This document shows positions 1 to 64,000 of a DNA stretch of 64,000 nt, piece after piece. The notes under the pieces were generated by a model, which saw only the letters and a program-made list of their open reading frames with translations, ran no database searches and was not told the origin of the DNA. Source of the stretch: Bacillota bacterium. Lineage in GTDB: Bacteria > Bacillota > Clostridia > Oscillospirales > Oscillospiraceae. The stretch covers positions 1-64,000 of the forward strand of contig JAETQY010000006.1 in NCBI GenBank assembly GCA_021770445.1, in the 5' to 3' direction. Every line of letters starts with the position of its first letter. Position 1 is the stretch's first letter. The position numbers and the translations under genes were made by a program.

Positions 1-1
1 T

Positions 2-370
2 ACCTCCAACAAGCGGGTCATCAACCAGTTCATCCATCCCGACGTGCTGAAAACCTGCCAGCTGTCCATGGGCATGACGGTGCTGGAGGAGGGCAGCGTG
101 TGGAACACCATGCCCGCCCACACCCACGAGCGTCGGATGGAGGTGTATATGTACTTCGAGGTGCCGGAGGACCAGGTGGTCTTCCACATGATGGGCCAGG
201 GCCAGGAGACCAGGCACATTGTCATGCGCAACGAGCAGGCTGTGATCTCCCCCTCCTGGTCCATCCACGCCGGGGCGGGCACCGCCAGCTACACCTTTAT
301 CTGGGCTATGGGCGGGGAGAACCAGGCCTTTGACGACATGGACGTCATCCCCACCACTGAGCTGAAATAA
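2..370 (+). CDS. kduI: 5-keto-4-deoxyuronate isomerase, C-terminal part (KduI)
   Basis: Only the last 122 residues lie in the window; the frame is open to the left edge. KduI interconverts 5-dehydro-4-deoxy-D-glucuronate and 3-deoxy-D-glycero-2,5-hexodiulosonate in cytoplasmic breakdown of pectin- or glycosaminoglycan-derived unsaturated uronates. The zinc-site signature of this cupin family is visible: [10 protein letters not shown] supplies two His and one Glu, and SWSIHAGAG supplies the last His. The conserved end ([13 protein letters not shown]) is intact. The gene ends just before a strong hairpin, so it is the last gene of its operon. Confidence 0.93.
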
Positions 371-375
371 ACGAC

Positions 376-407
376 AGAGGGCCGCCCTGGGCGGCCCTCT
401 TGTGTTT
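376..407 (+). terminator. Rho-independent terminator of kduI
   Basis: An 11-bp perfect GC-rich stem (AGAGGGCCGCC with its complement, loop CTG) ends at 400 and is followed by TGTGTTT. Confidence 0.85.
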
Positions 408-575
408 CGATGCTGCAATTTTTAGGATATCAACCGGACTAAGCCATATTCGATCTGTGCCCTGGCCTCCAGCAGCCTTCTGACGCTACTCCTGCTGCCT
501 GTCCTTGGGATGTGGTACCTCCCTTTGTGGAAAATGCCCTATGTACGGAACACACAATTTTGTGAATAAAGTCCT

Positions 576-604
576 TTGAAAAATGTGCAAATTCATAGTA
601 AAAT
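576..604 (+). promoter_or_regulatory. Sigma-A-type promoter for the 638/carD pair
   Basis: TTGAAA (576-581), 17-nt spacer, TAAAAT (599-604). Between the kduI terminator and this promoter (408-575) no intact gene is visible. Confidence 0.6.
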
Positions 605-637
605 AATTTCATATAAAGAAATGGAGGGTCATTTATT

Positions 638-877
638 ATGAAACGCATTAAAGCAGCATGTCTGGAGCAGACCATTCACTTCCAGCTGAAGGATGGAGTT
701 TCCCCGGAGCTGGCCAAGCAGCAGGTCCGGCAGGAATATGAGGCCTACAAGATGCAGATGGACCGACACAGGACGCAGTACAAGATCGTTGAAGAGACTG
801 AACAGACTGACGGCTCTCTGATTATCAAAATCAAAAAGCAGAACAACACCCAGCCCGTGGGCGACTACCTGAACTGA
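638..877 (+). CDS. Small conserved hypothetical protein (79 aa)
   Basis: The ATG follows a GGAGG site. The protein is small, charged and soluble with no signal peptide or membrane segment; it has helical Glu/Lys/Gln-rich stretches and ends in an IIKIKKQ strand-like segment. Its composition and start (MKRIKAACLEQTIHF) resemble short conserved proteins I recall from Clostridia, but I cannot name a function. It ends 5 nt before the CarD-family gene and shares its promoter, so the two are probably co-transcribed. Confidence 0.75.
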   Translation: MKRIKAACLEQTIHFQLKDGVSPELAKQQVRQEYEAYKMQMDRHRTQYKIVEETEQTDGSLIIKIKKQNNTQPVGDYLN

Positions 878-882
878 GCGCT

Positions 883-1395
883 ATGTATGAGGTTGGAACG
901 CTGGTCCTGTACGACAAGAGAGGCGTTTACAAAGTCGATAGTGTGGGAGTACCGCCGGTCCGGGGGGCTGCCGGTGATTATTACAAGCTGTGCGCCGTAT
1001 TTTCCAGCAGCAATGAGATCATCTACACCCCGGTAGACGAAGCCTCGTCTATGCGCCCCCTCATCAGTAGTGGTGAGGCGGTCAATTATCTGGAGCTGTT
1101 CGCCCAGCTGGAGCCCAATACGTTCCGTTCCAGCAAACCAATGGACCTGACCGCCCACTACCGCAGCCTGCTTGCCTCCCGCAAGGTGGAGGACTGCCTG
1201 CTTTTGATCAAAGAGATCTATGTGAAGCAGAGGGAGATGGCCCGGCAAAAGAAAAGGCCGGGGCAGGTGGACACTCAATATTTGAAGCTGGCAGAAAAAT
1301 TGATCTGCGAAGAATTTGCCGTTGCATTGAACACTACGCCCGATTCGATCCAAGAGCGTCTGCACTCTGTCATGCGGCGCAGGGCTACCGCTTAA
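883..1395 (+). CDS. CarD/CdnL-family transcription regulator
   Basis: A 170-aa protein with an N-terminal CarD/CdnL/TRCF RNA-polymerase-interaction domain (about residues 1-60, starting MYEVGTLVLYDKRGVYKVD, the usual Tudor-like strands) and a helical C-terminal half (about 75-165) rich in Arg/Lys as in CarD DNA-binding domains. CarD proteins bind the RNA polymerase beta subunit and stabilise open promoter complexes. No clear Shine-Dalgarno sits before the ATG; translation is likely coupled to the gene ending at 877. A terminator follows. Confidence 0.85.
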   Translation: MYEVGTLVLYDKRGVYKVDSVGVPPVRGAAGDYYKLCAVFSSSNEIIYTPVDEASSMRPLISSGEAVNYLELFAQLEPNTFRSSKPMDLTAHYRSLLASRKVEDCLLLIKEIYVKQREMARQKKRPGQVDTQYLKLAEKLICEEFAVALNTTPDSIQERLHSVMRRRATA

Positions 1396-1416
1396 AACAA
1401 AATAACGCAAAATGTT

Positions 1417-1453
1417 CGGCAGGGAGCTGTAAGCTCCCTGCCGTTTCTTTGTT
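1417..1453. terminator. Bidirectional terminator
   Basis: A 12-bp perfect stem (CGGCAGGGAGCT, loop GTA) followed by TTTCTTTGTT on the plus strand. It sits between convergent genes and can also serve the minus-strand MATE gene. Confidence 0.85.
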
Positions 1454-1455
1454 AT

Positions 1456-3444
1456 TTACATATGACTGACGTAGCCGCAAATCAGCTCCGCCGTCTTCTC
1501 CGGCCCGATGGAGCTGTCCACACTCAGCTCATATTGATGGGGATCGCCCCAGGTATGACCGGAAATGCTCTTGTAATAGGAACCTCTGGCGCTGTCGGAG
1601 TGGGCAATGCTCTTCCTGCCCTCCTGCTCGGTATCGCCGTACATCTCCATCACTTTTTTTACACGGTACTCTTTGGGCGCGTGGATGAAGATCCGCACCA
1701 CGTTCTCCCGGTTCCGCAGGACGTAGTCCGCCGCCCGGCCCACGATCACACAGGAGCCCGAATCGGCAATCATGTTGATGGCCTTATCCTGGGCGATCAC
1801 CGCCTGCTGGACGGCGCTGGTGCTGAGGTACAGCTCCCGCATGACGGCGTTTTCATCGGAGTTGATGCCGGAGATAAACTCCTTGGCCAGCCCGCTCTCC
1901 TGAGCGGCCAGGGCAGTCATCTCCTTGTAGTAGCAGGGAACGCCCAGCTTTTCGGCCACCAGCTGGCCCACACGCTTCCCGGCGGTGCCGTGCTCCCGGG
2001 CGATGGTGATGATGACGCCAGGACGGGACTTTTGAAGAATGGGCCTGCTCTCCGAGGGCTGGCCGTCCTCCACCTTCAGCTGGTTCCAGAGGCGGAGCAT
2101 CACAACTGCCGTCACCGCAAGGGCCAGCACATCGGCAATGGGCGCGCCCCAGAAAATACCGGTGACGCCTGCAAACATTGGAACGACCACAGAGAACACA
2201 ATCAGCAGCACATCACGCAGGAAGGACAGCGGCACCGCTGCCTTGGCGTGGCCGATGGACTGCAGGAAGATGGCGCACACCTTCTGTACGCAGGTGAACA
2301 GGATCAGGGACAGATAAATCCGCAGGCAGGGCACCGCGAAATTAAGATACAGCTCGGGATCCATGGCGGCCGCCCCCTGTGTGCCCGCCGCGCCGAACAT
2401 TCGGATAAAGGCCTGGGGGAAGGCCTGAAACAGCACCGTGCAGATCAGGCAGACAATCACAGTCCATTTGATCATCAGCTTCAGCAGCTCCCGCACCCGA
2501 CTCAGCTTCTTCGCCCCGTAGTTGTAGCCCACGATGGGCTGGGCCCCCGCGGCGATGCCGATGGCGATGTTCAGCACGATCTGGAACAGCTTCATAATGA
2601 CCACGAAGGCGGCCAGGGGGATGTCCTCGCCGTAGGGAGACAGGGCGCCGTACTTCACCAGCAGGATGTTGTTCACGATGGTGATTACCACAATGGACAG
2701 CTGGGTGAGGAAGCTGGACGCCCCCAGGGCCATAACCTGCTTGAGAAGGGCCGGGGCGGGGCGGAAGCTGGCCAGGGAAATCCGGAAGGACTTGCTCCGG
2801 GTCAGATAGGCGGCGCAGATGCAGAAGCTGACAAACTGCCCCAGGATGGTGGCGTAGGCCGCGCCCTGGATGCCCATATCCAGCAGGAAAATGGCCACCG
2901 GGTCGCCGATGATATTCAACACCGCCCCCACCAGCATGGCCCCCATGGCATACTTGGGACTGCCGTCCGCCCGGATGATGGAAGCCAGGGTGTTCTGTAC
3001 CAGAGCCAGAGGCATCATGGCGTAGATGATGAAACCGTAGTCGTGGGCCAGGGACAGGTTGGCGTCCGTGGCCCCGATGAGCCGCAGAAGGCCGTCCCCC
3101 CAGACGTAGCTGATGAGGATAATCACCAGCCCGCCCAGAAAGGAGAACAGGATGCTGTTGCCCACGCTGCGGTGGATGTTCTCCGTCTCATTTTTCCCCA
3201 GGGATACGCTGAGGGACGCCGCCGCGCCGTCCCCGAAGAACAGCGACACGCCCCAGCCGATCACCGTGATGGGGAAGATCACTCCGGTGGCGGCGTTGCC
3301 CAGATAGCCCACGCCGTTGCCCACGAAAATCTGGTCCACGATGTTATACAGGCAGGAGATGATGAGGGAAAAGATGCAGGGGACCGCAAATTTCAGCAGC
3401 AGTTTTCCGGTCTTTTCCGTCCCAAGATAGTTGGATGTTTGCAT
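1456..3444 (-). CDS. MATE efflux transporter fused to a cytidylate-kinase-like domain
   Basis: A 662-aa protein. Residues 1 to about 455 form a 12-helix MATE exporter (FAVPCIFSLIISCLYNIVDQ at the start, then two repeats of about six helices), which would extrude drugs or metabolites using a Na+ or H+ gradient. Residues about 474-662 match the cytidylate-kinase-like family: a P-loop variant (REHGTAGKRVG), then a VGRAADYVL segment and an Arg-rich lid. The start is the ATG at 3444, preceded by GGAGG at 10-nt spacing; an in-frame TTG 33 nt upstream has no ribosome site. An attenuator-like leader precedes the gene. What the kinase-like domain does in this fusion is unknown to me. Confidence 0.9.
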   Translation of the reverse strand: MQTSNYLGTEKTGKLLLKFAVPCIFSLIISCLYNIVDQIFVGNGVGYLGNAATGVIFPITVIGWGVSLFFGDGAAASLSVSLGKNETENIHRSVGNSILFSFLGGLVIILISYVWGDGLLRLIGATDANLSLAHDYGFIIYAMMPLALVQNTLASIIRADGSPKYAMGAMLVGAVLNIIGDPVAIFLLDMGIQGAAYATILGQFVSFCICAAYLTRSKSFRISLASFRPAPALLKQVMALGASSFLTQLSIVVITIVNNILLVKYGALSPYGEDIPLAAFVVIMKLFQIVLNIAIGIAAGAQPIVGYNYGAKKLSRVRELLKLMIKWTVIVCLICTVLFQAFPQAFIRMFGAAGTQGAAAMDPELYLNFAVPCLRIYLSLILFTCVQKVCAIFLQSIGHAKAAVPLSFLRDVLLIVFSVVVPMFAGVTGIFWGAPIADVLALAVTAVVMLRLWNQLKVEDGQPSESRPILQKSRPGVIITIAREHGTAGKRVGQLVAEKLGVPCYYKEMTALAAQESGLAKEFISGINSDENAVMRELYLSTSAVQQAVIAQDKAINMIADSGSCVIVGRAADYVLRNRENVVRIFIHAPKEYRVKKVMEMYGDTEQEGRKSIAHSDSARGSYYKSISGHTWGDPHQYELSVDSSIGPEKTAELICGYVSHM

Positions 3445-3475
3445 GATCAGGATACCTCCGTTGTGATTTGCGGAC

Positions 3476-3579
3476 AAAAAGGCACACGCATCTGCGTGTG
3501 CCCTCCAAAGCAGAACGACACACCCAGAGCATTACCGTACCGTGATCAGGCTTACGTGCAATGCACTGCGTGTGTCGTT
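3476..3579 (-). promoter_or_regulatory. Structured leader with intrinsic terminator; candidate riboswitch (possibly guanidine-IV/mepA type)
   Basis: Read on the minus strand, a 10-bp stem pairs AACGACACAC (3579-3570) with GTGTGTCGTT (3523-3514) and continues inward as CAGTGCATT/AATGCTCTG around a 26-nt loop. It is followed by a perfect terminator hairpin GGCACACGCA/TGCGTGTGCC (3502-3481) and TTTTT. The 3' strand of the first stem (GTGTGTC) can also pair with the 5' strand of the terminator (GGCACAC), giving a mutually exclusive antiterminator. Guanidine-IV riboswitches (mepA motif) are known upstream of clostridial MATE genes; the class assignment is inference. Confidence 0.6.
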
Positions 3580-3607
3580 GAATGTCCGTATTGAATTGAC
3601 GGCATTT

Positions 3608-3636
3608 AGTTTAGCAGAAGTTTTTTGGGGATGCAA
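3608..3636 (-). promoter_or_regulatory. Promoter for the MATE-kinase fusion gene
   Basis: Minus strand TTGCAT (3636-3631), 17-nt spacer, extended -10 TGC-TAAACT (3613-3608). It places the transcript start just upstream of the structured leader. Confidence 0.55.
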
Positions 3637-3639
3637 AGG

Positions 3640-5064
3640 TCAATTTTCACAAAGTTTCAAATCCTCTGTACTGTCAAAATCCAGCGCCTGGTACGTGCAC
3701 CGGATGACGATCACACAGATTACAAAAGTCAGCAAATCGGAGACCGGCATAGAGTACAGCACCCCGTCCAATCCGAACCACAGGGGGAGCAGCAGGGCGA
3801 AGCCCACACCAAACAGCACCTCCCGCACCATGGAGATGGCGGTGGAGGTGAAGGCCCTGCCTAGAGCCTGCAAATAGATGAAGGTGCCCTTGTTCACCGT
3901 GGCCAGCACCATCATGCACAGGTAGACCCGGAAGCACTTCACTGCGTACTGGGTATAGTAGACGCTCTCGTTGGAAGCGCCGAAGATGCCGATAAGCTGA
4001 TGGGGGAACAGCTCCACAATCAGCAGCGCCGCCGCACCCACAATGGCCTCTGCCGCCAGCAGGCGGGTGAACAGAGACCTGGCCCGATCCCGGCGGCCCG
4101 CTCCGATGTTGTAGCCCACCACCGGGATGCACCCCGCCGCAAGGCCTACGGAGATGGAAATGACGATCTGGAAGAACTTCATTACAATCCCCAGCACCGC
4201 CATGGGGATCTGGGTGTACTGCGCCTGTCCGAAGATGGGGTCCATGGCGCTGTATTTCAGCGTCATGTTTTGAATGGCCGCCATGGCCATGACCAGGGAA
4301 ATCTGGGACAGAAAGCTGCAAATACCCAGGGGCAGGTATTTCTTCGCCAGATTGCCGTGGAGCCGGAAGCTCCCCCGCTCCAGACGGACGGCCTTCATGT
4401 GGCACAGATACCAGATGGCCAGAGCGGCGGTCAAGATTTGCCCCAGCACGGTGGCCACCGCCGCGCCCATCATGCCCCACCGGAATACAAAGATGAAAAT
4501 GGGGTCCAGAATGATGTTGGCCAGCGCCCCCGCCAGCGTGGAGGCCATGGCGAACTTGGGGCTGCCGTCGGAGCGGATGATGGGGTTGAGGGCCTGCCCG
4601 AACATATAGAAGGGGACCCCCAGGGTGATCCAGAAGAAGTATTCCTTGGCGTGGTGAAAGGTCTCCTCATTGACCCGGCCGCCGAAGAGGGTCAGGATGG
4701 GCTCCTGAAAGGCCAGATAGAGGGCCGTCAAAACCAGGCCGGAGATGACGCACAGCAGCACCGCGCTACCGATGCTCTTGTGGGCGGCGTCCCTGTTCCC
4801 GGCCCCCAGGTTGATGCTGACAAAGGCGCAGCAGCCGTCTCCGATCATCACTGCGATGGACAGGGCCACCACCGTCAGCGGGAAGACCACCGTATTGGCG
4901 GCGTTGCCGTAGGAGCCCAGATAGTCGGCGTTGGCAATGAAGATCTGGTCCACGATGTTGTAGAGTGCGGCCACCAGCAGAGAGATGACGCAGGGGACGG
5001 CATACTTCGCCATCAACCTGCCCAGCCGCTCTGTTTCCAAAAAAGAATTCGCTTTTTGTTCCAT
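3640..5064 (-). CDS. MATE-family multidrug efflux transporter
   Basis: A 474-aa membrane protein of normal MATE length with about 12 helices; it starts MEQKANSFLETERLGRLMAKYAVP and carries LYNIVDQIFIAN in helix 1-2, the family pattern. It is related to the N-terminal part of the neighbouring fusion protein but lacks the kinase tail. The start is the ATG at 5064 behind GGAGGAAT; the frame stays open upstream through the leader but without another ribosome site. Transported substrate is not predictable from sequence. It has its own promoter and attenuator-like leader, so it is transcribed independently of the downstream MATE gene. Confidence 0.92.
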   Translation of the reverse strand: MEQKANSFLETERLGRLMAKYAVPCVISLLVAALYNIVDQIFIANADYLGSYGNAANTVVFPLTVVALSIAVMIGDGCCAFVSINLGAGNRDAAHKSIGSAVLLCVISGLVLTALYLAFQEPILTLFGGRVNEETFHHAKEYFFWITLGVPFYMFGQALNPIIRSDGSPKFAMASTLAGALANIILDPIFIFVFRWGMMGAAVATVLGQILTAALAIWYLCHMKAVRLERGSFRLHGNLAKKYLPLGICSFLSQISLVMAMAAIQNMTLKYSAMDPIFGQAQYTQIPMAVLGIVMKFFQIVISISVGLAAGCIPVVGYNIGAGRRDRARSLFTRLLAAEAIVGAAALLIVELFPHQLIGIFGASNESVYYTQYAVKCFRVYLCMMVLATVNKGTFIYLQALGRAFTSTAISMVREVLFGVGFALLLPLWFGLDGVLYSMPVSDLLTFVICVIVIRCTYQALDFDSTEDLKLCEN

Positions 5065-5160
5065 AGACTGATTCCTCCTCTGAGCATGAGAAAGCGCCCG
5101 GCGAGAAGAGCTGGACTTATGCCTTCTGGCCGCGCGCTTTCTGATATTGACTTTTGGGGC

Positions 5161-5215
5161 AAATAAAAACAACGTGCAGCGATCAACCGGATTTACGCGG
5201 TGACGCTACACGTTG
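5161..5215 (-). promoter_or_regulatory. Leader hairpin/attenuator of the second MATE gene
   Basis: On the minus strand CAACGTGTAGCG (5215-5204) pairs over 12 bp with CGCTGCACGTTG (5181-5170), followed directly by TTTTTATTT. The 22-nt loop shares the order CGTAA-n-CC-n-TGATC with the loop of the other MATE leader, and both stems begin with CAACG. It starts within a few nucleotides of the predicted transcript start. A second stem (AGAAAGCGC/GCGCTTTCT) lies between it and the ribosome site. Confidence 0.55.
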
Positions 5216-5222
5216 CGTTTAG

Positions 5223-5252
5223 AATATAGCAGATTTGGAGCTGAAAAGTCAA
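5223..5252 (-). promoter_or_regulatory. Promoter for the 5064-3640 MATE gene
   Basis: Minus strand TTGACT (5252-5247), 18-nt spacer, extended -10 TGC-TATATT (5228-5223). Confidence 0.7.
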
Positions 5253-5362
5253 GATAATTTTCTGCGATATCCTTGAAAAAGTTTATTTGAATCCAGACTC
5301 TACAACCTACGACAGCTTGCCGCCTGCTCTTTGACCACATACACTCTGACTAGAAGATGATG

Positions 5363-5700
5363 TGGTTAGTCGCACCAGCCCGACAATATCTCCTGGTGGG
5401 CCTAGTGGCCAACTTTATTTCCGGCTGGGCCACCGAGTTTACCACAAAAATGGTGGAGAAGCAGCAGGGTGTCACTCTGAGCCGTACGTTCAAGACCGCG
5501 AAATGAGGAGGAGATCGCCCTGTTCGCCATCAACTGTCAGGGTGCCTGCGACTTCATCCCTGTGGGCCTGGGACTTGCTGAGGCCAAGACCGAGACCATT
5601 GAGGTGGGTGTGGTATCCGTTATGTACTCCCGCTCACCGGCTGGCTGCATGTGCTGCTGGCCTACGTGGCCAGCTTCGGGCTGTACGTATACAGGCCATG
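5363..5700 (+). pseudogene. Decayed membrane-protein gene (nucleoside-recognition/Gate-like remnant)
   Basis: Reading across frames gives two blocks of a polytopic membrane protein: LLVGLVANFISGWATEFTTK (about 5389 on), running into an in-frame stop at 5503, then EIALFAINCQGACDFIPVG from about 5515, which needs a frame change near 5630 to continue as TGWLHVLLAYVASFGLYVY. The pieces resemble the Gate/YjiH-type nucleoside-recognition family, but too little is left to be sure. No start, no full frame and no terminator remain. The rest of 5253-5781 shows nothing else I can support. Confidence 0.45.
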
Positions 5701-5781
5701 CTTATTTTACTGAAGCCTTCAAGGGCACTATGACGGCACGGAGGGCCGTATAAGGCTGGCGACAGGGGGAGCGCAGGCCGC

Positions 5782-7368
5782 TTAGAGATTTGCAAAGACC
5801 TCCACCTGCTGCTGCAGCTCCCCTGCAATTTCCTGATTGATGTCCATCTCACCGACGATACTGGACAGGTCGTCCACCAGGACGTGGGTGCTGCCTGCGA
5901 CGCCGGTGATTCCGGTAACAGCGCCGGCTACCGCGCCGGAGATGGAGGAGATGGATTCGGTGACCTCCTCCATAGCCGACTGGAGGCCGTCAGCCTGGTG
6001 ATTGAATGTCTCGATGGACCGCTGGATATAGGCGGCGTCCTCTCGGTATTGCTGGCTCGACTGGACGGACCGGGTCAACTGAGTTTCGACGGTCTGCCCC
6101 AGATAACCGGCCAGCTCCTGGGCGCTGCTGGAGAGGTATTTTACCGCGCCGGTCACGATCCCGCTGACCTCCTGGATATGGCCGGCGGCCTCGGCACAGG
6201 CGTCGGCCAGACGGCGGACCTCCTGGGCCACCACAGCGAACCCCTTTCCGGCCGCCCCGGCCCGGGCCGCCTCGATGGAGGCATTGATCGCGATGAGATC
6301 CGTGGAGGAAGAGATGGACAGGATGTCCTGGGTCAAAATATTGATCCTGTCCACGTTTTGGCTTTGCCTGATGGCCTCGTTCAGAACGGACATGATCTCC
6401 CCCGTCCTGCTGTGCACCACTTCCATCTCCTGCCGGGTGGACTGCTCCATCTCCTCCGCACGGCTCCGCATCTCCACCGAGTAGCTGTTGAGGGCGGCGC
6501 AGGCGTCTGCCATCTGCATGGCGTCGTCCTGGGTGCTGGAGGCGCTTGCGGTAATGGCGGCGGTGTTTTGGGAGATCTTCTCCAGGGCGTCCGACAGCTG
6601 CTCCGTCAGGCCGGAGAGCTTCTGGGCGCTGCCGCTGGAGGTTTTGATGCGCCCGCGGGTCTCTCTGACCACATTGCTGAGCCGCTCGGAGTTGCCCTGA
6701 AGGGTGCCCATCGCGCCCTGGATGGGCGTGATGACATAGGTGCGGATGATCCGCAGGGCCGCCCATACCAGGAGCACGCCGATTACCAGCACCGCGGCGC
6801 TGGTGACCAGGGAGACGACGTAGACCACAAAGAGATGGCGCTGAGCGCTGCTGGCCTGGTCGTTGACGGAGGCGGAGAGGATGTCGATCCCGGACTCCAC
6901 AGCGGTGCTGTAAGCGGCCACATCTCCGTTGGCCATGGCGTAGGCCTCCTGAGACTTGCTGTCGGCACTGGCACAGACCAGGCGGACCAGTGCGTGCTTG
7001 AAAGCGCTGTAATCCTCCAGCAGGCTGAGGTAGGCCACCTCGTCGTCCGCCGCCACAAAGACTTTATAGGCGGCCAGCTGCTCATCCAGCCCGGCCTCCT
7101 CCGCCTTGATCTCCTGTACCAGCCGGATCATGGTGCTGTGGTCTGCGGCGACAATGTGGGACAGGGCGAGAAGATGGATATCCGTCATAGAGCGGCGGAT
7201 CTGTTCCAGCTTGGCCTCGCTGACCATGTACTCATTCACGATGGTGCCCGCGTTGGAGTGAACATTGTTGATACTGAACACCGCCAGGAGGTTGGACAGC
7301 AGTGTCACCAGCCCCAGCAGAACAATGGGCAAAATCAGGCGCTGCTGTAGAGTGAGTTTCCCTTTCAT
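5782..7368 (-). CDS. Methyl-accepting chemotaxis protein
   Basis: A 528-aa transmembrane chemoreceptor. TM1 is about residues 10-33, a four-helix-bundle-like sensor follows to about 180, TM2 is about 182-208, then a HAMP-like linker and a long cytoplasmic coiled-coil. The signalling hairpin is clear ([20 protein letters not shown] and [13 protein letters not shown]), although the usual NLLALNAAIE is [10 protein letters not shown]. It would control CheA activity in response to a periplasm-side ligand. It lies 39 nt downstream of a solute-binding lipoprotein on the same strand, which suggests that protein presents the ligand. Start: ATG behind GGAGG. Confidence 0.92.
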
Positions 7369-7407
7369 ATGTTTGCCTCCATATGTTTAGAATTTCTGTC
7401 AGAGGGA

Positions 7408-8643
7408 TCAACGTGCGGTTACGCCCTCCACCATACGGTCCAGCTGGGCCTGGAGGGGAGCGCCGGAGGGATTTCCCTGGGCCATGCTGGCTGCAAATTC
7501 TGCTACTGGAGTCCAGATGTTTCCCCCTACCCGCTGGAGGTGGGAAAACTCCGACTGGGCCAGCAGGGCTGCGATGGCCGCCGACTGCTGTACCTCCTGG
7601 GAGTCTGCCGCCGCGCTGTTAGAGGGACCCTGCCCCCGCTGCTCAAAGCGGAGGCGCTGGCTGTTCTCACTGGTGAGCCACTCGGCCAGGCGGGCGGACC
7701 ACTCCGGATATTTGGAATAGGCGTTCACACCGATGAGCTTGCAGCCCGAGAAGGAGGCCATCTGCACCTGCTGCCCAGCGCAGGTGAAGGTGGGCAGCTT
7801 GGACGCCCCGGCATTTTCTCCCCAGGCCTGCTGAATGGCTACAGCATTCCACACGCCGCTGACGCCGGCAATGACAGAGCCGTCCCTGACCCCGGCCATA
7901 AATGCCTCATCCGTCTGATTGGAAAAGCCGGGGTTGGCGGCAATATCCAGCATGGCCTGGGCCACATCTACACCAGTGATAGGACCATCGGTGCTGTTCC
8001 AGGTGCAGTAATTTGTCAGACCGTCGTCGTTCAGCCCTACCGTCAGGCCGGTGTTGCCAAAAAAGGCGTAGACATACCAGGCGGAGCTCCAGTCCATAGT
8101 GAACAACCGTCCGGCAGCCCCTGCCGTCTCCAGGAGCCGATCCAAGCTCTGGATGTCCTCCTCAGAGAAATAGGCCTTGTTGTAATAGAGAAAATAGCCG
8201 TTGTCCGCGGTCAGGGGGTAGGCGTAGAGCGTCCCGTTTACGCTGGCCGCCTCCACCGCCGCGGAGAGGTTCGTTTCCCGGATGGTTCCGGCGTCGGCGA
8301 TGGGGTCCAGAGCGCCGGCGGCGGCCAGAGCGGCCACTTGGTCGTCTGCAAAGGTAAACACATCCGCCCCCGCTTCCAGATCGCCCAACAGGGCGTCCTT
8401 GCAGTTGGCCTCGCTCTGAGACTGGTAGGTGATGTTGAAATCGGCCTCGGCGGCATAGTGGGTCTGGAAAGAGGCAATCAGCTCCTGAAGCAGGGCTGTA
8501 TCCTCCGCCGCCCCCCAAACGGTGAGCTCCACCGTCTGTCTGACGGGCCCAGACTGGTCGGCGGGCGCCGGCTGTTTTCCGCAGGCGGTCAATCCCAGCA
8601 GCACCCCCAGAGACACAAGCAAAATAACAACTGCCTTTTTCAT
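7408..8643 (-). CDS. Extracellular solute-binding lipoprotein (ABC family 1-like)
   Basis: A 411-aa protein with a signal peptide and lipobox (LGLTACGKQ, Cys about residue 21), then a type 1 solute-binding fold with FNITYQSQSE, a DVFTFADDQ hinge segment and a TVGLNDDGLTNYCTW region like maltose/oligosaccharide-binding proteins. I start it at the ATG at 8643, 11 nt after GGGAGG; an in-frame GTG at 8652 lies too close to that site. No ABC permease or ATPase gene is nearby. The next gene is a chemoreceptor, so a sensing role is as likely as transport. The sugar or other ligand cannot be read from sequence. Confidence 0.88.
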   Translation of the reverse strand: MKKAVVILLVSLGVLLGLTACGKQPAPADQSGPVRQTVELTVWGAAEDTALLQELIASFQTHYAAEADFNITYQSQSEANCKDALLGDLEAGADVFTFADDQVAALAAAGALDPIADAGTIRETNLSAAVEAASVNGTLYAYPLTADNGYFLYYNKAYFSEEDIQSLDRLLETAGAAGRLFTMDWSSAWYVYAFFGNTGLTVGLNDDGLTNYCTWNSTDGPITGVDVAQAMLDIAANPGFSNQTDEAFMAGVRDGSVIAGVSGVWNAVAIQQAWGENAGASKLPTFTCAGQQVQMASFSGCKLIGVNAYSKYPEWSARLAEWLTSENSQRLRFEQRGQGPSNSAAADSQEVQQSAAIAALLAQSEFSHLQRVGGNIWTPVAEFAASMAQGNPSGAPLQAQLDRMVEGVTAR

Positions 8644-8720
8644 ACTTGTCACACCCTCCCGGTGAATTTACGGCCGCCTGTGGGCCGGCGCAGCGGCCGC
8701 TGCACACAGGCATTTGGTGT

Positions 8721-8749
8721 AGTATACCATTATTTTCCGGCCTTCGCAA
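8721..8749 (-). promoter_or_regulatory. Promoter for the binding protein-chemoreceptor operon
   Basis: Minus strand TTGCGA (8749-8744), 17-nt spacer, TATACT (8726-8721). Confidence 0.65.
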
Positions 8750-8802
8750 CTGCCTGTATCAGAGATAGGGCAAGTATAATTCCATCGAGAGGCAAGACTT
8801 TC

Positions 8803-8831
8803 TTGAGAACTGGCGGCCAATATGATATACT
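8803..8831 (+). promoter_or_regulatory. Promoter of the hsdRMS operon
   Basis: TTGAGA (8803-8808), 17-nt spacer, TATACT (8826-8831), divergent from the binding-protein promoter. Confidence 0.65.
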
Positions 8832-8883
8832 GATGGAAAAAGCGTAAAGCCGGCGGCCGTGGCGCGGGAGAAAGAGGTGTGTG

Positions 8884-10481
8884 ATGAGTACAATCCTGGA
8901 TAAGAAGAGCATGACCGAGGAGGATATCAAGCTGCAATATATCACTCCCGCGATAAAGTCGAAGTGGGATGTCGGAAAGATCACGATGGAGGCTAAGATC
9001 ACAGACGGCAAGATCAGCGTAGTGGACGGCCTTCCCGTCCGGGAGAAGCCAAAGCGCGCGGACTATCTCTTGTACCTGAGTGTCGGACAGCCGATCGCGG
9101 TGGTGGAGGCGAAGGACAACACCTACAGCATATCCCATGGACTACAGCAGGCCATGGAGTATGCCAGGATGATGGACCTCCCCTTTGCCTACAGCTCCAA
9201 CGGGGACGGCTTTATGGAGCACGATTTCCTCACCGGGGAGGAGCGAGAGTTCCCCTTGGATGAGTTTCCGACGGAAGCGGAGCTGATCGACCGCTGCAAG
9301 CGGGAGATAAACCAGGGGAAGGGACTGGCACCCGCCGAGGAGATGGCAATGAACCAGCCCTACTACAGCAGCCAGACCACCCATATCCCCCGATACTACC
9401 AGCGGGTGGCGATCAACCGGACAATTGATCGAATTGCCAGAGGGCAGCAGCGGCTGTTGCTTGTCATGGCGACCGGTACCGGAAAGACCTATACTGCCTT
9501 CCAGATTGTATACCGTCTGCTGAAAAGCGGCTTAAAGCGGAAGGTACTGTACCTGGCGGACCGGAATATCCTGGTCGATCAGTCCATCCAGCAGGACTTT
9601 GCGCCTCTGGAGAAAATCACGCATAAGATCAACTTCGCAAAGGACGATCCTGTGACCATTACCTCCCATGAGGTGTATTTCTCCCTCTACCAGCAGCTGG
9701 CCGGGAATGATGATACGGAAGAAGAGGTCGTTGAGGACGATCCGACCGCCCGTTTTGCCGCCCTGTTCCAAAAGGACTTCTTCGACCTTGTCATTGTGGA
9801 CGAGTGCCACCGCGGCTCGGCGAAGAAGGACAGCAGCTGGCGCAAGATTCTGGACTATTTCTCCTCCGCCGTTCAGATCGGAATGACGGCCACACCGAAG
9901 GAGACCAAGTATGTCTCCAATGTTGACTACTTTGGCGAGCCCGTCTATACATACAGCCTCCGGGAGGGGATCGAGGACGGCTTCCTGGCCCCCTTTAAGG
10001 TCATCCACATCAAGACCGATATCAGCGACGGCTGGCGGCCGGCCAAGGGACAGCGGGATGCCAACGGTGTGAAGATCCCGGACCGGGTCTATACCAACAG
10101 CGACTTTGATTACAAGATTACCATTGAGGACCGCATTCAACAGGTGGCCGCCGAGATCACCCGCTATCTGAAAAATACCGACCGGATGGCCAAGACGATC
10201 GTATTCTGTGCCACCGAGGAGGCGGCCCTGCGGATGCGGGACGCGCTGGCCAGGCTGAATTCGGATATGATGAGGGAGAACCCGGACTATGTTGTCCGCA
10301 TCACTGGCAGTGACCCCTACGGCAAGAGCAAGCTGAAGTACTTCATCTCTGCCTCCCGGGAGGGGCCGGTGATCGCCACCACCTCCAAGCTGCTCTCCAC
10401 GGGGGCCGACTGCAAGCTGGTCAAGCTGATCGTTCTGGACCAAATAATCGGCTCCATGACAGAGTTTAAGCAGATCATAGG
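8884..10481 (+). pseudogene. hsdR: Type I restriction endonuclease subunit HsdR, 5' part (interrupted)
   Basis: The first 532 codons of an R subunit. They contain an N-terminal PD-(D/E)xK-type nuclease region (ADYLLYLSVG...VVEAKD, about 60-80), a superfamily 2 motor with Walker A MATGTGKTYTA (about 197), DEAD-box-like VDECHRG, and GMTATP. The frame is broken by the Mu-like element after TEFKQIIG, inside helicase motif VI (normally QxxGRxxR), and then runs 17 codons into element DNA to a stop at 10531-10533. The ATG at 8884 has AGAGGTG 8 nt upstream. Joining to the 3' part at 18768 restores a 792-codon frame. Restriction activity should be lost. Confidence 0.93.
10477..10481. repeat. Target-site duplication, left copy (ATAGG)
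   Basis: ATAGG is found here and again at 18763-18767, on either side of the Mu-like element. A 5-bp duplication is the hallmark of MuA-type transposition. Confidence 0.88.
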
Positions 10482-10489
10482 TGTAGCCG

Positions 10490-10733
10490 CCCGCGCAAAG
10501 CGCTATTTTTCCCTTAGTCGCAAAAACGCCTGAAACCGTTGTAGCTGTAGGAGAAATGCCCGTTTTGACTAAGGGAAAAAGGACACGCAAAACGCAACTG
10601 AACACACGACTAAGGGAATTTCCCCTAAAACACGAAAACCCCGCAAGTGCCTGATATCACAGGGCTTGCGGGGTTTTGTGCGCGTTGATAAAGGGAATTG
10701 ACTAAGGGAAAAAGGACACACAAAACGCAACTG
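10490..10733 (+). repeat. Left-end transposase-binding repeats (L1-L3-like)
   Basis: Two near-identical 34-bp direct repeats at 10567-10600 and 10700-10733 share GACTAAGGGAAAAAGGACAC followed by GCAAAACGCAACTG or ACAAAACGCAACTG. A degenerate third copy (CGCGCAAAGCGC) lies about 10 bp from the left tip. Further GACTAAGGGA copies sit at 10608 and, inverted, near 10511. The layout matches the three left-end MuA sites of phage Mu. This gene-free stretch (10534-10768) otherwise holds only a terminator. Confidence 0.75.
10635..10677. terminator. Bidirectional terminator inside the element's left end
   Basis: A 13-bp perfect stem AAAACCCCGCAAG/CTTGCGGGGTTTT with a 17-nt loop; A- and T-tracts flank both sides. 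It would stop host transcription entering from hsdR and end the repressor transcript. Confidence 0.8.
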
Positions 10734-10768
10734 GATAAAAATTCACATTCAATGAATTAATATTCAAG

Positions 10769-11365
10769 TTATAACTTCATTTCTTCTCCGTACTTTTCGA
10801 GATAAACATTGATTGCATCTTTGACCGATTGATTGATGCGGTTTGTTGCAGCTGAGCAGGAATTCTTGAAGTCTACCCATCCCATTGCATCAGTCTTTGA
10901 GGGCAACACAGTAGATGATACCATCGTGCTAAGCTTTTCTAACTCATCTACAGTGGAGCAGAGAGCCTTTCTGTATTTTATGGTCTCCTGCAAGTCTAGC
11001 TTTTGAGCACCCAAAGCGCCGACAAGGTAACAAAATGCTTGTACCATGCAGGCAAGATCATCTCCAGTGGCAGCAAGGAGCATTTTTTCAAAAGAAACTC
11101 TTAAAGCATTATACTTTGCTATGGCCCCCTTATCTGTTGTTATATCCCATTCAGGCAATGGAGTTCCAGTACCCTCTAGCATCCATTCCTCACTAACTGA
11201 GAATTTCGCACATAGGAATTTGAGTAAACTCTTTGAAGGATTATCCCTTCCGTTTTCGATACCTGAGATGTGGGTTTGGGAAATACCTAACTCATAAGCA
11301 AATTGTTGCTGATTAAAGCCCAATTCTTTCCGGATATCCCTAAATCGCTCATTTACCGTTGGCAT
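10769..11365 (-). CDS. XRE-family repressor of the Mu-like element
   Basis: A 198-aa protein: N-terminal helix-turn-helix (residues about 3-60, FNQQQFAYELGISQTHISGI), then a helical C-terminal part with no recognisable LexA/CI-type protease. I start it at the ATG at 11365, which follows AAGGAGGAG; the upstream in-frame extension has no ribosome site. It faces away from the early regulator and transposase genes, as the c repressor does in Mu. One of the three repeated operator-like sequences overlaps its ribosome site, suggesting autoregulation. Confidence 0.85.
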   Translation of the reverse strand: MPTVNERFRDIRKELGFNQQQFAYELGISQTHISGIENGRDNPSKSLLKFLCAKFSVSEEWMLEGTGTPLPEWDITTDKGAIAKYNALRVSFEKMLLAATGDDLACMVQAFCYLVGALGAQKLDLQETIKYRKALCSTVDELEKLSTMVSSTVLPSKTDAMGWVDFKNSCSAATNRINQSVKDAINVYLEKYGEEMKL

Positions 11366-11377
11366 GATACTCCTCCT

Positions 11378-11461
11378 TATCGGAATCCCATAAATTCTTG
11401 TTGACAATATCGGTATCCGCTATTATAATAGAAGCAGACAACTAATTATATCGGAAACCGC
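11378..11461 (+). promoter_or_regulatory. Early promoter with three repeated operators
   Basis: A perfect consensus promoter, TTGACA (11401-11406), 17-nt spacer, TATAAT (11424-11429), drives the ner-transposase direction. Three related 13-bp sites, TATCGGAATCCCA (11378), TATCGGTATCCGC (11408, inside the spacer) and TATCGGAAACCGC (11449), have CGG-n3-CCG dyads and are the likely repressor operators. Confidence 0.75.
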
Positions 11462-11485
11462 TAAGGATTTCAAGGGGGTGAAGTT

Positions 11486-11728
11486 ATGTCGAGAACAACA
11501 AACCTTACCAACAAGCCGCCATTGGGGACCATGATAGGCAAGCGCCTAAAAGAAATAAACCAACAGCAAAAGTGGTTGGCACAGGAGGCCCGGATATCAA
11601 AAACATATCTGTGTGCTATCATGAATGGCCGTGCTATCCCAACGTTGGCAGCACTCAAACAGATCGCCAAACCGTTGGGCCTTGACCCTTTTGATTTGGT
11701 TGCGGCCTTATTTGGCAAGGAATCCTAG
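11486..11728 (+). CDS. Ner-like small helix-turn-helix regulator
   Basis: An 80-aa XRE-type protein that is essentially one DNA-binding domain (KRLKEINQQQKWLAQEARIS, then KTYLCAIMNGRAIPTLAALK). It is the first gene transcribed from the early promoter and precedes the transposase, the position of ner in Mu. It probably damps early transcription. Start: ATG behind AAGGGGGTG. Confidence 0.8.
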   Translation: MSRTTNLTNKPPLGTMIGKRLKEINQQQKWLAQEARISKTYLCAIMNGRAIPTLAALKQIAKPLGLDPFDLVAALFGKES

Positions 11729-11801
11729 GGATTCGGATTTGGCCAATGAAAATTTTCCTGTTTACATAGTATAAGTTTAGTTCGACAGGAGGTGATGCCC
11801 T

Positions 11802-13610
11802 TTGACATGGTTAACAGTACCAGACGTGGCTACTCTATGCAGAGTTACAGATAGCGCCGTCAAAAAAGCTGTTCAACAAAATAAATATCAGTACCGCTAT
11901 GTCAACGGCAAGGGGCGAGGCGGCAAGCAACTGCGCATCGCCTTAGAATCACTTCCAGAGTATGCACAGGCCCGATATCGCGGGGAAGTACCTCCTCCTG
12001 TGGATATTCTGCAATTTACAGGAAAGCAGCGAGATGAGGCCAACGCCAAGGCGTGGGTTGTGGAGCAGTACCAGCAAAAGGGACTATCCCCGGATGATTT
12101 TGTATCTTGGTTCAATTCCCATAATCCGGCCGAGGACGCTATCACCAAAAGCAAACTGTTCCGCTGGCAGAGAAAGTATCAAGAAAGAGATGTTGCGGCA
12201 CTGATCGACCAGCGCGGCGGACACAACCGGGGAAAGGATACCATTCCCGAGGAAGCGTGGGAGCTGTTCTATTCGCTCTATATGACTCAACAGAAGCGCG
12301 GCGTCAAGCTCTGCTATGATGTTACCAGGATGGAATACCCGGATATCCCCTCTTGCAAGGCATTTGAGCGCAAGGTCAAAACCATTCCCTATTATGCGGT
12401 TCTGTACTACCGGGACGGTCCGAAAGCATTCAATGACGCCCTTCCCTCCATGGAGCGTAGCAAGCTCGACATTGCATCAAATGATATCTGGTTCTCAGAC
12501 CATCATCTTGTGGATGTGTTCGTCAAGAGTGCAGACGGAGCCAGGGCAATCCGGCCATGGCTGACGGTGTTCTTTGATGCCAGGTCCAACCGTGTAGTAT
12601 CGTTCCTGGTCCGGGATGCCGACCCTAACGCAACAGCCGTAAAGAAGTGCTTCCGCCTTGGCGTAGAGCAGAACGGAGTACCTAACGAGGTTTATTTTGA
12701 CAACGGCAAGGATTATAGGTCCAAAAGCTTCAGCAAGGACTATCCTATGTCTTTGGTAAACCAACTTGGTATAGGTCAAATATACGCAACGCCCTACCAT
12801 GGTCAGGCTAAAACTGTGGAGCGATTTTTTGGTACACTTACCAACCGTTTCAGCCGTCGGTTCGACACTTATACGGGCTGTAACGCCAAAATCAGGCCCG
12901 AGTGTATGCAGATATCCAATAAAGAGATTGTGGCACAGGCCCCCACGCTGGATGAGTTTATCAAGTTGCTGTCTGCCTACATAGCGGAGTACAACCAGAC
13001 GGCTAACGGTGGTGTAGATATGGACGGAAAGTGCCCAGACCAAGTATACGCTGAAAATCTGGCAGTAAAGCGGGTTGTCAGTGATCTGAATGCCCTACGC
13101 CTTCTCTGTGGCAACTCGGAGGAGCGTGTCGTCCACAAAAACGGGATTTCCATTAAGAACAACAACTATTACAACGATGCACTCCTTTACCATCAGGGCG
13201 AACGTGTCATTGTGGTCTATGACCCGGATAACATTGATAAAATAGCTGTTTTTGATATGGAAAATCGCGCTATCTGTATGGCAGAGGCTAAAATCCGCAC
13301 CCCGTTCCGCCATACCAGTGAGGAAGATTACATCCGGGCTGCAAAAGAAAAGAAGAAAGCGCGGGCTATGGTTCAGAGGTACAAGCCCACCCGTGATGTA
13401 GACATCCATGAAATCATTGCCAGAAATCAACTCATGGAGAAGGTGTTCAGCGAATCTGGAGAGCCGGATATCGTAGAGCATATAACACCCCAGGCAGCTC
13501 GGAACGCTGCTACCCTCAAAGCCACAGACCGCGCCGAAACCGCCCGGCGCATTCGAGAGGAGGATAGTGTAAGCGCCACACTGTTAGATTTCTACCAAAA
13601 GCAAGCATAA
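11802..13610 (+). CDS. Mu-type DDE transposase (MuA homologue)
   Basis: A 602-aa transposase. An N-terminal MuA-like DNA-binding region (WLTVPDVATLCRVTDSAVKK) is followed by an RNase H-fold core and a Mu-transposase C-terminal barrel. Likely catalytic residues are D233 (SDHHLVDVFV), D300 (YFDNGKDYR) and E340 (TVERFFG). It starts at a TTG with AGGAGGTGAT just upstream; no ATG fits. MuA proteins bind the element ends, assemble a tetramer, cut and join them to target DNA with a 5-bp stagger. The MuB-like ATPase follows after 13 nt. Confidence 0.95.
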   Translation: MTWLTVPDVATLCRVTDSAVKKAVQQNKYQYRYVNGKGRGGKQLRIALESLPEYAQARYRGEVPPPVDILQFTGKQRDEANAKAWVVEQYQQKGLSPDDFVSWFNSHNPAEDAITKSKLFRWQRKYQERDVAALIDQRGGHNRGKDTIPEEAWELFYSLYMTQQKRGVKLCYDVTRMEYPDIPSCKAFERKVKTIPYYAVLYYRDGPKAFNDALPSMERSKLDIASNDIWFSDHHLVDVFVKSADGARAIRPWLTVFFDARSNRVVSFLVRDADPNATAVKKCFRLGVEQNGVPNEVYFDNGKDYRSKSFSKDYPMSLVNQLGIGQIYATPYHGQAKTVERFFGTLTNRFSRRFDTYTGCNAKIRPECMQISNKEIVAQAPTLDEFIKLLSAYIAEYNQTANGGVDMDGKCPDQVYAENLAVKRVVSDLNALRLLCGNSEERVVHKNGISIKNNNYYNDALLYHQGERVIVVYDPDNIDKIAVFDMENRAICMAEAKIRTPFRHTSEEDYIRAAKEKKKARAMVQRYKPTRDVDIHEIIARNQLMEKVFSESGEPDIVEHITPQAARNAATLKATDRAETARRIREEDSVSATLLDFYQKQA

Positions 13611-13623
13611 AGGAGGGAATGAA

Positions 13624-14532
13624 ATGCTTTCTGAAACCAGAGCCGCCCTTGCCGATTTTATGGAGCGCAGCGGCAAATCTCAGCGGCAGATATCCCGCGA
13701 AACGGGGCTTTCCACATCCGTTATCTCGCAGTTCCTGAATGGCTGCTATGCGGGGGACAATGAGGAAGTTGCCAAATCCATCAACCAGTATCTAACCATC
13801 GGTGAAGAGCGTTTAAACACTGTTTCAAAGACGCCTTTTTACCCGGAACTCTACAACACGCGGGAGGTTCTTTTTACCTGTCTCTATGCCCACCAGCACA
13901 ACGATATTACCTTAGTGAGCGGTGACGCGGGAGCGGGGAAAACAACCGCCCTTCGCTACTACGCCGAAACGAATACCGGGGTTATCTTCATCACGGCCAA
14001 TGCCTGTACCACATCGGCTACCGCCGTACTGGGCCTGATTTGTCAGCAGGTGGGGCGTCAGGTTCCGGGCCGGAAAGCGGCGCTCATGAATACGCTGGTG
14101 GAGCAGCTGGCTGGGACAAACCGCCTGATTATCATTGACGAGGCTGACCACCTGTCGCTGGACGCACTCCAGGCTGTACGCAATCTCAATGATCTGGCCG
14201 GGGTGGGTATCGTCCTATCCGGCAACGATAAGATTTACCGTCAGATGAAAGCCGGACGCCGGAGCTATGAGTTTGACCAACTCCGTACCCGGATCGTCAT
14301 CCGCAAAAAGATATATAACGATTACAAAATCGAGGAAATGGAAGCCATATTCCCCGGTCTGAGTGAAAGCTGTATCGGCTACCTGCTGAAACTGGCCCAC
14401 GGCGAGAGCCTACGCACCGCCAAAAAGCTGTATAACGTGGCAGCGGAATTTGCCGCCGCTCAGGGGGGCACCCTTACGGTGAAGCACCTTCGTGATACCC
14501 ACCGGCAGCTGTTAGGGGAGGTTTGCACATGA
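13624..14532 (+). CDS. MuB-like AAA+ ATPase (target-selection protein)
   Basis: A 302-aa protein: N-terminal helix-turn-helix (residues about 1-55, SQRQISRETGLSTSVISQFL) followed by an AAA+ domain with Walker A GDAGAGKTT (about residue 99) and Walker B RLIIIDEADH. The same architecture is found in Mu B, which coats target DNA, activates MuA and gives target immunity. It lies directly downstream of muA with its own ribosome site and overlaps the next small frame by 4 nt. Confidence 0.93.
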   Translation: MLSETRAALADFMERSGKSQRQISRETGLSTSVISQFLNGCYAGDNEEVAKSINQYLTIGEERLNTVSKTPFYPELYNTREVLFTCLYAHQHNDITLVSGDAGAGKTTALRYYAETNTGVIFITANACTTSATAVLGLICQQVGRQVPGRKAALMNTLVEQLAGTNRLIIIDEADHLSLDALQAVRNLNDLAGVGIVLSGNDKIYRQMKAGRRSYEFDQLRTRIVIRKKIYNDYKIEEMEAIFPGLSESCIGYLLKLAHGESLRTAKKLYNVAAEFAAAQGGTLTVKHLRDTHRQLLGEVCT

Positions 14533-14669
14533 ATGCCCACACAATAGCGGACAGGATAAATGAGAAAAGGACGGCTGCTACCGCAAATAACAGCCGCCCA
14601 GGCGCTGGGGCAACTTCCTGTCAGAAGTCCCCTACAGTATACCATCTGTTTCTCAGTTTTTCAAGATAG
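14529..14669 (+). CDS. Small hypothetical protein (46 aa) overlapping muB
   Basis: The ATG overlaps the MuB stop codon (ATGA), a typical coupling arrangement. The peptide is basic and polar (MNAHTIADRINEKRTAATAN at the start) with no recognisable domain. It may be a real coupled gene or just an open frame before the next gene; nothing beyond position and length supports it. Confidence 0.35.
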   Translation: MNAHTIADRINEKRTAATANNSRPGAGATSCQKSPTVYHLFLSFSR

Positions 14670-14701
14670 GACAGGCCCATTGTTTGAAAGGAGTGTTTTT
14701 T

Positions 14702-14998
14702 GTGGCAGAGTTTAACTTTGACAACCTGGATATCAGCAGAGTGAACAATGAGACCATCGCGGAGCTGGGGGAAGTCCTTTGGCAGTATACCTCGGTTCAC
14801 TGTCAGGAGGACATAGACATTGCTGAAAAATACCGTGATAGTGTCGATGCCTTAATGGATAGTCTCAATCCCAAGCAAAAGAAATGGTTCGAGGCTTACC
14901 AGGAAATGGTCTCTGATGAACTGGTTTTAGCGGAGCGGCGGCGCTTTGTCTGCGGATTCAAAGTTGCTATGCGGCTGATGCTGGAAGGCATGAAATAA
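14702..14998 (+). CDS. Small helical protein (98 aa), DUF6809-like pattern
   Basis: Starts at a GTG preceded by AAAGGAG; the upstream TTG of the same frame lies inside that ribosome site. The protein is all-helical, with the pattern ...EKYRDSVDALMDSLNPKQKK...AERRRFVCGFKVAMRLMLEG. Small proteins with this F-x-GF-x-A-x-LM-x-E ending are common on clostridial mobile elements; function unknown. It sits in the early/middle region of the Mu-like element. Confidence 0.65.
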   Translation: MAEFNFDNLDISRVNNETIAELGEVLWQYTSVHCQEDIDIAEKYRDSVDALMDSLNPKQKKWFEAYQEMVSDELVLAERRRFVCGFKVAMRLMLEGMK

Positions 14999-15012
14999 GG
15001 AGGAACTACAAA

Positions 15013-15318
15013 ATGTTGAGCAAAAAAGTTTTGGACGCTTTACGTGAGCAATTCCATGAGGAGTTCGGCGAGCTGAGTGAGAGGGACGGCTACATACAGC
15101 GCGTGAAAGCCGACGCTTTCGCGCTGATCGGCAGCATGGCCCCCAATGACAGGCGGTTGGAAGTTGAAGTCGATGACGCCATCACGGGCATTGTCTCCGC
15201 TTCGTCCCTGCTGGGCTTCTATATCGGCCTCAAAACCGGGGCCGATGTGGAGCGGTATATCTCCGATTCCAGGTTGCCGGAACAGATTTTGAAGGTGTAT
15301 CAGGAACTTAAAGAATAA
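15013..15318 (+). CDS. Hypothetical element protein (101 aa)
   Basis: ATG behind AAGGAGG, 14 nt after the previous gene. Acidic and helical, with a hydrophobic stretch VSASSLLGFYIGLKTGADVE that is too short and polar to be a confident membrane segment. Spacing and overall pattern suggest it is a relative of its upstream neighbour. A strong terminator follows, closing the early operon. Confidence 0.6.
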   Translation: MLSKKVLDALREQFHEEFGELSERDGYIQRVKADAFALIGSMAPNDRRLEVEVDDAITGIVSASSLLGFYIGLKTGADVERYISDSRLPEQILKVYQELKE

Positions 15319-15328
15319 CCTTGTTTCT

Positions 15329-15360
15329 ACCCCCGTTATCTCGCGTGATAACGGGGGTTT
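15329..15360 (+). terminator. Terminator ending the early transcript of the element
   Basis: A 12-bp perfect stem ACCCCCGTTATC/GATAACGGGGGT, 6-nt loop, then TTT. The gap to 15556 contains short dyads (TTAGAA-gcaa-TTCTAA near 15476; TGCTA...TAGCA near 15523) and a TACAAT at 15531 that may be the promoter region of the activator gene. Confidence 0.75.
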
Positions 15361-15556
15361 AAGCGTTTGGGTGTATTGTTTGCTATCTGCGAGCAAAGAC
15401 CGCTTATACGCCCTTTAAACGGCAATTTGAACGAGTGGCAAACAACAGGCGTCATTGCCAAATTTAAATTTTGCTTAGAAGCAATTCTAAGAATTGTTCG
15501 TGTAGAGAGTTCCAGAAAGTAATGCTACTGTACAATAGCAGTCTGCTACAAGGAAG

Positions 15557-15856
15557 GTGGTGCATAGTGTGCTTGAAAAATGGGTAGATGAACTGGTTCC
15601 CGCAATGCTATCAGACGAACTGCATAGAGAAATCGCTACAGAAATTGGTATGCACAATTTTCTAAAGCTTTCGCGGTTGGTAGGCGGCGGGGATTTCTAC
15701 GTACCACGCCAAGAAAGCATATTGCGCCCATTGCGGAATCAGAAAATCCAAGAGGAATTTAACGGGTGCAACACAAAAGAACTTGCTCGGAAATATGGCG
15801 TTAGCCAGCGGTGGGTGTATCAGATTGTAAAGCGCAGCGCAAAAAAACGCACATAA
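15557..15856 (+). CDS. Mor-family transcription activator
   Basis: A protein of up to 99 aa with a C-terminal helix-turn-helix (NTKELARKYGVSQRWVYQIV) and the N-terminal layout of the Mor/C activator family of Mu-like phages, which turn on middle or late genes. It precedes the head genes, as expected. The start is uncertain: GTG codons at 15557, 15560 and 15569 are in frame, and the AAGGAAGG site fits the last one best. Confidence 0.75.
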   Translation: MVHSVLEKWVDELVPAMLSDELHREIATEIGMHNFLKLSRLVGGGDFYVPRQESILRPLRNQKIQEEFNGCNTKELARKYGVSQRWVYQIVKRSAKKRT

Positions 15857-15872
15857 AGCAAATAGGAGGTAC

Positions 15873-16796
15873 ATGAAAATGATTATCAACAGCGGCACAA
15901 TCCGGGAAGCGTTTCAGAGCTTCAACACTGTATTCAACAAGGCGTTCCAGGAAATGGAGGCGCAGTACCCTCGCGTAGCTATGGAGGTTCCCAGTGAGAC
16001 GCGGGATGAGAGCTACGCATGGCTGGGGGCCGTCCCCTCCATGCGGGAGTGGATTGGAGACAGGGAGATCAAGAGCCTGACCGCCTACGGCTACACCATC
16101 CGCAACAAGGACTTTGAGGCCACCGTGTCCGTCCCCCGGAACGATCTGGAGGATGACTGCATCGGCGTCTACAAGCCCATGTTCCAGGATTTGGCCTACA
16201 GCGCCCGGAAACACCCGGACAAGCTGGTGTTCGGCCTGTTTCCCCGCTCCTTTACTGAGCTGTGCTTCGATGGCAAGCCCTTCATCAGCGACAACCACAC
16301 CCCAGCTATTGAGGGAAGGAAGGTTAAGCCTCAGAGTAACAAGGGGACGTATAAGCTTACGCCCGACAGCTACGGCGCGGCCCGCACTCAGATGATGTGT
16401 CTGGTAAACGACCAGGGCGAGGTTATGAACATCGTGCCCGACTTGCTGGTGGTAGCCCCTCAGAAAGAGGCCATTGCCCGTACCATCCTCATGGCAAGTG
16501 AGATCCACCAGGAAGTCAACATCTACAAGGACACCGCCGAGCTGCTGGTGGTGCCGGAGCTGGCCCCCAACCCGGAGCAGTGGTTCCTGTTGTGTACCAA
16601 GCGCCCGGTCAAGCCCTTCATCTTCCAGAACCGCCGCAAGGCCCAGCTTGTCGCGAAAGACAGACCCTCCGATGACAATGTTTTTATGAAGAAGGAATTT
16701 ATCTACGGCGTGGACGCCCGCTGTAACGCCGGGTATGGCCTGTGGCAGTTGGCCTTTGGTTCCACCGGTGAGGCGGATATGCCCGCTAAGGCATAA
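15873..16796 (+). CDS. Mu-like major head subunit (gpT)
   Basis: A protein of about 307 aa matching the Mu gpT family: N-terminal IREAFQSFNTVFNKAFQ, a WLGAVPSMREWIGDR motif and the VSVPRNDLEDD segment typical of this capsid protein. The hundreds of copies of gpT form the icosahedral shell. GGAGG lies 3 nt before the ATG at 15873 and 9 nt before the in-frame ATG at 15879, so the latter may be the real start. It is placed before the protease gene, the reverse of the Mu order. Confidence 0.9.
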   Translation: MKMIINSGTIREAFQSFNTVFNKAFQEMEAQYPRVAMEVPSETRDESYAWLGAVPSMREWIGDREIKSLTAYGYTIRNKDFEATVSVPRNDLEDDCIGVYKPMFQDLAYSARKHPDKLVFGLFPRSFTELCFDGKPFISDNHTPAIEGRKVKPQSNKGTYKLTPDSYGAARTQMMCLVNDQGEVMNIVPDLLVVAPQKEAIARTILMASEIHQEVNIYKDTAELLVVPELAPNPEQWFLLCTKRPVKPFIFQNRRKAQLVAKDRPSDDNVFMKKEFIYGVDARCNAGYGLWQLAFGSTGEADMPAKA

Positions 16797-16806
16797 GGAG
16801 GGCGCT

Positions 16807-17715
16807 ATGGATATCAATTACATTATCCTGAGCAATTCCCTTCCTTTTGAGGAAAGCAGCTACAGCGCCCAAACGCCCTACAAGATGGTAAAACTTCTCC
16901 CCTTGGGGCTGGTTCACAGCACAAAAGGGGATTTCTTGGTGGACAACGAATCCTTCCAGGCTATCCGCTGTAAGTTTACGGAGCGGCAACTCCAAATTCC
17001 CATTGACTATGAGCACCAGACCTTGAAGGATATGCAGGCCCCAGCAGCGGGCTGGATCAAGGATATCATACTGAGAAGCGATGGTATCTATGGCGCTGTG
17101 GACTGGACGGAGCGGGCAGCAGAATATTTGAAAAATAAGGAGTACCGCTACCTGTCCCCGGTTGTCCTGACCCAGGGGAAGGAGCGGCGGGTGGTTGCGC
17201 TCCACTCCGCCGCCCTCACCAACACCCCCGCCATTGACGCCATGACACCCGTTGCCTGTAGCGAGAAACCCAGCGAGGGTGAGAGCGGCGCGGATCAGAG
17301 TGAGGCGGACAGCAGCGGCAGGGGTATGGAGGCACTGGCGGAGCTGTTACAGCTTGATCCGTCTGCCACCATGGAAGATATCTATCAGGCCATCGCCGCA
17401 CTGCTGGAAGGGCGGGAAGCCCTGAAACTCAAAGCAGAGGCTTGCCAATTCGAGGTTGCCCGGATGAAAGCGGACGGCGTGGTACTAGAAGCGCTGAAAG
17501 AAGGGAAGGTGCTGCCCTTCCAGCGTGATTGGGCGTTCCAATCCGCTATAAATGATCTGGATAGCTTCACGCTTTGGCTTAAGACTGCTCCCCAGGTTGT
17601 GCCCATGGGTGAGGTTTGTGCCGAGAGGCTTCCCCAGATGCCGCACCATCGTTCCAGGGCGCATGAGTTGATGGGGCTGTCTGCTGAGGATGTCGCAAAG
17701 TATGGGAATATCTAA
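16807..17715 (+). CDS. Mu-like I protein: prohead protease/scaffold
   Basis: A 302-aa protein matching the Mu gpI family. The N-terminal protease part (LPLGLVHSTKGDFLVD..., IDYEHQT, then YLSPVVL and ALHSAALTNTPAID, about 30-150) is followed by an acidic linker and a helical C-terminal scaffold part. It would assemble and mature proheads made of gpT. Start: ATG at 16807 behind AAGGAGGGC, 10 nt after the gpT stop. The conserved His, Ser and Thr region looks intact. Confidence 0.88.
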   Translation: MDINYIILSNSLPFEESSYSAQTPYKMVKLLPLGLVHSTKGDFLVDNESFQAIRCKFTERQLQIPIDYEHQTLKDMQAPAAGWIKDIILRSDGIYGAVDWTERAAEYLKNKEYRYLSPVVLTQGKERRVVALHSAALTNTPAIDAMTPVACSEKPSEGESGADQSEADSSGRGMEALAELLQLDPSATMEDIYQAIAALLEGREALKLKAEACQFEVARMKADGVVLEALKEGKVLPFQRDWAFQSAINDLDSFTLWLKTAPQVVPMGEVCAERLPQMPHHRSRAHELMGLSAEDVAKYGNI

Positions 17716-17729
17716 GGGAGGGCTTGACT

Positions 17730-18041
17730 ATGGATTTTGAGAAAATCGGCGGACATAATGCCGCCGTCCGGGGGTATATCCTCCGTATGCTGGTAAAGGG
17801 CTATCACAACGCTTTGGCCGTCCACCGCATCTCTAACAGTCTCGTCCAGGATGGGCTGGTGTCCGATCCGGATATTTGGGAGCCGTTGAAGTACCTCTAT
17901 GATATGGGCTTCATTGAGTTCACCAACAAGAAAATTACCCCGGACACCGCCTATAGGCAAGACGGCGTGGCGCGGCTGACCACGAAGGGTGTCCACTTCA
18001 TTGAGGGCGGCGGCGACCCGAAATCGGGGATTGATCTGTGA
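17730..18041 (+). CDS. Hypothetical phage protein (103 aa), winged-helix-like
   Basis: ATG at 17730 behind GGGAGGG. Helical protein with a beta-hairpin-like middle (MGFIEFTNKKITPDT...VARLTTKGVHFIEG) that suggests a winged-helix fold. It overlaps the gp27-like gene by 1 nt, and by position it may correspond to the small gene (gp26) next to gp27 in Mu. I cannot assign a function. Confidence 0.65.
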   Translation: MDFEKIGGHNAAVRGYILRMLVKGYHNALAVHRISNSLVQDGLVSDPDIWEPLKYLYDMGFIEFTNKKITPDTAYRQDGVARLTTKGVHFIEGGGDPKSGIDL

Positions 18042-18607
18042 TGGGGAAGGCTAGGAAACCGCGCTCGGACGCAAAGATATACCAGCTCCCTAGAGCTGTC
18101 TTGGATGGTGTCAACGAGCGGTTGGTGAACTACAATATGAGCTATGCGGATATCGTTGCATGGCTTGCAGAACAAGGCTACAAAGTCAGCCAGTCATCCC
18201 TATCCCGCTACGCCTTCAAGGTGTTTGAATCGGCACAGCGTGTCGCCGATGACCTGGAAAAGACAAAGTACATCATTGATGTTATCGGCAGAAACCCCGA
18301 CCTGGACACCACCGAGGCTACCAGCGCCATTCTTAAAAGCGGGCTGTTGCAGAAGATTTCATCCGCTGAGGAAGAATTCAACAATATGCCTATTGAAAAG
18401 GCGGGGCGGCTGTTCGTCCAGTTGGCCAAGGCTGAGGCTGACCGCAAAAGGACGGACTACGCCACCAAACGAAAAGCGCAACTTGCCTTTGACCAGATGG
18501 AGGCGGACTTGCTGGCCCAGGTTCGACAGTACCCGGATTTGGCCGCACAGTTGAGGGACGTGCTCAATCAGGCCCGTACCCGAATAGCCAGTGCAGACCT
18601 TGAATAA
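18041..18607 (+). CDS. Mu gp27-like protein (DUF3486), putative small terminase
   Basis: A 188-aa protein with an N-terminal helix-turn-helix module (QLPRAVLDGVNERLVNYNMS, then YADIVAWLAEQGYKVSQSSL and SRYAFKVF) and a long helical tail, the pattern of DUF3486/Mu gp27. In Mu this gene precedes the large terminase gp28 and probably supplies packaging recognition; here no gp28 follows. The ATG at 18041 overlaps the previous stop. The downstream hairpin (CACAG...CTGTG, 18609-18653) may terminate transcription at the element's right end. Confidence 0.8.
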   Translation: MGKARKPRSDAKIYQLPRAVLDGVNERLVNYNMSYADIVAWLAEQGYKVSQSSLSRYAFKVFESAQRVADDLEKTKYIIDVIGRNPDLDTTEATSAILKSGLLQKISSAEEEFNNMPIEKAGRLFVQLAKAEADRKRTDYATKRKAQLAFDQMEADLLAQVRQYPDLAAQLRDVLNQARTRIASADLE

Positions 18608-18737
18608 AGCACAGCAGCGGCCCATCTCCATAAATGAAGGAGGTGGCCGCTGTGCATACTTATTCGATTTGCTTTCAGTTATTCCCATTTAAACATCGTT
18701 TAATTGCAGATAAAACCGTGTCTTTCAAGATTCTTCA

Positions 18738-18762
18738 ATTACGTTTTGCGTGTCTCCCCACA
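18738..18762 (-). repeat. Right-end transposase-binding site (R1-like)
   Basis: Read inward from the right tip, TGTGGGGAGACACGCAAAAC then GTAATTG matches the left-end repeats (GACACGCAAAACGCAACTG) in inverted orientation. Confidence 0.75.
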
Positions 18763-18767
18763 ATAGG
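18763..18767. repeat. Target-site duplication, right copy (ATAGG)
   Basis: Second copy of the 5-bp duplication; the hsdR frame resumes here as ATA-GGC-CGG (I-G-R). Confidence 0.88.
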
Positions 18768-19548
18768 CCGGGGGACCCGTGTGCGTGAAAAAAACGGGAA
18801 GACCCACTTTGTTGTGATGGACTTCCGAAATGTGACCCGGCTGTTTGACGACCCGGAGTGGAATGGCCCGGTGGAACAGACGGAGGGCTATGAGCCGGGG
18901 GGCGGCGGCATGAAAACCGCGGCGCCCAGGCGCGGGGACCCGCCGGCCATCCCCCCGGAGAAGCTGGTGGTGGACAGCGACGGCTGTAAGGTGGAGATTG
19001 TTGAGAAAATGGTCTCTATCTACGACCTCAGCGGGAAGCTCCTCCGGCGAGAGAGCATTGTGGACTATACCAGAGAGAATATTTTGAGCAAGTATGACTC
19101 TCTGGACGGCTTTGTCCGCCAGTGGATGGCAGAGGAGAAAAAGGACACCATCCGGAGCACGCTGCTGGAACGGGGGATCGACCTGAATGGGATGAGGGTG
19201 GAGCGGAACATGACAGATGTAGATGATTTCGACCTCATCCTCCATGTGGGCTTTTACAAGAAGCCGCTGACCCGCAGGGAGCGCGCCGACCGGGTCCAGA
19301 AGCGGGGCTTTTTGGACAAATACAGCGGTACCTCACGGGAGATATTGCAGGCCCTGCTGGATCAGTATGTAGACAACGGGGTCTATGAGATGGAAAAAAT
19401 AGAGATACTGAGGCTAGACCCCTTCATCAGATGGGGGAAGCCCGCCAGAATCGCGGCATATTTCGGAGGAAAGGCCGGCTATTTGGAGGCGCTCAGAGAG
19501 CTGGAGCGGGCGCTGTACACGGACGAAGCGGGGGAAGCGGATGAGTAA
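18763..19548 (+). pseudogene. hsdR: HsdR 3' part (C-terminal fragment)
   Basis: It continues HsdR in frame from the second half of helicase motif VI (IGRGTRVRE) through FVVMDFRNVTRLFDDP and an EcoEI_R_C-like C-terminal domain to the stop. An open frame runs in from element DNA at 18634, but nothing suggests it is translated usefully. The stop overlaps the hsdM start by 8 nt. No further damage is visible, so precise excision of 8,286 bp (element plus one duplication) would restore the gene. Confidence 0.92.
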
Positions 19549-21019
19549 TTTAACGGGATTTGTAAAGCGCCTGCGGAATATCATGCGCAACGACGCGGGC
19601 ATCAACGGCGATGCCCAGCGTATTGAGCAGATTGTCTGGATCCTCTTTTTGAAGGTCTACGACGGGAAGGAGCGGGACTGGGAGTGGGAGGATGAGGCCT
19701 ATCAGTCCATCATCCCCCAGCCGTGCCGCTGGAGAAACTGGGCGGCGGATGACAGGTCCGGGACCGCCATGACCGGCGACACGCTGTTGGATTTTGTCAA
19801 CAACACCCTGTTTCCCACCCTGAAAACTCTGCCTGTGAACGCCGATACCCCCATCAGGAAGGCCGTGGTGCAGACCACCTTCGCCGACGCCAACAATTAT
19901 ATGAAGGACGGCGTCCTGCTCCGGCAGGTTATCAACGTGATCGACGAGCCGGACCTGAGCGATTATCAGGAGAGCCACGCCTTCAGCAAGATCTACGAGT
20001 CCATTTTGAAGGAGCTGCAAAGCGCCGGAGCCGCCGGCGAGTTCTATACCCCCCGCCCCGTGACCGATTTTATGGCCCAGATGATCCGGCCGCGCATCGG
20101 TGAGCGCATGGCAGACCTTGCCTGCGGCACGGGCGGCTTTATGACCAGCTGGCTGAAGGAGCTGAAAAAGCAGGTCAAGACCACCCAGGACGAGCAGGAG
20201 TACAGGGCCTCTGTCTGCGGGGTTGAAAAGAAGCAGTTCCCCTATATGCTCTGTGTCACCAATTTGCTGCTGCACGACCTGGATGACCCGCGGGTGTACC
20301 ACGAGAACTCCCTTCTGAGAGATGTGCTGGATTATACGGAGGAGGACCAGGTGGAGGTGGTCCTGATGAACCCGCCCTACGGCGGCAACGAAAAGGCCGA
20401 CGTGAAAAACCACTTCCCGGCCGACCTGGCCAGTGGCGAGACGGCGGACCTGTTTATGTCCGTTATCATGTACCGCCTGAAAAAGGGCGGCCGGGCCGCC
20501 GTGATCCTGCCCGACGGCTTTCTGTTCGGCACGGACAATACGAAGGTGAACATCAAGAAGAAGCTGCTGGGGGAGTTTAATCTGCATACAGTGATCCGGA
20601 TGCCAAGCAGCGTATTCTCCCCCTACACCGGGATAACCACCAACATCCTGTTCTTCGACCGGACAGGCCCCACCAAGGAGACCTGGTTCTACCGGCTGGA
20701 CATGCCGGAGGGGTACAGGCATTTCAACAAGAGCCGGCCCATGAGGCTGGAGCATTTTGCCCCAGCCGCCGCCTGGTGGGACGACCGGCAGGAGCTGAGT
20801 GTTGACGGCTTTGACAAGGCAAAGCGGTTTACGGTCCGGCAGCTGACAAAGGAGCTGAAGTACAACCTGGACCAGTGCGGCTACCCCCACGAGGAGGAGG
20901 AGATCCTGGACCCCATGGACCTGATTCACCGGTACGAGGAGCAGCGGACCGCCCTGAACGCTGAAATCGACCAGGTGCTGGACCGGATCACCGCCATGCT
21001 GGGAGGGGAGACGCAATGA
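19541..21019 (+). CDS. hsdM: Type I restriction-modification methyltransferase HsdM
   Basis: A 492-aa N6-adenine methyltransferase: N-terminal HsdM helical domain (FVKRLRNIMRNDAGINGDAQ), a SAM-binding motif ADLACGTGGF (about residue 188), and the catalytic NPPY (LMNPPYGGNEKAD). With HsdS it forms the modification enzyme. The frame is intact, so methylation probably persists even though HsdR is split. It overlaps hsdR upstream and hsdS downstream. Confidence 0.95.
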   Translation: MSNLTGFVKRLRNIMRNDAGINGDAQRIEQIVWILFLKVYDGKERDWEWEDEAYQSIIPQPCRWRNWAADDRSGTAMTGDTLLDFVNNTLFPTLKTLPVNADTPIRKAVVQTTFADANNYMKDGVLLRQVINVIDEPDLSDYQESHAFSKIYESILKELQSAGAAGEFYTPRPVTDFMAQMIRPRIGERMADLACGTGGFMTSWLKELKKQVKTTQDEQEYRASVCGVEKKQFPYMLCVTNLLLHDLDDPRVYHENSLLRDVLDYTEEDQVEVVLMNPPYGGNEKADVKNHFPADLASGETADLFMSVIMYRLKKGGRAAVILPDGFLFGTDNTKVNIKKKLLGEFNLHTVIRMPSSVFSPYTGITTNILFFDRTGPTKETWFYRLDMPEGYRHFNKSRPMRLEHFAPAAAWWDDRQELSVDGFDKAKRFTVRQLTKELKYNLDQCGYPHEEEEILDPMDLIHRYEEQRTALNAEIDQVLDRITAMLGGETQ

Positions 21020-22485
21020 CCCCGCAAGAGCTAAAGAACAGCATCTTACAGCTGGCGATTCAGGGCAAGCTGGTGGAGCAGCGGCCGGAGGAGGGGACAG
21101 CCGAAGGGCTGTGCCGCCAGGCCAGGGCGGAAAAACGGCGGCTTATTCAGGAGGGTAAGATCAAAAAGGAAAAGCCTGTTCCGGAACTGACGGAGGGAGA
21201 GGTGCCCTTTCATATTCCGAAGAGCTGGAAGTGGGTGCGTCTGAGGGTGATTGTCTATAACCGGAAGCAGGTGGTTCCGTCTGACACGTTTTCCTATATA
21301 GACATAGGCTCAATTGACAACAGAAGGCAGCGGCTCAACAGGGAGGAGACATTTATTTCAGCAGGCGAGGCTCCCTCACGGGCCAGGAAGATCGTGGAGC
21401 GCGGCGACATCCTGTACGCGACAGTCCGGCCGTATCTGCACAATATGTGTATCATTGACCGGGACTTCACCTATCAGCCCATTGCAAGTACAGGCTTTGC
21501 CGTAATGACCTGCTGCGCAGGGATTTATAACAAGTATCTCTTTTACTACCTGTTGTCGCCTACATTTGACCGCTATGCCAATTCACGTGAGAATGCGAAG
21601 GGGGTTGCCTACCCGGCCATTAGTGACGATAGGCTGTACCGCGCAGCGGTGGCCCTCCCCCCGCTGGCTGAGCAAAAACGGATTGTCGACAGGCTGGAGG
21701 CACTGCTGCCCTGGGTTGACCGCTATGAGCAGGCCTGGGACCGTTTGGAGGAGCTGAACAAAAACTTCCCGACCGATCTGCAAAAGGCCGTTTTGCAGGA
21801 GGCCCTTCAGGGGAAGGTGGCCGGGCAGCGGCCAGAGGAGGGCACGGCAGAGGAGCTGTACCGTCAGATCCAGGGGGAGAAAAAACGCCTGATCCGGGAG
21901 GGCAAGCTCAAAAAGAGGAGGGCCCTGCCGAAAATTGGGGAGGACGAGGTGCCATTTGCGATCCCGAAGAGCTGGAAGTGGGTGCGGCTGGGCGATATTG
22001 TCCAGTTCAAGCCCAAAAACGATCTGGAGGACAACACGGAAGTTTCGTTCGTACCGATGGCGCTGATTTCGGATGGCTTTCAGAACCGCCACTCATGGGA
22101 AATTCGCCAGTGGAAAGAGGTCAAAAGAGGATTTACCCATTTCTCGGAGGGCGATATTGGAATCGCGAAGATCACTCCCTGCTTCCAGAATCGGAAATCT
22201 GTGATTTTCTCAGGGCTTCTGCATGGGCACGGAGCGGGGACGACAGAATTGTCAGTTGTCCGCGTGATCGGCGACCTGCTGTCAAGGGAGTATTTACTCT
22301 ACTTTTTCAAATCGGCTTATTTTATCGGGAATGGGGTCAAATCCTTTTCCGGGACGGCGGGCCAGCAGCGTATCCACAAGGACTACCTGCCGATGTGTCC
22401 CTTTCCCCTCCCGCCCCTGGAGGAGCAGAGGCGTATTGCGGCCAGGCTGAAGGAGCTGCTGTCGCTTTGTGAACAGTTAAAATGA
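21016..22485 (+). CDS. hsdS: Type I specificity subunit HsdS
   Basis: A 489-aa protein with two target-recognition domains, each followed by a helical spacer (LPPLAEQKRIVDRLEALLPW and LPPLEEQRRIAARLKELLSL). Each half begins with the same segment: QGKLVEQRPEEGTAEGL near residue 18 and QGKVAGQRPEEGTAEEL near residue 268, both leading to IPKSWKWVRL. This internal duplication gives the bipartite target recognition. Its ATG overlaps the hsdM stop (ATGA). The recognised sequence cannot be read from the protein. Confidence 0.94.
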   Translation: MTPQELKNSILQLAIQGKLVEQRPEEGTAEGLCRQARAEKRRLIQEGKIKKEKPVPELTEGEVPFHIPKSWKWVRLRVIVYNRKQVVPSDTFSYIDIGSIDNRRQRLNREETFISAGEAPSRARKIVERGDILYATVRPYLHNMCIIDRDFTYQPIASTGFAVMTCCAGIYNKYLFYYLLSPTFDRYANSRENAKGVAYPAISDDRLYRAAVALPPLAEQKRIVDRLEALLPWVDRYEQAWDRLEELNKNFPTDLQKAVLQEALQGKVAGQRPEEGTAEELYRQIQGEKKRLIREGKLKKRRALPKIGEDEVPFAIPKSWKWVRLGDIVQFKPKNDLEDNTEVSFVPMALISDGFQNRHSWEIRQWKEVKRGFTHFSEGDIGIAKITPCFQNRKSVIFSGLLHGHGAGTTELSVVRVIGDLLSREYLLYFFKSAYFIGNGVKSFSGTAGQQRIHKDYLPMCPFPLPPLEEQRRIAARLKELLSLCEQLK

Positions 22486-22519
22486 GAGGCCTTGCATCTG
22501 CAAAGCCTCTCATTTTTGT
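22482..22519. terminator. Terminator after hsdS
   Basis: ATGAGAGGC (22482-22490) pairs with GCCTCTCAT (22505-22513), with an inner TTGCA/TGCAA stem, then TTTTTG. It overlaps the hsdS stop and faces the convergent paralogue operon. Confidence 0.8.
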
Positions 22520-22522
22520 GTC

Positions 22523-23122
22523 TTAGTCTGTCTCGCCAGCAGCCTCCCCGTGGTCCAGGATGTCATAGCTGCGCCGGCTGCCTGTCTGCTCGTAGGGGAA
22601 AAACAGGTCGGCGGTGAGGTCCTCCGCGCCGTCCCAGGACCGCGCCCGGAGGGTGTAGCAGTCCACCCGCTTTCCGGTGTCGCATTTCTCCTCGTTGAGG
22701 ACCAGGGAGACGATTTGCCAGCCGCCGGGGGCGTTGGTGTGCTCGTTCAGCCAGTTCAGGGACTGGAAGTAGACGGGCATAGGCAGCTCGTCGGAGCTGC
22801 TGGGGTCGGCGTAGAAGGTCTCGCCGTATTCCAGCTGCCACATGGACCAGGGCTCGTCCTGGCCCCACGCGAACTCCGGGTTGACGGTGTAGATGTCCAC
22901 TCCGCCGGGGGCCATGACGGCCAAGCGGTCGTCCCAGTAGGCCTCGTACTCGCTGAAGGCCCCCTCGGGGCCGTCGGGCGGCGCTATGCCGTAGCGGACA
23001 TCCCCCTCCACCGGCGGGCGCTTCTTGGGCCCGGACATGATATTGCGGATGCGTATTTCAGTCTCCTTCGCCGAACCGGACAGGGGGGTGGAGAAGGGGG
23101 TACGGGGTATTTTTTCGTTCAT
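22523..23122 (-). CDS. Paralogue 5 of the BlaIR-linked anchor family, anchor deleted
   Basis: 199 aa. The first 36 residues repeat the family N-terminus (MNEKIPRTPFSTPLSGSAKE, then IRIRNIMSGPKKRPPV), but the membrane/lipobox segment is missing and the sequence jumps straight to EGDVRYGIAPPDGPEG and a YWDDRLAVM...ECDTGKRVDC-type ectodomain. Compared with the next gene upstream, the break comes exactly after GPKKRPPV, which looks like an internal in-frame deletion. The product would be soluble and cytoplasmic, or the gene is decaying. Last gene of the operon. Confidence 0.75.
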   Translation of the reverse strand: MNEKIPRTPFSTPLSGSAKETEIRIRNIMSGPKKRPPVEGDVRYGIAPPDGPEGAFSEYEAYWDDRLAVMAPGGVDIYTVNPEFAWGQDEPWSMWQLEYGETFYADPSSSDELPMPVYFQSLNWLNEHTNAPGGWQIVSLVLNEEKCDTGKRVDCYTLRARSWDGAEDLTADLFFPYEQTGSRRSYDILDHGEAAGETD

Positions 23123-23140
23123 AACGTTTCCTTTCTGTCT

Positions 23141-24361
23141 TTATGAGAAAAATCCCTGTCCGGAGGCCAGATTGTGCAGCCCCCAGCAGTCCAGGGTGGT
23201 GTCGGGGTCCCAGCCGTGACGGTTGGGCCACCAGGTCCAGAACTCATACAGCGGGGAGTTTTCGTCCTCCCCGTTCATCCCGTACAGATCGTCGGTGGGG
23301 GCGTAACCTTTGGCCTCCGGGGAGTAGAGCATGAACTGCGCGCCGGGCTCCAGCGCCTTACTATCCTGGTTGTTGAAGCCGTAGGGCTCGCTGGAGACAT
23401 ACCGGACCCCGTCCTCAATCCACTCCTCCCCCACGGGATGACCGGTGTCCAACACCAGCTCCTCCAGGGTCAGGGACCAGGAGTGCTCGGTGAGCTGGAC
23501 GAAGCCTCCCAGCTTCCCGTGGAACTGGCAGACATACTGGATAGGGCCGTCGGAGTCGTGATAGTCTCCGGTAAAGGCGCCGTCCGGGTTTAGAGTAAGA
23601 CCGGTGCACCAGGCTCCCGCTCCGCTGAGGAAAATCATCTCCAGGGGCTGGTCAAAGGGCATGCTGTCTGGGTCGCCCACCCAGAAGGGCGCCGCGGGCT
23701 GAGCGATAAACCACTCGCCCTCCCTGGTACTGTCCGAGCTGAGGGCCAGACCGCCCGTCGAGAGCGGTTCACCCTGGCAGGGCGGCCCGCCCTGGTACTC
23801 CCACTGGCTGACCCGGAGCTGTCCGTCTTCCAGGGACAGGGCGTAATCATACTCCATCCGGTCCCAGAGGATATACCACTGCCCGGCGGCGTAGTCGTAG
23901 ACCTCGATGTGGTTGTCAACGACCCCGGAGCCGAAGCTGACCGTGGCGCACAGCTCCCGCTTGCCGTCGCCGTTGAGGTCGCAGAGGAACACGTTCCAGA
24001 CGGGCATCCCGCCGATCAGGGCGGTCTCGCCGGTCTCGTCCCTGGCGGTGACGCCGCCCGCCGTCCAGCGGAAGGTGACGCCGGGATATTCCTCCAACCG
24101 GAGCTCGGCGCTCTCGTCCCAGGGCATTTCCTCGGTGTCGAAGTAGTCCACCCACACCTCGGCCTCCGGGCCCTCCGCTTCCTTCACCTGGCAAGACACC
24201 AGATTGCCGCAGAAGATGCACACGGAGAACATCAGGACCAAAAACAGCACCGGGGGGCGCTTTTTGGGCCCGGACATGATATTGCGGATGCGAATTTCCG
24301 TCTCCTTCGCCGACCCGGACAGGGGAGTGGAGAAGGGGGTGCGGGGCATTTTTTCGTTCAT
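23141..24361 (-). CDS. Paralogue 4: membrane-anchored protein with divergent ectodomain
   Basis: 406 aa. A basic cytoplasmic N-terminus of about 37 residues is followed by a hydrophobic segment ending in a lipobox-like NLVSCQ. The extracytoplasmic part has a calcium-loop/FG-GAP-like motif (FLCDLNGDGKRELCATVSFG) and a WYILWDRMEYDY region. Function unknown; the family resemblance is confined to the anchor. At DNA level the first 110 bp are nearly identical to the next paralogue, suggesting recent duplication or gene conversion. ATG preceded by AGGAAAACC. Confidence 0.8.
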   Translation of the reverse strand: MNEKMPRTPFSTPLSGSAKETEIRIRNIMSGPKKRPPVLFLVLMFSVCIFCGNLVSCQVKEAEGPEAEVWVDYFDTEEMPWDESAELRLEEYPGVTFRWTAGGVTARDETGETALIGGMPVWNVFLCDLNGDGKRELCATVSFGSGVVDNHIEVYDYAAGQWYILWDRMEYDYALSLEDGQLRVSQWEYQGGPPCQGEPLSTGGLALSSDSTREGEWFIAQPAAPFWVGDPDSMPFDQPLEMIFLSGAGAWCTGLTLNPDGAFTGDYHDSDGPIQYVCQFHGKLGGFVQLTEHSWSLTLEELVLDTGHPVGEEWIEDGVRYVSSEPYGFNNQDSKALEPGAQFMLYSPEAKGYAPTDDLYGMNGEDENSPLYEFWTWWPNRHGWDPDTTLDCWGLHNLASGQGFFS

Positions 24362-24390
24362 AGCGGTTTTCCTTTCTGATTTGGGGTCTG

Positions 24391-25710
24391 TCAGCCGGGG
24401 CCGGCCGGCGGAAGCTGGCTGGCCTGCTGGAGGATGGAGCTGCGGTAATCCCGCAGGTTTTCCAACATGGATTTTCCGTGGTCATAGTCAAAAAGCGTGC
24501 TCAGTGTATCCACCAGACGGCCCTCCTGCTGGAAGGTCTCCAGCAGCTCCTGGTCGGTGTTCAGCAGCTGAACGCTGTGGGAGAGCAGCTCGTTGACCTC
24601 GTTCATAAAATCGGCGACGGCGTCCGGGTCGAAGAGATCGTCCGGGTCCACCGCCTCGTAGGTGAACCAGCCGGGACTGGTCTCAAAAGCGACATGCTTT
24701 TCCTGTACCGTCTGCTTTTCGCCGCCCTCCAGCGTGAACAGCTCATAGGAATAGGTGGCGCCGCCCGTGTACATGGTGGGGTTGTATTGCAGGAGGTAGT
24801 CCTCACCCTCCAGGGTACACAGGAACACCGCGTTCCAGCCCGCATGGGGCCAATCCCCATCGGCCTGATAGATGCACTGGCCGTCCTCCCAGATCTCCAG
24901 CCACTGTCCGGTGCCCCAGGGGGCGGGCACAGACAGCCAGAGATCCTCCGGGACGCCGTTGCGGTTCAGGTCCGGGTGCTGGGGGAAAATGGAGAGATCG
25001 GCGGTCGCGGCCCATTCAGCCTCAATCATCAGTCTGGACAGGACCTGGCCGGCGTGGAGCATCTCCTTCTCGGACAGCTCCAGGACCCCGTCCCCCACCT
25101 CGGAGGTGAAGGAGGTCTCTGAAACGGTCTGCTCTCCCCAGTCCGCCGTGAACTGGAGGTGATAGCCGTCGATGCTTCCGCTCTCCAGCCGGTCGTCGCC
25201 GACACTGATGGACACTGAGACGGCCCCGCCGGGCTCGTCCTGCCACTGGGCGCTGCCATCCGCCGCCCTGCCCGCCAGGCTGGGGCAGCAGAAGGCCGGG
25301 TCGCCGACAAAATAGAGGGTATTCCCGGAAGACCTGGGGTCGTATACGGAGGAGCGGTTCCACGTTGCGTGAGCGCCCTCCAGCCCCTCGATATCAATGC
25401 TGGGGCCCTTCCCGGTGTAAGTGGGTTCCAGCTCGGGCAGGTCATCCCAGTCCACCTGGGCCATGGATAGGTCGGGCGGGGCCAGATTTTCCCCGTCTGC
25501 CGAAATGTCGGGCCGGTCGGGCTCGACCTCCTTCACCTGGCAGGAGACCAGATTGCCGCAGAAGATGCACACGGAGAACATCAGGACCAGAAACAGCACC
25601 GGCGGGCGCTTTTTGGGCCCGGAGAAGATATTGCGAAGGCGGATTTCCGTCTCCCTGGCCGACCCGGACAGCTGGGTGGAGAAGGGGGTGCGGGGCATTT
25701 TTTCGTTCAT
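24391..25710 (-). CDS. Paralogue 3: membrane-anchored protein with divergent ectodomain
   Basis: 439 aa with the shared N-terminus (PRTPFSTQLSGSARETEIRL), hydrophobic anchor and NLVSCQ. The ectodomain contains a DLNRNGVPEDLWL calcium-loop-like motif, an ILPQYNPTMYTGGATYSYELF-like beta region and a helical C-terminal tail. A DUF could fit, but I do not recognise one. It lies 30 nt upstream of paralogue 4 in the same operon. Confidence 0.78.
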   Translation of the reverse strand: MNEKMPRTPFSTQLSGSARETEIRLRNIFSGPKKRPPVLFLVLMFSVCIFCGNLVSCQVKEVEPDRPDISADGENLAPPDLSMAQVDWDDLPELEPTYTGKGPSIDIEGLEGAHATWNRSSVYDPRSSGNTLYFVGDPAFCCPSLAGRAADGSAQWQDEPGGAVSVSISVGDDRLESGSIDGYHLQFTADWGEQTVSETSFTSEVGDGVLELSEKEMLHAGQVLSRLMIEAEWAATADLSIFPQHPDLNRNGVPEDLWLSVPAPWGTGQWLEIWEDGQCIYQADGDWPHAGWNAVFLCTLEGEDYLLQYNPTMYTGGATYSYELFTLEGGEKQTVQEKHVAFETSPGWFTYEAVDPDDLFDPDAVADFMNEVNELLSHSVQLLNTDQELLETFQQEGRLVDTLSTLFDYDHGKSMLENLRDYRSSILQQASQLPPAGPG

Positions 25711-25743
25711 CGGGAGCTCCTTTCTGCGGTCAGTTGAAGCAAG

Positions 25744-26817
25744 TCAGTTAAACATATCTATCATCTGGATCAACCAGACGACGTCGTTCTCGTCAAAGAA
25801 GAAGTACAGGTGCGGGCCGATGCCGCTTTCGTTGGAGCAGTACCACAGGTAATCGTCGGGGTAGGCCCACTGCCAGTTTTTCTCGTCGGAGAGCAGGCCG
25901 GGGTAGGCGGCCAGCACCTCCTCCCGGGTGGACCCCACCCGGATGCCTCTGGGGGTGTACATATCGGCGCGGCCCGTCTCCAGGCGATAGACAGACCAGC
26001 TGCCCGGCTCCGCGCTGTAATACCGATGAGCGGAGACCCCTCCTTCTTCACCGCCGCCGCCTATAGACCAGTTGTCCCAGTAGTCTCCGGGCTGGTAGAT
26101 GGGCTCGCCGTCCTCGAAAGTCTCCACCTCCGCCTCAAACTCCTGGAACATGGACTCCACCCAGTTGCCCGGGCCGACGGGAGTGGTGAAGCCGTCCCGG
26201 TACAGGCAGACCTCCAGATCATCCAGCCCCCATACCGCCTGGCGGATGGCGTCTTCCGTGGACATGTCCTCCGTGTAGTATTGAGCGAGGGCCAGAACCT
26301 CAGCCGGAGAGCCGTCCTCGTCCATGCGGAAAACAAGATGGAAGGGGGAATACTGCTGCCATTCCAGCTCACCCATGCGCTGGCCGTATTCACTGCGCAG
26401 GACCTGATACAGCCCCAAACGTGTTCCGTCCAGGTCGGTTTCCCCAAGGAGGACAGCAGAATCCAGACGGATATCCCGCTCCTGGGGCTGTTCCGGAGTG
26501 TCCAGGTATGCGGGGGTGCCGTATTCCGTCCGGAGGTAGTCCAGAAGCAGCTCATTGAGCCGCTCGTCCCGGTCCGCGTCGGAGCGGTCTCCCTGGGAGG
26601 AGCCGGCCGGTTCGGAAATGTCCGCCGGTTCCGGTTCGGCCATCTGGCAGGATACGATATTGCCGCAGAAGATACACAAGGCAGCCACCAGGATCATCAG
26701 CGGGATGGGCGGGCGCTTCTTGGGCCCGGAGAAGATGTTGCGGATGCGTATTTCCGTCTCCCTGGCCGACCGGGACAGGTGGGTGGAGAGGGGCGTGCGG
26801 GGAACAGATTTATTCAT
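25744..26817 (-). CDS. Paralogue 2: membrane-anchored protein with divergent ectodomain
   Basis: 357 aa. Shared N-terminus (SVPRTPLSTHLSRSARETEI), anchor and NIVSCQM. The C-terminal third holds a repeat-type segment seen in many clostridial lipoproteins (TPRGIRVGSTREEVLAAYPG). I start it at the ATG at 26817, behind GGAGGAC, 2 nt after the previous stop; a few upstream codons are also in frame. Confidence 0.8.
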   Translation of the reverse strand: MNKSVPRTPLSTHLSRSARETEIRIRNIFSGPKKRPPIPLMILVAALCIFCGNIVSCQMAEPEPADISEPAGSSQGDRSDADRDERLNELLLDYLRTEYGTPAYLDTPEQPQERDIRLDSAVLLGETDLDGTRLGLYQVLRSEYGQRMGELEWQQYSPFHLVFRMDEDGSPAEVLALAQYYTEDMSTEDAIRQAVWGLDDLEVCLYRDGFTTPVGPGNWVESMFQEFEAEVETFEDGEPIYQPGDYWDNWSIGGGGEEGGVSAHRYYSAEPGSWSVYRLETGRADMYTPRGIRVGSTREEVLAAYPGLLSDEKNWQWAYPDDYLWYCSNESGIGPHLYFFFDENDVVWLIQMIDMFN

Positions 26818-26819
26818 GG

Positions 26820-28127
26820 TTAAAAGTCCTCCTTGCATGCGTCTTGCGCCGCGGCCAAGGTATCCCAGCTGCCTTCCAGGATAAGCCAGCCCCGGTTGTT
26901 GAAGCCGTATACGTTATAAACGAGGGTGTCGAAGTCCTCGGCGTAGCAGGTCTCAATGAGCTTCTGCCCCTGAGGGACGGTCTCAAGCTCCCCGGCCAGG
27001 GAGAAGCCGTATTCAAACTGCTCCTTCCCCTGGTTCCAGCGGAACCAGCGGCAGCCCTGGTTTTTGGTGCTGTCACAGAGGACGGCGAAGTCCTCCGCGC
27101 CGTCGAAGTTGACGTCCTGAATTTGGACTTGGGTTTTGAAGGTCGTATGCCCATCGGCGGAAAAGTATGGGTCCGGGAAGCGGTCGTCCGCCGGGATATC
27201 CTCCGGGGTGATGGTCTGGAGCAGCTTATTCGGGTTGAACATCATATCCCCGTCGAATACCTGAATCTGGTCGTAGATCAGGTGGGGACCGAACTGCTCA
27301 TCGGTGACACGGCCCCGCAGCGCCAGGGTCAGCACCCGCCCGCCGGTGACGGTTATCGTCTCAGCGTCGGTAAAGTAGCCGTCCCCCACAAGGTCCCAGC
27401 CGGTCCCGTTCCAGCTCAGGGTGTAATACTCCGGGTTGTGCCACTTGTCCACCAGGACAGGGATACGGACATCGCAGAGGGGGGAGCCCTCCCGGGCTTC
27501 GTGGTATGTGCCCGTGATGGAGTTGTCCTCGCTACGGTAGCACTCGGTCAGCTCGCCGCCGTCCAGCTCTAGAATGTAAACATTGGTGGCGCCGTAGGTG
27601 CTGCCGAACACATCCAGCTCCAGGGTCATGGCGTCCCGGTCCGGGCTGGTGATATTTCCGGCGGAGAAGGAGTCGATACTCAGATAGTATTCCTCCTCCG
27701 TCCATTGACGCTCCACCGTTTCGCCCCGGCCCAGGACTGCGGTGACGGTGATCGTACTGCCGTTTCCATCCTGGGGATCGTAGCGGACGACAGCCGTGGC
27801 GGTATCCATCAGACCGTCCCCGTCCAGATCGACGATATTTTCCAGCGTTTCCGAGTATTCCCGGACTTCCGCCTCCGGCTTCTGCTCCGGGGGGGCGGGG
27901 AGGTCCTCCTGGGAGGAGCTGGCCGGCTCGGAGACGTCCGCCGGTTCGGCCATCTGGCAGGATACGATATTGCCGCAGAAGATACAGATGGAGAACATCA
28001 AAATCAAAAAGGGCAGAGGCGGGCGCTTCTTGGGCCCGGAGAAGATATTACGGATGCGTATTTCCGTCTCCCTGGCCGACCGGGACAGGTGAGTGGAGAG
28101 GGGCGTGCGTGGCATTTTATTCTTCAT
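26820..28127 (-). CDS. Paralogue 1: membrane-anchored protein, coupled to the M56 peptidase
   Basis: 435 aa. Shared N-terminus (MPRTPLSTHLSRSARETEIR), anchor and NIVSCQM, then an ectodomain with two calcium-loop/FG-GAP-like motifs (NIVDLDGDGLMDTATAVV and VQIQDVNFDGAEDFAVL). Its ATG overlaps the 3' end of the M56 gene by 11 nt, so translation is coupled. The N-terminus resembles the juxtamembrane and transmembrane segment that normally follows the M56 domain inside clostridial BlaR1-like proteins, suggesting gene fission (inference). Confidence 0.8.
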   Translation of the reverse strand: MKNKMPRTPLSTHLSRSARETEIRIRNIFSGPKKRPPLPFLILMFSICIFCGNIVSCQMAEPADVSEPASSSQEDLPAPPEQKPEAEVREYSETLENIVDLDGDGLMDTATAVVRYDPQDGNGSTITVTAVLGRGETVERQWTEEEYYLSIDSFSAGNITSPDRDAMTLELDVFGSTYGATNVYILELDGGELTECYRSEDNSITGTYHEAREGSPLCDVRIPVLVDKWHNPEYYTLSWNGTGWDLVGDGYFTDAETITVTGGRVLTLALRGRVTDEQFGPHLIYDQIQVFDGDMMFNPNKLLQTITPEDIPADDRFPDPYFSADGHTTFKTQVQIQDVNFDGAEDFAVLCDSTKNQGCRWFRWNQGKEQFEYGFSLAGELETVPQGQKLIETCYAEDFDTLVYNVYGFNNRGWLILEGSWDTLAAAQDACKEDF

Positions 28128-29046
28128 CCTGATTTCCTTCCTTTTCTCTGTTCTGCAATCTGGCCACGGCGGCCAGGATGGTCTGTCCGTAACCGGAGTA
28201 GTCCGACCGGGACAGCCGGCTCAGGGCGGCCTCGTCGCAGGCCAGCTCGGTGTCCCGCTCCACCAGGCGGAGCATATACCACGCCAGCGGGTTAAACCAG
28301 TACAGGGCGTTGACCCACATGGCCAGCAGCTTCAGCCAGATATCCCTGCGCCGGTAGTGGGTGAGCTCGTGGAGCAAGGAGAAGCCCAGCTCCTCCCCAG
28401 AGATATTCCCCTGGGGCAGGAGGATGGCGGGGCGGAAAATCCCGGCCAGCATGGGTACCTTCAGGCCCTGGCACACCAACAGCCGGGGCCGCCGGTCCAG
28501 ACCCAGCTGGTCTCCCAGGCGGTTGAAGGCGGCTATAGCGTCCCTGTCGGTGACAGGGGCGGACCAGCGACGCAGGTAGGACAGGAACCGGAAATGGGCG
28601 ATCCCATTCCAGACCAGCACCGCGCAGGCCCCCAGCAGCCACAGGCCCAGGACGAGCCGCACCGGGTCGAACTCCCGCTGGGTTGTCTGGGGGGTGGGAG
28701 TGCTTCCCGAGGGGGCGGGTTGGTTGGGCGTTCCCTGGGCCTCTCCCTGAGAAGCGGAGGTGTTTCCGGTCCCGGGCCCATTGGGGATGTTGGGAGTATT
28801 GGGGACAGTGGAGGGGCGGGTGACGGCGGGGGGATTGGGGACGTCCACCCGGATGGGGGCGCCGGTCTGGCCGTGGGGCAGCAGGGGGAGGGGAATGGCC
28901 AGCCGCAGGCACAGCAGCAGCCAGCCCCAGCACCGCCATTTGGCCCCGTACCGCCCCCGGGTGGAGCGGCCGGCGAAGGCCAGCAGCAGAATGGCGGCGG
29001 AGCCGCCCAGGGTCAGCGTCCCCAGGGTGAGCAAGATCAAATTCAT
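28117..29046 (-). CDS. BlaR1-like M56 metallopeptidase lacking a sensor domain
   Basis: 309 aa. Two N-terminal membrane helices (about 1-22 and 37-58), a Pro/Thr/Gly-rich linker (about 75-115), a third helix (about 127-147) and the M56 zinc site HELTHYRRRD (about residue 225) with the downstream ERDTELACDEAAL segment. In BlaR1/MecR1, ligand binding to a C-terminal extracellular sensor triggers this protease to inactivate BlaI. Here the protein stops soon after the peptidase domain. The ATG overlaps the BlaI stop (ATGA). Confidence 0.9.
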   Translation of the reverse strand: MNLILLTLGTLTLGGSAAILLLAFAGRSTRGRYGAKWRCWGWLLLCLRLAIPLPLLPHGQTGAPIRVDVPNPPAVTRPSTVPNTPNIPNGPGTGNTSASQGEAQGTPNQPAPSGSTPTPQTTQREFDPVRLVLGLWLLGACAVLVWNGIAHFRFLSYLRRWSAPVTDRDAIAAFNRLGDQLGLDRRPRLLVCQGLKVPMLAGIFRPAILLPQGNISGEELGFSLLHELTHYRRRDIWLKLLAMWVNALYWFNPLAWYMLRLVERDTELACDEAALSRLSRSDYSGYGQTILAAVARLQNREKEGNQDEE

Positions 29047-29414
29047 CGGCCCTGCCCTCCGTTCAGCTGGTCCAGAAGGGCGCGCAGCTCCTCCAGCTCG
29101 TCCCGGCCCATCCCGTCCCGGGCCAGGGCGGCCACAAAGTTCCGGGGGGAGCCGTAGAGCCGCTCCAGCACCGCCCGGCTGTCGAAGGCCTGATACTCCT
29201 CGCAGTCCACCAGGGGGGTGTACAGGTTGCTCTTGCCCTCCCGGCGGACGGCCACAAAGCCCTTGTCCGCCAGGCGGGCCAGGTAGGTGTTGATGGTATT
29301 GGCGGCCCAGCCGAAGGGGGCGAGTCGCTCCTCTAAAAGAGCCCGGGGGGTGTCTGGACCGGTGGCCCACAGGGCTTTCATCACTTCAAGCTCGGTGTCG
29401 GGTAGGCGTTTCAT
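29043..29414 (-). CDS. BlaI/MecI-family repressor
   Basis: A 123-aa winged-helix repressor of the penicillinase-repressor family (LPDTELEVMKALWATGPDTP..., NTINTYLARLADKGFVAVRR, then the dimerisation helices). It is first in the operon with the M56 protease and five paralogues. It would bind TACA-n2-TGTA sites upstream and be released when the protease acts. There is no beta-lactamase in the operon, so the regulated response is probably different. Confidence 0.92.
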   Translation of the reverse strand: MKRLPDTELEVMKALWATGPDTPRALLEERLAPFGWAANTINTYLARLADKGFVAVRREGKSNLYTPLVDCEEYQAFDSRAVLERLYGSPRNFVAALARDGMGRDELEELRALLDQLNGGQGR

Positions 29415-29434
29415 AAGATCACATCCACTTCAAT

Positions 29435-29477
29435 TGTAGTTGATAATCATACTACACTTGTAGTCGATAGAGGTCAA
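29435..29477 (-). promoter_or_regulatory. BlaI operators and promoter of the operon
   Basis: A perfect dyad ACTACA-CT-TGTAGT (29451-29464) contains the BlaI-type TACA-n2-TGTA core; a second TGTAGT-n10-ACTACA dyad spans 29435-29456. Minus strand TTGACC (29477-29472) and TAGTAT or TATGAT -10 sequences overlap these sites, so binding would block transcription and autoregulate. Confidence 0.75.
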
Positions 29478-29544
29478 GTTACATTACAGTTACAAAAATC
29501 ACAATTTTCCGACCTATCTTAAAAAATACTTCACGGAATTTTCA

Positions 29545-29697
29545 TAGACATTTTCACCGGGACATGGTAAAATAACAGGAAGTATAAGGAAAAGTATACC
29601 TGCCCCTGTTTGAGCGACTGTCCAAAGGGGAAACATCACCCTGACGGACAAAACAGGGCGCGGGGGAAAGAGCGCCCACAGGCGCGTGGAGGTTTGA
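29545..29697 (+). promoter_or_regulatory. Promoter and structured leader of the tagA-type gene
   Basis: TAGACA (29545-29550), 17-nt spacer, TAAAAT (29568-29573). The 120-nt leader can fold: CCCTGTTT with AAACAGGG, TGTCC with GGACA, GGGG with CCC inside, and a GGGCGC/GCGCCC hairpin. I do not recognise a riboswitch class. Confidence 0.45.
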
Positions 29698-30417
29698 TTG
29701 AAAAAAGAGGTATTAGGCGTCTACTTTGACGACCTCACCCGGGAGGAGGCCGCCCAGGCGGGGGCCGCCCTTCTGGCGGAGGACAAGTTCCACTATGTGG
29801 TCACACCCAATCCGGAGTTCATTCTGGCGGCGGAGAAGGACCAGGAGTTCCTCCAGGTGCTCAACGGGGCCGACCTGGTGCTGGCCGACGGCATCGGGGT
29901 GGTCTACTCGGCGAAGATACAGGGCACACCGCTGAAGGAGCGGGTCCCCGGCATTGAGTTTGCCGCCGACATGCTCACCTGCCTCGACGAGCGGGGTGGG
30001 CGGCTCTATCTGCTGGGAGCCAAGCCCGGCGTGGCCGAGGAGGCCGGCCGCCGCATCCTGGAGCGGCACCCCAATATCACCCTGTGCGGCACCCAGGACG
30101 GGTATTTCAAGGACGAGGAGGCGGCGCTGCTCAAGGTGGCCGCCGCCCGGCCCGATCTGCTCTTTGTCTGCCTGGGGGCTCCCAAGCAGGAGAAGTGGAT
30201 GGCCAGGTGGGGCAAGCACACCGGCGCCCGGCTGGCCATCGGCCTGGGGGGAGCGCTGGACGTCTTTGCCGGCAAGGTGGAGCGGGCCCCCGAGTCCTGG
30301 CAGAAGCTGGGCCTGGAGTGGGCCTACCGGCTGAAAAAAGAGCCCCAGCGGGCGGGCCGTATGGCCAAGCTCCCCCTGGTGCTGGTGAAGGCCGCGGGAA
30401 AGCGGCTGAAAAAATAA
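29698..30417 (+). CDS. tagA: WecG/TagA/CpsF-family glycosyltransferase
   Basis: 239 aa, starting at a TTG behind GGAGG. It matches the GT26 family that transfers ManNAc (or related sugars) from UDP to an undecaprenyl-PP-GlcNAc acceptor: TPNPEFIL near the N-terminus, DLVLADGIGVV (the catalytic Asp-containing segment), and the signature GAPKQEKWM. Membrane-associated role in wall teichoic acid or other cell-surface polymer. It heads a cluster with the DJ-1 and cyclo-ligase genes. Confidence 0.9.
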   Translation: MKKEVLGVYFDDLTREEAAQAGAALLAEDKFHYVVTPNPEFILAAEKDQEFLQVLNGADLVLADGIGVVYSAKIQGTPLKERVPGIEFAADMLTCLDERGGRLYLLGAKPGVAEEAGRRILERHPNITLCGTQDGYFKDEEAALLKVAAARPDLLFVCLGAPKQEKWMARWGKHTGARLAIGLGGALDVFAGKVERAPESWQKLGLEWAYRLKKEPQRAGRMAKLPLVLVKAAGKRLKK

Positions 30418-30430
30418 GGAGGAAACGAGT

Positions 30431-30970
30431 ATGGTATACATTCTGTTAGCCCCCGGCTTTGAGGAGGCGGAGGCCCTGGTCCCTGTGGACCTGCTCCGCC
30501 GGGCCAATATTGAGACGGCGACCGTATCCATCACCGGGGAGCCCGTCCCCGGCAGCCACAACGTCACCGTGACGGCGGACGTTACCTTGGAGGACGTGGA
30601 CCTGTCCAAGGCGGACATGGTGGTCCTGCCCGGGGGCGGACCGGGCTACAAGAACCTGGGGGCCGACCCCCGGGTGGAGCGGCTGGTCAAGGAGGCCGCC
30701 GAAAAGGGCCTGTGGGTGGCCGCCATCTGCGCCGCTCCCACCCTGCTAGGCAAGTGGGGCCTGCTCACCGGGAAGGACGCCGTCTGCTACCCCGGCATGG
30801 AGGAGGGGCTCACCGGCGCCAAGGCCCAAATGGACCGGGGCTTTGTGGTGGACGGCAAGATCATCACCGGCCGGGCCGCCGGCTCCGCCTTCGACTTCGG
30901 GCTGGCCCTGGTGGAGGCCCTGGCCGGCAAGGCGGAGGCCGACAAGGTGCGCAATGGCATCTACTATTGA
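30431..30970 (+). CDS. DJ-1/PfpI-family protein (YajL-like)
   Basis: 179 aa with a class I glutamine-amidotransferase-like fold. The nucleophile elbow AAICAAPTLL carries the reactive Cys (about residue 98) and GFEEAEAL carries the conserved Glu near residue 12. DJ-1 family members have been linked to stress protection, glyoxal metabolism and thiazole chemistry; the precise role cannot be told. Its 3' end overlaps the next gene by 17 nt. Confidence 0.9.
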   Translation: MVYILLAPGFEEAEALVPVDLLRRANIETATVSITGEPVPGSHNVTVTADVTLEDVDLSKADMVVLPGGGPGYKNLGADPRVERLVKEAAEKGLWVAAICAAPTLLGKWGLLTGKDAVCYPGMEEGLTGAKAQMDRGFVVDGKIITGRAAGSAFDFGLALVEALAGKAEADKVRNGIYY

Positions 30971-31529
30971 CCTGGAGAAGAAGGAGCTGCGCCGCCGGGT
31001 ACGGGAGGAGCTGTCCGCCCTGAGCCGGTCGGAGCTTGTCCGCAGTGACGACGCCCTCTTTGCCCGGTTTCTGGCCCTGCCCCAGGTGGAGGCGGCCAAA
31101 ACCATCTTTGCCTTCTGGGGCATCCCCGGCAAGGAGCCGGACACCTCCCGGCTGATCGGAGAGCTGGTCAGAAGGGGCAAGACGGTGGGCCTGCCCCGGA
31201 TGCTGCCTGAGCACCGGATGGAGGTGCGCCGCTTTGAGGCGGACAGGCCGCTGGTAAAGGTGTCCTTTGGCATCTCCGAGCCGGGGGAGGACTGCCCCCT
31301 GCTGGACCGGGAGAACATCGACCTGGTGCTTGTGCCCGCTGTGTGCTATGACCGGCGGGGCTATCGCCTGGGCTTCGGCGGCGGGTACTATGACCGCTGG
31401 CTGGAGGGCTTCTCCGGTGTGACGGTTGGCCTGTGCCGGGAGGCGGTCCTCCGGGAGACGGTGCCCACCGAGGCCCACGATGCCAAAGTGGATCTTTTGC
31501 TCACGGAGAGGGAGAGCCTGTCCCTGTGA
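30954..31529 (+). CDS. 5-formyltetrahydrofolate cyclo-ligase
   Basis: 191 aa. It converts 5-formyl-THF plus ATP to 5,10-methenyl-THF. Family features: KKELRRRVREEL at the N-terminus, IFAFWGIPGKEPDT, a Gly-rich LGFGGGYYDRWL substrate loop and the VPTEAHDAKVDLLL C-terminal motif. The start ATG at 30954 lies inside the DJ-1 gene and has no obvious separate ribosome site, so it is translationally coupled. Confidence 0.92.
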   Translation: MASTIDLEKKELRRRVREELSALSRSELVRSDDALFARFLALPQVEAAKTIFAFWGIPGKEPDTSRLIGELVRRGKTVGLPRMLPEHRMEVRRFEADRPLVKVSFGISEPGEDCPLLDRENIDLVLVPAVCYDRRGYRLGFGGGYYDRWLEGFSGVTVGLCREAVLRETVPTEAHDAKVDLLLTERESLSL

Positions 31530-31581
31530 GAAGCGGGAAAGAAGCGGGAGATTCCTCCCCCGCCCCTGACCCTGTGTAGCC

Positions 31582-31758
31582 TCAGCAGCCGCAGTCGTTG
31601 TCGCAGCCGCAGCCGCAGTCGTTGTTGTTACAGCCGCAGTTGTTGTTACAGCCGCAGTTGTTTCCACAGCCGCAGCCGTTGCCGCCCCAGCCAAACAGAA
31701 TGATGATCAGAATGATGATCCACAGCGCGCTGTTGCCGCCCCAACCGTTGTTCCACAT
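31582..31758 (-). CDS. Small Cys-Gly/Asn repeat membrane peptide (58 aa)
   Basis: Not on the usual list of ORFs because of its size. ATG at 31758 behind AGAGGTGAAG. An N-terminal MWNNGWGGNSA is followed by one hydrophobic segment (LWIIILIIILFGW) and a tail of CGCGNN-type repeats (GNGCGCGNNCGCNNNCGCNN onward) with 11 Cys. It resembles small YjcZ-type sporulation peptides with a single membrane segment. The paired Cys could bind metal or cross-link in the spore coat (inference). It converges on the cyclo-ligase gene. Confidence 0.7.
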   Translation of the reverse strand: MWNNGWGGNSALWIIILIIILFGWGGNGCGCGNNCGCNNNCGCNNNDCGCGCDNDCGC

Positions 31759-31869
31759 GATACTTCACCTCTCTTAAAATCGCGCCGGGACGCTGTCCCC
31801 GCGTTCTGTACCATTCTATGGCACCCTCTTGTCCCTGGTGACAGGAAAAATTTGTTAGGAGCTGACCCT

Positions 31870-33030
31870 ATGCCTCAGGATTATTACGAGCCCAGAGAAC
31901 GCCGGTCCTCCCACGGTGAGCGGGAGGCCCGTCCCCCTCGCCGGGAGGGACAGGAGCCCCCCCGGCGCTCCAGAAAAAAGAAACGGCGCTCCGCCGGACG
32001 TACCGCCGCCCTGGTCCTGCTGTACGTGACCGTGGTGATCGGCCTGTCCGTGCTGCTGGCCTGCGTGGGCTGGATCGCCGCGGGGGATGTGCTGGCGCTG
32101 AACAAGGATTATAAGGAGATTACCTTCACCATCACGCCGGAGGAGAAGTTTGACGATATAGCGGACCGGTTGAAGGACGAGGGGATGATTGAATACAAGT
32201 CTCTCTTCAATCTTTTCGCCTCCGTGACCCACAAGAAGGACAAGCTGTCCCCGGGCACCTATACCCTGAACACCGACATGGACTACCGGGCTCTGTTGGC
32301 CGGGATGCAGTCCAACTCGGCCAACCGCTCCCAGGTGAAGATCGCCATACCAGAGGGCTATAATATCGACCAGATATTCACGCTGCTCTCGGAGAAGGGG
32401 GTGGCCACGGTGGAGGAGCTGCGGGAGGCGGCGGCCGACCACGACTACGCCTTCTCCTTCCTCCAGGATATCCCCCTGGGGGACTACCGCCGGCTGGAGG
32501 GCTACCTGATGCCGGACACCTACACCTTCTACACCCCCCACGACCCGGTGTTGGCCCTGAATAAACTGCTGGTCTACTTCGACAGCCAGGTGGGCGACAG
32601 CCTCCGGGCCCAGGTGGAGCAGTCGGGCTACACCCTGCGGGAGATCCTCACCATCGCCTCCCTCATCGAGCGCGAGGCCACCAGCGAGGATCGGACGGAG
32701 GTCTCCGCCGTCATCCACAACCGTCTGAAAAACCAGGACGGCGGCACCCAGGGCTTCCTCCAGATCGACGCCACCCTGTTCTATATCAACGGCGGCAAGG
32801 AGCCCACCGCCGCCGACCGGGAGATCGACTCCCCCTATAACACCTACAAGTACAAGGGCCTGCCACCCGGACCTATCGCCAATCCGGGCATGGAGTCCAT
32901 TGTGGCCGCCCTGAACCCCGCCGACAGCAATAACTACTACTACGCCCTGGGGGACGACGATGTCCACCACTTCTTCCGCACCTACGACCAGCTGCAGAAG
33001 TTTATCAACAGCCAGGAGCGGTATAAGTAA
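31870..33030 (+). CDS. mltG: Endolytic transglycosylase MltG
   Basis: 386 aa: a basic disordered N-terminus, one membrane helix (about residues 41-65), a LysM-like subdomain, then the YceG-like catalytic domain with the LIEREA active-site Glu (about residue 270) and the PYNTYKYKGLPPGPIANPG motif. MltG cleaves nascent peptidoglycan strands at the outer face of the membrane. Start: ATG at 31870 behind TTAGGAGC. It is followed by a U32 gene, the same order as yrrL-yrrN/yrrO in Bacillus. Confidence 0.94.
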   Translation: MPQDYYEPRERRSSHGEREARPPRREGQEPPRRSRKKKRRSAGRTAALVLLYVTVVIGLSVLLACVGWIAAGDVLALNKDYKEITFTITPEEKFDDIADRLKDEGMIEYKSLFNLFASVTHKKDKLSPGTYTLNTDMDYRALLAGMQSNSANRSQVKIAIPEGYNIDQIFTLLSEKGVATVEELREAAADHDYAFSFLQDIPLGDYRRLEGYLMPDTYTFYTPHDPVLALNKLLVYFDSQVGDSLRAQVEQSGYTLREILTIASLIEREATSEDRTEVSAVIHNRLKNQDGGTQGFLQIDATLFYINGGKEPTAADREIDSPYNTYKYKGLPPGPIANPGMESIVAALNPADSNNYYYALGDDDVHHFFRTYDQLQKFINSQERYK

Positions 33031-33064
33031 AAAATATCCACCGGCGCCGCCGGTGGATATTTTT
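33031..33064 (+). terminator. Terminator between mltG and the U32 gene
   Basis: A 15-bp perfect stem AAAATATCCACCGGC/GCCGGTGGATATTTT with a 3-nt loop. It may only attenuate, because the next gene starts 17 nt later. Confidence 0.7.
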
Positions 33065-33080
33065 AAGGAGAGATACAGCA

Positions 33081-34295
33081 ATGAACAAGATCGAACTGCT
33101 TTCACCGGCGGGGGACATGGAGCGGCTGGAGATGGCGGTGGCCTACGGGGCAGATGCCGTCTATCTGGCGGGGAACACCTTCGGGATGCGCTCCTTCGCC
33201 GGCAATTTTTCCCCGGAGGAGCTGAAAGAGGCTGTGGCGCTGTGCCGAGCCCACGGGGTGCGCCTCCACGTCACCTGCAACACCATGCCCCGGAACGGGG
33301 AGGTGGCCCGCCTGCCGGAGTGGCTGGAGTACCTGGAGGAGCTTCGGGTGGACGCGGTGATTCTGGCCGATGTGGGGGTGCTGGCCCTGGCCAAAAAGTA
33401 CGCCCCCCATGTCCAGCCCCACATCTCCACCCAGGCCAGCATCGTCAACTACCAGTCCGCCCGGGCCTGGCACGACCTGGGGGCCAGCCGAGTGATTCTG
33501 GCCCGGGAGCTGTCCCTGGAGGAGATCCGGGAGATTCGGGCCAAGACGCCCCCCGAGCTGGAGATCGAGGTGTTCGCCCACGGGGCCATGTGCGTCAGCT
33601 ACTCCGGGCGGTGCCTGCTGTCCAACTACATGACCGGCCGGGACTCCAACCGGGGGGCCTGTGCTCAGCCCTGCCGCTACCAGTACGCCCTGATGGAGGA
33701 GAAGCGACCCGGGGAATATTTCCCCGTCTACGAGGAGAACGGGGAGACCTACATCATGAACTCCCGGGACATGTGTATGATCGACCACGTCCACGACCTG
33801 ATGGAAGCGGGGGTGGACTCGGTCAAGCTGGAGGGGCGGGCCAAGTCGGCCTACTACGCTGCCATCGTCACCGGGGCCTACCGCCACGCCATCGACGCGG
33901 CGGCGGCCGGGGTCCTCCTGGACCCGGTGTGGCGGGACGAGGTGGAGCACATCAGCCACCGGCACTACTCCACCGGCTTCTTCTACGGCCAGCCGGGGCA
34001 GTTTACGGAGGATGCCCGGTATGTCCGGGACTGGCAGATTGTGGCCAAGGTCCAGTCCTGTGACGGGGAGGGGAATGCTGTCCTCACGCTGAACAACAAG
34101 TTTGCTGTGGGGGATGAGCTGGAGCTGGTGGGCCCCGACGTCCGGCCCCGGGCTCTCACGGTGGACGCCCTCTGGGACGGGGACGGCGCCCATCTGGAGG
34201 AGGTCCGCCACCCCCAGATGGTGTTCCGGATGAAGCTTCCGAGCTCCGTCCCGCCCCTGTCACTGCTGCGGCGGAAGGCTGACCTGTCGCCGTGA
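33081..34295 (+). CDS. trhP: U32-family protein, tRNA 5-hydroxyuridine synthesis (TrhP-like)
   Basis: 404 aa. The U32 signature is complete: EVFAHGAMCVSYSGRCLLSN, then YMTGRDSNRGACAQPCRYQY, containing the conserved Cys residues likely to hold an iron-sulfur cluster. Family members of this length (YegQ/TrhP) make 5-hydroxyuridine at tRNA position 34 from prephenate; others were annotated as collagenases. The neighbouring mltG gene supports the TrhP assignment (as in the Bacillus yrr cluster). Confidence 0.87.
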   Translation: MNKIELLSPAGDMERLEMAVAYGADAVYLAGNTFGMRSFAGNFSPEELKEAVALCRAHGVRLHVTCNTMPRNGEVARLPEWLEYLEELRVDAVILADVGVLALAKKYAPHVQPHISTQASIVNYQSARAWHDLGASRVILARELSLEEIREIRAKTPPELEIEVFAHGAMCVSYSGRCLLSNYMTGRDSNRGACAQPCRYQYALMEEKRPGEYFPVYEENGETYIMNSRDMCMIDHVHDLMEAGVDSVKLEGRAKSAYYAAIVTGAYRHAIDAAAAGVLLDPVWRDEVEHISHRHYSTGFFYGQPGQFTEDARYVRDWQIVAKVQSCDGEGNAVLTLNNKFAVGDELELVGPDVRPRALTVDALWDGDGAHLEEVRHPQMVFRMKLPSSVPPLSLLRRKADLSP

Positions 34296-34297
34296 CG

Positions 34298-34397
34298 GTT
34301 GGGGCTCTGCCCCAAACCCCGCGCCTTGTCGGCGGGGCGTTCCTTTCTTGAAAGAAAGGAACCGAAAGAACTTTCGCGCAAAACTTCGTTTTGCTTC
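34298..34397 (+). repeat. Intergenic palindromic repeat (clostridial REP-like)
   Basis: Contains GGGGCTCTGCCCC, a TTCCTTTCTTGAAAGAAAGGAA palindrome and CGCAAAACTTCGTTTTGC-type stems in series. I recall similar units between genes in Oscillospiraceae; only one copy is in this window. Confidence 0.55.
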
Positions 34398-34411
34398 CAG
34401 GAGGGGAAAAT

Positions 34412-34795
34412 ATGGTGCCGAGCTATAATCAGATGGGCGACTGGCTGGAGGAAATCGCCCAGGAGTTTCCCGAGGCCTTCTTTGAGGACCTGGACGGGGG
34501 CATTCAGCTGGAGGAGGAGGCCCTCCCCGACCCGGACTTCCCCCCGGGAGAGATGTACATCATGGGGGAGTACGTCCACGATAACCTGGGCCGGTATATT
34601 CTGCTGTACTACGGCTCCTTCGCCGCCCTTCTGGAGGAGGAGGACGAGGAGGGCTGGAAGGATGAGATATTTGCCACTGTGGCCCATGAGTTTACCCACC
34701 ACCTGGAGGAGACTGCCGGCCTTCACGCCCTGGACGACAAGGACCTGGAATTTCTCCGGGAGGCGCTGGCGGAGTACGGAGAGGAGGATTTCTAA
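34412..34795 (+). CDS. Zincin-like metallopeptidase family protein
   Basis: 127 aa with the HEFTHHLEE zinc-binding motif (about residue 97) typical of the small zincin-like family PF06262, here preceded by an acidic N-terminal half with PDPDFPPGEMYIMGEY. Function in bacteria is unknown. Start: ATG at 34412 behind AGGAGGGG. It overlaps the next gene at TAATG. Confidence 0.85.
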   Translation: MVPSYNQMGDWLEEIAQEFPEAFFEDLDGGIQLEEEALPDPDFPPGEMYIMGEYVHDNLGRYILLYYGSFAALLEEEDEEGWKDEIFATVAHEFTHHLEETAGLHALDDKDLEFLREALAEYGEEDF

Positions 34796-35007
34796 TGCTG
34801 TGTCCATGGTGTGATCAGGAGATGAAGGAGGGCTTCCTTCAAAGCTCCAGAGGAGTGATTTTTTCTGAGGAGGTCAAAGAGGGGTTCGTTTTGGCTCTGA
34901 GGGAGGGGGACGTCAAACTGACAAAGCACCTCTGGAGCACGCCGCGGGCGCCGGCGTGGCACTGCGCCGGGTGCAGGCGGGTCGTGGTGGAGTATGAGGA
35001 CGGGTAA
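34795..35007 (+). CDS. Small zinc-ribbon protein (DUF6487-like)
   Basis: 70 aa with CPWCDQEMKEGFLQSSRGVI and a C-terminal CAGCRRVVVEY; two CxxC pairs form a probable zinc ribbon. The GFLQSSRGVIFS pattern is shared with DUF6487 proteins. Start codon overlaps the upstream stop, so the pair is coupled. Confidence 0.85.
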   Translation: MLCPWCDQEMKEGFLQSSRGVIFSEEVKEGFVLALREGDVKLTKHLWSTPRAPAWHCAGCRRVVVEYEDG

Positions 35008-35110
35008 ATTTGAAGCCGCCGAAGGCGGCTCCCAAATGGGAGCCCAGCGAAGCGGGTCCCATTTGGAAAGGACGAGCAACGAAGCGGAGCGGATACCCGG
35101 CGAGAGCCGG
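35008..35110 (+). repeat. Short GC-rich stem-loop array before gluQ
   Basis: Successive small palindromes (GCCGCCGAAGGCGGC; CCCAAATGGGAGC with GTCCCATTTGG; CCCGGCGAGAGCCGGG) fill the gap. It looks like an intergenic repeat and lets the downstream frame stay open upstream of its real start. Confidence 0.45.
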
Positions 35111-35137
35111 GTGGAGCGGAGCGGAGTTTGTGAGGAC

Positions 35138-36034
35138 GTGGTCGGACGATTCGCCCCCAGCCCCAGCGGGCGGATGCACCTGGGCAATCTGTGGTCCTGC
35201 CTGCTGGCCTGGCTGGCCGCCCGTAGCGCCGGCGGCGGGATGGTGCTCCGGCTGGAGGACCTGGACCCGGACCGGTGCCGGCAGGAGTACTGCGACCAGG
35301 TGATGCGGGACCTGGAGTGGCTGGGCCTGGACTGGGACAATGAACCGGTGTACCAGTCCAAGCGGACGGAGCTCTACGCCGCGGCCTTCCGGGAGCTGGA
35401 GCGGCAGGGGCTGATCTACCCCTGCTTCTGCACACGGGCGGAGCGGCTGGCCGCCTCCGCCCCCCACCGTTCCGACGGCGCGTCCGTCTACGACGGCCGC
35501 TGCGGCCGGCTGACAGCGGAGGAGCGGGAGGAACTGTCCAAGACCCGGCGTCCCGCCTGGCGGGTGCGGATTCCGGAGGAGACGATCACATTTTGTGATC
35601 TGTTGCAGGGAAATTACACGGAGGAATTAAAGCGAGACTGCGGCGACTTCATCCTCCGCCGGTCCGACGGGGTGTACGCCTACCAGCTGGCCGTGGTGGT
35701 GGACGACGCCGCCATGGGGGTCACCCAGGTGGTGCGGGGGAGTGACCTGCTGTCCTCCGCCCCCCGGCAGCTCTGGCTTCAGGACCGTCTGGGACTGCCC
35801 CACCCGGAGTACGGACATCTGCCCCTGCTCCTGGCCCCCGACGGCCGCCGACTGGCCAAGCGGGACCGGGACCTGGAGCTGGGCCGGCTTCAGGAAGAAT
35901 TTACCGCTCCCGAGCTTGTGGGGAAGCTGGCCTGTGCCGCCGGGCTCATCGACCGCCCCGAGGCCGTCACGCCCAGGGAACTGCTCCCTCTCTTCTCCTG
36001 GGAAAGGCTGCCCAAAAAAGATATGATACTATAG
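35138..36034 (+). CDS. gluQ: Glutamyl-Q tRNA(Asp) synthetase (GluQ-RS)
   Basis: 298 aa from a GTG at 35138, with GGAG 11 nt upstream; the frame is open further upstream but only through repeat DNA. Class I synthetase core: FAPSPSGRMHLGN (HIGH-type), the CFCTRAERLA segment and LAKRDRDLEL (KMSKS-equivalent). Its 300-aa length, with no anticodon-binding domain, separates it from GluRS. It glutamylates queuosine on tRNA-Asp. One of the paired zinc ligands of the family is visible (CFC). Confidence 0.86.
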   Translation: MVGRFAPSPSGRMHLGNLWSCLLAWLAARSAGGGMVLRLEDLDPDRCRQEYCDQVMRDLEWLGLDWDNEPVYQSKRTELYAAAFRELERQGLIYPCFCTRAERLAASAPHRSDGASVYDGRCGRLTAEEREELSKTRRPAWRVRIPEETITFCDLLQGNYTEELKRDCGDFILRRSDGVYAYQLAVVVDDAAMGVTQVVRGSDLLSSAPRQLWLQDRLGLPHPEYGHLPLLLAPDGRRLAKRDRDLELGRLQEEFTAPELVGKLACAAGLIDRPEAVTPRELLPLFSWERLPKKDMIL

Positions 36035-36036
36035 CA

Positions 36037-36067
36037 CAGCGCCCCGCATAAGCGGGGCGCTGTTGGT
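36037..36067. terminator. Bidirectional terminator between gluQ and lexA
   Basis: An 11-bp stem CAGCGCCCCGC/GCGGGGCGCTG with ATAA loop, then TTGGTTTTT; convergent genes lie on both sides. Confidence 0.82.
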
Positions 36068-36069
36068 TT

Positions 36070-36687
36070 TTAATACCGCCGTACCACGGCCACCACCTTG
36101 CCGATGATCTCGGCGTAGGTGCCATCGATGGGCTGATACTCCGGGTTTTCGGGCATGAGCCAGACCTGGCCGTCCTTATAGCGGTAGGTCTTGACGGTGG
36201 CCTCGTCCTCGAAGAGGGCCACCACAATCTCGCCGTTGCGGGCGGCCTGCTGGCGGTGGACCACCACCAGATCACCGGGCAGGATGCCGGCGCCCAGCAT
36301 GGACTCCCCCCGGACGGTGAGGGCGAAGTGTTCGCCGGACAGGCCCTGGGTGTCGAAGGTGAGGTAGTCCTCGATGCACTCCTGGGCTAAGATAGGGGAG
36401 CCGGCGGCCACATTGCCCACGATGGGAATTTGGTTGGCGTGGGGGTCGGTCTCCTCGGCCACCGGGCCCAGAGGGACGCCGGGCAGAGAGATGGCCCTGG
36501 TCTTGCCCTCGGCCTTGACGATGACCCCCGCCTCCTCCAGGCCCTTCATATGGAAGTGGACGGTGGAGGGGGACTTCAGGCCCACCGCGGCGCCGATCTC
36601 CCGGACGGAGGGGGGATAGCCGTGTTCGTTGGTGAAGGAGAGGATGTAGTCGTAGATCTCCTGCTGTTTCCGGGTCAGCTTGGCCAT
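36070..36687 (-). CDS. lexA: LexA repressor
   Basis: 205 aa. Winged-helix N-terminal domain (LTRKQQEIYDYILSF..., GYPPSVREIGAAVGLKSPST) and S24 peptidase domain. The autocleavage site is VAAGSP (Ala-Gly bond), the catalytic Ser is in RGESMLGAGI and the Lys in EDEATVKTYR. RecA-stimulated self-cleavage derepresses SOS genes. A LexA box overlaps its own promoter. Convergent with gluQ. Confidence 0.96.
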   Translation of the reverse strand: MAKLTRKQQEIYDYILSFTNEHGYPPSVREIGAAVGLKSPSTVHFHMKGLEEAGVIVKAEGKTRAISLPGVPLGPVAEETDPHANQIPIVGNVAAGSPILAQECIEDYLTFDTQGLSGEHFALTVRGESMLGAGILPGDLVVVHRQQAARNGEIVVALFEDEATVKTYRYKDGQVWLMPENPEYQPIDGTYAEIIGKVVAVVRRY

Positions 36688-36736
36688 AAGAAGAACTCCT
36701 TTCGGCGGGGCGGCGGGTATACCATTCGATGGTGAA

Positions 36737-36776
36737 ATTATAGCACAGATTTTTCAGGCTGTCAAACAAATGTTTC
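36737..36776 (-). promoter_or_regulatory. lexA promoter with LexA box
   Basis: Minus strand TTGACA (36765-36760), 17-nt spacer, TATAAT (36742-36737), a perfect consensus. GAAACATTTGTTTG (36776-36763) overlaps the -35 and resembles the Gram-positive LexA box (GAAC-n4-GTTC type), giving autoregulation. Confidence 0.75.
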
Positions 36777-36786
36777 ACTAAAATCT

Positions 36787-36820
36787 GAAAAAACCGGGAC
36801 GCCCGGAGGGGGCATCCCGG
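36787..36820 (-). terminator. Terminator of the Nudix gene
   Basis: Minus strand CCGGGATGCC/GGCGTCCCGG with an 7-nt loop, then TTTTTTC. Confidence 0.75.
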
Positions 36821-36824
36821 CCTG

Positions 36825-37445
36825 TCAATCCAGCAGCGTGGTCCAGCGGTCGGCGTGGTAGGCGTCGAAGCACATGCCAATCTGCTCTGCCGTGGTCTTT
36901 TCCGTAGCCAGCTCAGGCAGGCCGTCCAGAGGGAACCAGCCGCTGTCCAGCGTCTCCAGGTTGGGCTGGAAGGAGCCGCCCAGCAGGGAGCAAAGCACGA
37001 ACACCTTGCAGATGCCGTAGACAGAGGGGGGCGCGTTGTGCCGGTTCCGGTCCTGGAGGGCGATGACCAGCTCGGCAGTGACATCCAGCCCCGCCTCCTC
37101 CTTGACCTCCTTGACGGCATTTTCCCCCACCGACACGTTCACGTCCACCCACCCCCCGGGGAGGGACCAGCGGCCGTCGCTCTCCTGGACCAGGAGGATG
37201 CGCTCCCCCTGGAAGATGGCGGCCCGGGTGTCCAGCTTGGGAGTCTGGTAGCCGGTCTCATTACAGAACAGGTCCTTCACCTTTTCCGTGGGTAGATCGG
37301 TCTGCTGGGCCAGCATTTCAGCGGTGATCTCCCGGATACGCTGGTAGCGCTCCAGGTCGTATTTGTCGCGGCCGTACTCCAGCCCGGCCTGGGCCAGGGC
37401 CTGGAGCTCCACGACCCACTCCAGCCACTGAGCTCTGTGTTCCAT
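36825..37445 (-). CDS. Nudix hydrolase with NUDIX_N_2 domain
   Basis: 206 aa. An N-terminal helical NUDIX_N_2-type domain (residues about 1-60) precedes the Nudix fold; the Nudix box region reads GGWVDVNVSVGENAVKEVKE, EAGL, with the first Glu of the classical box replaced, as is common in this subfamily. Substrate unknown (nucleoside diphosphate derivative). Co-oriented with the DUF975 gene upstream, 10 nt away. Confidence 0.88.
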   Translation of the reverse strand: MEHRAQWLEWVVELQALAQAGLEYGRDKYDLERYQRIREITAEMLAQQTDLPTEKVKDLFCNETGYQTPKLDTRAAIFQGERILLVQESDGRWSLPGGWVDVNVSVGENAVKEVKEEAGLDVTAELVIALQDRNRHNAPPSVYGICKVFVLCSLLGGSFQPNLETLDSGWFPLDGLPELATEKTTAEQIGMCFDAYHADRWTTLLD

Positions 37446-37455
37446 AAAATCCTCC

Positions 37456-38334
37456 TTACAGCGGCGGCATCTCGGGCAGCGTCCCCTGGGAGGTCACCAG
37501 CCGAGCGTCATAGAACCCGGCTCTGGCCACCGAGCGGTAGGGGATGAGCCACAGGGACACCGGCACCGTGACCAGGGAGCTGAGAATGACCACCGGCATG
37601 GAGTAGATCACGTCCATACAGGCGTTGGCCCAAGCCATGGTGCCAATAGCGGTGGAGGCCAGCAGTCCGGCCTGCTGGAGATAAAAGAGGGTCACTCCGG
37701 CGGATAGCACAAAATTGATGAGCTCCCAGCCGATGAAGGAGAACTCCAGCTTGAACAGCTCCCATTTCCAGCCCCGCATCAGGGCGACGCTGCGGTAGAT
37801 GGGGAGGGAGGCACCGTCGTCCGGCCGGTCGGCCAGCAGATAGGGGGCCAGGGCGTACCGCAGGGAGACGGTGATGAGGACGGCGACGAGGGCGGCCACG
37901 AACAGCAGCCAGCCCAGAAGCAGGCTCCCCTCACTGGAAACGGTGAAGAGCAGGATGAAAAAGGGAACGGACAGCCCCATCGCGGCCAGGAAGTACCACC
38001 CCATGGTGCGCACAAAGACGCCCAGCTCCATGAGCAGCACCCGCCCCGCCACCGAGAAGCCCTGTATCAGAGAGTTGATCCCCGGGTCCAGCTGGCGGTA
38101 GGTCCACAGGGCCCACAGACACAGACCAAACTGGACCACGGTGGAGTACAGGGTCAGCAGCAGGTTAAAGAAGATCATCGAGGTCTGGGTGTGGGGGATG
38201 GGGACAAAGCTAAACAGCCAGGACACCCCGGTGGTCAGAGCAATGTAGGCCAGGGCCACCACCCAGAATTTGGGGTCGGTGAGGGCCATGCGTTCCCGGG
38301 CCTGCCGTTTGAGTTCTCTGCGGTCGATTTCCAT
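37456..38334 (-). CDS. DUF975 membrane protein
   Basis: 292 aa, six or more membrane segments; N-terminal RRELKRQARERMALTDPKFW and the LRYALAPYLLADRP...SLPIYRSVALMRGWK region are typical of DUF975. Function unknown. I start it at the ATG at 38334 (GGAG 9 nt upstream); the frame also contains an earlier TTG that is part of that ribosome site. Confidence 0.88.
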   Translation of the reverse strand: MEIDRRELKRQARERMALTDPKFWVVALAYIALTTGVSWLFSFVPIPHTQTSMIFFNLLLTLYSTVVQFGLCLWALWTYRQLDPGINSLIQGFSVAGRVLLMELGVFVRTMGWYFLAAMGLSVPFFILLFTVSSEGSLLLGWLLFVAALVAVLITVSLRYALAPYLLADRPDDGASLPIYRSVALMRGWKWELFKLEFSFIGWELINFVLSAGVTLFYLQQAGLLASTAIGTMAWANACMDVIYSMPVVILSSLVTVPVSLWLIPYRSVARAGFYDARLVTSQGTLPEMPPL

Positions 38335-38349
38335 GAGGTGATTCTCCAA

Positions 38350-38565
38350 TCGGTGTGTGATATTCGCCGCTTCTTGTCACGCCTCGGTCCCCTCGCGGCC
38401 GGGTCGCTTCCCCTCCGTCTCGGAACACAAACAGCCCCGCTGCGCGGCGCTTGGTTTGCATTCCTTGCTCCGGTCCAAGCTCCCCATCTCCGGCCCAAGA
38501 GCCGCCGCTTCGCGGCGGTTGGCCTCCGAAACGCCCTCCTGCGGGCGGGTGTGCTCGGGGATTCG
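38350..38565. repeat. Gap with a GC-rich stem-loop array
   Basis: Several small palindromes (CCCGCTGCGCGGCG, GCCGCCGCTTCGCGGCGG, GCCCTCCTGCGGGCGGG) between the DUF975 gene and the beta-CASP gene. No gene or clear promoter is seen; it looks like an intergenic repeat unit. Confidence 0.4.
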
Positions 38566-38574
38566 GCGCTTCTG

Positions 38575-40170
38575 TTATTCCCACTTTTCCATAATCTGCT
38601 TGAGCTGGTCGGCCAGCTTGGCCAGGTCCTTGTTGGAGCGGCCCCGGCTGCGGCTGACCAGGTCGGCCAGATCCTTGGACACGTCCTGGAGGCGCAGGTA
38701 GGCGGCGGAGGGGGCGGCAGCGGAGCCGGCGGTCTTCTTGACCTCCAGCACCACGCCCTTGGCCAGCATACAGTTGGTGGACAGATCGTAGACCTCCTCA
38801 TAGAGGGGGGCATGGGCGGGGATGCCCCGCTGGTTCAGGTCGCCGGCAAACAGCTCGGTGACCTCGTTGTCCCCGTGGACCACAAAGACCTGCTGGGGCC
38901 GGGGGGAGAAGTGCTCGATCCACTCCAGCAGGTGGTCCCGGTCGGCGTGGGAGCTGAGGCCCTTAAAGTTGACGATTCTGGCCCGCACGGAGATGTCCTC
39001 GCCGAAGAGCTTCACCGACCGGGCCCCGTCCAGCAGGCGGCGGCCCAGGGTGCCCGCCCCCTGGTAGCCCACAAAGACCACGGCGCACTCGGGACGCCAG
39101 AGGTTGTGCTTCAGGTGGTGGCGGATGCGGCCGGCGTCGCACATGCCGGAGGCGGAAATGATGATCTTGGGAGTCTTGTCGTCGTTGAGGGCCCGGGACT
39201 CCTCGGTGGACTGGGTGAGGGTGAGGCCGGGGAAGGTGAACAGGTTCTCGCCCCCCTGGATGACGGCGATGGCGTCGTCGTCCAGGTAGCCCTTCAGGTT
39301 GCCCGAGTAGATCTTGGTGGCCTCGGTGGCCAGGGGGGAGTCCACGTAGACCTTGAAGGAGGGCAGGGACTTCACCAGCCCGTCCCGCTTGATCTCCCGC
39401 AGATAGTACAGCAGCTCCTGGGTGCGCCCCACGGCGAAGGAGGGGATGATGATGTTGCCCCCCTTGGAGAACACCTCGTCAATGAGCTCGGCCAGCGCTC
39501 CGGCGTAACTCTCCGGGGGCTCGTGGTTCCGGTCGCCGTAGGTGGATTCCATGACCACATAGTCGGCGCCATCCACAAAGGAGGGGTCCCGGATAATGGG
39601 CTGGGCCTCATTGCCCAGGTCGCCGGAGAAGACGATCTTCTTAGTGACGCCGTTCTCGGTGGCCCAGATCTCCAAAATGGAGGAGCCAAGCAGGTGGCCC
39701 GCATCGGTGAAGCGGACCTTGACTCCCTCGCACAGGTCAAAGAGCCAGCCGTACTCCACCGACTCCAGCATGTGGATGGCCTCCTCGGCGTCCATCAGGG
39801 TGTACAGGGGCTCCACCGGGGGCAGACCGGCCCGCTTGCCCTTCTGGTTGTGCCACTGGGCGTCCCCCTCCTGGATGTGGGCGGAGTCCCGGAGCATGAC
39901 GGACATGAGCTGGGCGGTCAGGCCGGTGGTGAGGATGCGGCCGTTGAAGCCCTCCTTCACCAGCAGGGGCAGCCGGCCGGAGTGGTCAATGTGGGCGTGG
40001 GTGATGAGCACATAGTCGATGTAGTTGGGGGCGAAATCCAGCTTGTTGTCATCGTGTTCGTCCTGGCCCTGCTGCAGGCCGCAGTCGATGAGGATCTTCT
40101 TGCCGTTGACCTCCAGACAGTGGCAGCTGCCGGTGACCGCGTGGGCGGCGCCGAAAAATGTCAGTTTCAT
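38575..40170 (-). CDS. Metallo-beta-lactamase/beta-CASP family hydrolase
   Basis: 531 aa. An MBL fold with THAHIDHSG (zinc motif, about residue 57) and ESTYGDRNH, then a beta-CASP insert and an RMMBL-type segment (FKGLSSHADRDHLLEWIE). Such proteins are usually RNA-processing nucleases; this CPSF/YsgD-type branch is widespread in Firmicutes. The C-terminal 80 residues are helical and basic. ATG behind AAAGGAGGCTG. Confidence 0.9.
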   Translation of the reverse strand: MKLTFFGAAHAVTGSCHCLEVNGKKILIDCGLQQGQDEHDDNKLDFAPNYIDYVLITHAHIDHSGRLPLLVKEGFNGRILTTGLTAQLMSVMLRDSAHIQEGDAQWHNQKGKRAGLPPVEPLYTLMDAEEAIHMLESVEYGWLFDLCEGVKVRFTDAGHLLGSSILEIWATENGVTKKIVFSGDLGNEAQPIIRDPSFVDGADYVVMESTYGDRNHEPPESYAGALAELIDEVFSKGGNIIIPSFAVGRTQELLYYLREIKRDGLVKSLPSFKVYVDSPLATEATKIYSGNLKGYLDDDAIAVIQGGENLFTFPGLTLTQSTEESRALNDDKTPKIIISASGMCDAGRIRHHLKHNLWRPECAVVFVGYQGAGTLGRRLLDGARSVKLFGEDISVRARIVNFKGLSSHADRDHLLEWIEHFSPRPQQVFVVHGDNEVTELFAGDLNQRGIPAHAPLYEEVYDLSTNCMLAKGVVLEVKKTAGSAAAPSAAYLRLQDVSKDLADLVSRSRGRSNKDLAKLADQLKQIMEKWE

Positions 40171-40273
40171 GGGACAGCCTCCTTTGTGTACAATACAGGT
40201 ACTTGTCCTTATTGTACACCAGTTTCGGGGAAAAAGCTATACCTGTTTGTGAATATTGTGTAAAATGGGGCGC

Positions 40274-41050
40274 TTAAATCAGCTCGAAATGCTTCAGGGC
40301 GGTGAGGATACCGTCCTCATCCACCGAATCGGTGACGTAGTCGGCCTGTTTTTTCACAAATTCATCGGCGTTGCCCATAGCCACCCCGATGTGGGCGTGG
40401 CGGATCATAGGCAGGTCGTTCTCCCCGTCACCGAAGGCCATGGTCTCCGACAGGTCAAAGCCAAAGTGGTCGATCACAGCGTCGATCCCCCGGTCCTTGC
40501 CGCCACCAGGGGCGATTACGTCCACAAAGGCGGGGTGCCAGCGCATGACCTCCAGGCCGGGGAAAAAGGCGTCCCCGGCGGCCAGCTCCTCCTCCTTGGT
40601 AAAGAAGGCGGTCATCTGATAGATCTCCTGCTCCAGCACCCGCCGGGACGGGACGGGATCGGGCAGGGACAGGTTCAGCTGGCTGGGGAAAATCTCGGTG
40701 CGGGGGTCCTGGTTGACCAGCAGGGTGCCCTGTTCCCCCAAAAAGAGGCAGGGGGCCTTGGTGGCCTCCAGCAGCGACACCTGCCGCTCTACCACCGGCC
40801 GGGGGATGGGGTTGCTCCGCAGCACCTGGTCTCCGGCGAAGCAGAACTGGCCGTTGACGGTGATGAAGCCGTCAAAGGGGAAGACGTCGGCGGCCAGGCC
40901 GATGGACTGTCGGTGGCGGCCGGTGGCGATGAACAGCTTGACGCCCCTTGCCTGGAGCTGGTGCAGTCCGTCCAGCACCCCTGGGGAGACGCGGTGAGTT
41001 TGGAAGCTGACCAGCGTCCCGTCAATATCGAAAAAGACAGCCTTAATCAT
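40274..41050 (-). CDS. HAD-superfamily Cof-type phosphatase
   Basis: 258 aa with motif I DIDGTL (Asp7/Asp9), FIATGRHRQS motif II, and FGDGENDLPM motif IV of the Cof subfamily (cap type IIB). It would dephosphorylate sugar phosphates, nucleotides or PLP-type substrates. Upstream spacing and an independent ribosome site suggest monocistronic transcription. Confidence 0.92.
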   Translation of the reverse strand: MIKAVFFDIDGTLVSFQTHRVSPGVLDGLHQLQARGVKLFIATGRHRQSIGLAADVFPFDGFITVNGQFCFAGDQVLRSNPIPRPVVERQVSLLEATKAPCLFLGEQGTLLVNQDPRTEIFPSQLNLSLPDPVPSRRVLEQEIYQMTAFFTKEEELAAGDAFFPGLEVMRWHPAFVDVIAPGGGKDRGIDAVIDHFGFDLSETMAFGDGENDLPMIRHAHIGVAMGNADEFVKKQADYVTDSVDEDGILTALKHFELI

Positions 41051-41184
41051 ATATGTTTCCTCCTGACTGGGATTTTCACCACTATTCTACCGCAAAAAGG
41101 TCCGGGTTTCCATGTGCGATTTGGACGATTTTGGCATAAAGCCCCCTGGGCAATCCATAGGATAGAGAGAAAGGGGGAATTTTT

Positions 41185-41475
41185 ATGGCATTTGTGGACG
41201 ACCGGGCCCGTCCTGAACTGAGCCACCACATCATCCTGGAGGAGCGGGAGCAGCTGGTCATCTCCGGCGTGGAGGAGGTGGAGAGCTTTGACGAGAGCGC
41301 CATCTACCTCACCACCGCCCAGGGGCCGCTGGAGATCCAGGGGGAGGGGCTGCACATCGAGAAGCTGTCCCTGGACGGGGGTGACCTGAAGGTGGAGGGC
41401 CGGGTAAACGCCCTGCTCTACGGGGAGGAACACCGCTCCCGGGGCGGCCTGTTCTCCCGGCTGCTGGGCGGATGA
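41185..41475 (+). CDS. yabP: Sporulation protein YabP
   Basis: 96 aa, YabP/YqfC fold (LSHHIILEEREQLVISGVEE; LHIEKLSLDGGDLKVEGRVN). In Bacillus it is needed for spore cortex formation, transcribed in the mother cell. It begins the conserved yabP-yabQ-divIC-yabR cluster; the stop overlaps the yabQ start. Confidence 0.92.
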   Translation: MAFVDDRARPELSHHIILEEREQLVISGVEEVESFDESAIYLTTAQGPLEIQGEGLHIEKLSLDGGDLKVEGRVNALLYGEEHRSRGGLFSRLLGG

Positions 41476-42164
41476 CGGTGGATGTGGCCCAGCAGGGCCG
41501 GGCGCTGTGTCAGGCCCTGCTGCTGGGGGGCGCCATGGGGGTAATGTATGACCTGTTCCGCATCCTGCGGGTGCGGGTACGCCTGCCCCTGCTGGGTCCG
41601 CTGCTAGACCTGCTGTTCTGGCTGGGGGCCACGGCGGCCCTGTTTGCCTGGTCCCAGGGCGCCTGGGGCGGCCCGGTCCGGCTGTATGGGGCGGTGTTCT
41701 GTCTGGTCGGAGGAGCCCTCTATTTCTGGGCAATCAGCCCCTGGCTGCTGCGGCTGGGCTACCTGGGGGCCGATCTGGCGGCCGCTTTTTTGGGTATTTT
41801 GACCTTTCCGCTGGGGCTGGTCCGGGGGGTTATGAAAAAAATCAGAAAAATTATAAAAAACATCTTCCTTTCCGGGGCGAAATGGTATAGAATGAAGGAC
41901 ACAGCCGGGCAGCTGGACGCCGCGGCCCGGCGGCGTACCCTTCGGGAGAGAGGAGAGAGCGGTTATGACCTTCAAAAGAGCCGGATTTTTGACCAAGATC
42001 GTGGTCCTGGTCCTGCTGATCTACATGGCGCTCTCTTTGATCGACATCAGAGGGAAAATTCAGGGCGTCCAGACCCAGCGGGACGATCTGTCCCGGCAGG
42101 TGACCGATCAGCGGCTGGAAAACCAAAAGCTGGCCGACGCCATCGCAAACAGCGACGACCCTGA
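41472..42164 (+). CDS. yabQ: Spore cortex protein YabQ
   Basis: About 230 aa. Four hydrophobic segments occupy the first 120 residues (MYDLFRILRVRVRLPLLGPL..., LDLLFWLGATAALFAW), as in YabQ. The C-terminal 90 residues are basic and are encoded over the divIC gene: the two frames overlap by 200 nt. The tail is longer than typical YabQ, so it may have lost its original stop or carry a frameshift near 41.9 kb. Confidence 0.85.
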   Translation: MTVDVAQQGRALCQALLLGGAMGVMYDLFRILRVRVRLPLLGPLLDLLFWLGATAALFAWSQGAWGGPVRLYGAVFCLVGGALYFWAISPWLLRLGYLGADLAAAFLGILTFPLGLVRGVMKKIRKIIKNIFLSGAKWYRMKDTAGQLDAAARRRTLRERGESGYDLQKSRIFDQDRGPGPADLHGALFDRHQRENSGRPDPAGRSVPAGDRSAAGKPKAGRRHRKQRRP

Positions 42165-42240
42165 GATGCAGGAGCAGGTAGCCCGGGACAGGGGCTATGT
42201 GGAGAAGGACGAGACGCTGTTTATCGACGTGGCCAATTGA
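41965..42240 (+). CDS. divIC: Septum formation initiator (DivIC/FtsB family)
   Basis: 91 aa: one membrane helix (about residues 9-28), a coiled coil with repeating Leu/Gln/Arg (VQTQRDDLSRQVTDQRLENQ) and the conserved end ARDRGYVEKDETLFID. Works with FtsL and DivIB in the divisome. ATG behind GAGGAGAG. It overlaps yabQ. Confidence 0.92.
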   Translation: MTFKRAGFLTKIVVLVLLIYMALSLIDIRGKIQGVQTQRDDLSRQVTDQRLENQKLADAIANSDDPEMQEQVARDRGYVEKDETLFIDVAN

Positions 42241-42306
42241 GCGGCAGACTGCCAGTGTGTTGTGTGTAAAAGGTTCTAATTTTACAAGGGAGGATTTGGC
42301 GCGTCA

Positions 42307-42780
42307 ATGGAGTTAGGTGTAGGGGCCATCGTAGATGGCAAAGTGACGGGAATCACAAAATTTGGGGCCTTCGTGGCCCTGCCTGAGGGGAAGTCCGGGC
42401 TGGTCCATATCTCGGAGATCGCTTATTCCTATGTAAATGAGGTGAGCGACCACCTCCATGAGGGGCAGGAGGTCAAGGTAAAGATCATCGGCATCGACCA
42501 GGCCAAGCGGATCAATCTGTCCATCAAGCAGGTGGAGCCCCCGCCTCAGCGCGCCCCCAGACAGGGGAGCGCCCCCCGTCCGGGAGCCGGAGGACGGCCT
42601 CCCCGTCAGAGCGGCGGCGGCCAGCGGCCCATGGGCTTTGTCCACCAGCCCCCCAAGGAGCCCACCGACTTCGAGGACCGGCTCAAGCAGTTCATGCAGT
42701 CCTCTGACAGCAAGCTGTCCGAGCTGCGGTACATTGAGAAGAAGGGCGGAAACCGCCGGGGCGGCGGCGGACGCCGGTAA
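42307..42780 (+). CDS. yabR: S1 RNA-binding domain protein (YabR)
   Basis: 157 aa. A complete S1 domain in the first 75 residues (VGAIVDGKVTGITKFGAFVA; SGLVHISEIA) followed by a Pro/Gly/Arg-rich linker and a short C-terminal tail. Same position as yabR after divIC in Bacillus. Probably RNA or ribosome associated. Confidence 0.92.
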   Translation: MELGVGAIVDGKVTGITKFGAFVALPEGKSGLVHISEIAYSYVNEVSDHLHEGQEVKVKIIGIDQAKRINLSIKQVEPPPQRAPRQGSAPRPGAGGRPPRQSGGGQRPMGFVHQPPKEPTDFEDRLKQFMQSSDSKLSELRYIEKKGGNRRGGGGRR

Positions 42781-42794
42781 GCCTGCATATTGAG

Positions 42795-42821
42795 GGGGCC
42801 GTCTGCCGACGGCCCCTTTTT
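42795..42821 (+). terminator. Terminator of the yabPQ-divIC-yabR cluster
   Basis: GGGGCCGTC/GACGGCCCC with TGCC loop, then TTTTT. A second palindrome, GGCGCCCTC...GAGGGCGCC, follows at 42831-42855. Confidence 0.85.
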
Positions 42822-42961
42822 CATAAAAAAGGCGCCCTCTGCTCTGGAGGGCGCCCACATGCGGGGAGATAGCATATTGGTTGAGCTGGGACAAGCTTAC
42901 CATAATTTCCCAAATAAGTCAATGGGAACCTTTGTCGGATTTTGTCAGCGGAGGAAACTTC

Positions 42962-44119
42962 ATGCTTATTATCAATGGAATCATTCACACCATGGACGGA
43001 CCTGTCATGGAAAACGGCTATGTGGCCGTTAAGGGGAGAAAGATTGCCGGAGTGGGCCCCATGTCTGAGTGCCCCGCCCGGTGGGAGGGGGAGACCTTCG
43101 ACGCCCAGGGGGGGCACGTCTGCCCCGGCTTCATCGACGCCCACTGCCACCTGGGGATGTTCGGGGACTCTCTGGGCTTTGAGAGCGAGGACGGCAACGA
43201 GGAGACCGACCCCTGTACCCCCCAGCTCCGGGCCATCGACGGGGTGAACCCCCTGGACCGGTGCTTCTCCGAGGCCCGGGCCGCCGGGGTGACCACCGTC
43301 CTCACCGGGCCGGGGTCGGCCAACCCGGTTTCGGGGCAGTTCGCCGCCCTCAAGACCAGCGGCCGCTGGGTGGACGCCATGATTGTAAAGGCCCCGATAT
43401 CCATGAAGCTGGCCCTGGGGGAGAACCCCAAGCAGGTGTACCACGACCGGGACGAGACCCCGGTGACCCGTATGGCCACCGCCGCCATCATCCGGGAGAA
43501 CCTGCGCAAGGCGGTGGAGTACGGGGAGAAGCTGGACAAGGCGATCACTGACGAGGACACCGACCCACCTGACTACGACGCCAAGCTGGAGGCCCTCCTG
43601 CCCGTGGTCCGGGGGGAGCTGCCCGTCCACATCCACGCCCACCGGGCGGACGACATCGCCACGGGTATTCGGATCGCCAAAGAATTTAAGCTGAACTGTG
43701 TGATTGTCCACGGCACAGAGGGCCACCTCATCCCCGAGCTGCTGGCCGGGGAGCACGTTCCGGTCATCACCGGCCCCGCCCTGGGGGACCGCTCCAAGCC
43801 GGAGCTGGCCAACATGACCCTGGAAAATCCGCTGATCCTCCGAAACGCGGGGGTGGAGGTGGCCATCTGCACCGACCACCCGGAGGTGCCCATCCAGTAC
43901 CTACCCCTGTGTGCCGCCCTGGCGGTCAGGGGGGGGATGGACCCGGAGGAGGCCCTGGCCGCCATCACCGTCAACGCCGCCAGGATTGCCGGACTGGACG
44001 GCGCCCTGGGCTCTCTCACCCCAGGCAAGGAGGCGGACGTGGTCGTCACCGACCGCCACCCCCTGGAGCTGCTGGGCAGCGTCCGGGCCGTTCTCATGGG
44101 CGGCCGGCGAATAGTTTAG
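42962..44119 (+). CDS. Amidohydrolase family protein (imidazolonepropionase-like)
   Basis: 385 aa TIM-barrel metal hydrolase. Metal-binding motifs: PGFIDAHCHLG (HxH), HIHAHRADD, VIVHGTEGH and ICTDHPEVP, in order. The N-terminal and C-terminal beta strands (LIINGIIHTMDG; TPGKEADVVV) are typical of the composite domain. Subgroup substrates include cyclic amidohydrolase or dipeptidase types; the actual substrate is unclear. Start: ATG at 42962 behind GGAGG, not the earlier in-frame ATG at 42881. Confidence 0.9.
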   Translation: MLIINGIIHTMDGPVMENGYVAVKGRKIAGVGPMSECPARWEGETFDAQGGHVCPGFIDAHCHLGMFGDSLGFESEDGNEETDPCTPQLRAIDGVNPLDRCFSEARAAGVTTVLTGPGSANPVSGQFAALKTSGRWVDAMIVKAPISMKLALGENPKQVYHDRDETPVTRMATAAIIRENLRKAVEYGEKLDKAITDEDTDPPDYDAKLEALLPVVRGELPVHIHAHRADDIATGIRIAKEFKLNCVIVHGTEGHLIPELLAGEHVPVITGPALGDRSKPELANMTLENPLILRNAGVEVAICTDHPEVPIQYLPLCAALAVRGGMDPEEALAAITVNAARIAGLDGALGSLTPGKEADVVVTDRHPLELLGSVRAVLMGGRRIV

Positions 44120-44228
44120 AAATATTTAACAAAAACCTCTGGCTTTTTTCGTTCTATGTGGTATAATAAGGATAACCGGGGACCGTCCCCGATCTATACC
44201 AGCCCTCTGGGCGAAAGGAGCGACTGCG

Positions 44229-44777
44229 ATGAAATTCGTATTTACGGACAAAAAGGTGACCCTGCCCGACTCCGTGCACAAGTACGCGGAGAAAAAGGTG
44301 GGAAAGCTGGACCGTTTCTTTAAGGAGGACGCCACCGCCGCCATCACGTTCAGCGTGGAGAAGGAGCGGAACAACAAGGTGGAGATCACCATCCGCTCCA
44401 GCGGCACCATCTTCCGGGTGTCGGAGAGCACCTCCGACATGCACGCCTCCATCGACGCCGCCGTCACCACCCTGGAGCGCCAGATCAGAAAAAACAAGAC
44501 CCGCCTGGAGAAGCGCCTGCGCCAGGGCGCCTTCGAGCGGGCGGTGGACGCCGAGGTGTCCACCTTCGCCCCCGACGAGCCGGAGGAGGGCGAGTACCGC
44601 ATCGTGCGCAGCAAGACCTTCCCCATCAAGCCCATGACCCGGGACGAGGCCATCCTCCAGATGAACCTGGTGGGCCACAGCTTCTTCGCCTTCCGGGATG
44701 AGGAGGCGGACGGGTCCTTCGCGGTGGTCTACCGCCGCAACGACGGGGACTACGGCCTGATCGAGGACGAACAGTAA
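44229..44777 (+). CDS. hpf: Ribosome hibernation promoting factor, long form
   Basis: 182 aa. The N-terminal HPF/RaiA domain (residues about 1-95) and the C-terminal ribosome-dimerisation domain (about 130-182, VRSKTFPIKPMTRDEAILQM) make the long form that forms 100S ribosomes. Two hairpins precede the gene and a TATAAT lies at 44162. A terminator follows. Confidence 0.94.
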   Translation: MKFVFTDKKVTLPDSVHKYAEKKVGKLDRFFKEDATAAITFSVEKERNNKVEITIRSSGTIFRVSESTSDMHASIDAAVTTLERQIRKNKTRLEKRLRQGAFERAVDAEVSTFAPDEPEEGEYRIVRSKTFPIKPMTRDEAILQMNLVGHSFFAFRDEEADGSFAVVYRRNDGDYGLIEDEQ

Positions 44778-44783
44778 CACAGA

Positions 44784-44808
44784 GGGCCGGGCGAAAGCCC
44801 GGCCCTTA
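44784..44808 (+). terminator. Terminator of hpf
   Basis: GGGCCGGGC/GCCCGGCCC stem with GAAA loop; only a weak T tract, so may be partial. Confidence 0.6.
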
Positions 44809-44827
44809 ACAGAAGGGGAGATGGACC

Positions 44828-45820
44828 ATGAGCCGTGATCGGGTGCTGGCCCTGCTGCGGGAGCGGCCGGGGGAATATCTGTCCGGGGAGGCCATGAGCC
44901 GCACCCTGGGCATCAGCCGGGCGGGCGTGTGGAAGGCCATTGAGGGCCTGCGCCAGGAGGGCTATGTGGTGGCCTCCGCCCCCAACCGGGGCTACCGGCT
45001 GGAGAACTCCCCCGACCGGCTGCGGGTAGGGGAGCTGTTCGGCCTGCTGTCCGACGCAAGAATCGGCTCTGAGCTGGTGTGTCTGGATGTGATAGACTCC
45101 ACCAACACCGAGTGTAAGCGCCGGGCCATGACCGGAGCCCCGGAGGGGCTGGTGGTCACCGCCGAGGAGCAGACCGGCGGCCGGGGCCGGCGGGGGAGGG
45201 GCTTCCAGTCCCCCAGGGGGAAGGGGCTCTACCTGTCCGCCCTGTTCCGCCCCGATATGGAGCCGGGGCGGGTGTCCGACTTCACCGCCTGGGTGGCGGT
45301 GGCGGTGTGCGACGGCATCGAGGCCTGCTGCGGGGTCCGGCCCCAGATCAAGTGGACCAATGATATTATTCTAAACGGCAAAAAGCTGGTGGGCATCCTC
45401 ACCGAGCTGAGCCTAGTCAGCGAGACCAACACCCTGGACTACCTGGTCACCGGCATCGGCGTCAATGTGAACCAGGAGCCGGAGGACTTCTCCCAGGAGG
45501 TCCGGGAGATGGCCACCTCCCTGTCCCAGGCCCTGGGCCACCCGGTGCGCCGGGCCGACCTGGCCGCTCAGATCATCCTGGCCCTGGACCGGATGTACGC
45601 CGGCTACCCGGAGGACCGGGCGGAGTACCTGAAAAAATACCGGGCCGACTGTATCACTACCGGTCGCCAGGTTCAGCTCATCACCCCCACCGCCCGCCGC
45701 CAGGCCTTCGCCCTGGAGATCGACGACGACTTCAACCTGGTGGTGGAGCACTACAACGGCAAGCGGGAGACCATCTCCGCCGGAGAGGTGTCCGTCCGGG
45801 GGATGTACGGATATGTGTAA
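44828..45820 (+). CDS. birA: Biotin operon repressor / biotin-protein ligase BirA
   Basis: 330 aa. An N-terminal winged helix (residues about 1-60; AMSRTLGISRAGVWKAIEGL) and a biotin ligase domain with GRGRRGRGF (biotin-loop), KWTNDIIL and GIGVNVN motifs, then the C-terminal SH3-like domain. It biotinylates carboxylase subunits and can repress biotin genes. ATG at 44828; the GAAGGGGAG site lies 8 nt upstream. Confidence 0.95.
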   Translation: MSRDRVLALLRERPGEYLSGEAMSRTLGISRAGVWKAIEGLRQEGYVVASAPNRGYRLENSPDRLRVGELFGLLSDARIGSELVCLDVIDSTNTECKRRAMTGAPEGLVVTAEEQTGGRGRRGRGFQSPRGKGLYLSALFRPDMEPGRVSDFTAWVAVAVCDGIEACCGVRPQIKWTNDIILNGKKLVGILTELSLVSETNTLDYLVTGIGVNVNQEPEDFSQEVREMATSLSQALGHPVRRADLAAQIILALDRMYAGYPEDRAEYLKKYRADCITTGRQVQLITPTARRQAFALEIDDDFNLVVEHYNGKRETISAGEVSVRGMYGYV

Positions 45821-45821
45821 G

Positions 45822-45850
45822 AAAAAGCCGCTCGTGAGAGCGGCTTTTTT
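45822..45850. terminator. Bidirectional terminator after birA
   Basis: AAAAAGCCGCTC/GAGCGGCTTTTTT with GTGA loop; it also closes the convergent hydrolase gene, whose stop overlaps its edge. Confidence 0.85.
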
Positions 45851-46776
45851 CATGTCAGCTTACTTTCCAGCCAGGCCAGCAGGTCGTCGAAGACCTCCTG
45901 GCGGTTTGTCTCGTTGAACATCTCGTGGCGGCCGCCGGGGTAGAGGCGTACCGTCACGTCCTTGCACCCGGCGGAGCGGAACATCCCCTCCACCTTGCGC
46001 ACCCCCTTGCCCATAGTGCCCACCGGGTCCCGGTCGCCGGAGAGGAAATAGACGGGGGTGTCTTTATCCATTTTGGCCAGGTTAGCCGGGTCCGCGATGA
46101 ACTGCAAACCGCCCATCATGTCCCGGAACATACCCACCGTGGGGATAAAGGTACACATCGGGTCGGCCAGATAGGCGTCCACCGCCGCCTCGTCCCGAGA
46201 GATCCAGTCGGAGGAGGTGCGGTTGGGCTTAAAAGCCTTATTGTAGGCCCCCAGAGACAGGTCGTTGACCGTTTTGCTCACGTAGTCCGGCCCCCTGGTT
46301 TTGCATAGGGCGGAGGACAGAGCCTTGCCGAAAGCCACGGCCGCCGCGGACTCCTGGCCGGTGCCCGACAGGACGGCGGCATTTACTGTGCCCGGCCAGC
46401 GGATGAGGTAGGTCCGGGTGAGGAAGGAGCCCATGGAGTGGCCCAGGATCACATAGGGCAGTTTGGGATGCTTTTCTCCCTCCAGCTCCCGCAGACGGTA
46501 GACGTCCCGGGACACCAGGTCCCAGCCGTTTTTGGGGCCGAAGTAGCCGAACTTGCCTCCGGCGGTCAGGCCGTGGCCCAGATGGTCCTCGCCACAGACC
46601 ACGTATCCGTGGGCGGCCAGGAACCGGGCCACGGGGTCATACCGGCCGATGTGCTCTGCCACGCCGTGGACGAGCTGCACCACCCCCCGGGGGCTGCCCT
46701 CGGGGGTCCACTCCCGGGCGTGGACGGTGTGGACGCCGTCGCAGGAGGGGTAGGAGAGGTCGAAGGTCTGGATCAT
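45850..46776 (-). CDS. Alpha/beta hydrolase (monoacylglycerol lipase/lysophospholipase-like)
   Basis: 308 aa, Hydrolase_4 type: nucleophile elbow GHSMGS (about residue 116), Asp in SGDRDPVG and His in GGRHEMFNE, a complete triad. The VQLVHGVAEHIGRY oxyanion region is typical of monoglyceride lipases. Cytoplasmic; substrate not determined. The gene is monocistronic. Confidence 0.9.
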   Translation of the reverse strand: MIQTFDLSYPSCDGVHTVHAREWTPEGSPRGVVQLVHGVAEHIGRYDPVARFLAAHGYVVCGEDHLGHGLTAGGKFGYFGPKNGWDLVSRDVYRLRELEGEKHPKLPYVILGHSMGSFLTRTYLIRWPGTVNAAVLSGTGQESAAAVAFGKALSSALCKTRGPDYVSKTVNDLSLGAYNKAFKPNRTSSDWISRDEAAVDAYLADPMCTFIPTVGMFRDMMGGLQFIADPANLAKMDKDTPVYFLSGDRDPVGTMGKGVRKVEGMFRSAGCKDVTVRLYPGGRHEMFNETNRQEVFDDLLAWLESKLT

Positions 46777-46794
46777 AACACGCCTCGTTTCTTC

Positions 46795-46864
46795 TGTAGG
46801 GGCGGCCGCCCTCGGCCGCCCGAATGTGGGGTACGGTGGGCCGGCGAGGGTGCCGGTCCCTACA
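46795..46864. repeat. Short palindromic repeat with TGTAGGG ends
   Basis: 70 bp bounded by TGTAGGG and CCCTACA inverted ends, with inner GGGCGGCCG/CGGCCGCCC and GGCCGGCGAGGGTGCCGGTCC stems. The unit recalls a family of short intergenic repeats in gut Clostridia; only one copy here. Confidence 0.6.
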
Positions 46865-46899
46865 AATTAAGGATAGTTTACTGCAAAAATCGGGCGCAG

Positions 46900-47712
46900 T
46901 CAACCCATCTGTTCCAAAATCGACCGGATGACCCCGGCGTGGTAGGCTCCCTCCTGGGCCAGCTCCTGGTAGAGGGCCCGCAGGCAGGGGTCGGCGGTGT
47001 CCTGGGCGGCCTGGTTGTTTTTCAGCTCCCACTGCTGCTCCCAGACGAACTGCTGCCGCAGGGCCAGGGGCAGGGAGGCGGGCAGGACGGGGGCGACGCA
47101 CTGGGGCGTGTACCGTTTTCCGGTGATGAGGAAGTAGGCTGCGGACAGCCGACGGAAGGCGGACCGGTGGTCCTGGGCCAGGACGGACATGGCCTTGGCG
47201 GTGGGACCGTTGGAGCGGCGGGCCAGGGCGCGGCCGGCCATGGCCCCGGTCTTGGCCAGGGTCATCAGCTCCCTCAGCCGGTCTACATCCCCCTTTGCCG
47301 CCTCCCCCAGACAGGGCCGCGTCGGGCAGGAGGGGCAGCCGGGAACGGAGGGCCGGGAGGGGCAGCCGGGACAGTCGGGAACAGGGGGCAGCTCCTGAAC
47401 GGGACAGTCAGGGACGGAGGGTAGCTCCTGAGCGGGACAGTCGGGGACCGGGGGTAGCTCCTGGACGGGACAGTCGGGGACGGGAGGCAACTCCTGGGCG
47501 GGACAGTCGGGGACTGGGGGCAGCTCCTGAGCGGGACACTCAGGGACCGGGGGCAGCTCCGGCTGGGTCGCAGGGGGGACGGTGGGCACGGCGGGGACGG
47601 CGTTGTCGGGGAGGGTGGTCTGCTCGGGCATGACCCGGTTCCAGACCCTCTGGAAGGTATTGGGATCAATGTCCTGCCCGGCCAGGGCGGGACGGTCAAC
47701 TTTCAATTCCAT
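46900..47712 (-). CDS. Pro/Cys-repeat protein with a ferritin-like domain
   Basis: 270 aa. After a 50-residue N-terminus comes a tandem array of an 11-residue unit (ELPPVPDCPAQ) in six copies (residues about 52-117), then a Cys-rich stretch (CPGCPSRPSVPGCPSCPTRP), then a helical ferritin-like domain (about 140-270; RLRELMTLAKTGAMAGRALA at the start, ELAQEGAYHAGVIRSIL at the end). Ferritin-like proteins of this size are often spore-coat or stress proteins; the repeat suggests a surface or cross-linked product (inference). ATG behind AAAGGAG. Confidence 0.75.
   Translation of the reverse strand: MELKVDRPALAGQDIDPNTFQRVWNRVMPEQTTLPDNAVPAVPTVPPATQPELPPVPECPAQELPPVPDCPAQELPPVPDCPVQELPPVPDCPAQELPSVPDCPVQELPPVPDCPGCPSRPSVPGCPSCPTRPCLGEAAKGDVDRLRELMTLAKTGAMAGRALARRSNGPTAKAMSVLAQDHRSAFRRLSAAYFLITGKRYTPQCVAPVLPASLPLALRQQFVWEQQWELKNNQAAQDTADPCLRALYQELAQEGAYHAGVIRSILEQMG
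47362..47559 (-). repeat. 33-bp tandem repeat inside the ferritin-like gene
   Basis: Six imperfect copies of a 33-bp unit encoding ELPPVPDCP(A/V)Q. Copy number could vary by slippage. Confidence 0.85.
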
Positions 47713-47880
47713 GATGTAAGACTCCTTTGACAGAGAAAATGTGTAGGAGGGACCACTTCATTCTATGTTCCGGAAGGAAAACCGCAACCAGAGGGCAGCA
47801 CGGCCGCAGCTCACCGGCAAATTCACCTTTTTTACGGCAAAAAAACGGAAAAAATTGAAGAATATGCCAATGATCCGGCC

Positions 47881-47909
47881 TTGACATTATGGCATGACCA
47901 TGATACCAT
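47881..47909 (+). promoter_or_regulatory. Promoter of the lysine-riboswitch transcript
   Basis: TTGACA (47881-47886), 17-nt spacer, TACCAT (47904-47909), 19 nt before the aptamer. Confidence 0.6.
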
Positions 47910-47927
47910 AATTGCAATTTCATAAGA

Positions 47928-48086
47928 GGATAGAGGCGCGGCGCTCATGCGTACCGCGGGACAAGGCCAGGCAGCCGTCCCACGGGAGAGGGTGCGCCGC
48001 CGAAGGAGGGACAGCTTGCCTGCGCTGTTTTTCCTGGGCTGTCGGGAGAAGATCCCGCGGACTGTCACGAAAGTGGAGCGCTATCC
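47928..48086 (+). ncRNA. Lysine riboswitch (L-box)
   Basis: P1 pairs GGATAG (47928-47933) with CTATCC (48081-48086). Conserved L-box segments are visible: AGAGGCGCGGCGC at the 5' side, GCCGAAGGAGGG in the middle, CTGTCGGGAGAAGATCCC and GGACTGTCACGAAAGTGGAG at the 3' side. Size (159 nt) fits. Lysine binding should stabilise P1 and allow the downstream terminator, giving repression. Confidence 0.85.
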
Positions 48087-48124
48087 AGAGGTCCCCGGTC
48101 TAAGGCTGGGGGCGTCCGGTTTTG

Positions 48125-48160
48125 CCGTGGGGCGCGCTACCGCGCACCGCGGTTTTGTTT
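48125..48160 (+). terminator. First terminator of the lysine leader
   Basis: CCGTGGGGCGCGC pairs with GCGCACCGCGG (TACC loop), then TTTTGTTTT. It lies 40 nt after the aptamer. Confidence 0.55.
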
Positions 48161-48197
48161 TGCGCGAAATGGGGGAGTGTGTGCCCCCAAATTGACA

Positions 48198-48256
48198 CCC
48201 GCTCTATCCCGATTTCTCCCCCGGTGGGGAAGATGAGGATAGAGCGGGATTTTTTT
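48198..48256 (+). terminator. Second terminator / expression platform of the lysine leader
   Basis: CCCGCTCTATCC (48198-48209) pairs with GGATAGAGCGGG (48237-48248), then ATTTTTTT. The 3' strand repeats the 5' P1 sequence, so CTATCC of the aptamer can pair with it instead to form an antiterminator; aptamer P1 and this terminator therefore exclude that pairing. Confidence 0.75.
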
Positions 48257-48270
48257 AGGAGGGAATTTTT

Positions 48271-50013
48271 ATGAGAACCAGAAGATCCTTCGGCTGGCGG
48301 GCTGTTATTCTTGCGATGCTGCTGCTGGCCATGGTGTGTACCGCCTTCGCTGCGGGGGAGGACCCCACCGAGCTCAGCGGCACCAAGTACATCGAGTGCC
48401 CCGACTGCGGCACCCTGGGCGTGGTGCTGTCCGAGGACGGCGAGGCCGTCCCCTGTGACACCTGCTCCGACAGTGGCTATGTGGGCTATATCAAGTCCCC
48501 CAGCAATTTCTTCAACACCCCCATGTCCCTGTTGCCCCCTGTGATTGCCATTGCCCTGGCCCTGATCACCAAGGAGGTCTACTCCTCCCTGTTCATCGGC
48601 ATCCTGGTGGGCGGCCTGCTCTACTCCAACTTCTCCTTTGAGGGGACGGTGCTCCACGCCTTCAACGACGGCATCGTGGCCTCCCTGTCCGACAGCTACA
48701 ACGTGGGCATCCTGGTCTTCCTGGTGATTCTGGGCATCATGGTGTGTCTGATGAACAAGGCGGGGGGCTCCGCCGCCTTTGGCCGCTGGGCGAAGAAGAA
48801 CATCAAGTCCCGGGCCGGGGTCCAGCTGGCCACCATCGTGCTGGGCTGCCTCATTTTCATCGACGACTATTTCAACTGCCTCACCGTGGGTAGCGTCATG
48901 CGCCCTGTCACCGACAAGCAGAACGTGTCCCGGGCCAAGCTGGCCTACCTCATCGACGCCACCGCCGCCCCCATCTGCATCATCGCCCCCATCTCCTCCT
49001 GGGCGGCCGCCGTGGCCTCCTTCGCCGAGGACGGCCAGGGCCTGAATCTGTTCATCAAGGCCATCCCCTACAACTTCTACGCCCTGTTCACCATCGTGAT
49101 GATGGTGGGCATGGTGCTGATGAACGTAGAGTTCGGCTCCATGGCCAAATTTGAGAAGAACGCCCGGGAGAACGGCGACCTGTTCTCCGGCTCCAACCCC
49201 TACGCCATGCTGGACGAGGATGTGGACGAGTCCAAGGGCAGCGTGCTGGACCTGGTGCTGCCCATTCTGGTGCTGGTGGTGGCCTGCGTCATCGGCATGA
49301 TCTACTCCGGCGGCTTCTTCTCCGGCGAGAGCTTTGTGGACGCCTTCTCCAACTCCGACGCCTCGGTGGGCCTGATGCTGGGCTCCGCCTTTGGCCTGGT
49401 CTTTGCCTTCCTCTACTACTTCATCCGCAAGTCCATGTCCTTCAAGGAGATGATGGGCTGTATCCCCGAGGGCTTCAAGGCCATGGTGCCCGCCATCCTC
49501 ATCCTCACCTTCGCCTGGTCTCTGAAGGGCATGACCGACTCCCTGGGCGCCAAGTATTTTGTTCGTGACTTCGTCCGCACCGCCTCCGGGCTCCAGGTGT
49601 TCCTGCCTGTGATCGTCTTTGTGGTGGGCTGCCTGCTGGCCTTCGCCACCGGCACCTCCTGGGGCACCTTCGGCATCCTCATCCCCATTGTCCAGAGCGT
49701 GTTTGATATGAGCAACCCCATGGCCATCATCTGTATCTCCGCCTGCATGGCCGGCGCCGTCTGCGGCGACCACTGCTCCCCCATCTCCGACACCACCATC
49801 ATGGCCTCCGCCGGCGCCCAGTGCGACCACGTGAACCATGTGTCCACCCAGCTGCCCTACGCCATCTCCTGTGCGGTGGTGGCCGGGATCACCTACCTGA
49901 TCGCCGGCATTCTGGTGACGGCGGGTGCACCTGGTATCATCTCTCTGCCCATCGGCCTGGTGCTGATGATCGGCTTCCTCTTCGTGATGAAGGGCCGTCA
50001 GCAGAACGCCTGA
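48271..50013 (+). CDS. NhaC-family transporter, likely lysine uptake (LysW-type)
   Basis: 580 aa. It has a predicted signal-like N-terminus, an extra segment with CPDCG and CDTCSDSGYVGY (two CxxC pairs, residues about 38-75), then 11-12 membrane helices of the NhaC antiporter superfamily (FIDDYFNCLTVGSVMRPVTD and GTSWGTFGILIP are typical). NhaC-like genes under L-box control have been predicted to import lysine; the riboswitch makes that more likely than Na+/H+ exchange. ATG behind AGGAGGGAATT. Confidence 0.87.
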   Translation: MRTRRSFGWRAVILAMLLLAMVCTAFAAGEDPTELSGTKYIECPDCGTLGVVLSEDGEAVPCDTCSDSGYVGYIKSPSNFFNTPMSLLPPVIAIALALITKEVYSSLFIGILVGGLLYSNFSFEGTVLHAFNDGIVASLSDSYNVGILVFLVILGIMVCLMNKAGGSAAFGRWAKKNIKSRAGVQLATIVLGCLIFIDDYFNCLTVGSVMRPVTDKQNVSRAKLAYLIDATAAPICIIAPISSWAAAVASFAEDGQGLNLFIKAIPYNFYALFTIVMMVGMVLMNVEFGSMAKFEKNARENGDLFSGSNPYAMLDEDVDESKGSVLDLVLPILVLVVACVIGMIYSGGFFSGESFVDAFSNSDASVGLMLGSAFGLVFAFLYYFIRKSMSFKEMMGCIPEGFKAMVPAILILTFAWSLKGMTDSLGAKYFVRDFVRTASGLQVFLPVIVFVVGCLLAFATGTSWGTFGILIPIVQSVFDMSNPMAIICISACMAGAVCGDHCSPISDTTIMASAGAQCDHVNHVSTQLPYAISCAVVAGITYLIAGILVTAGAPGIISLPIGLVLMIGFLFVMKGRQQNA

Positions 50014-50027
50014 GCTGGTACACATCA

Positions 50028-50057
50028 AAAAGGCCGCCCCATTCGGGGCGGCCTTTT
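50028..50057. terminator. Terminator after the NhaC-family gene
   Basis: AAAAGGCCGCCCC/GGGGCGGCCTTTT with ATTC loop, symmetrical, serving the convergent gene as well. Confidence 0.88.
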
Positions 50058-50061
50058 GCAT

Positions 50062-50430
50062 CTATTCCGTGGGCTTAACGTATCCGAGCTTGACGTCCGG
50101 GTTTTTGGCGGCGATGTGGTCCAGACAGCGCTGGCCCGTCTCCTTGTCGATCACCTGGCCCCGGCGCTCCTGGCCGTCGGCGCAGGCCATCACCACAAAG
50201 AACTGGTCGAAGTTGGCGGTGGCACAGCACATCCGGGCCTTGACCTCCTCCTGGCGCAGCCAGGCCCTGACAATCTGGCCATAGGGGAGGTAGGAGGTCC
50301 CGGAAAATTTGCGGAAGTACAGGCACTGTTCCCCCAGATGTATCTTGCCCATATTTTTGGCCTGGGCGTAGTCCGGCTCCAGCAGCGCGGCGGACAGTGG
50401 GGAATCGGGAATTTCGGGCTTAAATTTCAT
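50062..50430 (-). CDS. Conserved hypothetical protein (122 aa)
   Basis: Soluble, with a WxYxP-like strand region (CLYFRKFSGTSYLPYGQIVR) and a C-terminal RCLDHIAAKNPDVKLGY. The pattern resembles short PH-like-domain proteins of Clostridia, but I cannot name a family or function. No partner genes are coupled to it. Confidence 0.65.
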   Translation of the reverse strand: MKFKPEIPDSPLSAALLEPDYAQAKNMGKIHLGEQCLYFRKFSGTSYLPYGQIVRAWLRQEEVKARMCCATANFDQFFVVMACADGQERRGQVIDKETGQRCLDHIAAKNPDVKLGYVKPTE

Positions 50431-50547
50431 ACTGGTGGCCTCCTGAAAGGGTGGGCTCCGGGCCTTGCGGCCCCGGCAGAGCCATTATAGCCTATTTTTC
50501 CCGCCGCCGCAAGGTGCTCCCGGCGGGTTTTTCCGCGAAATCCGGTC

Positions 50548-50576
50548 TTTACCCGCCTTCCTGTTTGTGGTATACT
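50548..50576 (+). promoter_or_regulatory. Promoter for the nudF-walR operon
   Basis: TTTACC (50548-50553), 17-nt spacer, TATACT (50571-50576). Confidence 0.65.
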
Positions 50577-50615
50577 AACTATAACTGAGCGAAAATTCCG
50601 CAAGGAGGAGCAGCT

Positions 50616-51158
50616 ATGGACCTGACAGAAAAAACGGTAAGCAGCCAGACGATTTTTGAGGGGAAGATCATCAAGGTGACCCTGGACCAGGCCCGGCTCC
50701 CGGACGGCTCCTTGGCCTCCCGAGAGGTGGTGTACCACCCTGGCGGGGTGGCGGTGCTGGCCCTGGACGCTGACAATACGGTCTATCTGGTGAAGCAGTT
50801 CCGCTACCCCATCCAGCAGCTACTGCTGGAGCTGCCCGCCGGCAAGCTGGACCACGGGGCGGAGGAGGATATCCTTCTGGGGGCCAAGCGGGAGCTGAGC
50901 GAGGAGACCGGCCTGGAGGCGTCGGAGTGGACCTATCTGGGCTATTCTCTGGCCTCCCCCGGCTTCTGTGACGAGGCCCTGCACATGTATCTGGCCCGGG
51001 GCCTGACCCGGAGAAAGCAGCACCTGGACGAGGACGAGTTCCTGGACGTGGTAACCATGCCCTTCGACCAGCTGGTGGAGCAGGTGATGGACGGAACTAT
51101 CACCGACGGCAAGACGGTGTCCACCACGCTGAAGGTGAAGGTCCTGCTGGGCCTGTGA
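50616..51158 (+). CDS. nudF: ADP-ribose pyrophosphatase (Nudix)
   Basis: 180 aa with a complete Nudix box (AGKLDHGAEEDILLGAKREL then SEETGLE, about residues 75-105) and the N-terminal strand pattern of NudF-type ADP-ribose hydrolases (VSSQTIFEGKIIKVTLDQAR). Converts ADP-ribose to AMP and ribose 5-phosphate. It is co-transcribed with walR, 16 nt downstream. Confidence 0.9.
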   Translation: MDLTEKTVSSQTIFEGKIIKVTLDQARLPDGSLASREVVYHPGGVAVLALDADNTVYLVKQFRYPIQQLLLELPAGKLDHGAEEDILLGAKRELSEETGLEASEWTYLGYSLASPGFCDEALHMYLARGLTRRKQHLDEDEFLDVVTMPFDQLVEQVMDGTITDGKTVSTTLKVKVLLGL

Positions 51159-51174
51159 GAGAATAGGAGGACTT

Positions 51175-51882
51175 ATGGGAAAGACCATCCTGATCGTAGA
51201 GGATGAACAGAGCATTGTGGATATCCTGTCCTTCATTCTGGTGAAGGAGGGGTACGACACCCTGGAGGCGTTGGACGGCCCCACCGGGCTGCAGCTGGCT
51301 CTGGAGCAGAACCCGGACCTGGTGCTGCTGGATCTGATGCTGCCTGGCATGAGCGGCTTTGAGGTCTGCGAGAAGATCCGGGCGGCGGGCTCCACCACCC
51401 CCATTGTCATGCTCACCGCCCGGGAGGAGGAGGACGACAAGGTCCGGGGCCTGGAGCTGGGCGCGGACGACTATATCACCAAGCCCTTCAAGAACCGGGA
51501 GCTCATCGCCCGGGTGAAGGCCAACATCCGCCGGGTGTCCATGGTGGCTCCCCCGCCGCCAGCGGCGGCCCCGGTGGCTGAGCTGCCCCTGGGGGAACGG
51601 ATGCACATTGACGAGGACCGGGCCGCTATCTTCAAGGACGGCGTCGCCCTGGACCTGACCCAGCGGGAGTACGACCTGATCCGCTTCCTGGCCGCCCGGC
51701 CGGGGAAGGTGTTCTCCCGGGAGGCCCTGATGGAGCACGTGTGGAACTATGAGGGCTATGTGGGCGACGTGCGGGCTGTGGACGTGGCCGTCCGCCGCCT
51801 GCGTGAGAAGATCGAGGACGACCCCGGCTCCCCCGTGTTCATCAAGACCAAGCGGGGCATGGGGTACTACTTCGGGGAGTAA
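51175..51882 (+). CDS. walR: WalR-like OmpR-family response regulator
   Basis: 235 aa. Receiver domain with LIVEDEQSI, phospho-acceptor Asp in LVLLDLMLPG (about residue 53) and conserved Lys in ITKPFKN; a short Pro/Ala linker; OmpR winged helix with TQREYDLIRFLAARPGKVFS. With walK-walH-walI downstream it is the essential WalR cell-wall regulator, although an inserted module separates the two. Confidence 0.9.
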   Translation: MGKTILIVEDEQSIVDILSFILVKEGYDTLEALDGPTGLQLALEQNPDLVLLDLMLPGMSGFEVCEKIRAAGSTTPIVMLTAREEEDDKVRGLELGADDYITKPFKNRELIARVKANIRRVSMVAPPPPAAAPVAELPLGERMHIDEDRAAIFKDGVALDLTQREYDLIRFLAARPGKVFSREALMEHVWNYEGYVGDVRAVDVAVRRLREKIEDDPGSPVFIKTKRGMGYYFGE

Positions 51883-52142
51883 AGCCCCAATGCCCGGGCC
51901 AGCTCTCCTCGCAGGCCCAGCCCCAGAGAGTAGTAGGCCCGGACCTCATAATTGGTGTAACGCATGAATTGACAGTAAAGCTGGTCGTGCAGCTCAGACC
52001 CGATGATGTTCCGGACCTGGCGGGAAATGTCGCTGTACTGCTGTTCCGCCTCAGAGAAGCCGGGAAGAGAGGCGCACAGCCGGGCCGCCGCCTCGTCAAT
52101 TTCTTCGTTTTGCCACAACAGTTCAGAAAGCAGGTCTTGCAT
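51867..52142 (-). CDS. Small helical protein of the XRE-linked pair, copy A
   Basis: 91 aa from the ATG at 52142 (AAGGAG 8 nt upstream). Helical, with a PGFSEAEQQYSDISRQVRNI and a YYSLGLGLRGELARAL ending; clearly related to the protein at 58627-58890. The 3' end overlaps walR by 16 nt. Function unknown; the pattern recalls DUF6809-type proteins. Confidence 0.72.
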   Translation of the reverse strand: MQDLLSELLWQNEEIDEAAARLCASLPGFSEAEQQYSDISRQVRNIIGSELHDQLYCQFMRYTNYEVRAYYSLGLGLRGELARALGLYSPK

Positions 52143-52160
52143 TTTCATCACTCCTTATGT

Positions 52161-52201
52161 ATGCTTTAAGCATGTCTTATTATATACATGCGTAAAGCAT
52201 G
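52161..52201. promoter_or_regulatory. Repeated operator between the divergent pair, copy A
   Basis: ATGCTTTAAGCATG (52161-52174) and ATGCGTAAAGCATG (52188-52201), near-identical repeats flanking a TATTATATA -10-like core; likely binding sites of the XRE protein. Confidence 0.6.
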
Positions 52202-52224
52202 TGTCAAGCCTTTTGGAGGAAATT

Positions 52225-52443
52225 ATGGCGAAATTTTGTGAACGCCTGAAAATGCTGCGCAATGAGCGCGGCTTAAAGCAGCGGGAAATGGCTGAACAGC
52301 TTGGGCTTGCCATGAGTTCCTATCAGTGCTACGAATACGCGACCCGGTATCCGGAATTCCCCGGCCTGATTGCCATAGCTGACTTTTTCGATGTCAGTCT
52401 GGACTATCTGGTGGGGCGTTCTGATGTGCGGGAGCGGCAATAA
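52225..52443 (+). CDS. XRE-family regulator of the pair, copy A
   Basis: 72 aa single XRE helix-turn-helix (ERLKMLRNERGLKQREMAEQ, then YQCYEYATRYPEFPGLIAIA...YLVGRSDVRE). ATG behind GGAGG. About 60% of residues match copy B at 58971. It is expected to control itself and the divergent gene; no toxin-like or phage gene accompanies it here. Confidence 0.85.
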   Translation: MAKFCERLKMLRNERGLKQREMAEQLGLAMSSYQCYEYATRYPEFPGLIAIADFFDVSLDYLVGRSDVRERQ

Positions 52444-52469
52444 CCCCCGTCCCGCCCGCAGGCGGAAAA

Positions 52470-52581
52470 GGCTTCCCCTTTAGGGGAAGCTGGCACGGCG
52501 AAGCCGTGACTGATGAGGAAAAAAACGACCTCATCCGCCCCAGTGTGCGCACTGGGGCACCTTCCCCTAAAGGGGAAGGCT
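52470..52581 (-). repeat. MITE/REP-like repeat, copy 1 (before walK)
   Basis: Bounded by CTTCCCC-TTTA-GGGGAAG and CTTCCCC-TAAA-GGGGAAGG hairpins, with inner GGCACGGC...GCCGTG, TGATGAGG...CCTCATC and GCCCCAGTG...CACTGGGGC stems. It aligns with the repeat at 60012-60115 in the opposite orientation. An open frame runs through it into walK but has no start. Confidence 0.8.
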
Positions 52582-52617
52582 TTGGCGCGCCAACGAAAGA
52601 GAGAGGAGGGAATCCCC

Positions 52618-54393
52618 ATGCTGCGCAGCTTACACATGAAGCTAGTGATGATCCTGGTGCTGCTGATTCTGTCGCTGATGATGGTGGTGGGGGCCTTCCT
52701 CATCAACTCGGTGACCGCCTTCTATCTGGAGGACTTCTACAGCCAGATGGCCGACGTGTTCCAGGACCCCCTGCTCCACCACGACCTGACCACCCCCTCC
52801 GACGAGGAGGAGAACGGGGCGGAGCAGCTCTCCCGGGTGCTGGAGGCCTACGCCGGCGAGCTGGGGGTGGACAACCGCAACCGGAAGCTGTACATCCTGG
52901 ACGGCAGCGGCGTACCCCTGGTCTCCCCTGACGGGGAGGAGGGGCGGCTGGAGTACACGGAAAATCTGGTGTTCGCCCTGAACACCGGCCTGGAGACCAA
53001 CCAGGCCGGGGACGCAAGCAACCTCTCCCTGGACTATATGGACGTGGCCATCCCCATCCACCGGGGCGGGGAGAGCTATGTCATCTACATTTTGGACAAC
53101 AAGGCCACCTCCAACGACCTCACCGACCAGATGCTGGTGCTCATCATCGAGGCCCTGGGTTTCGGCCTGGTCATCTCCATCCTGCTGTCCTTCCTGCTGT
53201 CCAAGACCATGGTGACCCCCATTCAGCGGTTGACTGAGGGGGCCATGCGGGTGGCGGAGGGGGACTTCTCCCGAAAGATCGACGTGCTGTCTCAGGACGA
53301 GATCGGTGTGCTCACCGACACCTTCAACGACATGGCCGGGCAGCTCCAGGACACCCTGCGCCAGGTGGAGAACGAACGCAACAAGCTGGACACCCTCTTC
53401 CTGCACATGACCGACGGTGTGGTGGCCTTCTCCCGGGCCGGAGAGGTGATCCACTCCAACCCAGCCGCCGCTCGGATGCTGCGGCGGACCATCGGTCCGG
53501 ACACCGCCTACGAGGAGCTCTTCGGCTCCCTGGCCTCCCTGGAGCAGGTGTTGTCCGCCGACGACCACCTGGAGGGGGAGCTTCAGGTGCGGGAGCGCTA
53601 CCTCCAGCTGCTCATGGCGCCCTTCGACCGGGGACGAGCGGGGGGTGGCGCCCTGGTGGTGCTCCACGACGTCACCGAGCAGCGGAAGAATGAGGAGATG
53701 CGCCGGGAGTTTGTGGCCAATGTGTCCCACGAGCTGCGCACCCCCCTGACCAATATCCGCTCCTACGCCGAGACGCTGATCGACAATACCGGGGAGATGC
53801 CCCCGGATATGGAGAAGAAGTTCCTAGGGGTCATTTTGGGGGAGAGCGACCGGATGACCCATATTGTCCAGGACCTGCTTACTCTGTCCCGTTTCGACTC
53901 GGAGCACAGTGAGCTGAAGCTGTCCCGCTTCCCCTTCGGGGAGGCGGTGAAGGACATCTATAACGCCGTCTATATGGAGGCCCAAAAGCACGACCACGCC
54001 CTGACCCTGGCTCTGGAGCCCGGTCTGCCCGAGATTATGGCCGACCGAGAGCGAGTGATCCAGGTGATGATGAATATTGTGTCCAACTCCATCAAGTACA
54101 CCCCAGACGGGGGCCATATCGCAATTCGGGCTGGCCGGGCGGGGAGCAAGGTGTGGATGGAGGTGGACGACGACGGTATCGGCATCCCGGAGGAGGACCG
54201 GCCCCGCATCTTTGAGCGGTTCTACCGGGTGGACAAGGCCCGTTCCCGCCAGTCGGGAGGCACCGGCCTGGGTCTGTCCATCGCCAAGGAGATCGTGGAG
54301 CGGCACCGGGGCCGCATCGCCCTGCTGGATAAGGATACGCCGGGCCTGCTGGTCCGGCTGGAGCTGAACATCGAGGGACCGGGCAATGGATAA
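52618..54393 (+). CDS. walK: WalK sensor histidine kinase
   Basis: 591 aa: TM1 (about 11-30), extracellular PAS-like domain (about 35-190), TM2 (about 192-215), HAMP (PIQRLTEGAMRVAEGDFSRK), a cytoplasmic PAS (about 290-370) and a HisKA/HATPase core: H-box VSHELRTPLTN, N-box NIVSNSIKYTP, DDGIGIPEEDRPRIFERFYR and GGTGLGLSI. Start: ATG at 52618 behind GAGGAGGG. With walR it monitors cell-wall status. Confidence 0.94.
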   Translation: MLRSLHMKLVMILVLLILSLMMVVGAFLINSVTAFYLEDFYSQMADVFQDPLLHHDLTTPSDEEENGAEQLSRVLEAYAGELGVDNRNRKLYILDGSGVPLVSPDGEEGRLEYTENLVFALNTGLETNQAGDASNLSLDYMDVAIPIHRGGESYVIYILDNKATSNDLTDQMLVLIIEALGFGLVISILLSFLLSKTMVTPIQRLTEGAMRVAEGDFSRKIDVLSQDEIGVLTDTFNDMAGQLQDTLRQVENERNKLDTLFLHMTDGVVAFSRAGEVIHSNPAAARMLRRTIGPDTAYEELFGSLASLEQVLSADDHLEGELQVRERYLQLLMAPFDRGRAGGGALVVLHDVTEQRKNEEMRREFVANVSHELRTPLTNIRSYAETLIDNTGEMPPDMEKKFLGVILGESDRMTHIVQDLLTLSRFDSEHSELKLSRFPFGEAVKDIYNAVYMEAQKHDHALTLALEPGLPEIMADRERVIQVMMNIVSNSIKYTPDGGHIAIRAGRAGSKVWMEVDDDGIGIPEEDRPRIFERFYRVDKARSRQSGGTGLGLSIAKEIVERHRGRIALLDKDTPGLLVRLELNIEGPGNG

Positions 54394-55717
54394 AAAACGC
54401 CGGATGATCGAGCTGACAAAGGACGCGCTGATCGTACTGCTCAGCTGCTCGGCCCTGTGGCTGGCCGCCCGCACCCCCCTGGCCGCCCCTTTGTGGGACC
54501 TGTTCCGGGAGGAGGGCCCCCAGGTGATCCAGGGCCAGAACCAGGTGGGGCTCCGGGACTCCGGGGCGCTGCCTATGGCTATGGCAGTCAATGTGCCGGG
54601 AGGAGTGGACCTGCCCGAGGGCGCCGAGGGGGCGCGCTACGGGGTGTGCTACGACCAGGCCGGCTGTCAGGAGCTGTTTCAAAAGGTGGCGGGCTCCCTG
54701 GCCGAGACCCTGTCCAGCTCCGGTGTGCCCCAGGCGGTGGACCGGGAGGAGTGGGAGGCGGCGCTGACCACCCGGCTGGGGGTCTATATGGACTTTCAGG
54801 GGCAGATTCCCCTGCCTGTGCTGGTGGGCTGGCTGTCAGGAAGCGAGACCGGGCTGACCGCCACTGTCCGCCGTCTGGTCCTCACCCAGTGGGAGGGGGG
54901 GACCGACGTGTACTACCTGGACGAGGGGGACGGGGGCTTCTACCGCTGCCGCTCCGAGGTGGCTGACTCCTTTGCTCTGGTGGAGGCCCTGTCCGGGCTG
55001 ACCGACAACGGGGCCTTTTTTGCCTTTGAGTCGGAGCTGTACGCCGGCCTGGCCCCCGACACCCTGCTGCTGCCCGACGCCCCCTCTCCGGCGGTGTACA
55101 CCGCCGCCAACCCCATGAATGCCGGCCAGAGCGCCCTGGAGGCCCTGGTCCAGGACCTGGGCTTCTCCCTCAACTCCACCAGCTTCTACTCCACCGATGA
55201 GCAGGTGGCCCGCAGCGGGGACGACAGTGTCCGCCTGTCCAGCCGAGGGGTGGCCCAGTATCAATATGAGGGCCGGGCTGGAGAGGGACTCTTTCCCGTT
55301 CTGCGCCAGGGGGAGGGGAGCGTCCTCTTCGATCAGGTGGAGACCTGCCGCCAGATCGCCCTGTCCGCCATGGGCAGCCGGTGTGGCGAGGCCAGGCTGT
55401 ATCTGATGTCCGTGACGGAGCGGGCGGACGGGCTGGAGATCGACTTCGGCTACAGCCTCAACGGGGTGCCCGTCCTGCTGGACTGGGGCCGTGCCGCCCG
55501 CTTCCTGGTGGAGGGGGACCAGGTGGTCCAGTTCTCCGTCTGTCTGAGAAATTATACCGCCAGCGACGAGTCCAGTCTGGTCCTGCCCCCCAGACAGGGG
55601 ACGGCCGCCCTTCTGGCCCGGGGGCTGGAGGGGGAGGAGCTGCTGCTCACCTACGCCGACAGCGGCGGCGACACGCTGAGCGCCGGCTGGTCGGCCCGCA
55701 GCGACCGGAGGGACTGA
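54386..55717 (+). CDS. walH: WalH/YycH-like regulator of WalK
   Basis: 443 aa, one N-terminal membrane helix (about 12-30) and an extracellular YycH-type domain. Overlaps walK by 8 nt and walI by none (4-nt gap). Sequence similarity to YycH is weak, so the assignment leans on position, size and topology. Confidence 0.75.
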   Translation: MDKKRRMIELTKDALIVLLSCSALWLAARTPLAAPLWDLFREEGPQVIQGQNQVGLRDSGALPMAMAVNVPGGVDLPEGAEGARYGVCYDQAGCQELFQKVAGSLAETLSSSGVPQAVDREEWEAALTTRLGVYMDFQGQIPLPVLVGWLSGSETGLTATVRRLVLTQWEGGTDVYYLDEGDGGFYRCRSEVADSFALVEALSGLTDNGAFFAFESELYAGLAPDTLLLPDAPSPAVYTAANPMNAGQSALEALVQDLGFSLNSTSFYSTDEQVARSGDDSVRLSSRGVAQYQYEGRAGEGLFPVLRQGEGSVLFDQVETCRQIALSAMGSRCGEARLYLMSVTERADGLEIDFGYSLNGVPVLLDWGRAARFLVEGDQVVQFSVCLRNYTASDESSLVLPPRQGTAALLARGLEGEELLLTYADSGGDTLSAGWSARSDRRD

Positions 55718-55721
55718 CGTT

Positions 55722-56537
55722 ATGCCGTGGACTAAGCTAAAAAATATTATCCTGGCCATCTTAGTGCTGACCAATGTGTGTCTGCTGTCCCTGGTGGCAG
55801 GGCCCGCCATCCAGAGCAAGCGCCAGCTCAGCCAGGCCCGGGAGGAGGCCATCCACTTTCTCCAAAACCGGGGTATGCAGGTGGAGGAGGATGTGATCCC
55901 CCAATCTATGGAGCTGACGCCCCAGGTGCTGGAGCGGGACCTGGAGGAGGAGGCCCGGGCCGCCGCTGCCCTGCTGGGTGGACCGGCGTCCGTTCAGGCC
56001 AGAGGAGGCGGAGTGTACCGCTACGTCAACGAGAACGGCTCTGTGCAGTTTCATAGTGACGGCACCGTGTCCGCCCGGTTTAAGCCAGAGGCCTTCCCCC
56101 TGGGGACGGACCGCAGGGAGGCCTGCCTTGCCCTGATGGGGCGCATGGGCTGTGAGGGGACCATCCTGGAGGAGACAGAGAACGAGCTGATTTTCCGCCA
56201 GAGCTGGCGGGGTAGCCCCCTGTTTACCCAGCAGGTGACGCTGACCTGCGGGGAGAAGGGGTTGACCTCCATCACCGCGGGCCGCCAGCTGATCGGCAGA
56301 CCCCAGGAGGACCCCGGCCGGAGCACCCTGTCGGTGTCCACTGTGGTCATTGACTTTATCAACGGAGTGAGCGCCCTGGGGGACGTGTGCAACCGGATCG
56401 ACAGTATTGAGCCGGGGTATATCACCGCCGCCTCTCTGTCCGGCCCTACGGTCCTCACCCCGGTCTGGCGCGTGACCACCGATACCGGCACCTACCAGAT
56501 CGACACCGTCACCGGCGGAGTGTCCCGCGTGTCCTGA
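55722..56537 (+). CDS. walI: WalI/YycI-like regulator of WalK
   Basis: 271 aa: N-terminal membrane helix (about residues 8-26, IILAILVLTNVCLLSLV), then an extracellular domain with SVQARGGGVYRYVNENGSVQ. Same order as walI after walH in Bacillus. YycI and YycH restrain WalK. The usual yycJ does not follow. Confidence 0.78.
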   Translation: MPWTKLKNIILAILVLTNVCLLSLVAGPAIQSKRQLSQAREEAIHFLQNRGMQVEEDVIPQSMELTPQVLERDLEEEARAAAALLGGPASVQARGGGVYRYVNENGSVQFHSDGTVSARFKPEAFPLGTDRREACLALMGRMGCEGTILEETENELIFRQSWRGSPLFTQQVTLTCGEKGLTSITAGRQLIGRPQEDPGRSTLSVSTVVIDFINGVSALGDVCNRIDSIEPGYITAASLSGPTVLTPVWRVTTDTGTYQIDTVTGGVSRVS

Positions 56538-56570
56538 TTGGAGCGGGAACCGCCTGGAAACAGATAGGAA

Positions 56571-57695
56571 GTGTTTTTTATAGACAGCTTACAGTTTGCC
56601 ATCCCCACCCTTTTCGGGTTGGAGGGAGTGTGCGCCGACGAGGTCCGCCGGCTGGAGCTCCCAGAGGTCCGGGCAGAGAACGGCCGGGTGCTGTGCGCCG
56701 GGACAGAGGCCGACCTGGCCAGGCTCAACCTGAATGTGCGCACCGGAGAGCGGGTACTGCTGGTCCTGGGGGCCTTCCCCGCCCGGGACTTCGACGCCCT
56801 CTTTGAGGGGACGCGGGCCCTGCCCTGGGAGCGGTTTGTCCCCCGGGAGGGGCAGTTCCCGGTGAAGGGCCACTGCCTCAACTCCGCCCTTCACTCCGTG
56901 CCCGCCTGCCAGTCCATTGTGAAGAAGGCTGTCGCCGCCCGACTGGGGAGCAAGTACGGCCTGAACACCCTCCCGGAGACAGGGGCGCTGTATCAGGTAC
57001 AGTTTGCCATCATGGGGGACGAGGCGACGCTGATGCTGGACACCTCCGGCCCCGGCCTCCACAAGCGGGGCTACCGGGCCCAGGGGGTGGCCGCTCCCCT
57101 GCGGGAGACCCTGGCCGCCGGGCTGGTGCTGCTGTCCCGCTACCGGGGACGTGACCCCCTGTGCGACCCCTTCTGCGGGTCGGGGACCATCCCCATCGAG
57201 GCGGCCCTTGTCGCCCGCAACCGGGCCCCCGGCCTGAACCGGTCCTTCTCCGCCCAGAAGTGGTCCTGGCTGGACAAAAAGCACTGGATGACCGCCGCCG
57301 ACGAGGCCATGGACAAGGAGTTCAGCGGAGACTATGAAATCTGGGGCGGGGACATCGACCCGGACGCTGTGGAGCTGGCAAAGCACAACGCCCAACTGGC
57401 CGAGGTGGAGGACATCGTCCGCTTCGAGGTGGACGACGCCACCCGGTTCCACTGGGGCGGCCTCTATGGCCGGGTGGTGACCAACCCGCCCTACGGCGAG
57501 CGGGTGATGGAGCGGAAGGAGGCGGAGGAGCTGTACCGCTCTTTCGGCAGGGCATGGGGCAAGCTCCCCGAGGGCTGGAAGCTCTACCTGCTGTCCTCCC
57601 ACACCGAGTTTGAGCGCACCTTCGGCAAAAAGGCGGACAAAAAGCGCAAGCTGTACAACGGAATGCTGAAATGTGACCTCTTTATGTATCTGTAG
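56571..57695 (+). CDS. THUMP-containing rRNA/tRNA methyltransferase (RlmL/YpsC-like)
   Basis: 374 aa: N-terminal THUMP domain (about 1-150), then a UPF0020-type methyltransferase with DPFCGSGTIPIEAALVARNR (SAM site), GGDIDPDAVELAKHNA and the catalytic TNPPYGERV. The start is unusual: GTG at 56571 lies only 2 nt after AGGAA, and no better start is visible, so the true N-terminus is uncertain. Methylates N2 of a guanine in 23S rRNA, or an equivalent RNA. Confidence 0.88.
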   Translation: MFFIDSLQFAIPTLFGLEGVCADEVRRLELPEVRAENGRVLCAGTEADLARLNLNVRTGERVLLVLGAFPARDFDALFEGTRALPWERFVPREGQFPVKGHCLNSALHSVPACQSIVKKAVAARLGSKYGLNTLPETGALYQVQFAIMGDEATLMLDTSGPGLHKRGYRAQGVAAPLRETLAAGLVLLSRYRGRDPLCDPFCGSGTIPIEAALVARNRAPGLNRSFSAQKWSWLDKKHWMTAADEAMDKEFSGDYEIWGGDIDPDAVELAKHNAQLAEVEDIVRFEVDDATRFHWGGLYGRVVTNPPYGERVMERKEAEELYRSFGRAWGKLPEGWKLYLLSSHTEFERTFGKKADKKRKLYNGMLKCDLFMYL

Positions 57696-57727
57696 GAGAA
57701 ACAGTCCAAAGGAGAGAGGGACTGTCT

Positions 57728-58657
57728 ATGAGACATTTGTTTATTATCAACCCCGTCGCCGGGAAGAAAAACACCACAGCTCAGCTGGAGGCCCTGCTGG
57801 AAAAGCTGTCCTTCCCCCATGAGGTGGTCTATACCACCGGGGAGGGGGACGCCCAGCGGTTCGCCCAGGAGGCGGCCCGGACGGGGGAGCCGGTGCGCAT
57901 CTATGCCTGCGGGGGCGACGGTACCCTCAACGAGGTGGTCAACGGGGCGGCGGGCCACGGCCACGTGGCCATCACCAACGTTCCCAAGGGGACGGGGAAC
58001 GACTTTTTGAAGATCTTTGGGCCGGACTACCGCACACTGTTCTACGACCTAGAGGCCCTGGCGGTGGGGCCTCAGACGGCCATCGACCTGGTGGACTGCA
58101 ACGGCAAGCTGGGCATCGACGTGGTGTGTGCCGGGGTGGACGCCCGTATCGCCGCCGACGTCCACCGGTACAAGGACTGGTGGTTTGTCTCCGGCATCGG
58201 GGCCTATATCCTGGCCCTGCTGGAAAATATTTTTCTCAAGAGCATTGCCCGGCCCATGACGGTACATATGGGGGAAATCCGCTGGGAGGACCGGCCCGCC
58301 TCCCTGCTGTGCGTGTGCAACGGCCGGCACTACGGCGGTGGCTTTATGCCCGTGGGGGACGCCATGCCCGATGACGGCGTGCTGGATATGCTGCTGGTAC
58401 GGAAGGTTGGACTGTTTACCTTCTTGCGGCTGGTGGGGAAGTACGCCAAGGGACTGTATAAGCAGTATCCGGAGCTGATTCAGGACTTTCACGGGGACGC
58501 GGCCTCTTTCTCTGCGAAGGAACCAATCACCGTGGTGGTGGACGGCGAGGTTATGCGAGACACCGCCTTTACTGTCCGGCTGTCGGAGAAGAAGGTGAAC
58601 TTCTTCTACCCCGCCGGGGCTGGGTATCAGGTCTCCAGCGCCGATAAAAGCTCTTGA
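57728..58657 (+). CDS. Diacylglycerol-kinase-family lipid kinase
   Basis: 309 aa, DagK/YegS fold: GGDGTLNEV (catalytic motif, about residue 62), INPVAGKKN near the N-terminus, KGTGNDFLK, and the C-terminal VVVDGEVM. Phosphorylates diacylglycerol or another lipid at the membrane face. Its 3' end overlaps the following minus-strand gene by 31 nt. Confidence 0.92.
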   Translation: MRHLFIINPVAGKKNTTAQLEALLEKLSFPHEVVYTTGEGDAQRFAQEAARTGEPVRIYACGGDGTLNEVVNGAAGHGHVAITNVPKGTGNDFLKIFGPDYRTLFYDLEALAVGPQTAIDLVDCNGKLGIDVVCAGVDARIAADVHRYKDWWFVSGIGAYILALLENIFLKSIARPMTVHMGEIRWEDRPASLLCVCNGRHYGGGFMPVGDAMPDDGVLDMLLVRKVGLFTFLRLVGKYAKGLYKQYPELIQDFHGDAASFSAKEPITVVVDGEVMRDTAFTVRLSEKKVNFFYPAGAGYQVSSADKSS

Positions 58658-58890
58658 CGAAGCCCTAAGCCGAAGAGATAATAGGCCTGGACCAGCCGGG
58701 CCATGTAGCGGGACTGGACCTCGTCAAAGCGATTGAATGCTTGATATCCCAGTTGATTTTCCAATTCCTGCTCCGCCGCCCGGTATTCCAGCTCCGCCTC
58801 TCGGAACTCCGGGAGAGTGTTGCAGTAGGCACAGACCTGTTCGGGAAGATAGGGGTTGTCGAGAAATATGGTATTGAGTATAGTGTTCAT
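58627..58890 (-). CDS. Small helical protein of the XRE-linked pair, copy B
   Basis: 87 aa from the ATG at 58890 (AAAGGAG 8 nt upstream). It shares PxFxEAExxY and RYxxxxVxAYYxFGLGLRxEL with copy A at 51867-52142. Function unknown. Confidence 0.72.
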   Translation of the reverse strand: MNTILNTIFLDNPYLPEQVCAYCNTLPEFREAELEYRAAEQELENQLGYQAFNRFDEVQSRYMARLVQAYYLFGLGLRQELLSALET

Positions 58891-58905
58891 ATACACAGCT
58901 CCTTT

Positions 58906-58947
58906 TATGTAAAGATTGTGCGTCTATTATATATGTAAAGATAGTGC
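58906..58947. promoter_or_regulatory. Repeated operator between the divergent pair, copy B
   Basis: TATGTAAAGATTGTGC (58906-58921) and TATGTAAAGATAGTGC (58932-58947) as direct repeats around a TATTATATA core. Different sequence from copy A but the same two-repeat layout. Confidence 0.6.
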
Positions 58948-58970
58948 ATGTCAAGGGCCTGGAGGTAATT

Positions 58971-59213
58971 ATGACAAAATTTTCAGAACGCTTGAAGGAA
59001 CTGCGACAAGAACACGGACTAAAGCAGCGGGAGATGGCGGAAATCTGCGGGCTAAAACTGCGTGGCTATCAATGCTACGAATATGCTACCAGCTGCCCGG
59101 ACTTTGAAGGACTGGTTTTCCTGGCAGACTATTTCAATGTCAGTGTGGATTACCTCTTGGGCCGGACAGACTGCCGGGAAATGAACAAAACCGCCCCGGA
59201 CGGGACGGCTTGA
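58971..59213 (+). CDS. XRE-family regulator of the pair, copy B
   Basis: 80 aa XRE protein (ERLKELRQEHGLKQREMAEI, YQCYEYATSCPDFEGLVFLA, YLLGRTDCRE). ATG behind GGAGG. Its stop lies next to the antisense-RNA promoter of the following locus. Confidence 0.85.
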   Translation: MTKFSERLKELRQEHGLKQREMAEICGLKLRGYQCYEYATSCPDFEGLVFLADYFNVSVDYLLGRTDCREMNKTAPDGTA

Positions 59214-59238
59214 CAAAAAGGTAGAGAGCGATTATAAT
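59210..59238 (+). promoter_or_regulatory. Consensus promoter of a putative antitoxin RNA
   Basis: TTGACA (59210-59215), exactly 17 nt, TATAAT (59233-59238). No coding gene follows on this strand; the transcript would run from about 59245 through the toxin's 3' end. Confidence 0.75.
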
Positions 59239-59244
59239 AAAGGC

Positions 59245-59420
59245 AAGAGGGCGGTCAGCCGGGTTGCAGCCGGTTGGCGGTCAATCTTCAGACAAGTTTA
59301 TAGCTTGAGAAAATGCCGCTTCCTTTGCTGTTATCGGGGGGCGGCTACTTCTTTAGGTGCCGTCCAATGGTGATTCCTAAAGTGATTGCCGCAATGATGA
59401 GCAGATGTAATGCTATAATA
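59245..59420 (+). ncRNA. Putative antisense antitoxin RNA (type I TA)
   Basis: Starts at the perfect promoter and begins AGGCAAGAGGGCGG, with a GGTCAGCCGG...CCGGTTGGCGGTC hairpin. It is complementary to the end of the toxin mRNA on the other strand (59345-59434). The 3' end is not defined from sequence. Confidence 0.5.
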
Positions 59421-59434
59421 TCGCCTGCGCTCAC
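59345..59434 (-). CDS. Putative holin-like toxin, 29 aa (type I TA, Hol-Tox family)
   Basis: Translation VSAGDIIALHLLIIAAITLG then ITIGRHLKK: a single membrane helix with charged ends, matching the PF16935 putative holin-like toxins. It starts at a GTG behind a perfect AGGAGGTGA and ends with TAG. Promoter on the minus strand (59519-59491) and antisense transcript on the plus strand complete a TxpA/RatA-like arrangement. Confidence 0.75.
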   Translation of the reverse strand: MSAGDIIALHLLIIAAITLGITIGRHLKK

Positions 59435-59490
59435 TGGCCTCACCTCCTGGGTCTTGCCGAGGATTGGCCCCGCCTCTCTTGCTTAACGGT

Positions 59491-59519
59491 AGTATAGCAT
59501 AGTTCAGAGGGCCGTGCAA
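59491..59519 (-). promoter_or_regulatory. Promoter of the toxin mRNA
   Basis: Minus strand TTGCAC (59519-59514), 17-nt spacer, TATACT (59496-59491). Confidence 0.6.
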
Positions 59520-59606
59520 GCCGCACTAATTTAGCACTCCGGCCACCTGTTTGTGAACGAAATGTAAATCCTTTCAAATTAGCTCCTGATTTTTTGAAAT
59601 TAGGGG

Positions 59607-60007
<401 letters not shown>

Positions 60008-60011
60008 AAGC

Positions 60012-60115
60012 AGCCTTCCCCTTCAGGGGAAGGTGCCCCCGAAGGGGGCGGATGAGGTAATTATACCTCATCAGTCACCGCCTGCGGCGGTGCCAGCTTC
60101 CCCTAAAGGGGAAGC
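60012..60115 (+). repeat. MITE/REP-like repeat, copy 2 (between groES and groEL)
   Basis: Same family as 52470-52581, inverted: CCTTCCCC-TTCA-GGGGAAGG, GCCCCCGAAGGGGGC, GATGAGGT...ACCTCATC, CACCGCCTGCGGCGGTG and CTTCCCC-TAAA-GGGGAAG. It separates groES and groEL but should still be co-transcribed. Confidence 0.85.
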
Positions 60116-60140
60116 CATAAAAATGAAATTATGGAGGTAA

Positions 60141-61772
<1,632 letters not shown>

Positions 61773-61779
61773 AACATTT

Positions 61780-61809
61780 AAAGCCCGGAGCGCAAGCTCC
61801 GGGCTTTTT
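61780..61809 (+). terminator. Terminator of groESL
   Basis: AAAGCCCGGAGC/GCTCCGGGCTTT with GCAA loop, then TTT. Confidence 0.85.
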
Positions 61810-61813
61810 CTAA

Positions 61814-61936
61814 TTAAGCGGCGGTGGCGGCCAGCTCCTCACGGGCCTCCCGCTCGTTGTCGGCAGAGAAGCAAAAGCGCCCCGCCCAGTCGTAGACCTC
61901 TACATGTCCTCTCACCCATACGATGTTGTAATCCAT
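61814..61936 (-). CDS. Small conserved hypothetical protein (40 aa, DUF6061-like)
   Basis: MDYNIVWVRGHVEVYDWAGR at the start, then FCFSADNEREAREELAATAA. ATG at 61936 behind AAGGAGC. It resembles short beta-hairpin proteins repeated in Oscillospiraceae. The frame extends upstream but without a ribosome site. Convergent with groEL. Confidence 0.6.
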   Translation of the reverse strand: MDYNIVWVRGHVEVYDWAGRFCFSADNEREAREELAATAA

Positions 61937-62077
61937 AGCGTCTTGCTCCTTCCTCGGTATTGTGACCACAGTATACAAGAGGAACAGTCCCATAAACCGG
62001 ACTTTTCTATTAACTCGACCACAGGTTTGTTGACAAAAAACGCAGACGGAGTATGCTGGATACGAGGAGGGAACGCA

Positions 62078-62956
62078 ATGGATGTGCAAAAGACCGGGCG
62101 GCTGATCGCTCAGGCACGGAAGGAGCGGGGGCTGACCCAGCGGGAGCTGGCGAAGCGGCTGCATGTGTCCGACCGAGCGGTAAGTAAGTGGGAGCGGGGC
62201 CTGAACCTGCCCGAGGCCGCTCTGTTCGAGCCGCTGTGCCAGGCATTGGGGATCACCGTCACAGAGCTGCTGCGGGGAGAGCGGGCGGAGGCCAGCGTTC
62301 CCGTTTTAGAACAGGCAGTGGACGAGGCGGTGGCCCTGGCCGGAGCACAGGAGCGGGGGAAGAAGCGGTATTGGCGGGTGATTCTGGTCCTGCTGGCCCT
62401 GCTGGCCGCCGCCGGTGTGCTGATCGGAAGGCCCATGTGGGAGGACTATCATCAGCAGCAGCGTTACTACGCCCAGGACAATGTGGTGCCCAGGGTGTGT
62501 ATCGCCTTCCGCGGCGCCCGTACGAATGGTGAGTTTTATCCCCTCCGGGGTGGACACCACGCGCCCCTGAACAGTGACTGCTCCATGAGTGACGCCGACC
62601 TGAGGATCTGGTTTCCGCCGGAGAGCACGACCATCCGAATTATACCCTGTATCCGGCCGGAGGAGCTGGAGATCACAAGGGCGGTCCTGGGCCTGAACTT
62701 TGACAAGCCGGGGCTGGAGGTGGAGCTGGTCCGCTGGCCGGAGAGTGCCGTCGGGACCCAGGTCACCCTGGAGGAGGCGGAGCGGGTGGAGCTGCTGGAA
62801 CTGGAAACAGACAGCGTCTGGCGGCCGGAGGGATGGCGGCCGGGGAGCAATCCCGTCGCTTACAAGTTTGAGCTGGAGGCAGGGTATTTCTACTCCGTCG
62901 TGCTCCGCTGGGGGGAGGGCTGGTATCTGGAATACCCCTTCCGGGCGATTAAATGA
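62078..62956 (+). CDS. XRE-family regulator with a membrane-anchored sensor-like tail
   Basis: 292 aa. XRE helix-turn-helix (residues about 8-65, LAKRLHVSDRAVSKWERGLN), a membrane helix (about 95-115, VILVLLALLAAAGVLIG), and an extracytoplasmic beta-rich domain. One-component transmembrane regulator; ligand unknown. ATG behind GAGGAGGG. A TTGACA at 62031 and TATGCT at 62052 (15 nt apart) may be its promoter. Confidence 0.8.
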   Translation: MDVQKTGRLIAQARKERGLTQRELAKRLHVSDRAVSKWERGLNLPEAALFEPLCQALGITVTELLRGERAEASVPVLEQAVDEAVALAGAQERGKKRYWRVILVLLALLAAAGVLIGRPMWEDYHQQQRYYAQDNVVPRVCIAFRGARTNGEFYPLRGGHHAPLNSDCSMSDADLRIWFPPESTTIRIIPCIRPEELEITRAVLGLNFDKPGLEVELVRWPESAVGTQVTLEEAERVELLELETDSVWRPEGWRPGSNPVAYKFELEAGYFYSVVLRWGEGWYLEYPFRAIK

Positions 62957-62989
62957 GGAGGAATGAACGGCTCAAGGCGCCTTTGCCGG

Positions 62990-63018
62990 TTGCGTATTTT
63001 GCGGGAAGGGGGTATAAT
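62990..63018 (+). promoter_or_regulatory. Promoter for the YgjV-like gene
   Basis: TTGCGT (62990-62995), 17-nt spacer, TATAAT (63013-63018). Confidence 0.65.
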
Positions 63019-63040
63019 CAGGGCAAGGGAGGCGAAAACG

Positions 63041-63637
63041 ATGGTAGAAATGATCGGATATCTGGGCTCTATCCTGGTGGTCGTGTCCATGCTGATGTCG
63101 TCCGTGGTGAAGCTGCGGGTCATCAACACCATAGGCAGCGGGATTTTCGCGGCCTACGCCCTGATGATCCACTCCTACCCCACGGCGCTGATGAACGCCT
63201 GCCTGGTGGGCATCAACGTCTACAACCTGGTGCGGCTGAATCAAAAAGACCGGGCCTATGATCTGACGCAGGCGGCAACCGGGGACGGCCTCCTGGGCTA
63301 CCTGTTGGACCACTATCGGGCGGACATCCTGACCTATTTCCCGGGTTTTACCGGGGCGGAAGAGGGGGACCGGGCCTATGTGGTCTTCTGCGGCGGCGAC
63401 CCGGCGGGACTGCTGCTGGGGACGGACAGCGGGCAGGGTACGCTGAACGTGAGACTGGACTACTCTACGCCCACCTACCGTGACTGCTCCATCGGGGCAT
63501 ATCTGTACGGGAAGCTGCCCTCGAAGGGGGTCCATACCCTGGTCTTTGAGGGGGAGGGGTCCAAGGCCCACGCCGCCTATTTGACGAAAATGGGCTTTAC
63601 CAAGGAAAACGGCGCATATGTCAAGCATTTGGACTGA
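63041..63637 (+). CDS. YgjV-type membrane protein fused to a GNAT-like domain
   Basis: 198 aa from the ATG at 63041 (GGGAGG 8 nt upstream). Three membrane helices (about residues 4-75; ILVVVSMLMSSVVKLRVINT), matching the Imp-YgjV family, precede a soluble GNAT-like tail (about 85-198; GAYLYGKLPSKGVHTLVFEG, AHAAYLTKMGF). What it acetylates is unknown. Confidence 0.75.
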   Translation: MVEMIGYLGSILVVVSMLMSSVVKLRVINTIGSGIFAAYALMIHSYPTALMNACLVGINVYNLVRLNQKDRAYDLTQAATGDGLLGYLLDHYRADILTYFPGFTGAEEGDRAYVVFCGGDPAGLLLGTDSGQGTLNVRLDYSTPTYRDCSIGAYLYGKLPSKGVHTLVFEGEGSKAHAAYLTKMGFTKENGAYVKHLD

Positions 63638-63660
63638 GCGGCAGAGGGGAGGAAAATTCA

Positions 63661-63822
63661 ATGGACCCGATTTTTTATACCGTCCGTTCCATCAACGGCG
63701 ACTACGCCGACCTGGTGACCGACGAGGGCGGTGAGCACTCCATTACCATGTTCCTGCTGCCCGAGGGGACCGCCCTGGGCAGCCGGCTGAAGCTGGAGAA
63801 CTTCCAGTGGGAGCTGGTATAA
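63661..63822 (+). CDS. Small DUF3006-like protein (53 aa)
   Basis: MDPIFYTVRSINGDYADLVT at the start, then LLPEGTALGSRLKLENFQWE. It has the short beta-barrel pattern (GDYAxL...LLPEG) of DUF3006 proteins. ATG behind GGGAGG. Function unknown; probably co-transcribed with the preceding gene. Confidence 0.7.
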   Translation: MDPIFYTVRSINGDYADLVTDEGGEHSITMFLLPEGTALGSRLKLENFQWELV

Positions 63823-63825
63823 TGT

Positions 63826-63853
63826 AAGATCCCGGCCTTGCGGCCGGGATCTT
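63826..63853. terminator. Hairpin between convergent genes
   Basis: AAGATCCCGGCC/GGCCGGGATCTT with TTGC loop; weak T tract on both sides. Confidence 0.6.
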
Positions 63854-63859
63854 AGTCTG

Positions 63860-64000
63860 TCAAACCGGGCTTCGGTCCCGCAGCCAGCTGGGCATGGGCC
63901 GGGCCTTCACGCTGGAGACGATGCCCATGGCGGCGAACAGGGTGATGACGGACGACCCGCCGTAGCTGATGAAGGGGAGGGTCAGGCCCATGACGGGCAG
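63860..64000 (-). CDS. FtsW/RodA/SpoVE-family protein, C-terminal end
   Basis: The last 46 codons of a SEDS peptidoglycan polymerase: LPVMGLTLPFISYGGSSVIT is the conserved last helices, followed by a short cytoplasmic tail. The rest lies beyond the right edge, so which SEDS paralogue it is cannot be told. Confidence 0.88.
   Translation of the reverse strand: MPVMGLTLPFISYGGSSVITLFAAMGIVSSVKARPMPSWLRDRSPV

Follow-up and report, generated by a model that had tools for sequence, protein, structure and literature searches.

What kind of element combines a Mu-type transposition apparatus with a capsid gene and a small terminase gene in little more than 8 kb? The question is raised by a locus in the window, the whole 64,000-nucleotide stretch of Oscillospiraceae DNA that was analysed. 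The element is probably a transposable phage satellite and a member of a family, which would form particles by borrowing parts of a Mushuvirus-type helper phage.

Anatomy of the element

The element measures 8,281 bp (10482..18762), starts with TGTAG, finishes with CCCACA and thus has TG...CA termini. It is inserted in hsdR, with a direct duplication of ATAGG on both sides. Rejoining the flanks with one ATAGG deleted restores hsdR as an open frame of 793 codons, which shows that the boundaries are correct. The names of the host genes mnmG, hsdM and hsdS were assigned by eye from reading frames. The end site GACACGCAAAACG is located at element positions 101, 234 (one mismatch) and 8261; one extra match with three mismatches lies in the interior of MuB. 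MuA, MuB, TG...CA ends with repeated end sites and a 5-bp duplication identify a Mu-type transposable element. The features are:

10477..10481, no strand: target-site duplication ATAGG, left copy, inside hsdR
10482..10760, no strand: left end, TG terminus and MuA-site-like repeats
10769..11368, minus: CI-type repressor (C); HTH_3, phage repressor PHROGs
11486..11728, plus: Ner/Cro-like regulator; profile match
11802..13610, plus: MuA-type DDE transposase; phrog_310 (PHROG E 2e-102), Mu-transpos_C
13624..14532, plus: MuB-type AAA ATPase; phrog_296, E 1e-68
14702..14998, plus: DUF6809 early protein; 35 bits, over the cut-off
15013..15318, plus: orf101, small early protein, present in T/I satellites and L030
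15334..15353, no strand: 20-bp palindrome CGTTATCTCGCGTGATAACG, common to Mushuvirus-type phages
15557..15856, plus: Mor-type late activator; PF08765, Pfam E 3.6e-21
15873..16796, plus: major capsid protein gpT; PF10124, Pfam E 1.4e-95
16807..17715, plus: head protease/scaffold gpI, C-terminal half shortened; PF10123, E 3e-62
17730..18041, plus: orf103 (gp26-like), homologous to the gene that precedes TerS in Mushuvirus-type phages
18038..18607, plus: gp27-type small terminase (TerS); phrog_426, PF11985, E 7e-24
18640..18762, no strand: right end, inverted MuA-site-like motif and CA terminus
18763..18767, no strand: target-site duplication ATAGG, right copy

By profile match, gpT, gpI and TerS have predicted functions in virion redirection and packaging. 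Neither the reading frames nor the profile search revealed portal, TerL, tail or lysis genes within the 8,281 bp, and the same holds for the near-identical elements L026 and L029. Connector and HNH genes were absent from the element's genes in the profile search. The orf103 product shares 44–45% identity with the protein encoded directly upstream of TerS in Mushuvirus-type phages; its label gp26-like follows the Mu gene name. The structure model of orf101 is all-helical at low confidence (pLDDT 61, pTM 0.39).

A sequence-only reading of the window had described an 8,281-bp element with intact TG/CA ends, a target duplication and open genes, but no tail, portal or large terminase. Its coordinates were exact, the frames are open and the missing genes are indeed absent from the element. 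The genes that it named are confirmed by profiles, and the one that it called unknown is orf103. The early genes DUF6809 and orf101, both small, had been left without a name.

Relatives and their late cargoes

The same 11-gene layout is present in all eight full-length elements (the window's, L019, L021, L022, L023, L026, L029 and L031), which share 79–100% nucleotide identity. The repressor of L022 is divergent. Among these elements dN/dS is below 0.35 where estimable, and it is 0.03–0.20 for T, I, orf103 and gp27 (seven pairs). Five of the eight have both flanks, all at different sites. Four of these carry target duplications (ATAGG, TATGG, TTTAT and CTTCG); in L022, with both flanks inspected, a duplication is absent. 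L026 is 99.99% identical to the window's element and occupies a different site in genome G165, from another genus; the mnmG-like host genes of G165 and G000 share 75% identity. Layout, low dN/dS and a near-identical copy in another genus indicate maintenance as an intact unit and horizontal transfer. The sequence-only reading had proposed a search for the same gene set and ends elsewhere, and had reserved decay for the case that all relatives were full-length prophages. The gene set and ends recur at other sites and in other genomes, and the relatives are compact, with the same layout, their own gene order, mostly intact genes and purifying selection.

Seventeen loci have a MuA of at least 48% identity. 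The full late gene set was found in none of them; four are truncated at contig ends. Searches of these loci and their flanks with the FP_Mushu proteins TerL, portal, minor head, struct, adaptor, neck, sheath, holin, lysin and Gam gave no match. TerS is present in 12 of the 17 (by similarity to the TerS of the window or of FP_Mushu). The remaining five comprise the four loci truncated at contig ends and L028, whose right end is uncertain. Damage was seen in L024 (internal deletion in MuB), L032 (frameshift in gp27) and L021 (shifted C-terminus of gpI). The contig of L023 spans the element exactly from end to end, and that of L029 begins at the left end.

Close copies are rare, with three in 400 genomes of the family, and the carriers are mostly metagenome bins; L021 resides in an isolate, Pseudoflavonifractor sp. 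60 (G047). The relatives are a sample, as contigs were searched via a few peptide patterns; a MuB scan gave at least 46 loci, of which 12 new ones were annotated. A megablast search of the element against plasmids gave no match. In phage records, the highest MuA identity was 29% among the ten matches listed; none of 193 MuA matches and none of 214 gpT matches exceeded 60%.

Other relatives carry a different late cargo: a non-Mu capsid and scaffold, a tape measure, or a portal, often with TerS (L027, L028, L030, L033, L062 and L113). The capsid of L027 is accompanied by a scaffold. The tape measure of L030 is 79% identical to that of FP_Mushu over 431 amino acids; the I domains of the two share 63% identity over 165 amino acids. 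Conversely, L034 combines a T/I late cargo with a different transposase (MuA 34%, gpT 85%). Since the late regions hold varied single morphogenesis modules, the family appears to redirect virion assembly at different steps, and the helpers may differ as well. L027 and L028 have four candidate target duplications each, with the right end of L028 close to a contig end; no duplications were found for L030, L032, L034 and L035. L062 adjoins PcfJ/PcfK and RecD2-like genes, which makes transfer by other mobile elements possible. Beside L030 and L032 are FtsK-like, Fic-like or recombinase-like frames (by eye).

Ties to Mushuvirus-type phages

Mushuvirus mushu (FP_Mushu, NC_047913) shares with the element MuA/MuB mobility, Mor, the gp26-like gene, TerS, gpI, gpT and the palindrome. 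Identities are 54% for gpT, 47% for the gp26-like protein, 41% for TerS, 36% for gpI and 23% for MuA. FP_Mushu is a full phage of 36.6 kb with TerL, portal, tail and lysis genes, whereas the element has none of these. It is therefore not a Mu-like phage of the Mushuvirus type, which has the full late set x-TerS-TerL-portal-minor head-I-T-tail. Related prophages of Oscillospiraceae are found in G011, G112, G171 and G172, and partly seen ones in G165 and G489. FP_Mushu and the four prophages all have the order x-27-TerL-portal-minor head-I-T. In the element, T and I are swapped and placed ahead of the x-27 pair; T-I-x-27 is thus no sub-order of theirs, just as the sequence-only reading had stated for Mu.

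The satellite gpTs form one clade with support of 100/100. Under midpoint rooting this clade stands beside the Mushuvirus-type phages, in a tree with a weak fork among the phages themselves (86/63) and a program warning of long branches. A segment of 49–63 residues in four phage gpIs is missing altogether from all ten satellite gpIs. As this shortens the presumed scaffold half of gpI, satellite shells are perhaps smaller than those of the helper.

The palindrome CGTTATCTCGCGTGATAACG is common to T/I-type satellites and Mushuvirus-type phages, in which it lies beside gpI. Its location matches the annotated gyrase cut site of Mu, between G and I. A function as late promoter or operator only is unlikely, as gpI runs toward the palindrome in L035/L105, L090 and L094/L108, where the two element halves converge on it. 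A plain terminator is also unlikely in the phages, where the core has no long complementary arms or T-run (by eye). Relatives with non-T/I cargo (L027, L028, L033, L062 and L113) have no good match; their best scores, 11–13 of 18, equal those of shuffled sequences. A helper-linked site is therefore no less probable than a central gyrase site. In this comparison the ends of L030 and L034 were placed by hand, as was the I start in G112.

A strong Mu portal (E <1e-100) is encoded in two of nine genomes with elements of at least 80% MuA identity versus three of 397 others in a family draw of 400 (p ~0.004; 396 negatives were entered in the Fisher table where 394 is exact, with negligible effect). 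The co-residence count is tiny, with a strong portal absent from seven of the nine carriers. Of all nine, three (L020, L024 and L025) show the late cargo only partly. The window's genome has a weak Mu-type portal match on C26 (E 7.6e-31). A deletion derivative of the resident phage was considered for G165 and rejected: the resident gpT is 51% identical to the window's, and the order from TerL to T is that of the phages.

A probable transposable satellite, its alternatives and known systems

The resting element would be silenced by its repressor. After derepression it would multiply by replicative transposition with its own MuA/MuB, an activity suggested by homology, ends and target duplications. 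Mor would then activate the late operon (T-I-orf103-gp27). Its products gpT and shortened gpI would assemble the perhaps smaller shells, and gp27 with its neighbour orf103 may steer packaging to satellite DNA, as TerS homology suggests. A co-resident or infecting Mushuvirus-type phage would provide portal, TerL, connectors, tail and lysis; this helper supply is inferred from the absence of those genes, shared ancestry and the shared cis-site. Own shells and own packaging specificity, as the sequence-only reading had proposed for a satellite, fit the anatomy and the variant cargoes, and the compact conserved relatives support that interpretation.

Packaging could instead follow the Mu-style headful mode, with long host flanks in helper heads of normal size and T and I serving interference rather than a small shell. 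The contigs of L023 and L029 are as expected from varied flanks, yet the gpIs are all shortened at the same place, and the conservation of a full capsid gene with its protease points to an own shell; this possibility is doubtful. Another rival, a Mu-type transposon carried between cells mainly by conjugative or other mobile elements, whose structural genes would poison the assembly of incoming Mu-like phages, is unlikely. The neighbours of L062, L030 and L032 agree with it. The widely kept TerS speaks against a pure poison, which would hardly need it, and the capsid is paired with a protease in the T/I elements and with a scaffold in L027.

A decaying Mu-like prophage with both ends kept and most late genes lost is very improbable. 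Some copies are damaged (L024, L032) and full Mu-like phages have homologous genes, but the identical layout at different sites, low dN/dS, the single gpT clade, the lack of full late sets and the gene order contradict it. The conserved relatives argue against decay as a general explanation; it may apply to individual copies, L024 among them. A domesticated host device or gene-transfer agent would explain structural genes without a complete phage. It is barely credible for an element with its own transposase and repressor, target duplications, different sites in different hosts and a near-identical copy in another genus.

The satellite reading extends, with somewhat less assurance, to a new Mu-type satellite family. 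Behind Mor its members would carry one of several morphogenesis modules, namely capsid with protease/scaffold, non-Mu capsid with scaffold and neck, tape measure or portal. Each would hijack a different assembly step, and those members with Mushuvirus-derived cargo would keep a near-central cis-site shared with Mushuvirus-type helpers. If true, a transposing satellite would insert nearly anywhere, mutate its host and need no help from a phage for replication; host flanks would be carried if packaging is Mu-style. Related transposition backbones that differ in a single assembly module, be it shell, portal or tape measure, would be a natural experiment on the virion parts that a parasite must own. 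The shortened gpI offers a testable prediction of shell size, and Mushuvirus-type gut phages are indicated as exploited hosts.

No title or abstract opening listed by searches of an open-access library describes a Mu-type satellite. Mini-Mu, a small Mu-ended laboratory element, can be packaged by a Mu helper; it is engineered and without late morphogenesis genes, whereas the element is natural and conserved. Classical PICI/SaPI and P4-like satellites use an integrase and a fixed site; the element differs by MuA/MuB, 5-bp duplications and varied sites. Their genomes are small, as in the element. Their TerS or scaffold genes redirect packaging or shell size, according to excerpts of PMC10690885. 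They remodel the capsid protein of the helper, whereas the element brings its own. Among the named families P4, PICI, cfPICI, PLE, PICMI, VEIMEs and tycheposons, none is described as MuA-based in the excerpts of PMC10690885 and PMC11389934. The cfPICIs resemble the element in having their own capsid, protease and TerS and using a helper tail. They are described as encoding a full head and packaging set of MCP, protease, portal, connectors, TerS, TerL and HNH (PMC10690885); the element is not a cfPICI, as it lacks portal, TerL, connectors and HNH and moves by MuA. The Streptomyces satellites MulchRoom and MiniFlayer, described in the same excerpts with small and large terminase, portal, capsid, scaffold, adapter and virulent helpers (PMC10690885), resemble the element in their capsid and packaging genes and in the helper dependence that it probably shares.

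The compact element is conserved and near-identical across genera

The Mu-type element interrupts the hsdR gene of a type I restriction locus. The TG/CA ends and target duplication described in the sequence-only reading were borne out: ATAGG lies on both sides, and joining the flanks restores hsdR as a frame open over 793 codons.

Features in the window (forward-strand coordinates)
8881-10481 and 18763-19548: hsdR, interrupted
10482-18762: Mu-type element, 8,281 bp, TG...CA ends, ATAGG target duplication
15334-15353: 20-bp palindrome between orf101 and Mor
19541-22485: hsdM- and hsdS-like genes after hsdR, named by eye

Pfam and PHROGs assigned the genes to a repressor, Ner/Cro, MuA, MuB, DUF6809, Mor, gpT, gpI, a gp26-like protein and gp27/TerS; the small early protein orf101 fell into no family of either. 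TerL, portal, tail and lysis genes were not detected among the element's genes by these searches, confirming the earlier claim that tail, portal and large terminase are absent.

MuA searches provided ten loci from GTDB-species contigs and five from IMG/VR. L037 and L062 were added by alignment search, giving 17 loci in all with a MuA identity of at least 48%. These were searched, flanks included, with 15 proteins of Mushuvirus mushu (FP_Mushu), a full Mu-like phage. T, I, gp23 (gp26-like), TerS and TMP had matches in some loci. TerL, portal, minor head, struct, adaptor, neck, sheath, holin, lysin and Gam matched none of the 17, flanks included. A decaying prophage had been the alternative if all relatives were full-length Mu-like prophages; this result argues against it, with four of the 17 loci (L020, L024, L025 and L033) cut by contig ends and the right end of L028 uncertain.

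The same gene set with matching ends, as the sequence-only reading had proposed to look for, was present in eight full-length elements (the window's, L019, L021, L022, L023, L026, L029 and L031) of 8,134-8,300 bp, with one 11-gene order and 79-100% nucleotide identity over aligned stretches. The repressor of L022 is divergent and matches in its DNA-binding part only. Target duplications flank four of the five full-length elements with both flanks; L022 has none. The L023 contig is the element exactly, end to end, L029 begins exactly at the left end and L019 one base ahead of it. For seven pairs computed, dN/dS was 0.03-0.20 for T, I, orf103 (the gp26-like protein) and gp27, and no gene exceeded 0.32, the value reached by DUF6809; for C, ner, DUF6809 and Mor, the ratio was not estimable in several pairs. 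Damaged copies have an altered gpI C-terminus (L021), a frameshifted gp27 (L032) or an internal deletion in MuB (L024).

L026 carries an element 99.99% identical to the window's at a different site. Contig coordinates place it in genome G165, from a different genus within the same family, whose mnmG-like gene is 75% identical to that of the window's genome. L029, from IMG/VR, is 99.9% identical. Such near-identity points to recent transfer.

An 18.4-kb contig of the window's genome (C21, locus L008) is bounded on each side by the same 116-bp right end (1-116 and 18292-18407), inverted around 18 kb of host DNA and identical to that of L019 over the 40 bases compared. Two copies of a second satellite in inverted orientation would produce this pattern, as would an inversion caused by intramolecular replicative transposition. 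A left end of this L019-like element was not found in the genome's bin.

Exchange of transposase and late cargo

The late block recurs in L034 (gpT 85%, gp27 76%), where the MuA preceding it is only 34% identical. In L035, L090 and L105, a block of gp26-like gene, TerS, Mor, T and I converges on an inverted transposase half. Other elements differ in cargo.

Late cargo of further compact elements
L027: neck protein, scaffold, non-Mu capsid (phrog_422), TerS
L028: tape measure
L030: I-type protease domain, a further protein, tape measure, gp26-like gene, TerS
L033: capsid (phrog_267)
L062: portal (phrog_533) and TerS
L113 (MuA 37%, MuB 49%): capsid and tape measure

L030 (7398-9716) provided the closest link found between a satellite and a named phage: its tape measure and its I domain are 79% (431 aa) and 63% (165 aa) identical to those of FP_Mushu. 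Because of this tape-measure identity, the sequence suggests a satellite that may act on tail length. In L062 (16350-17726), the lone portal protein adjoins TerS, and the element adjoins RecD2- and PcfJ/PcfK-type genes.

Mushuvirus-type phages as candidate helpers

In the gpT tree, ten satellites formed one clade (support 100/100). Midpoint rooting placed it beside Mushuvirus-type phages, a placement to be read with the weak fork of the phages themselves (86/63) and the program's long-branch warning. The nearest named phage is FP_Mushu (gpT 54%). The order gp26-like gene, TerS, TerL, portal, minor head, I, T is kept in FP_Mushu and genomes G011, G112, G171 and G172, and parts of it are in view in G165 and G489. 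A stretch of 49-63 residues in the gpIs of four phages (343-371 aa) has no counterpart in any of the ten satellite gpIs (291-311 aa).

Of 400 genomes of the family, 4 have a strong Mu portal (E < 1e-100), and 10 have a portal of any strength above the cut-off. Among the nine genomes with elements of at least 80% MuA identity, two have a strong portal (G165 and G489, with phages 94% identical over the compared 3.8 kb) and one, the window's own, a weak one. The co-occurrence has a Fisher p of ~0.004, with small numbers and three of the nine elements seen only in part. On contig C26 of the window's genome, a different phage region encodes a portal distantly related to the Mu type (E 7.6e-31) as well as a protein that looks sheath-like by eye; this region is not clearly a helper. 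In genome G760 (L086), a Mu-type gpT reading frame has one TAA within the match.

Read most simply, the element would be a satellite that transposes by its own MuA and MuB, makes its own shell and chooses the DNA to package by its own TerS. Portal, motor and tail would be drawn from a Mushuvirus-type helper. The sequences establish the anatomy of the element, its conservation, its near-identity between genera and its cargo; we infer the activity of the satellite, its shell size and its helper use.

A palindrome common to satellites and phages

Besides the window, the 20-bp palindrome lies at 17610 in L082, at 17738 in L010 and in L088-L110. An exact scan of IMG/VR yielded 23 stretches. By annotation, 14 are Mushuvirus-type phages with the palindrome beside minor head and I (both neighbours visible in 11, one in 3); L099, L100 and L104 appear to be a single phage. 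Another eight are compact elements, or fragments that follow the gene order of such elements, four of them already known (L030, L032, L034 and L035), and one (L089) is a Mu-like phage with the palindrome at another place. In all six Mushuvirus-type genomes searched, the stretch fetched has its best match (13-18 of 18 bases) in the gap that separates minor head from I. Shuffled FP_Mushu scores 12-15, which makes the common location notable rather than any single score of 13-14.

The palindrome is common to Mushuvirus-type phages and to satellites with T/I-type or Mushuvirus-like cargo. It may be a central site of gyrase type or a regulatory site tied to the helper. Because five elements whose cargo differs (L027, L028, L033, L062 and L113) have no good match, the second reading is at least as likely as the first. 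For a gyrase-type site, the comparison is Mu: the palindrome lies at 49-61% of element length in eight satellites, and the annotated gyrase cut site of Mu, which separates G from I, at position 17,879 in 36,717. A central position is known to be important for Mu (PMC10052514).
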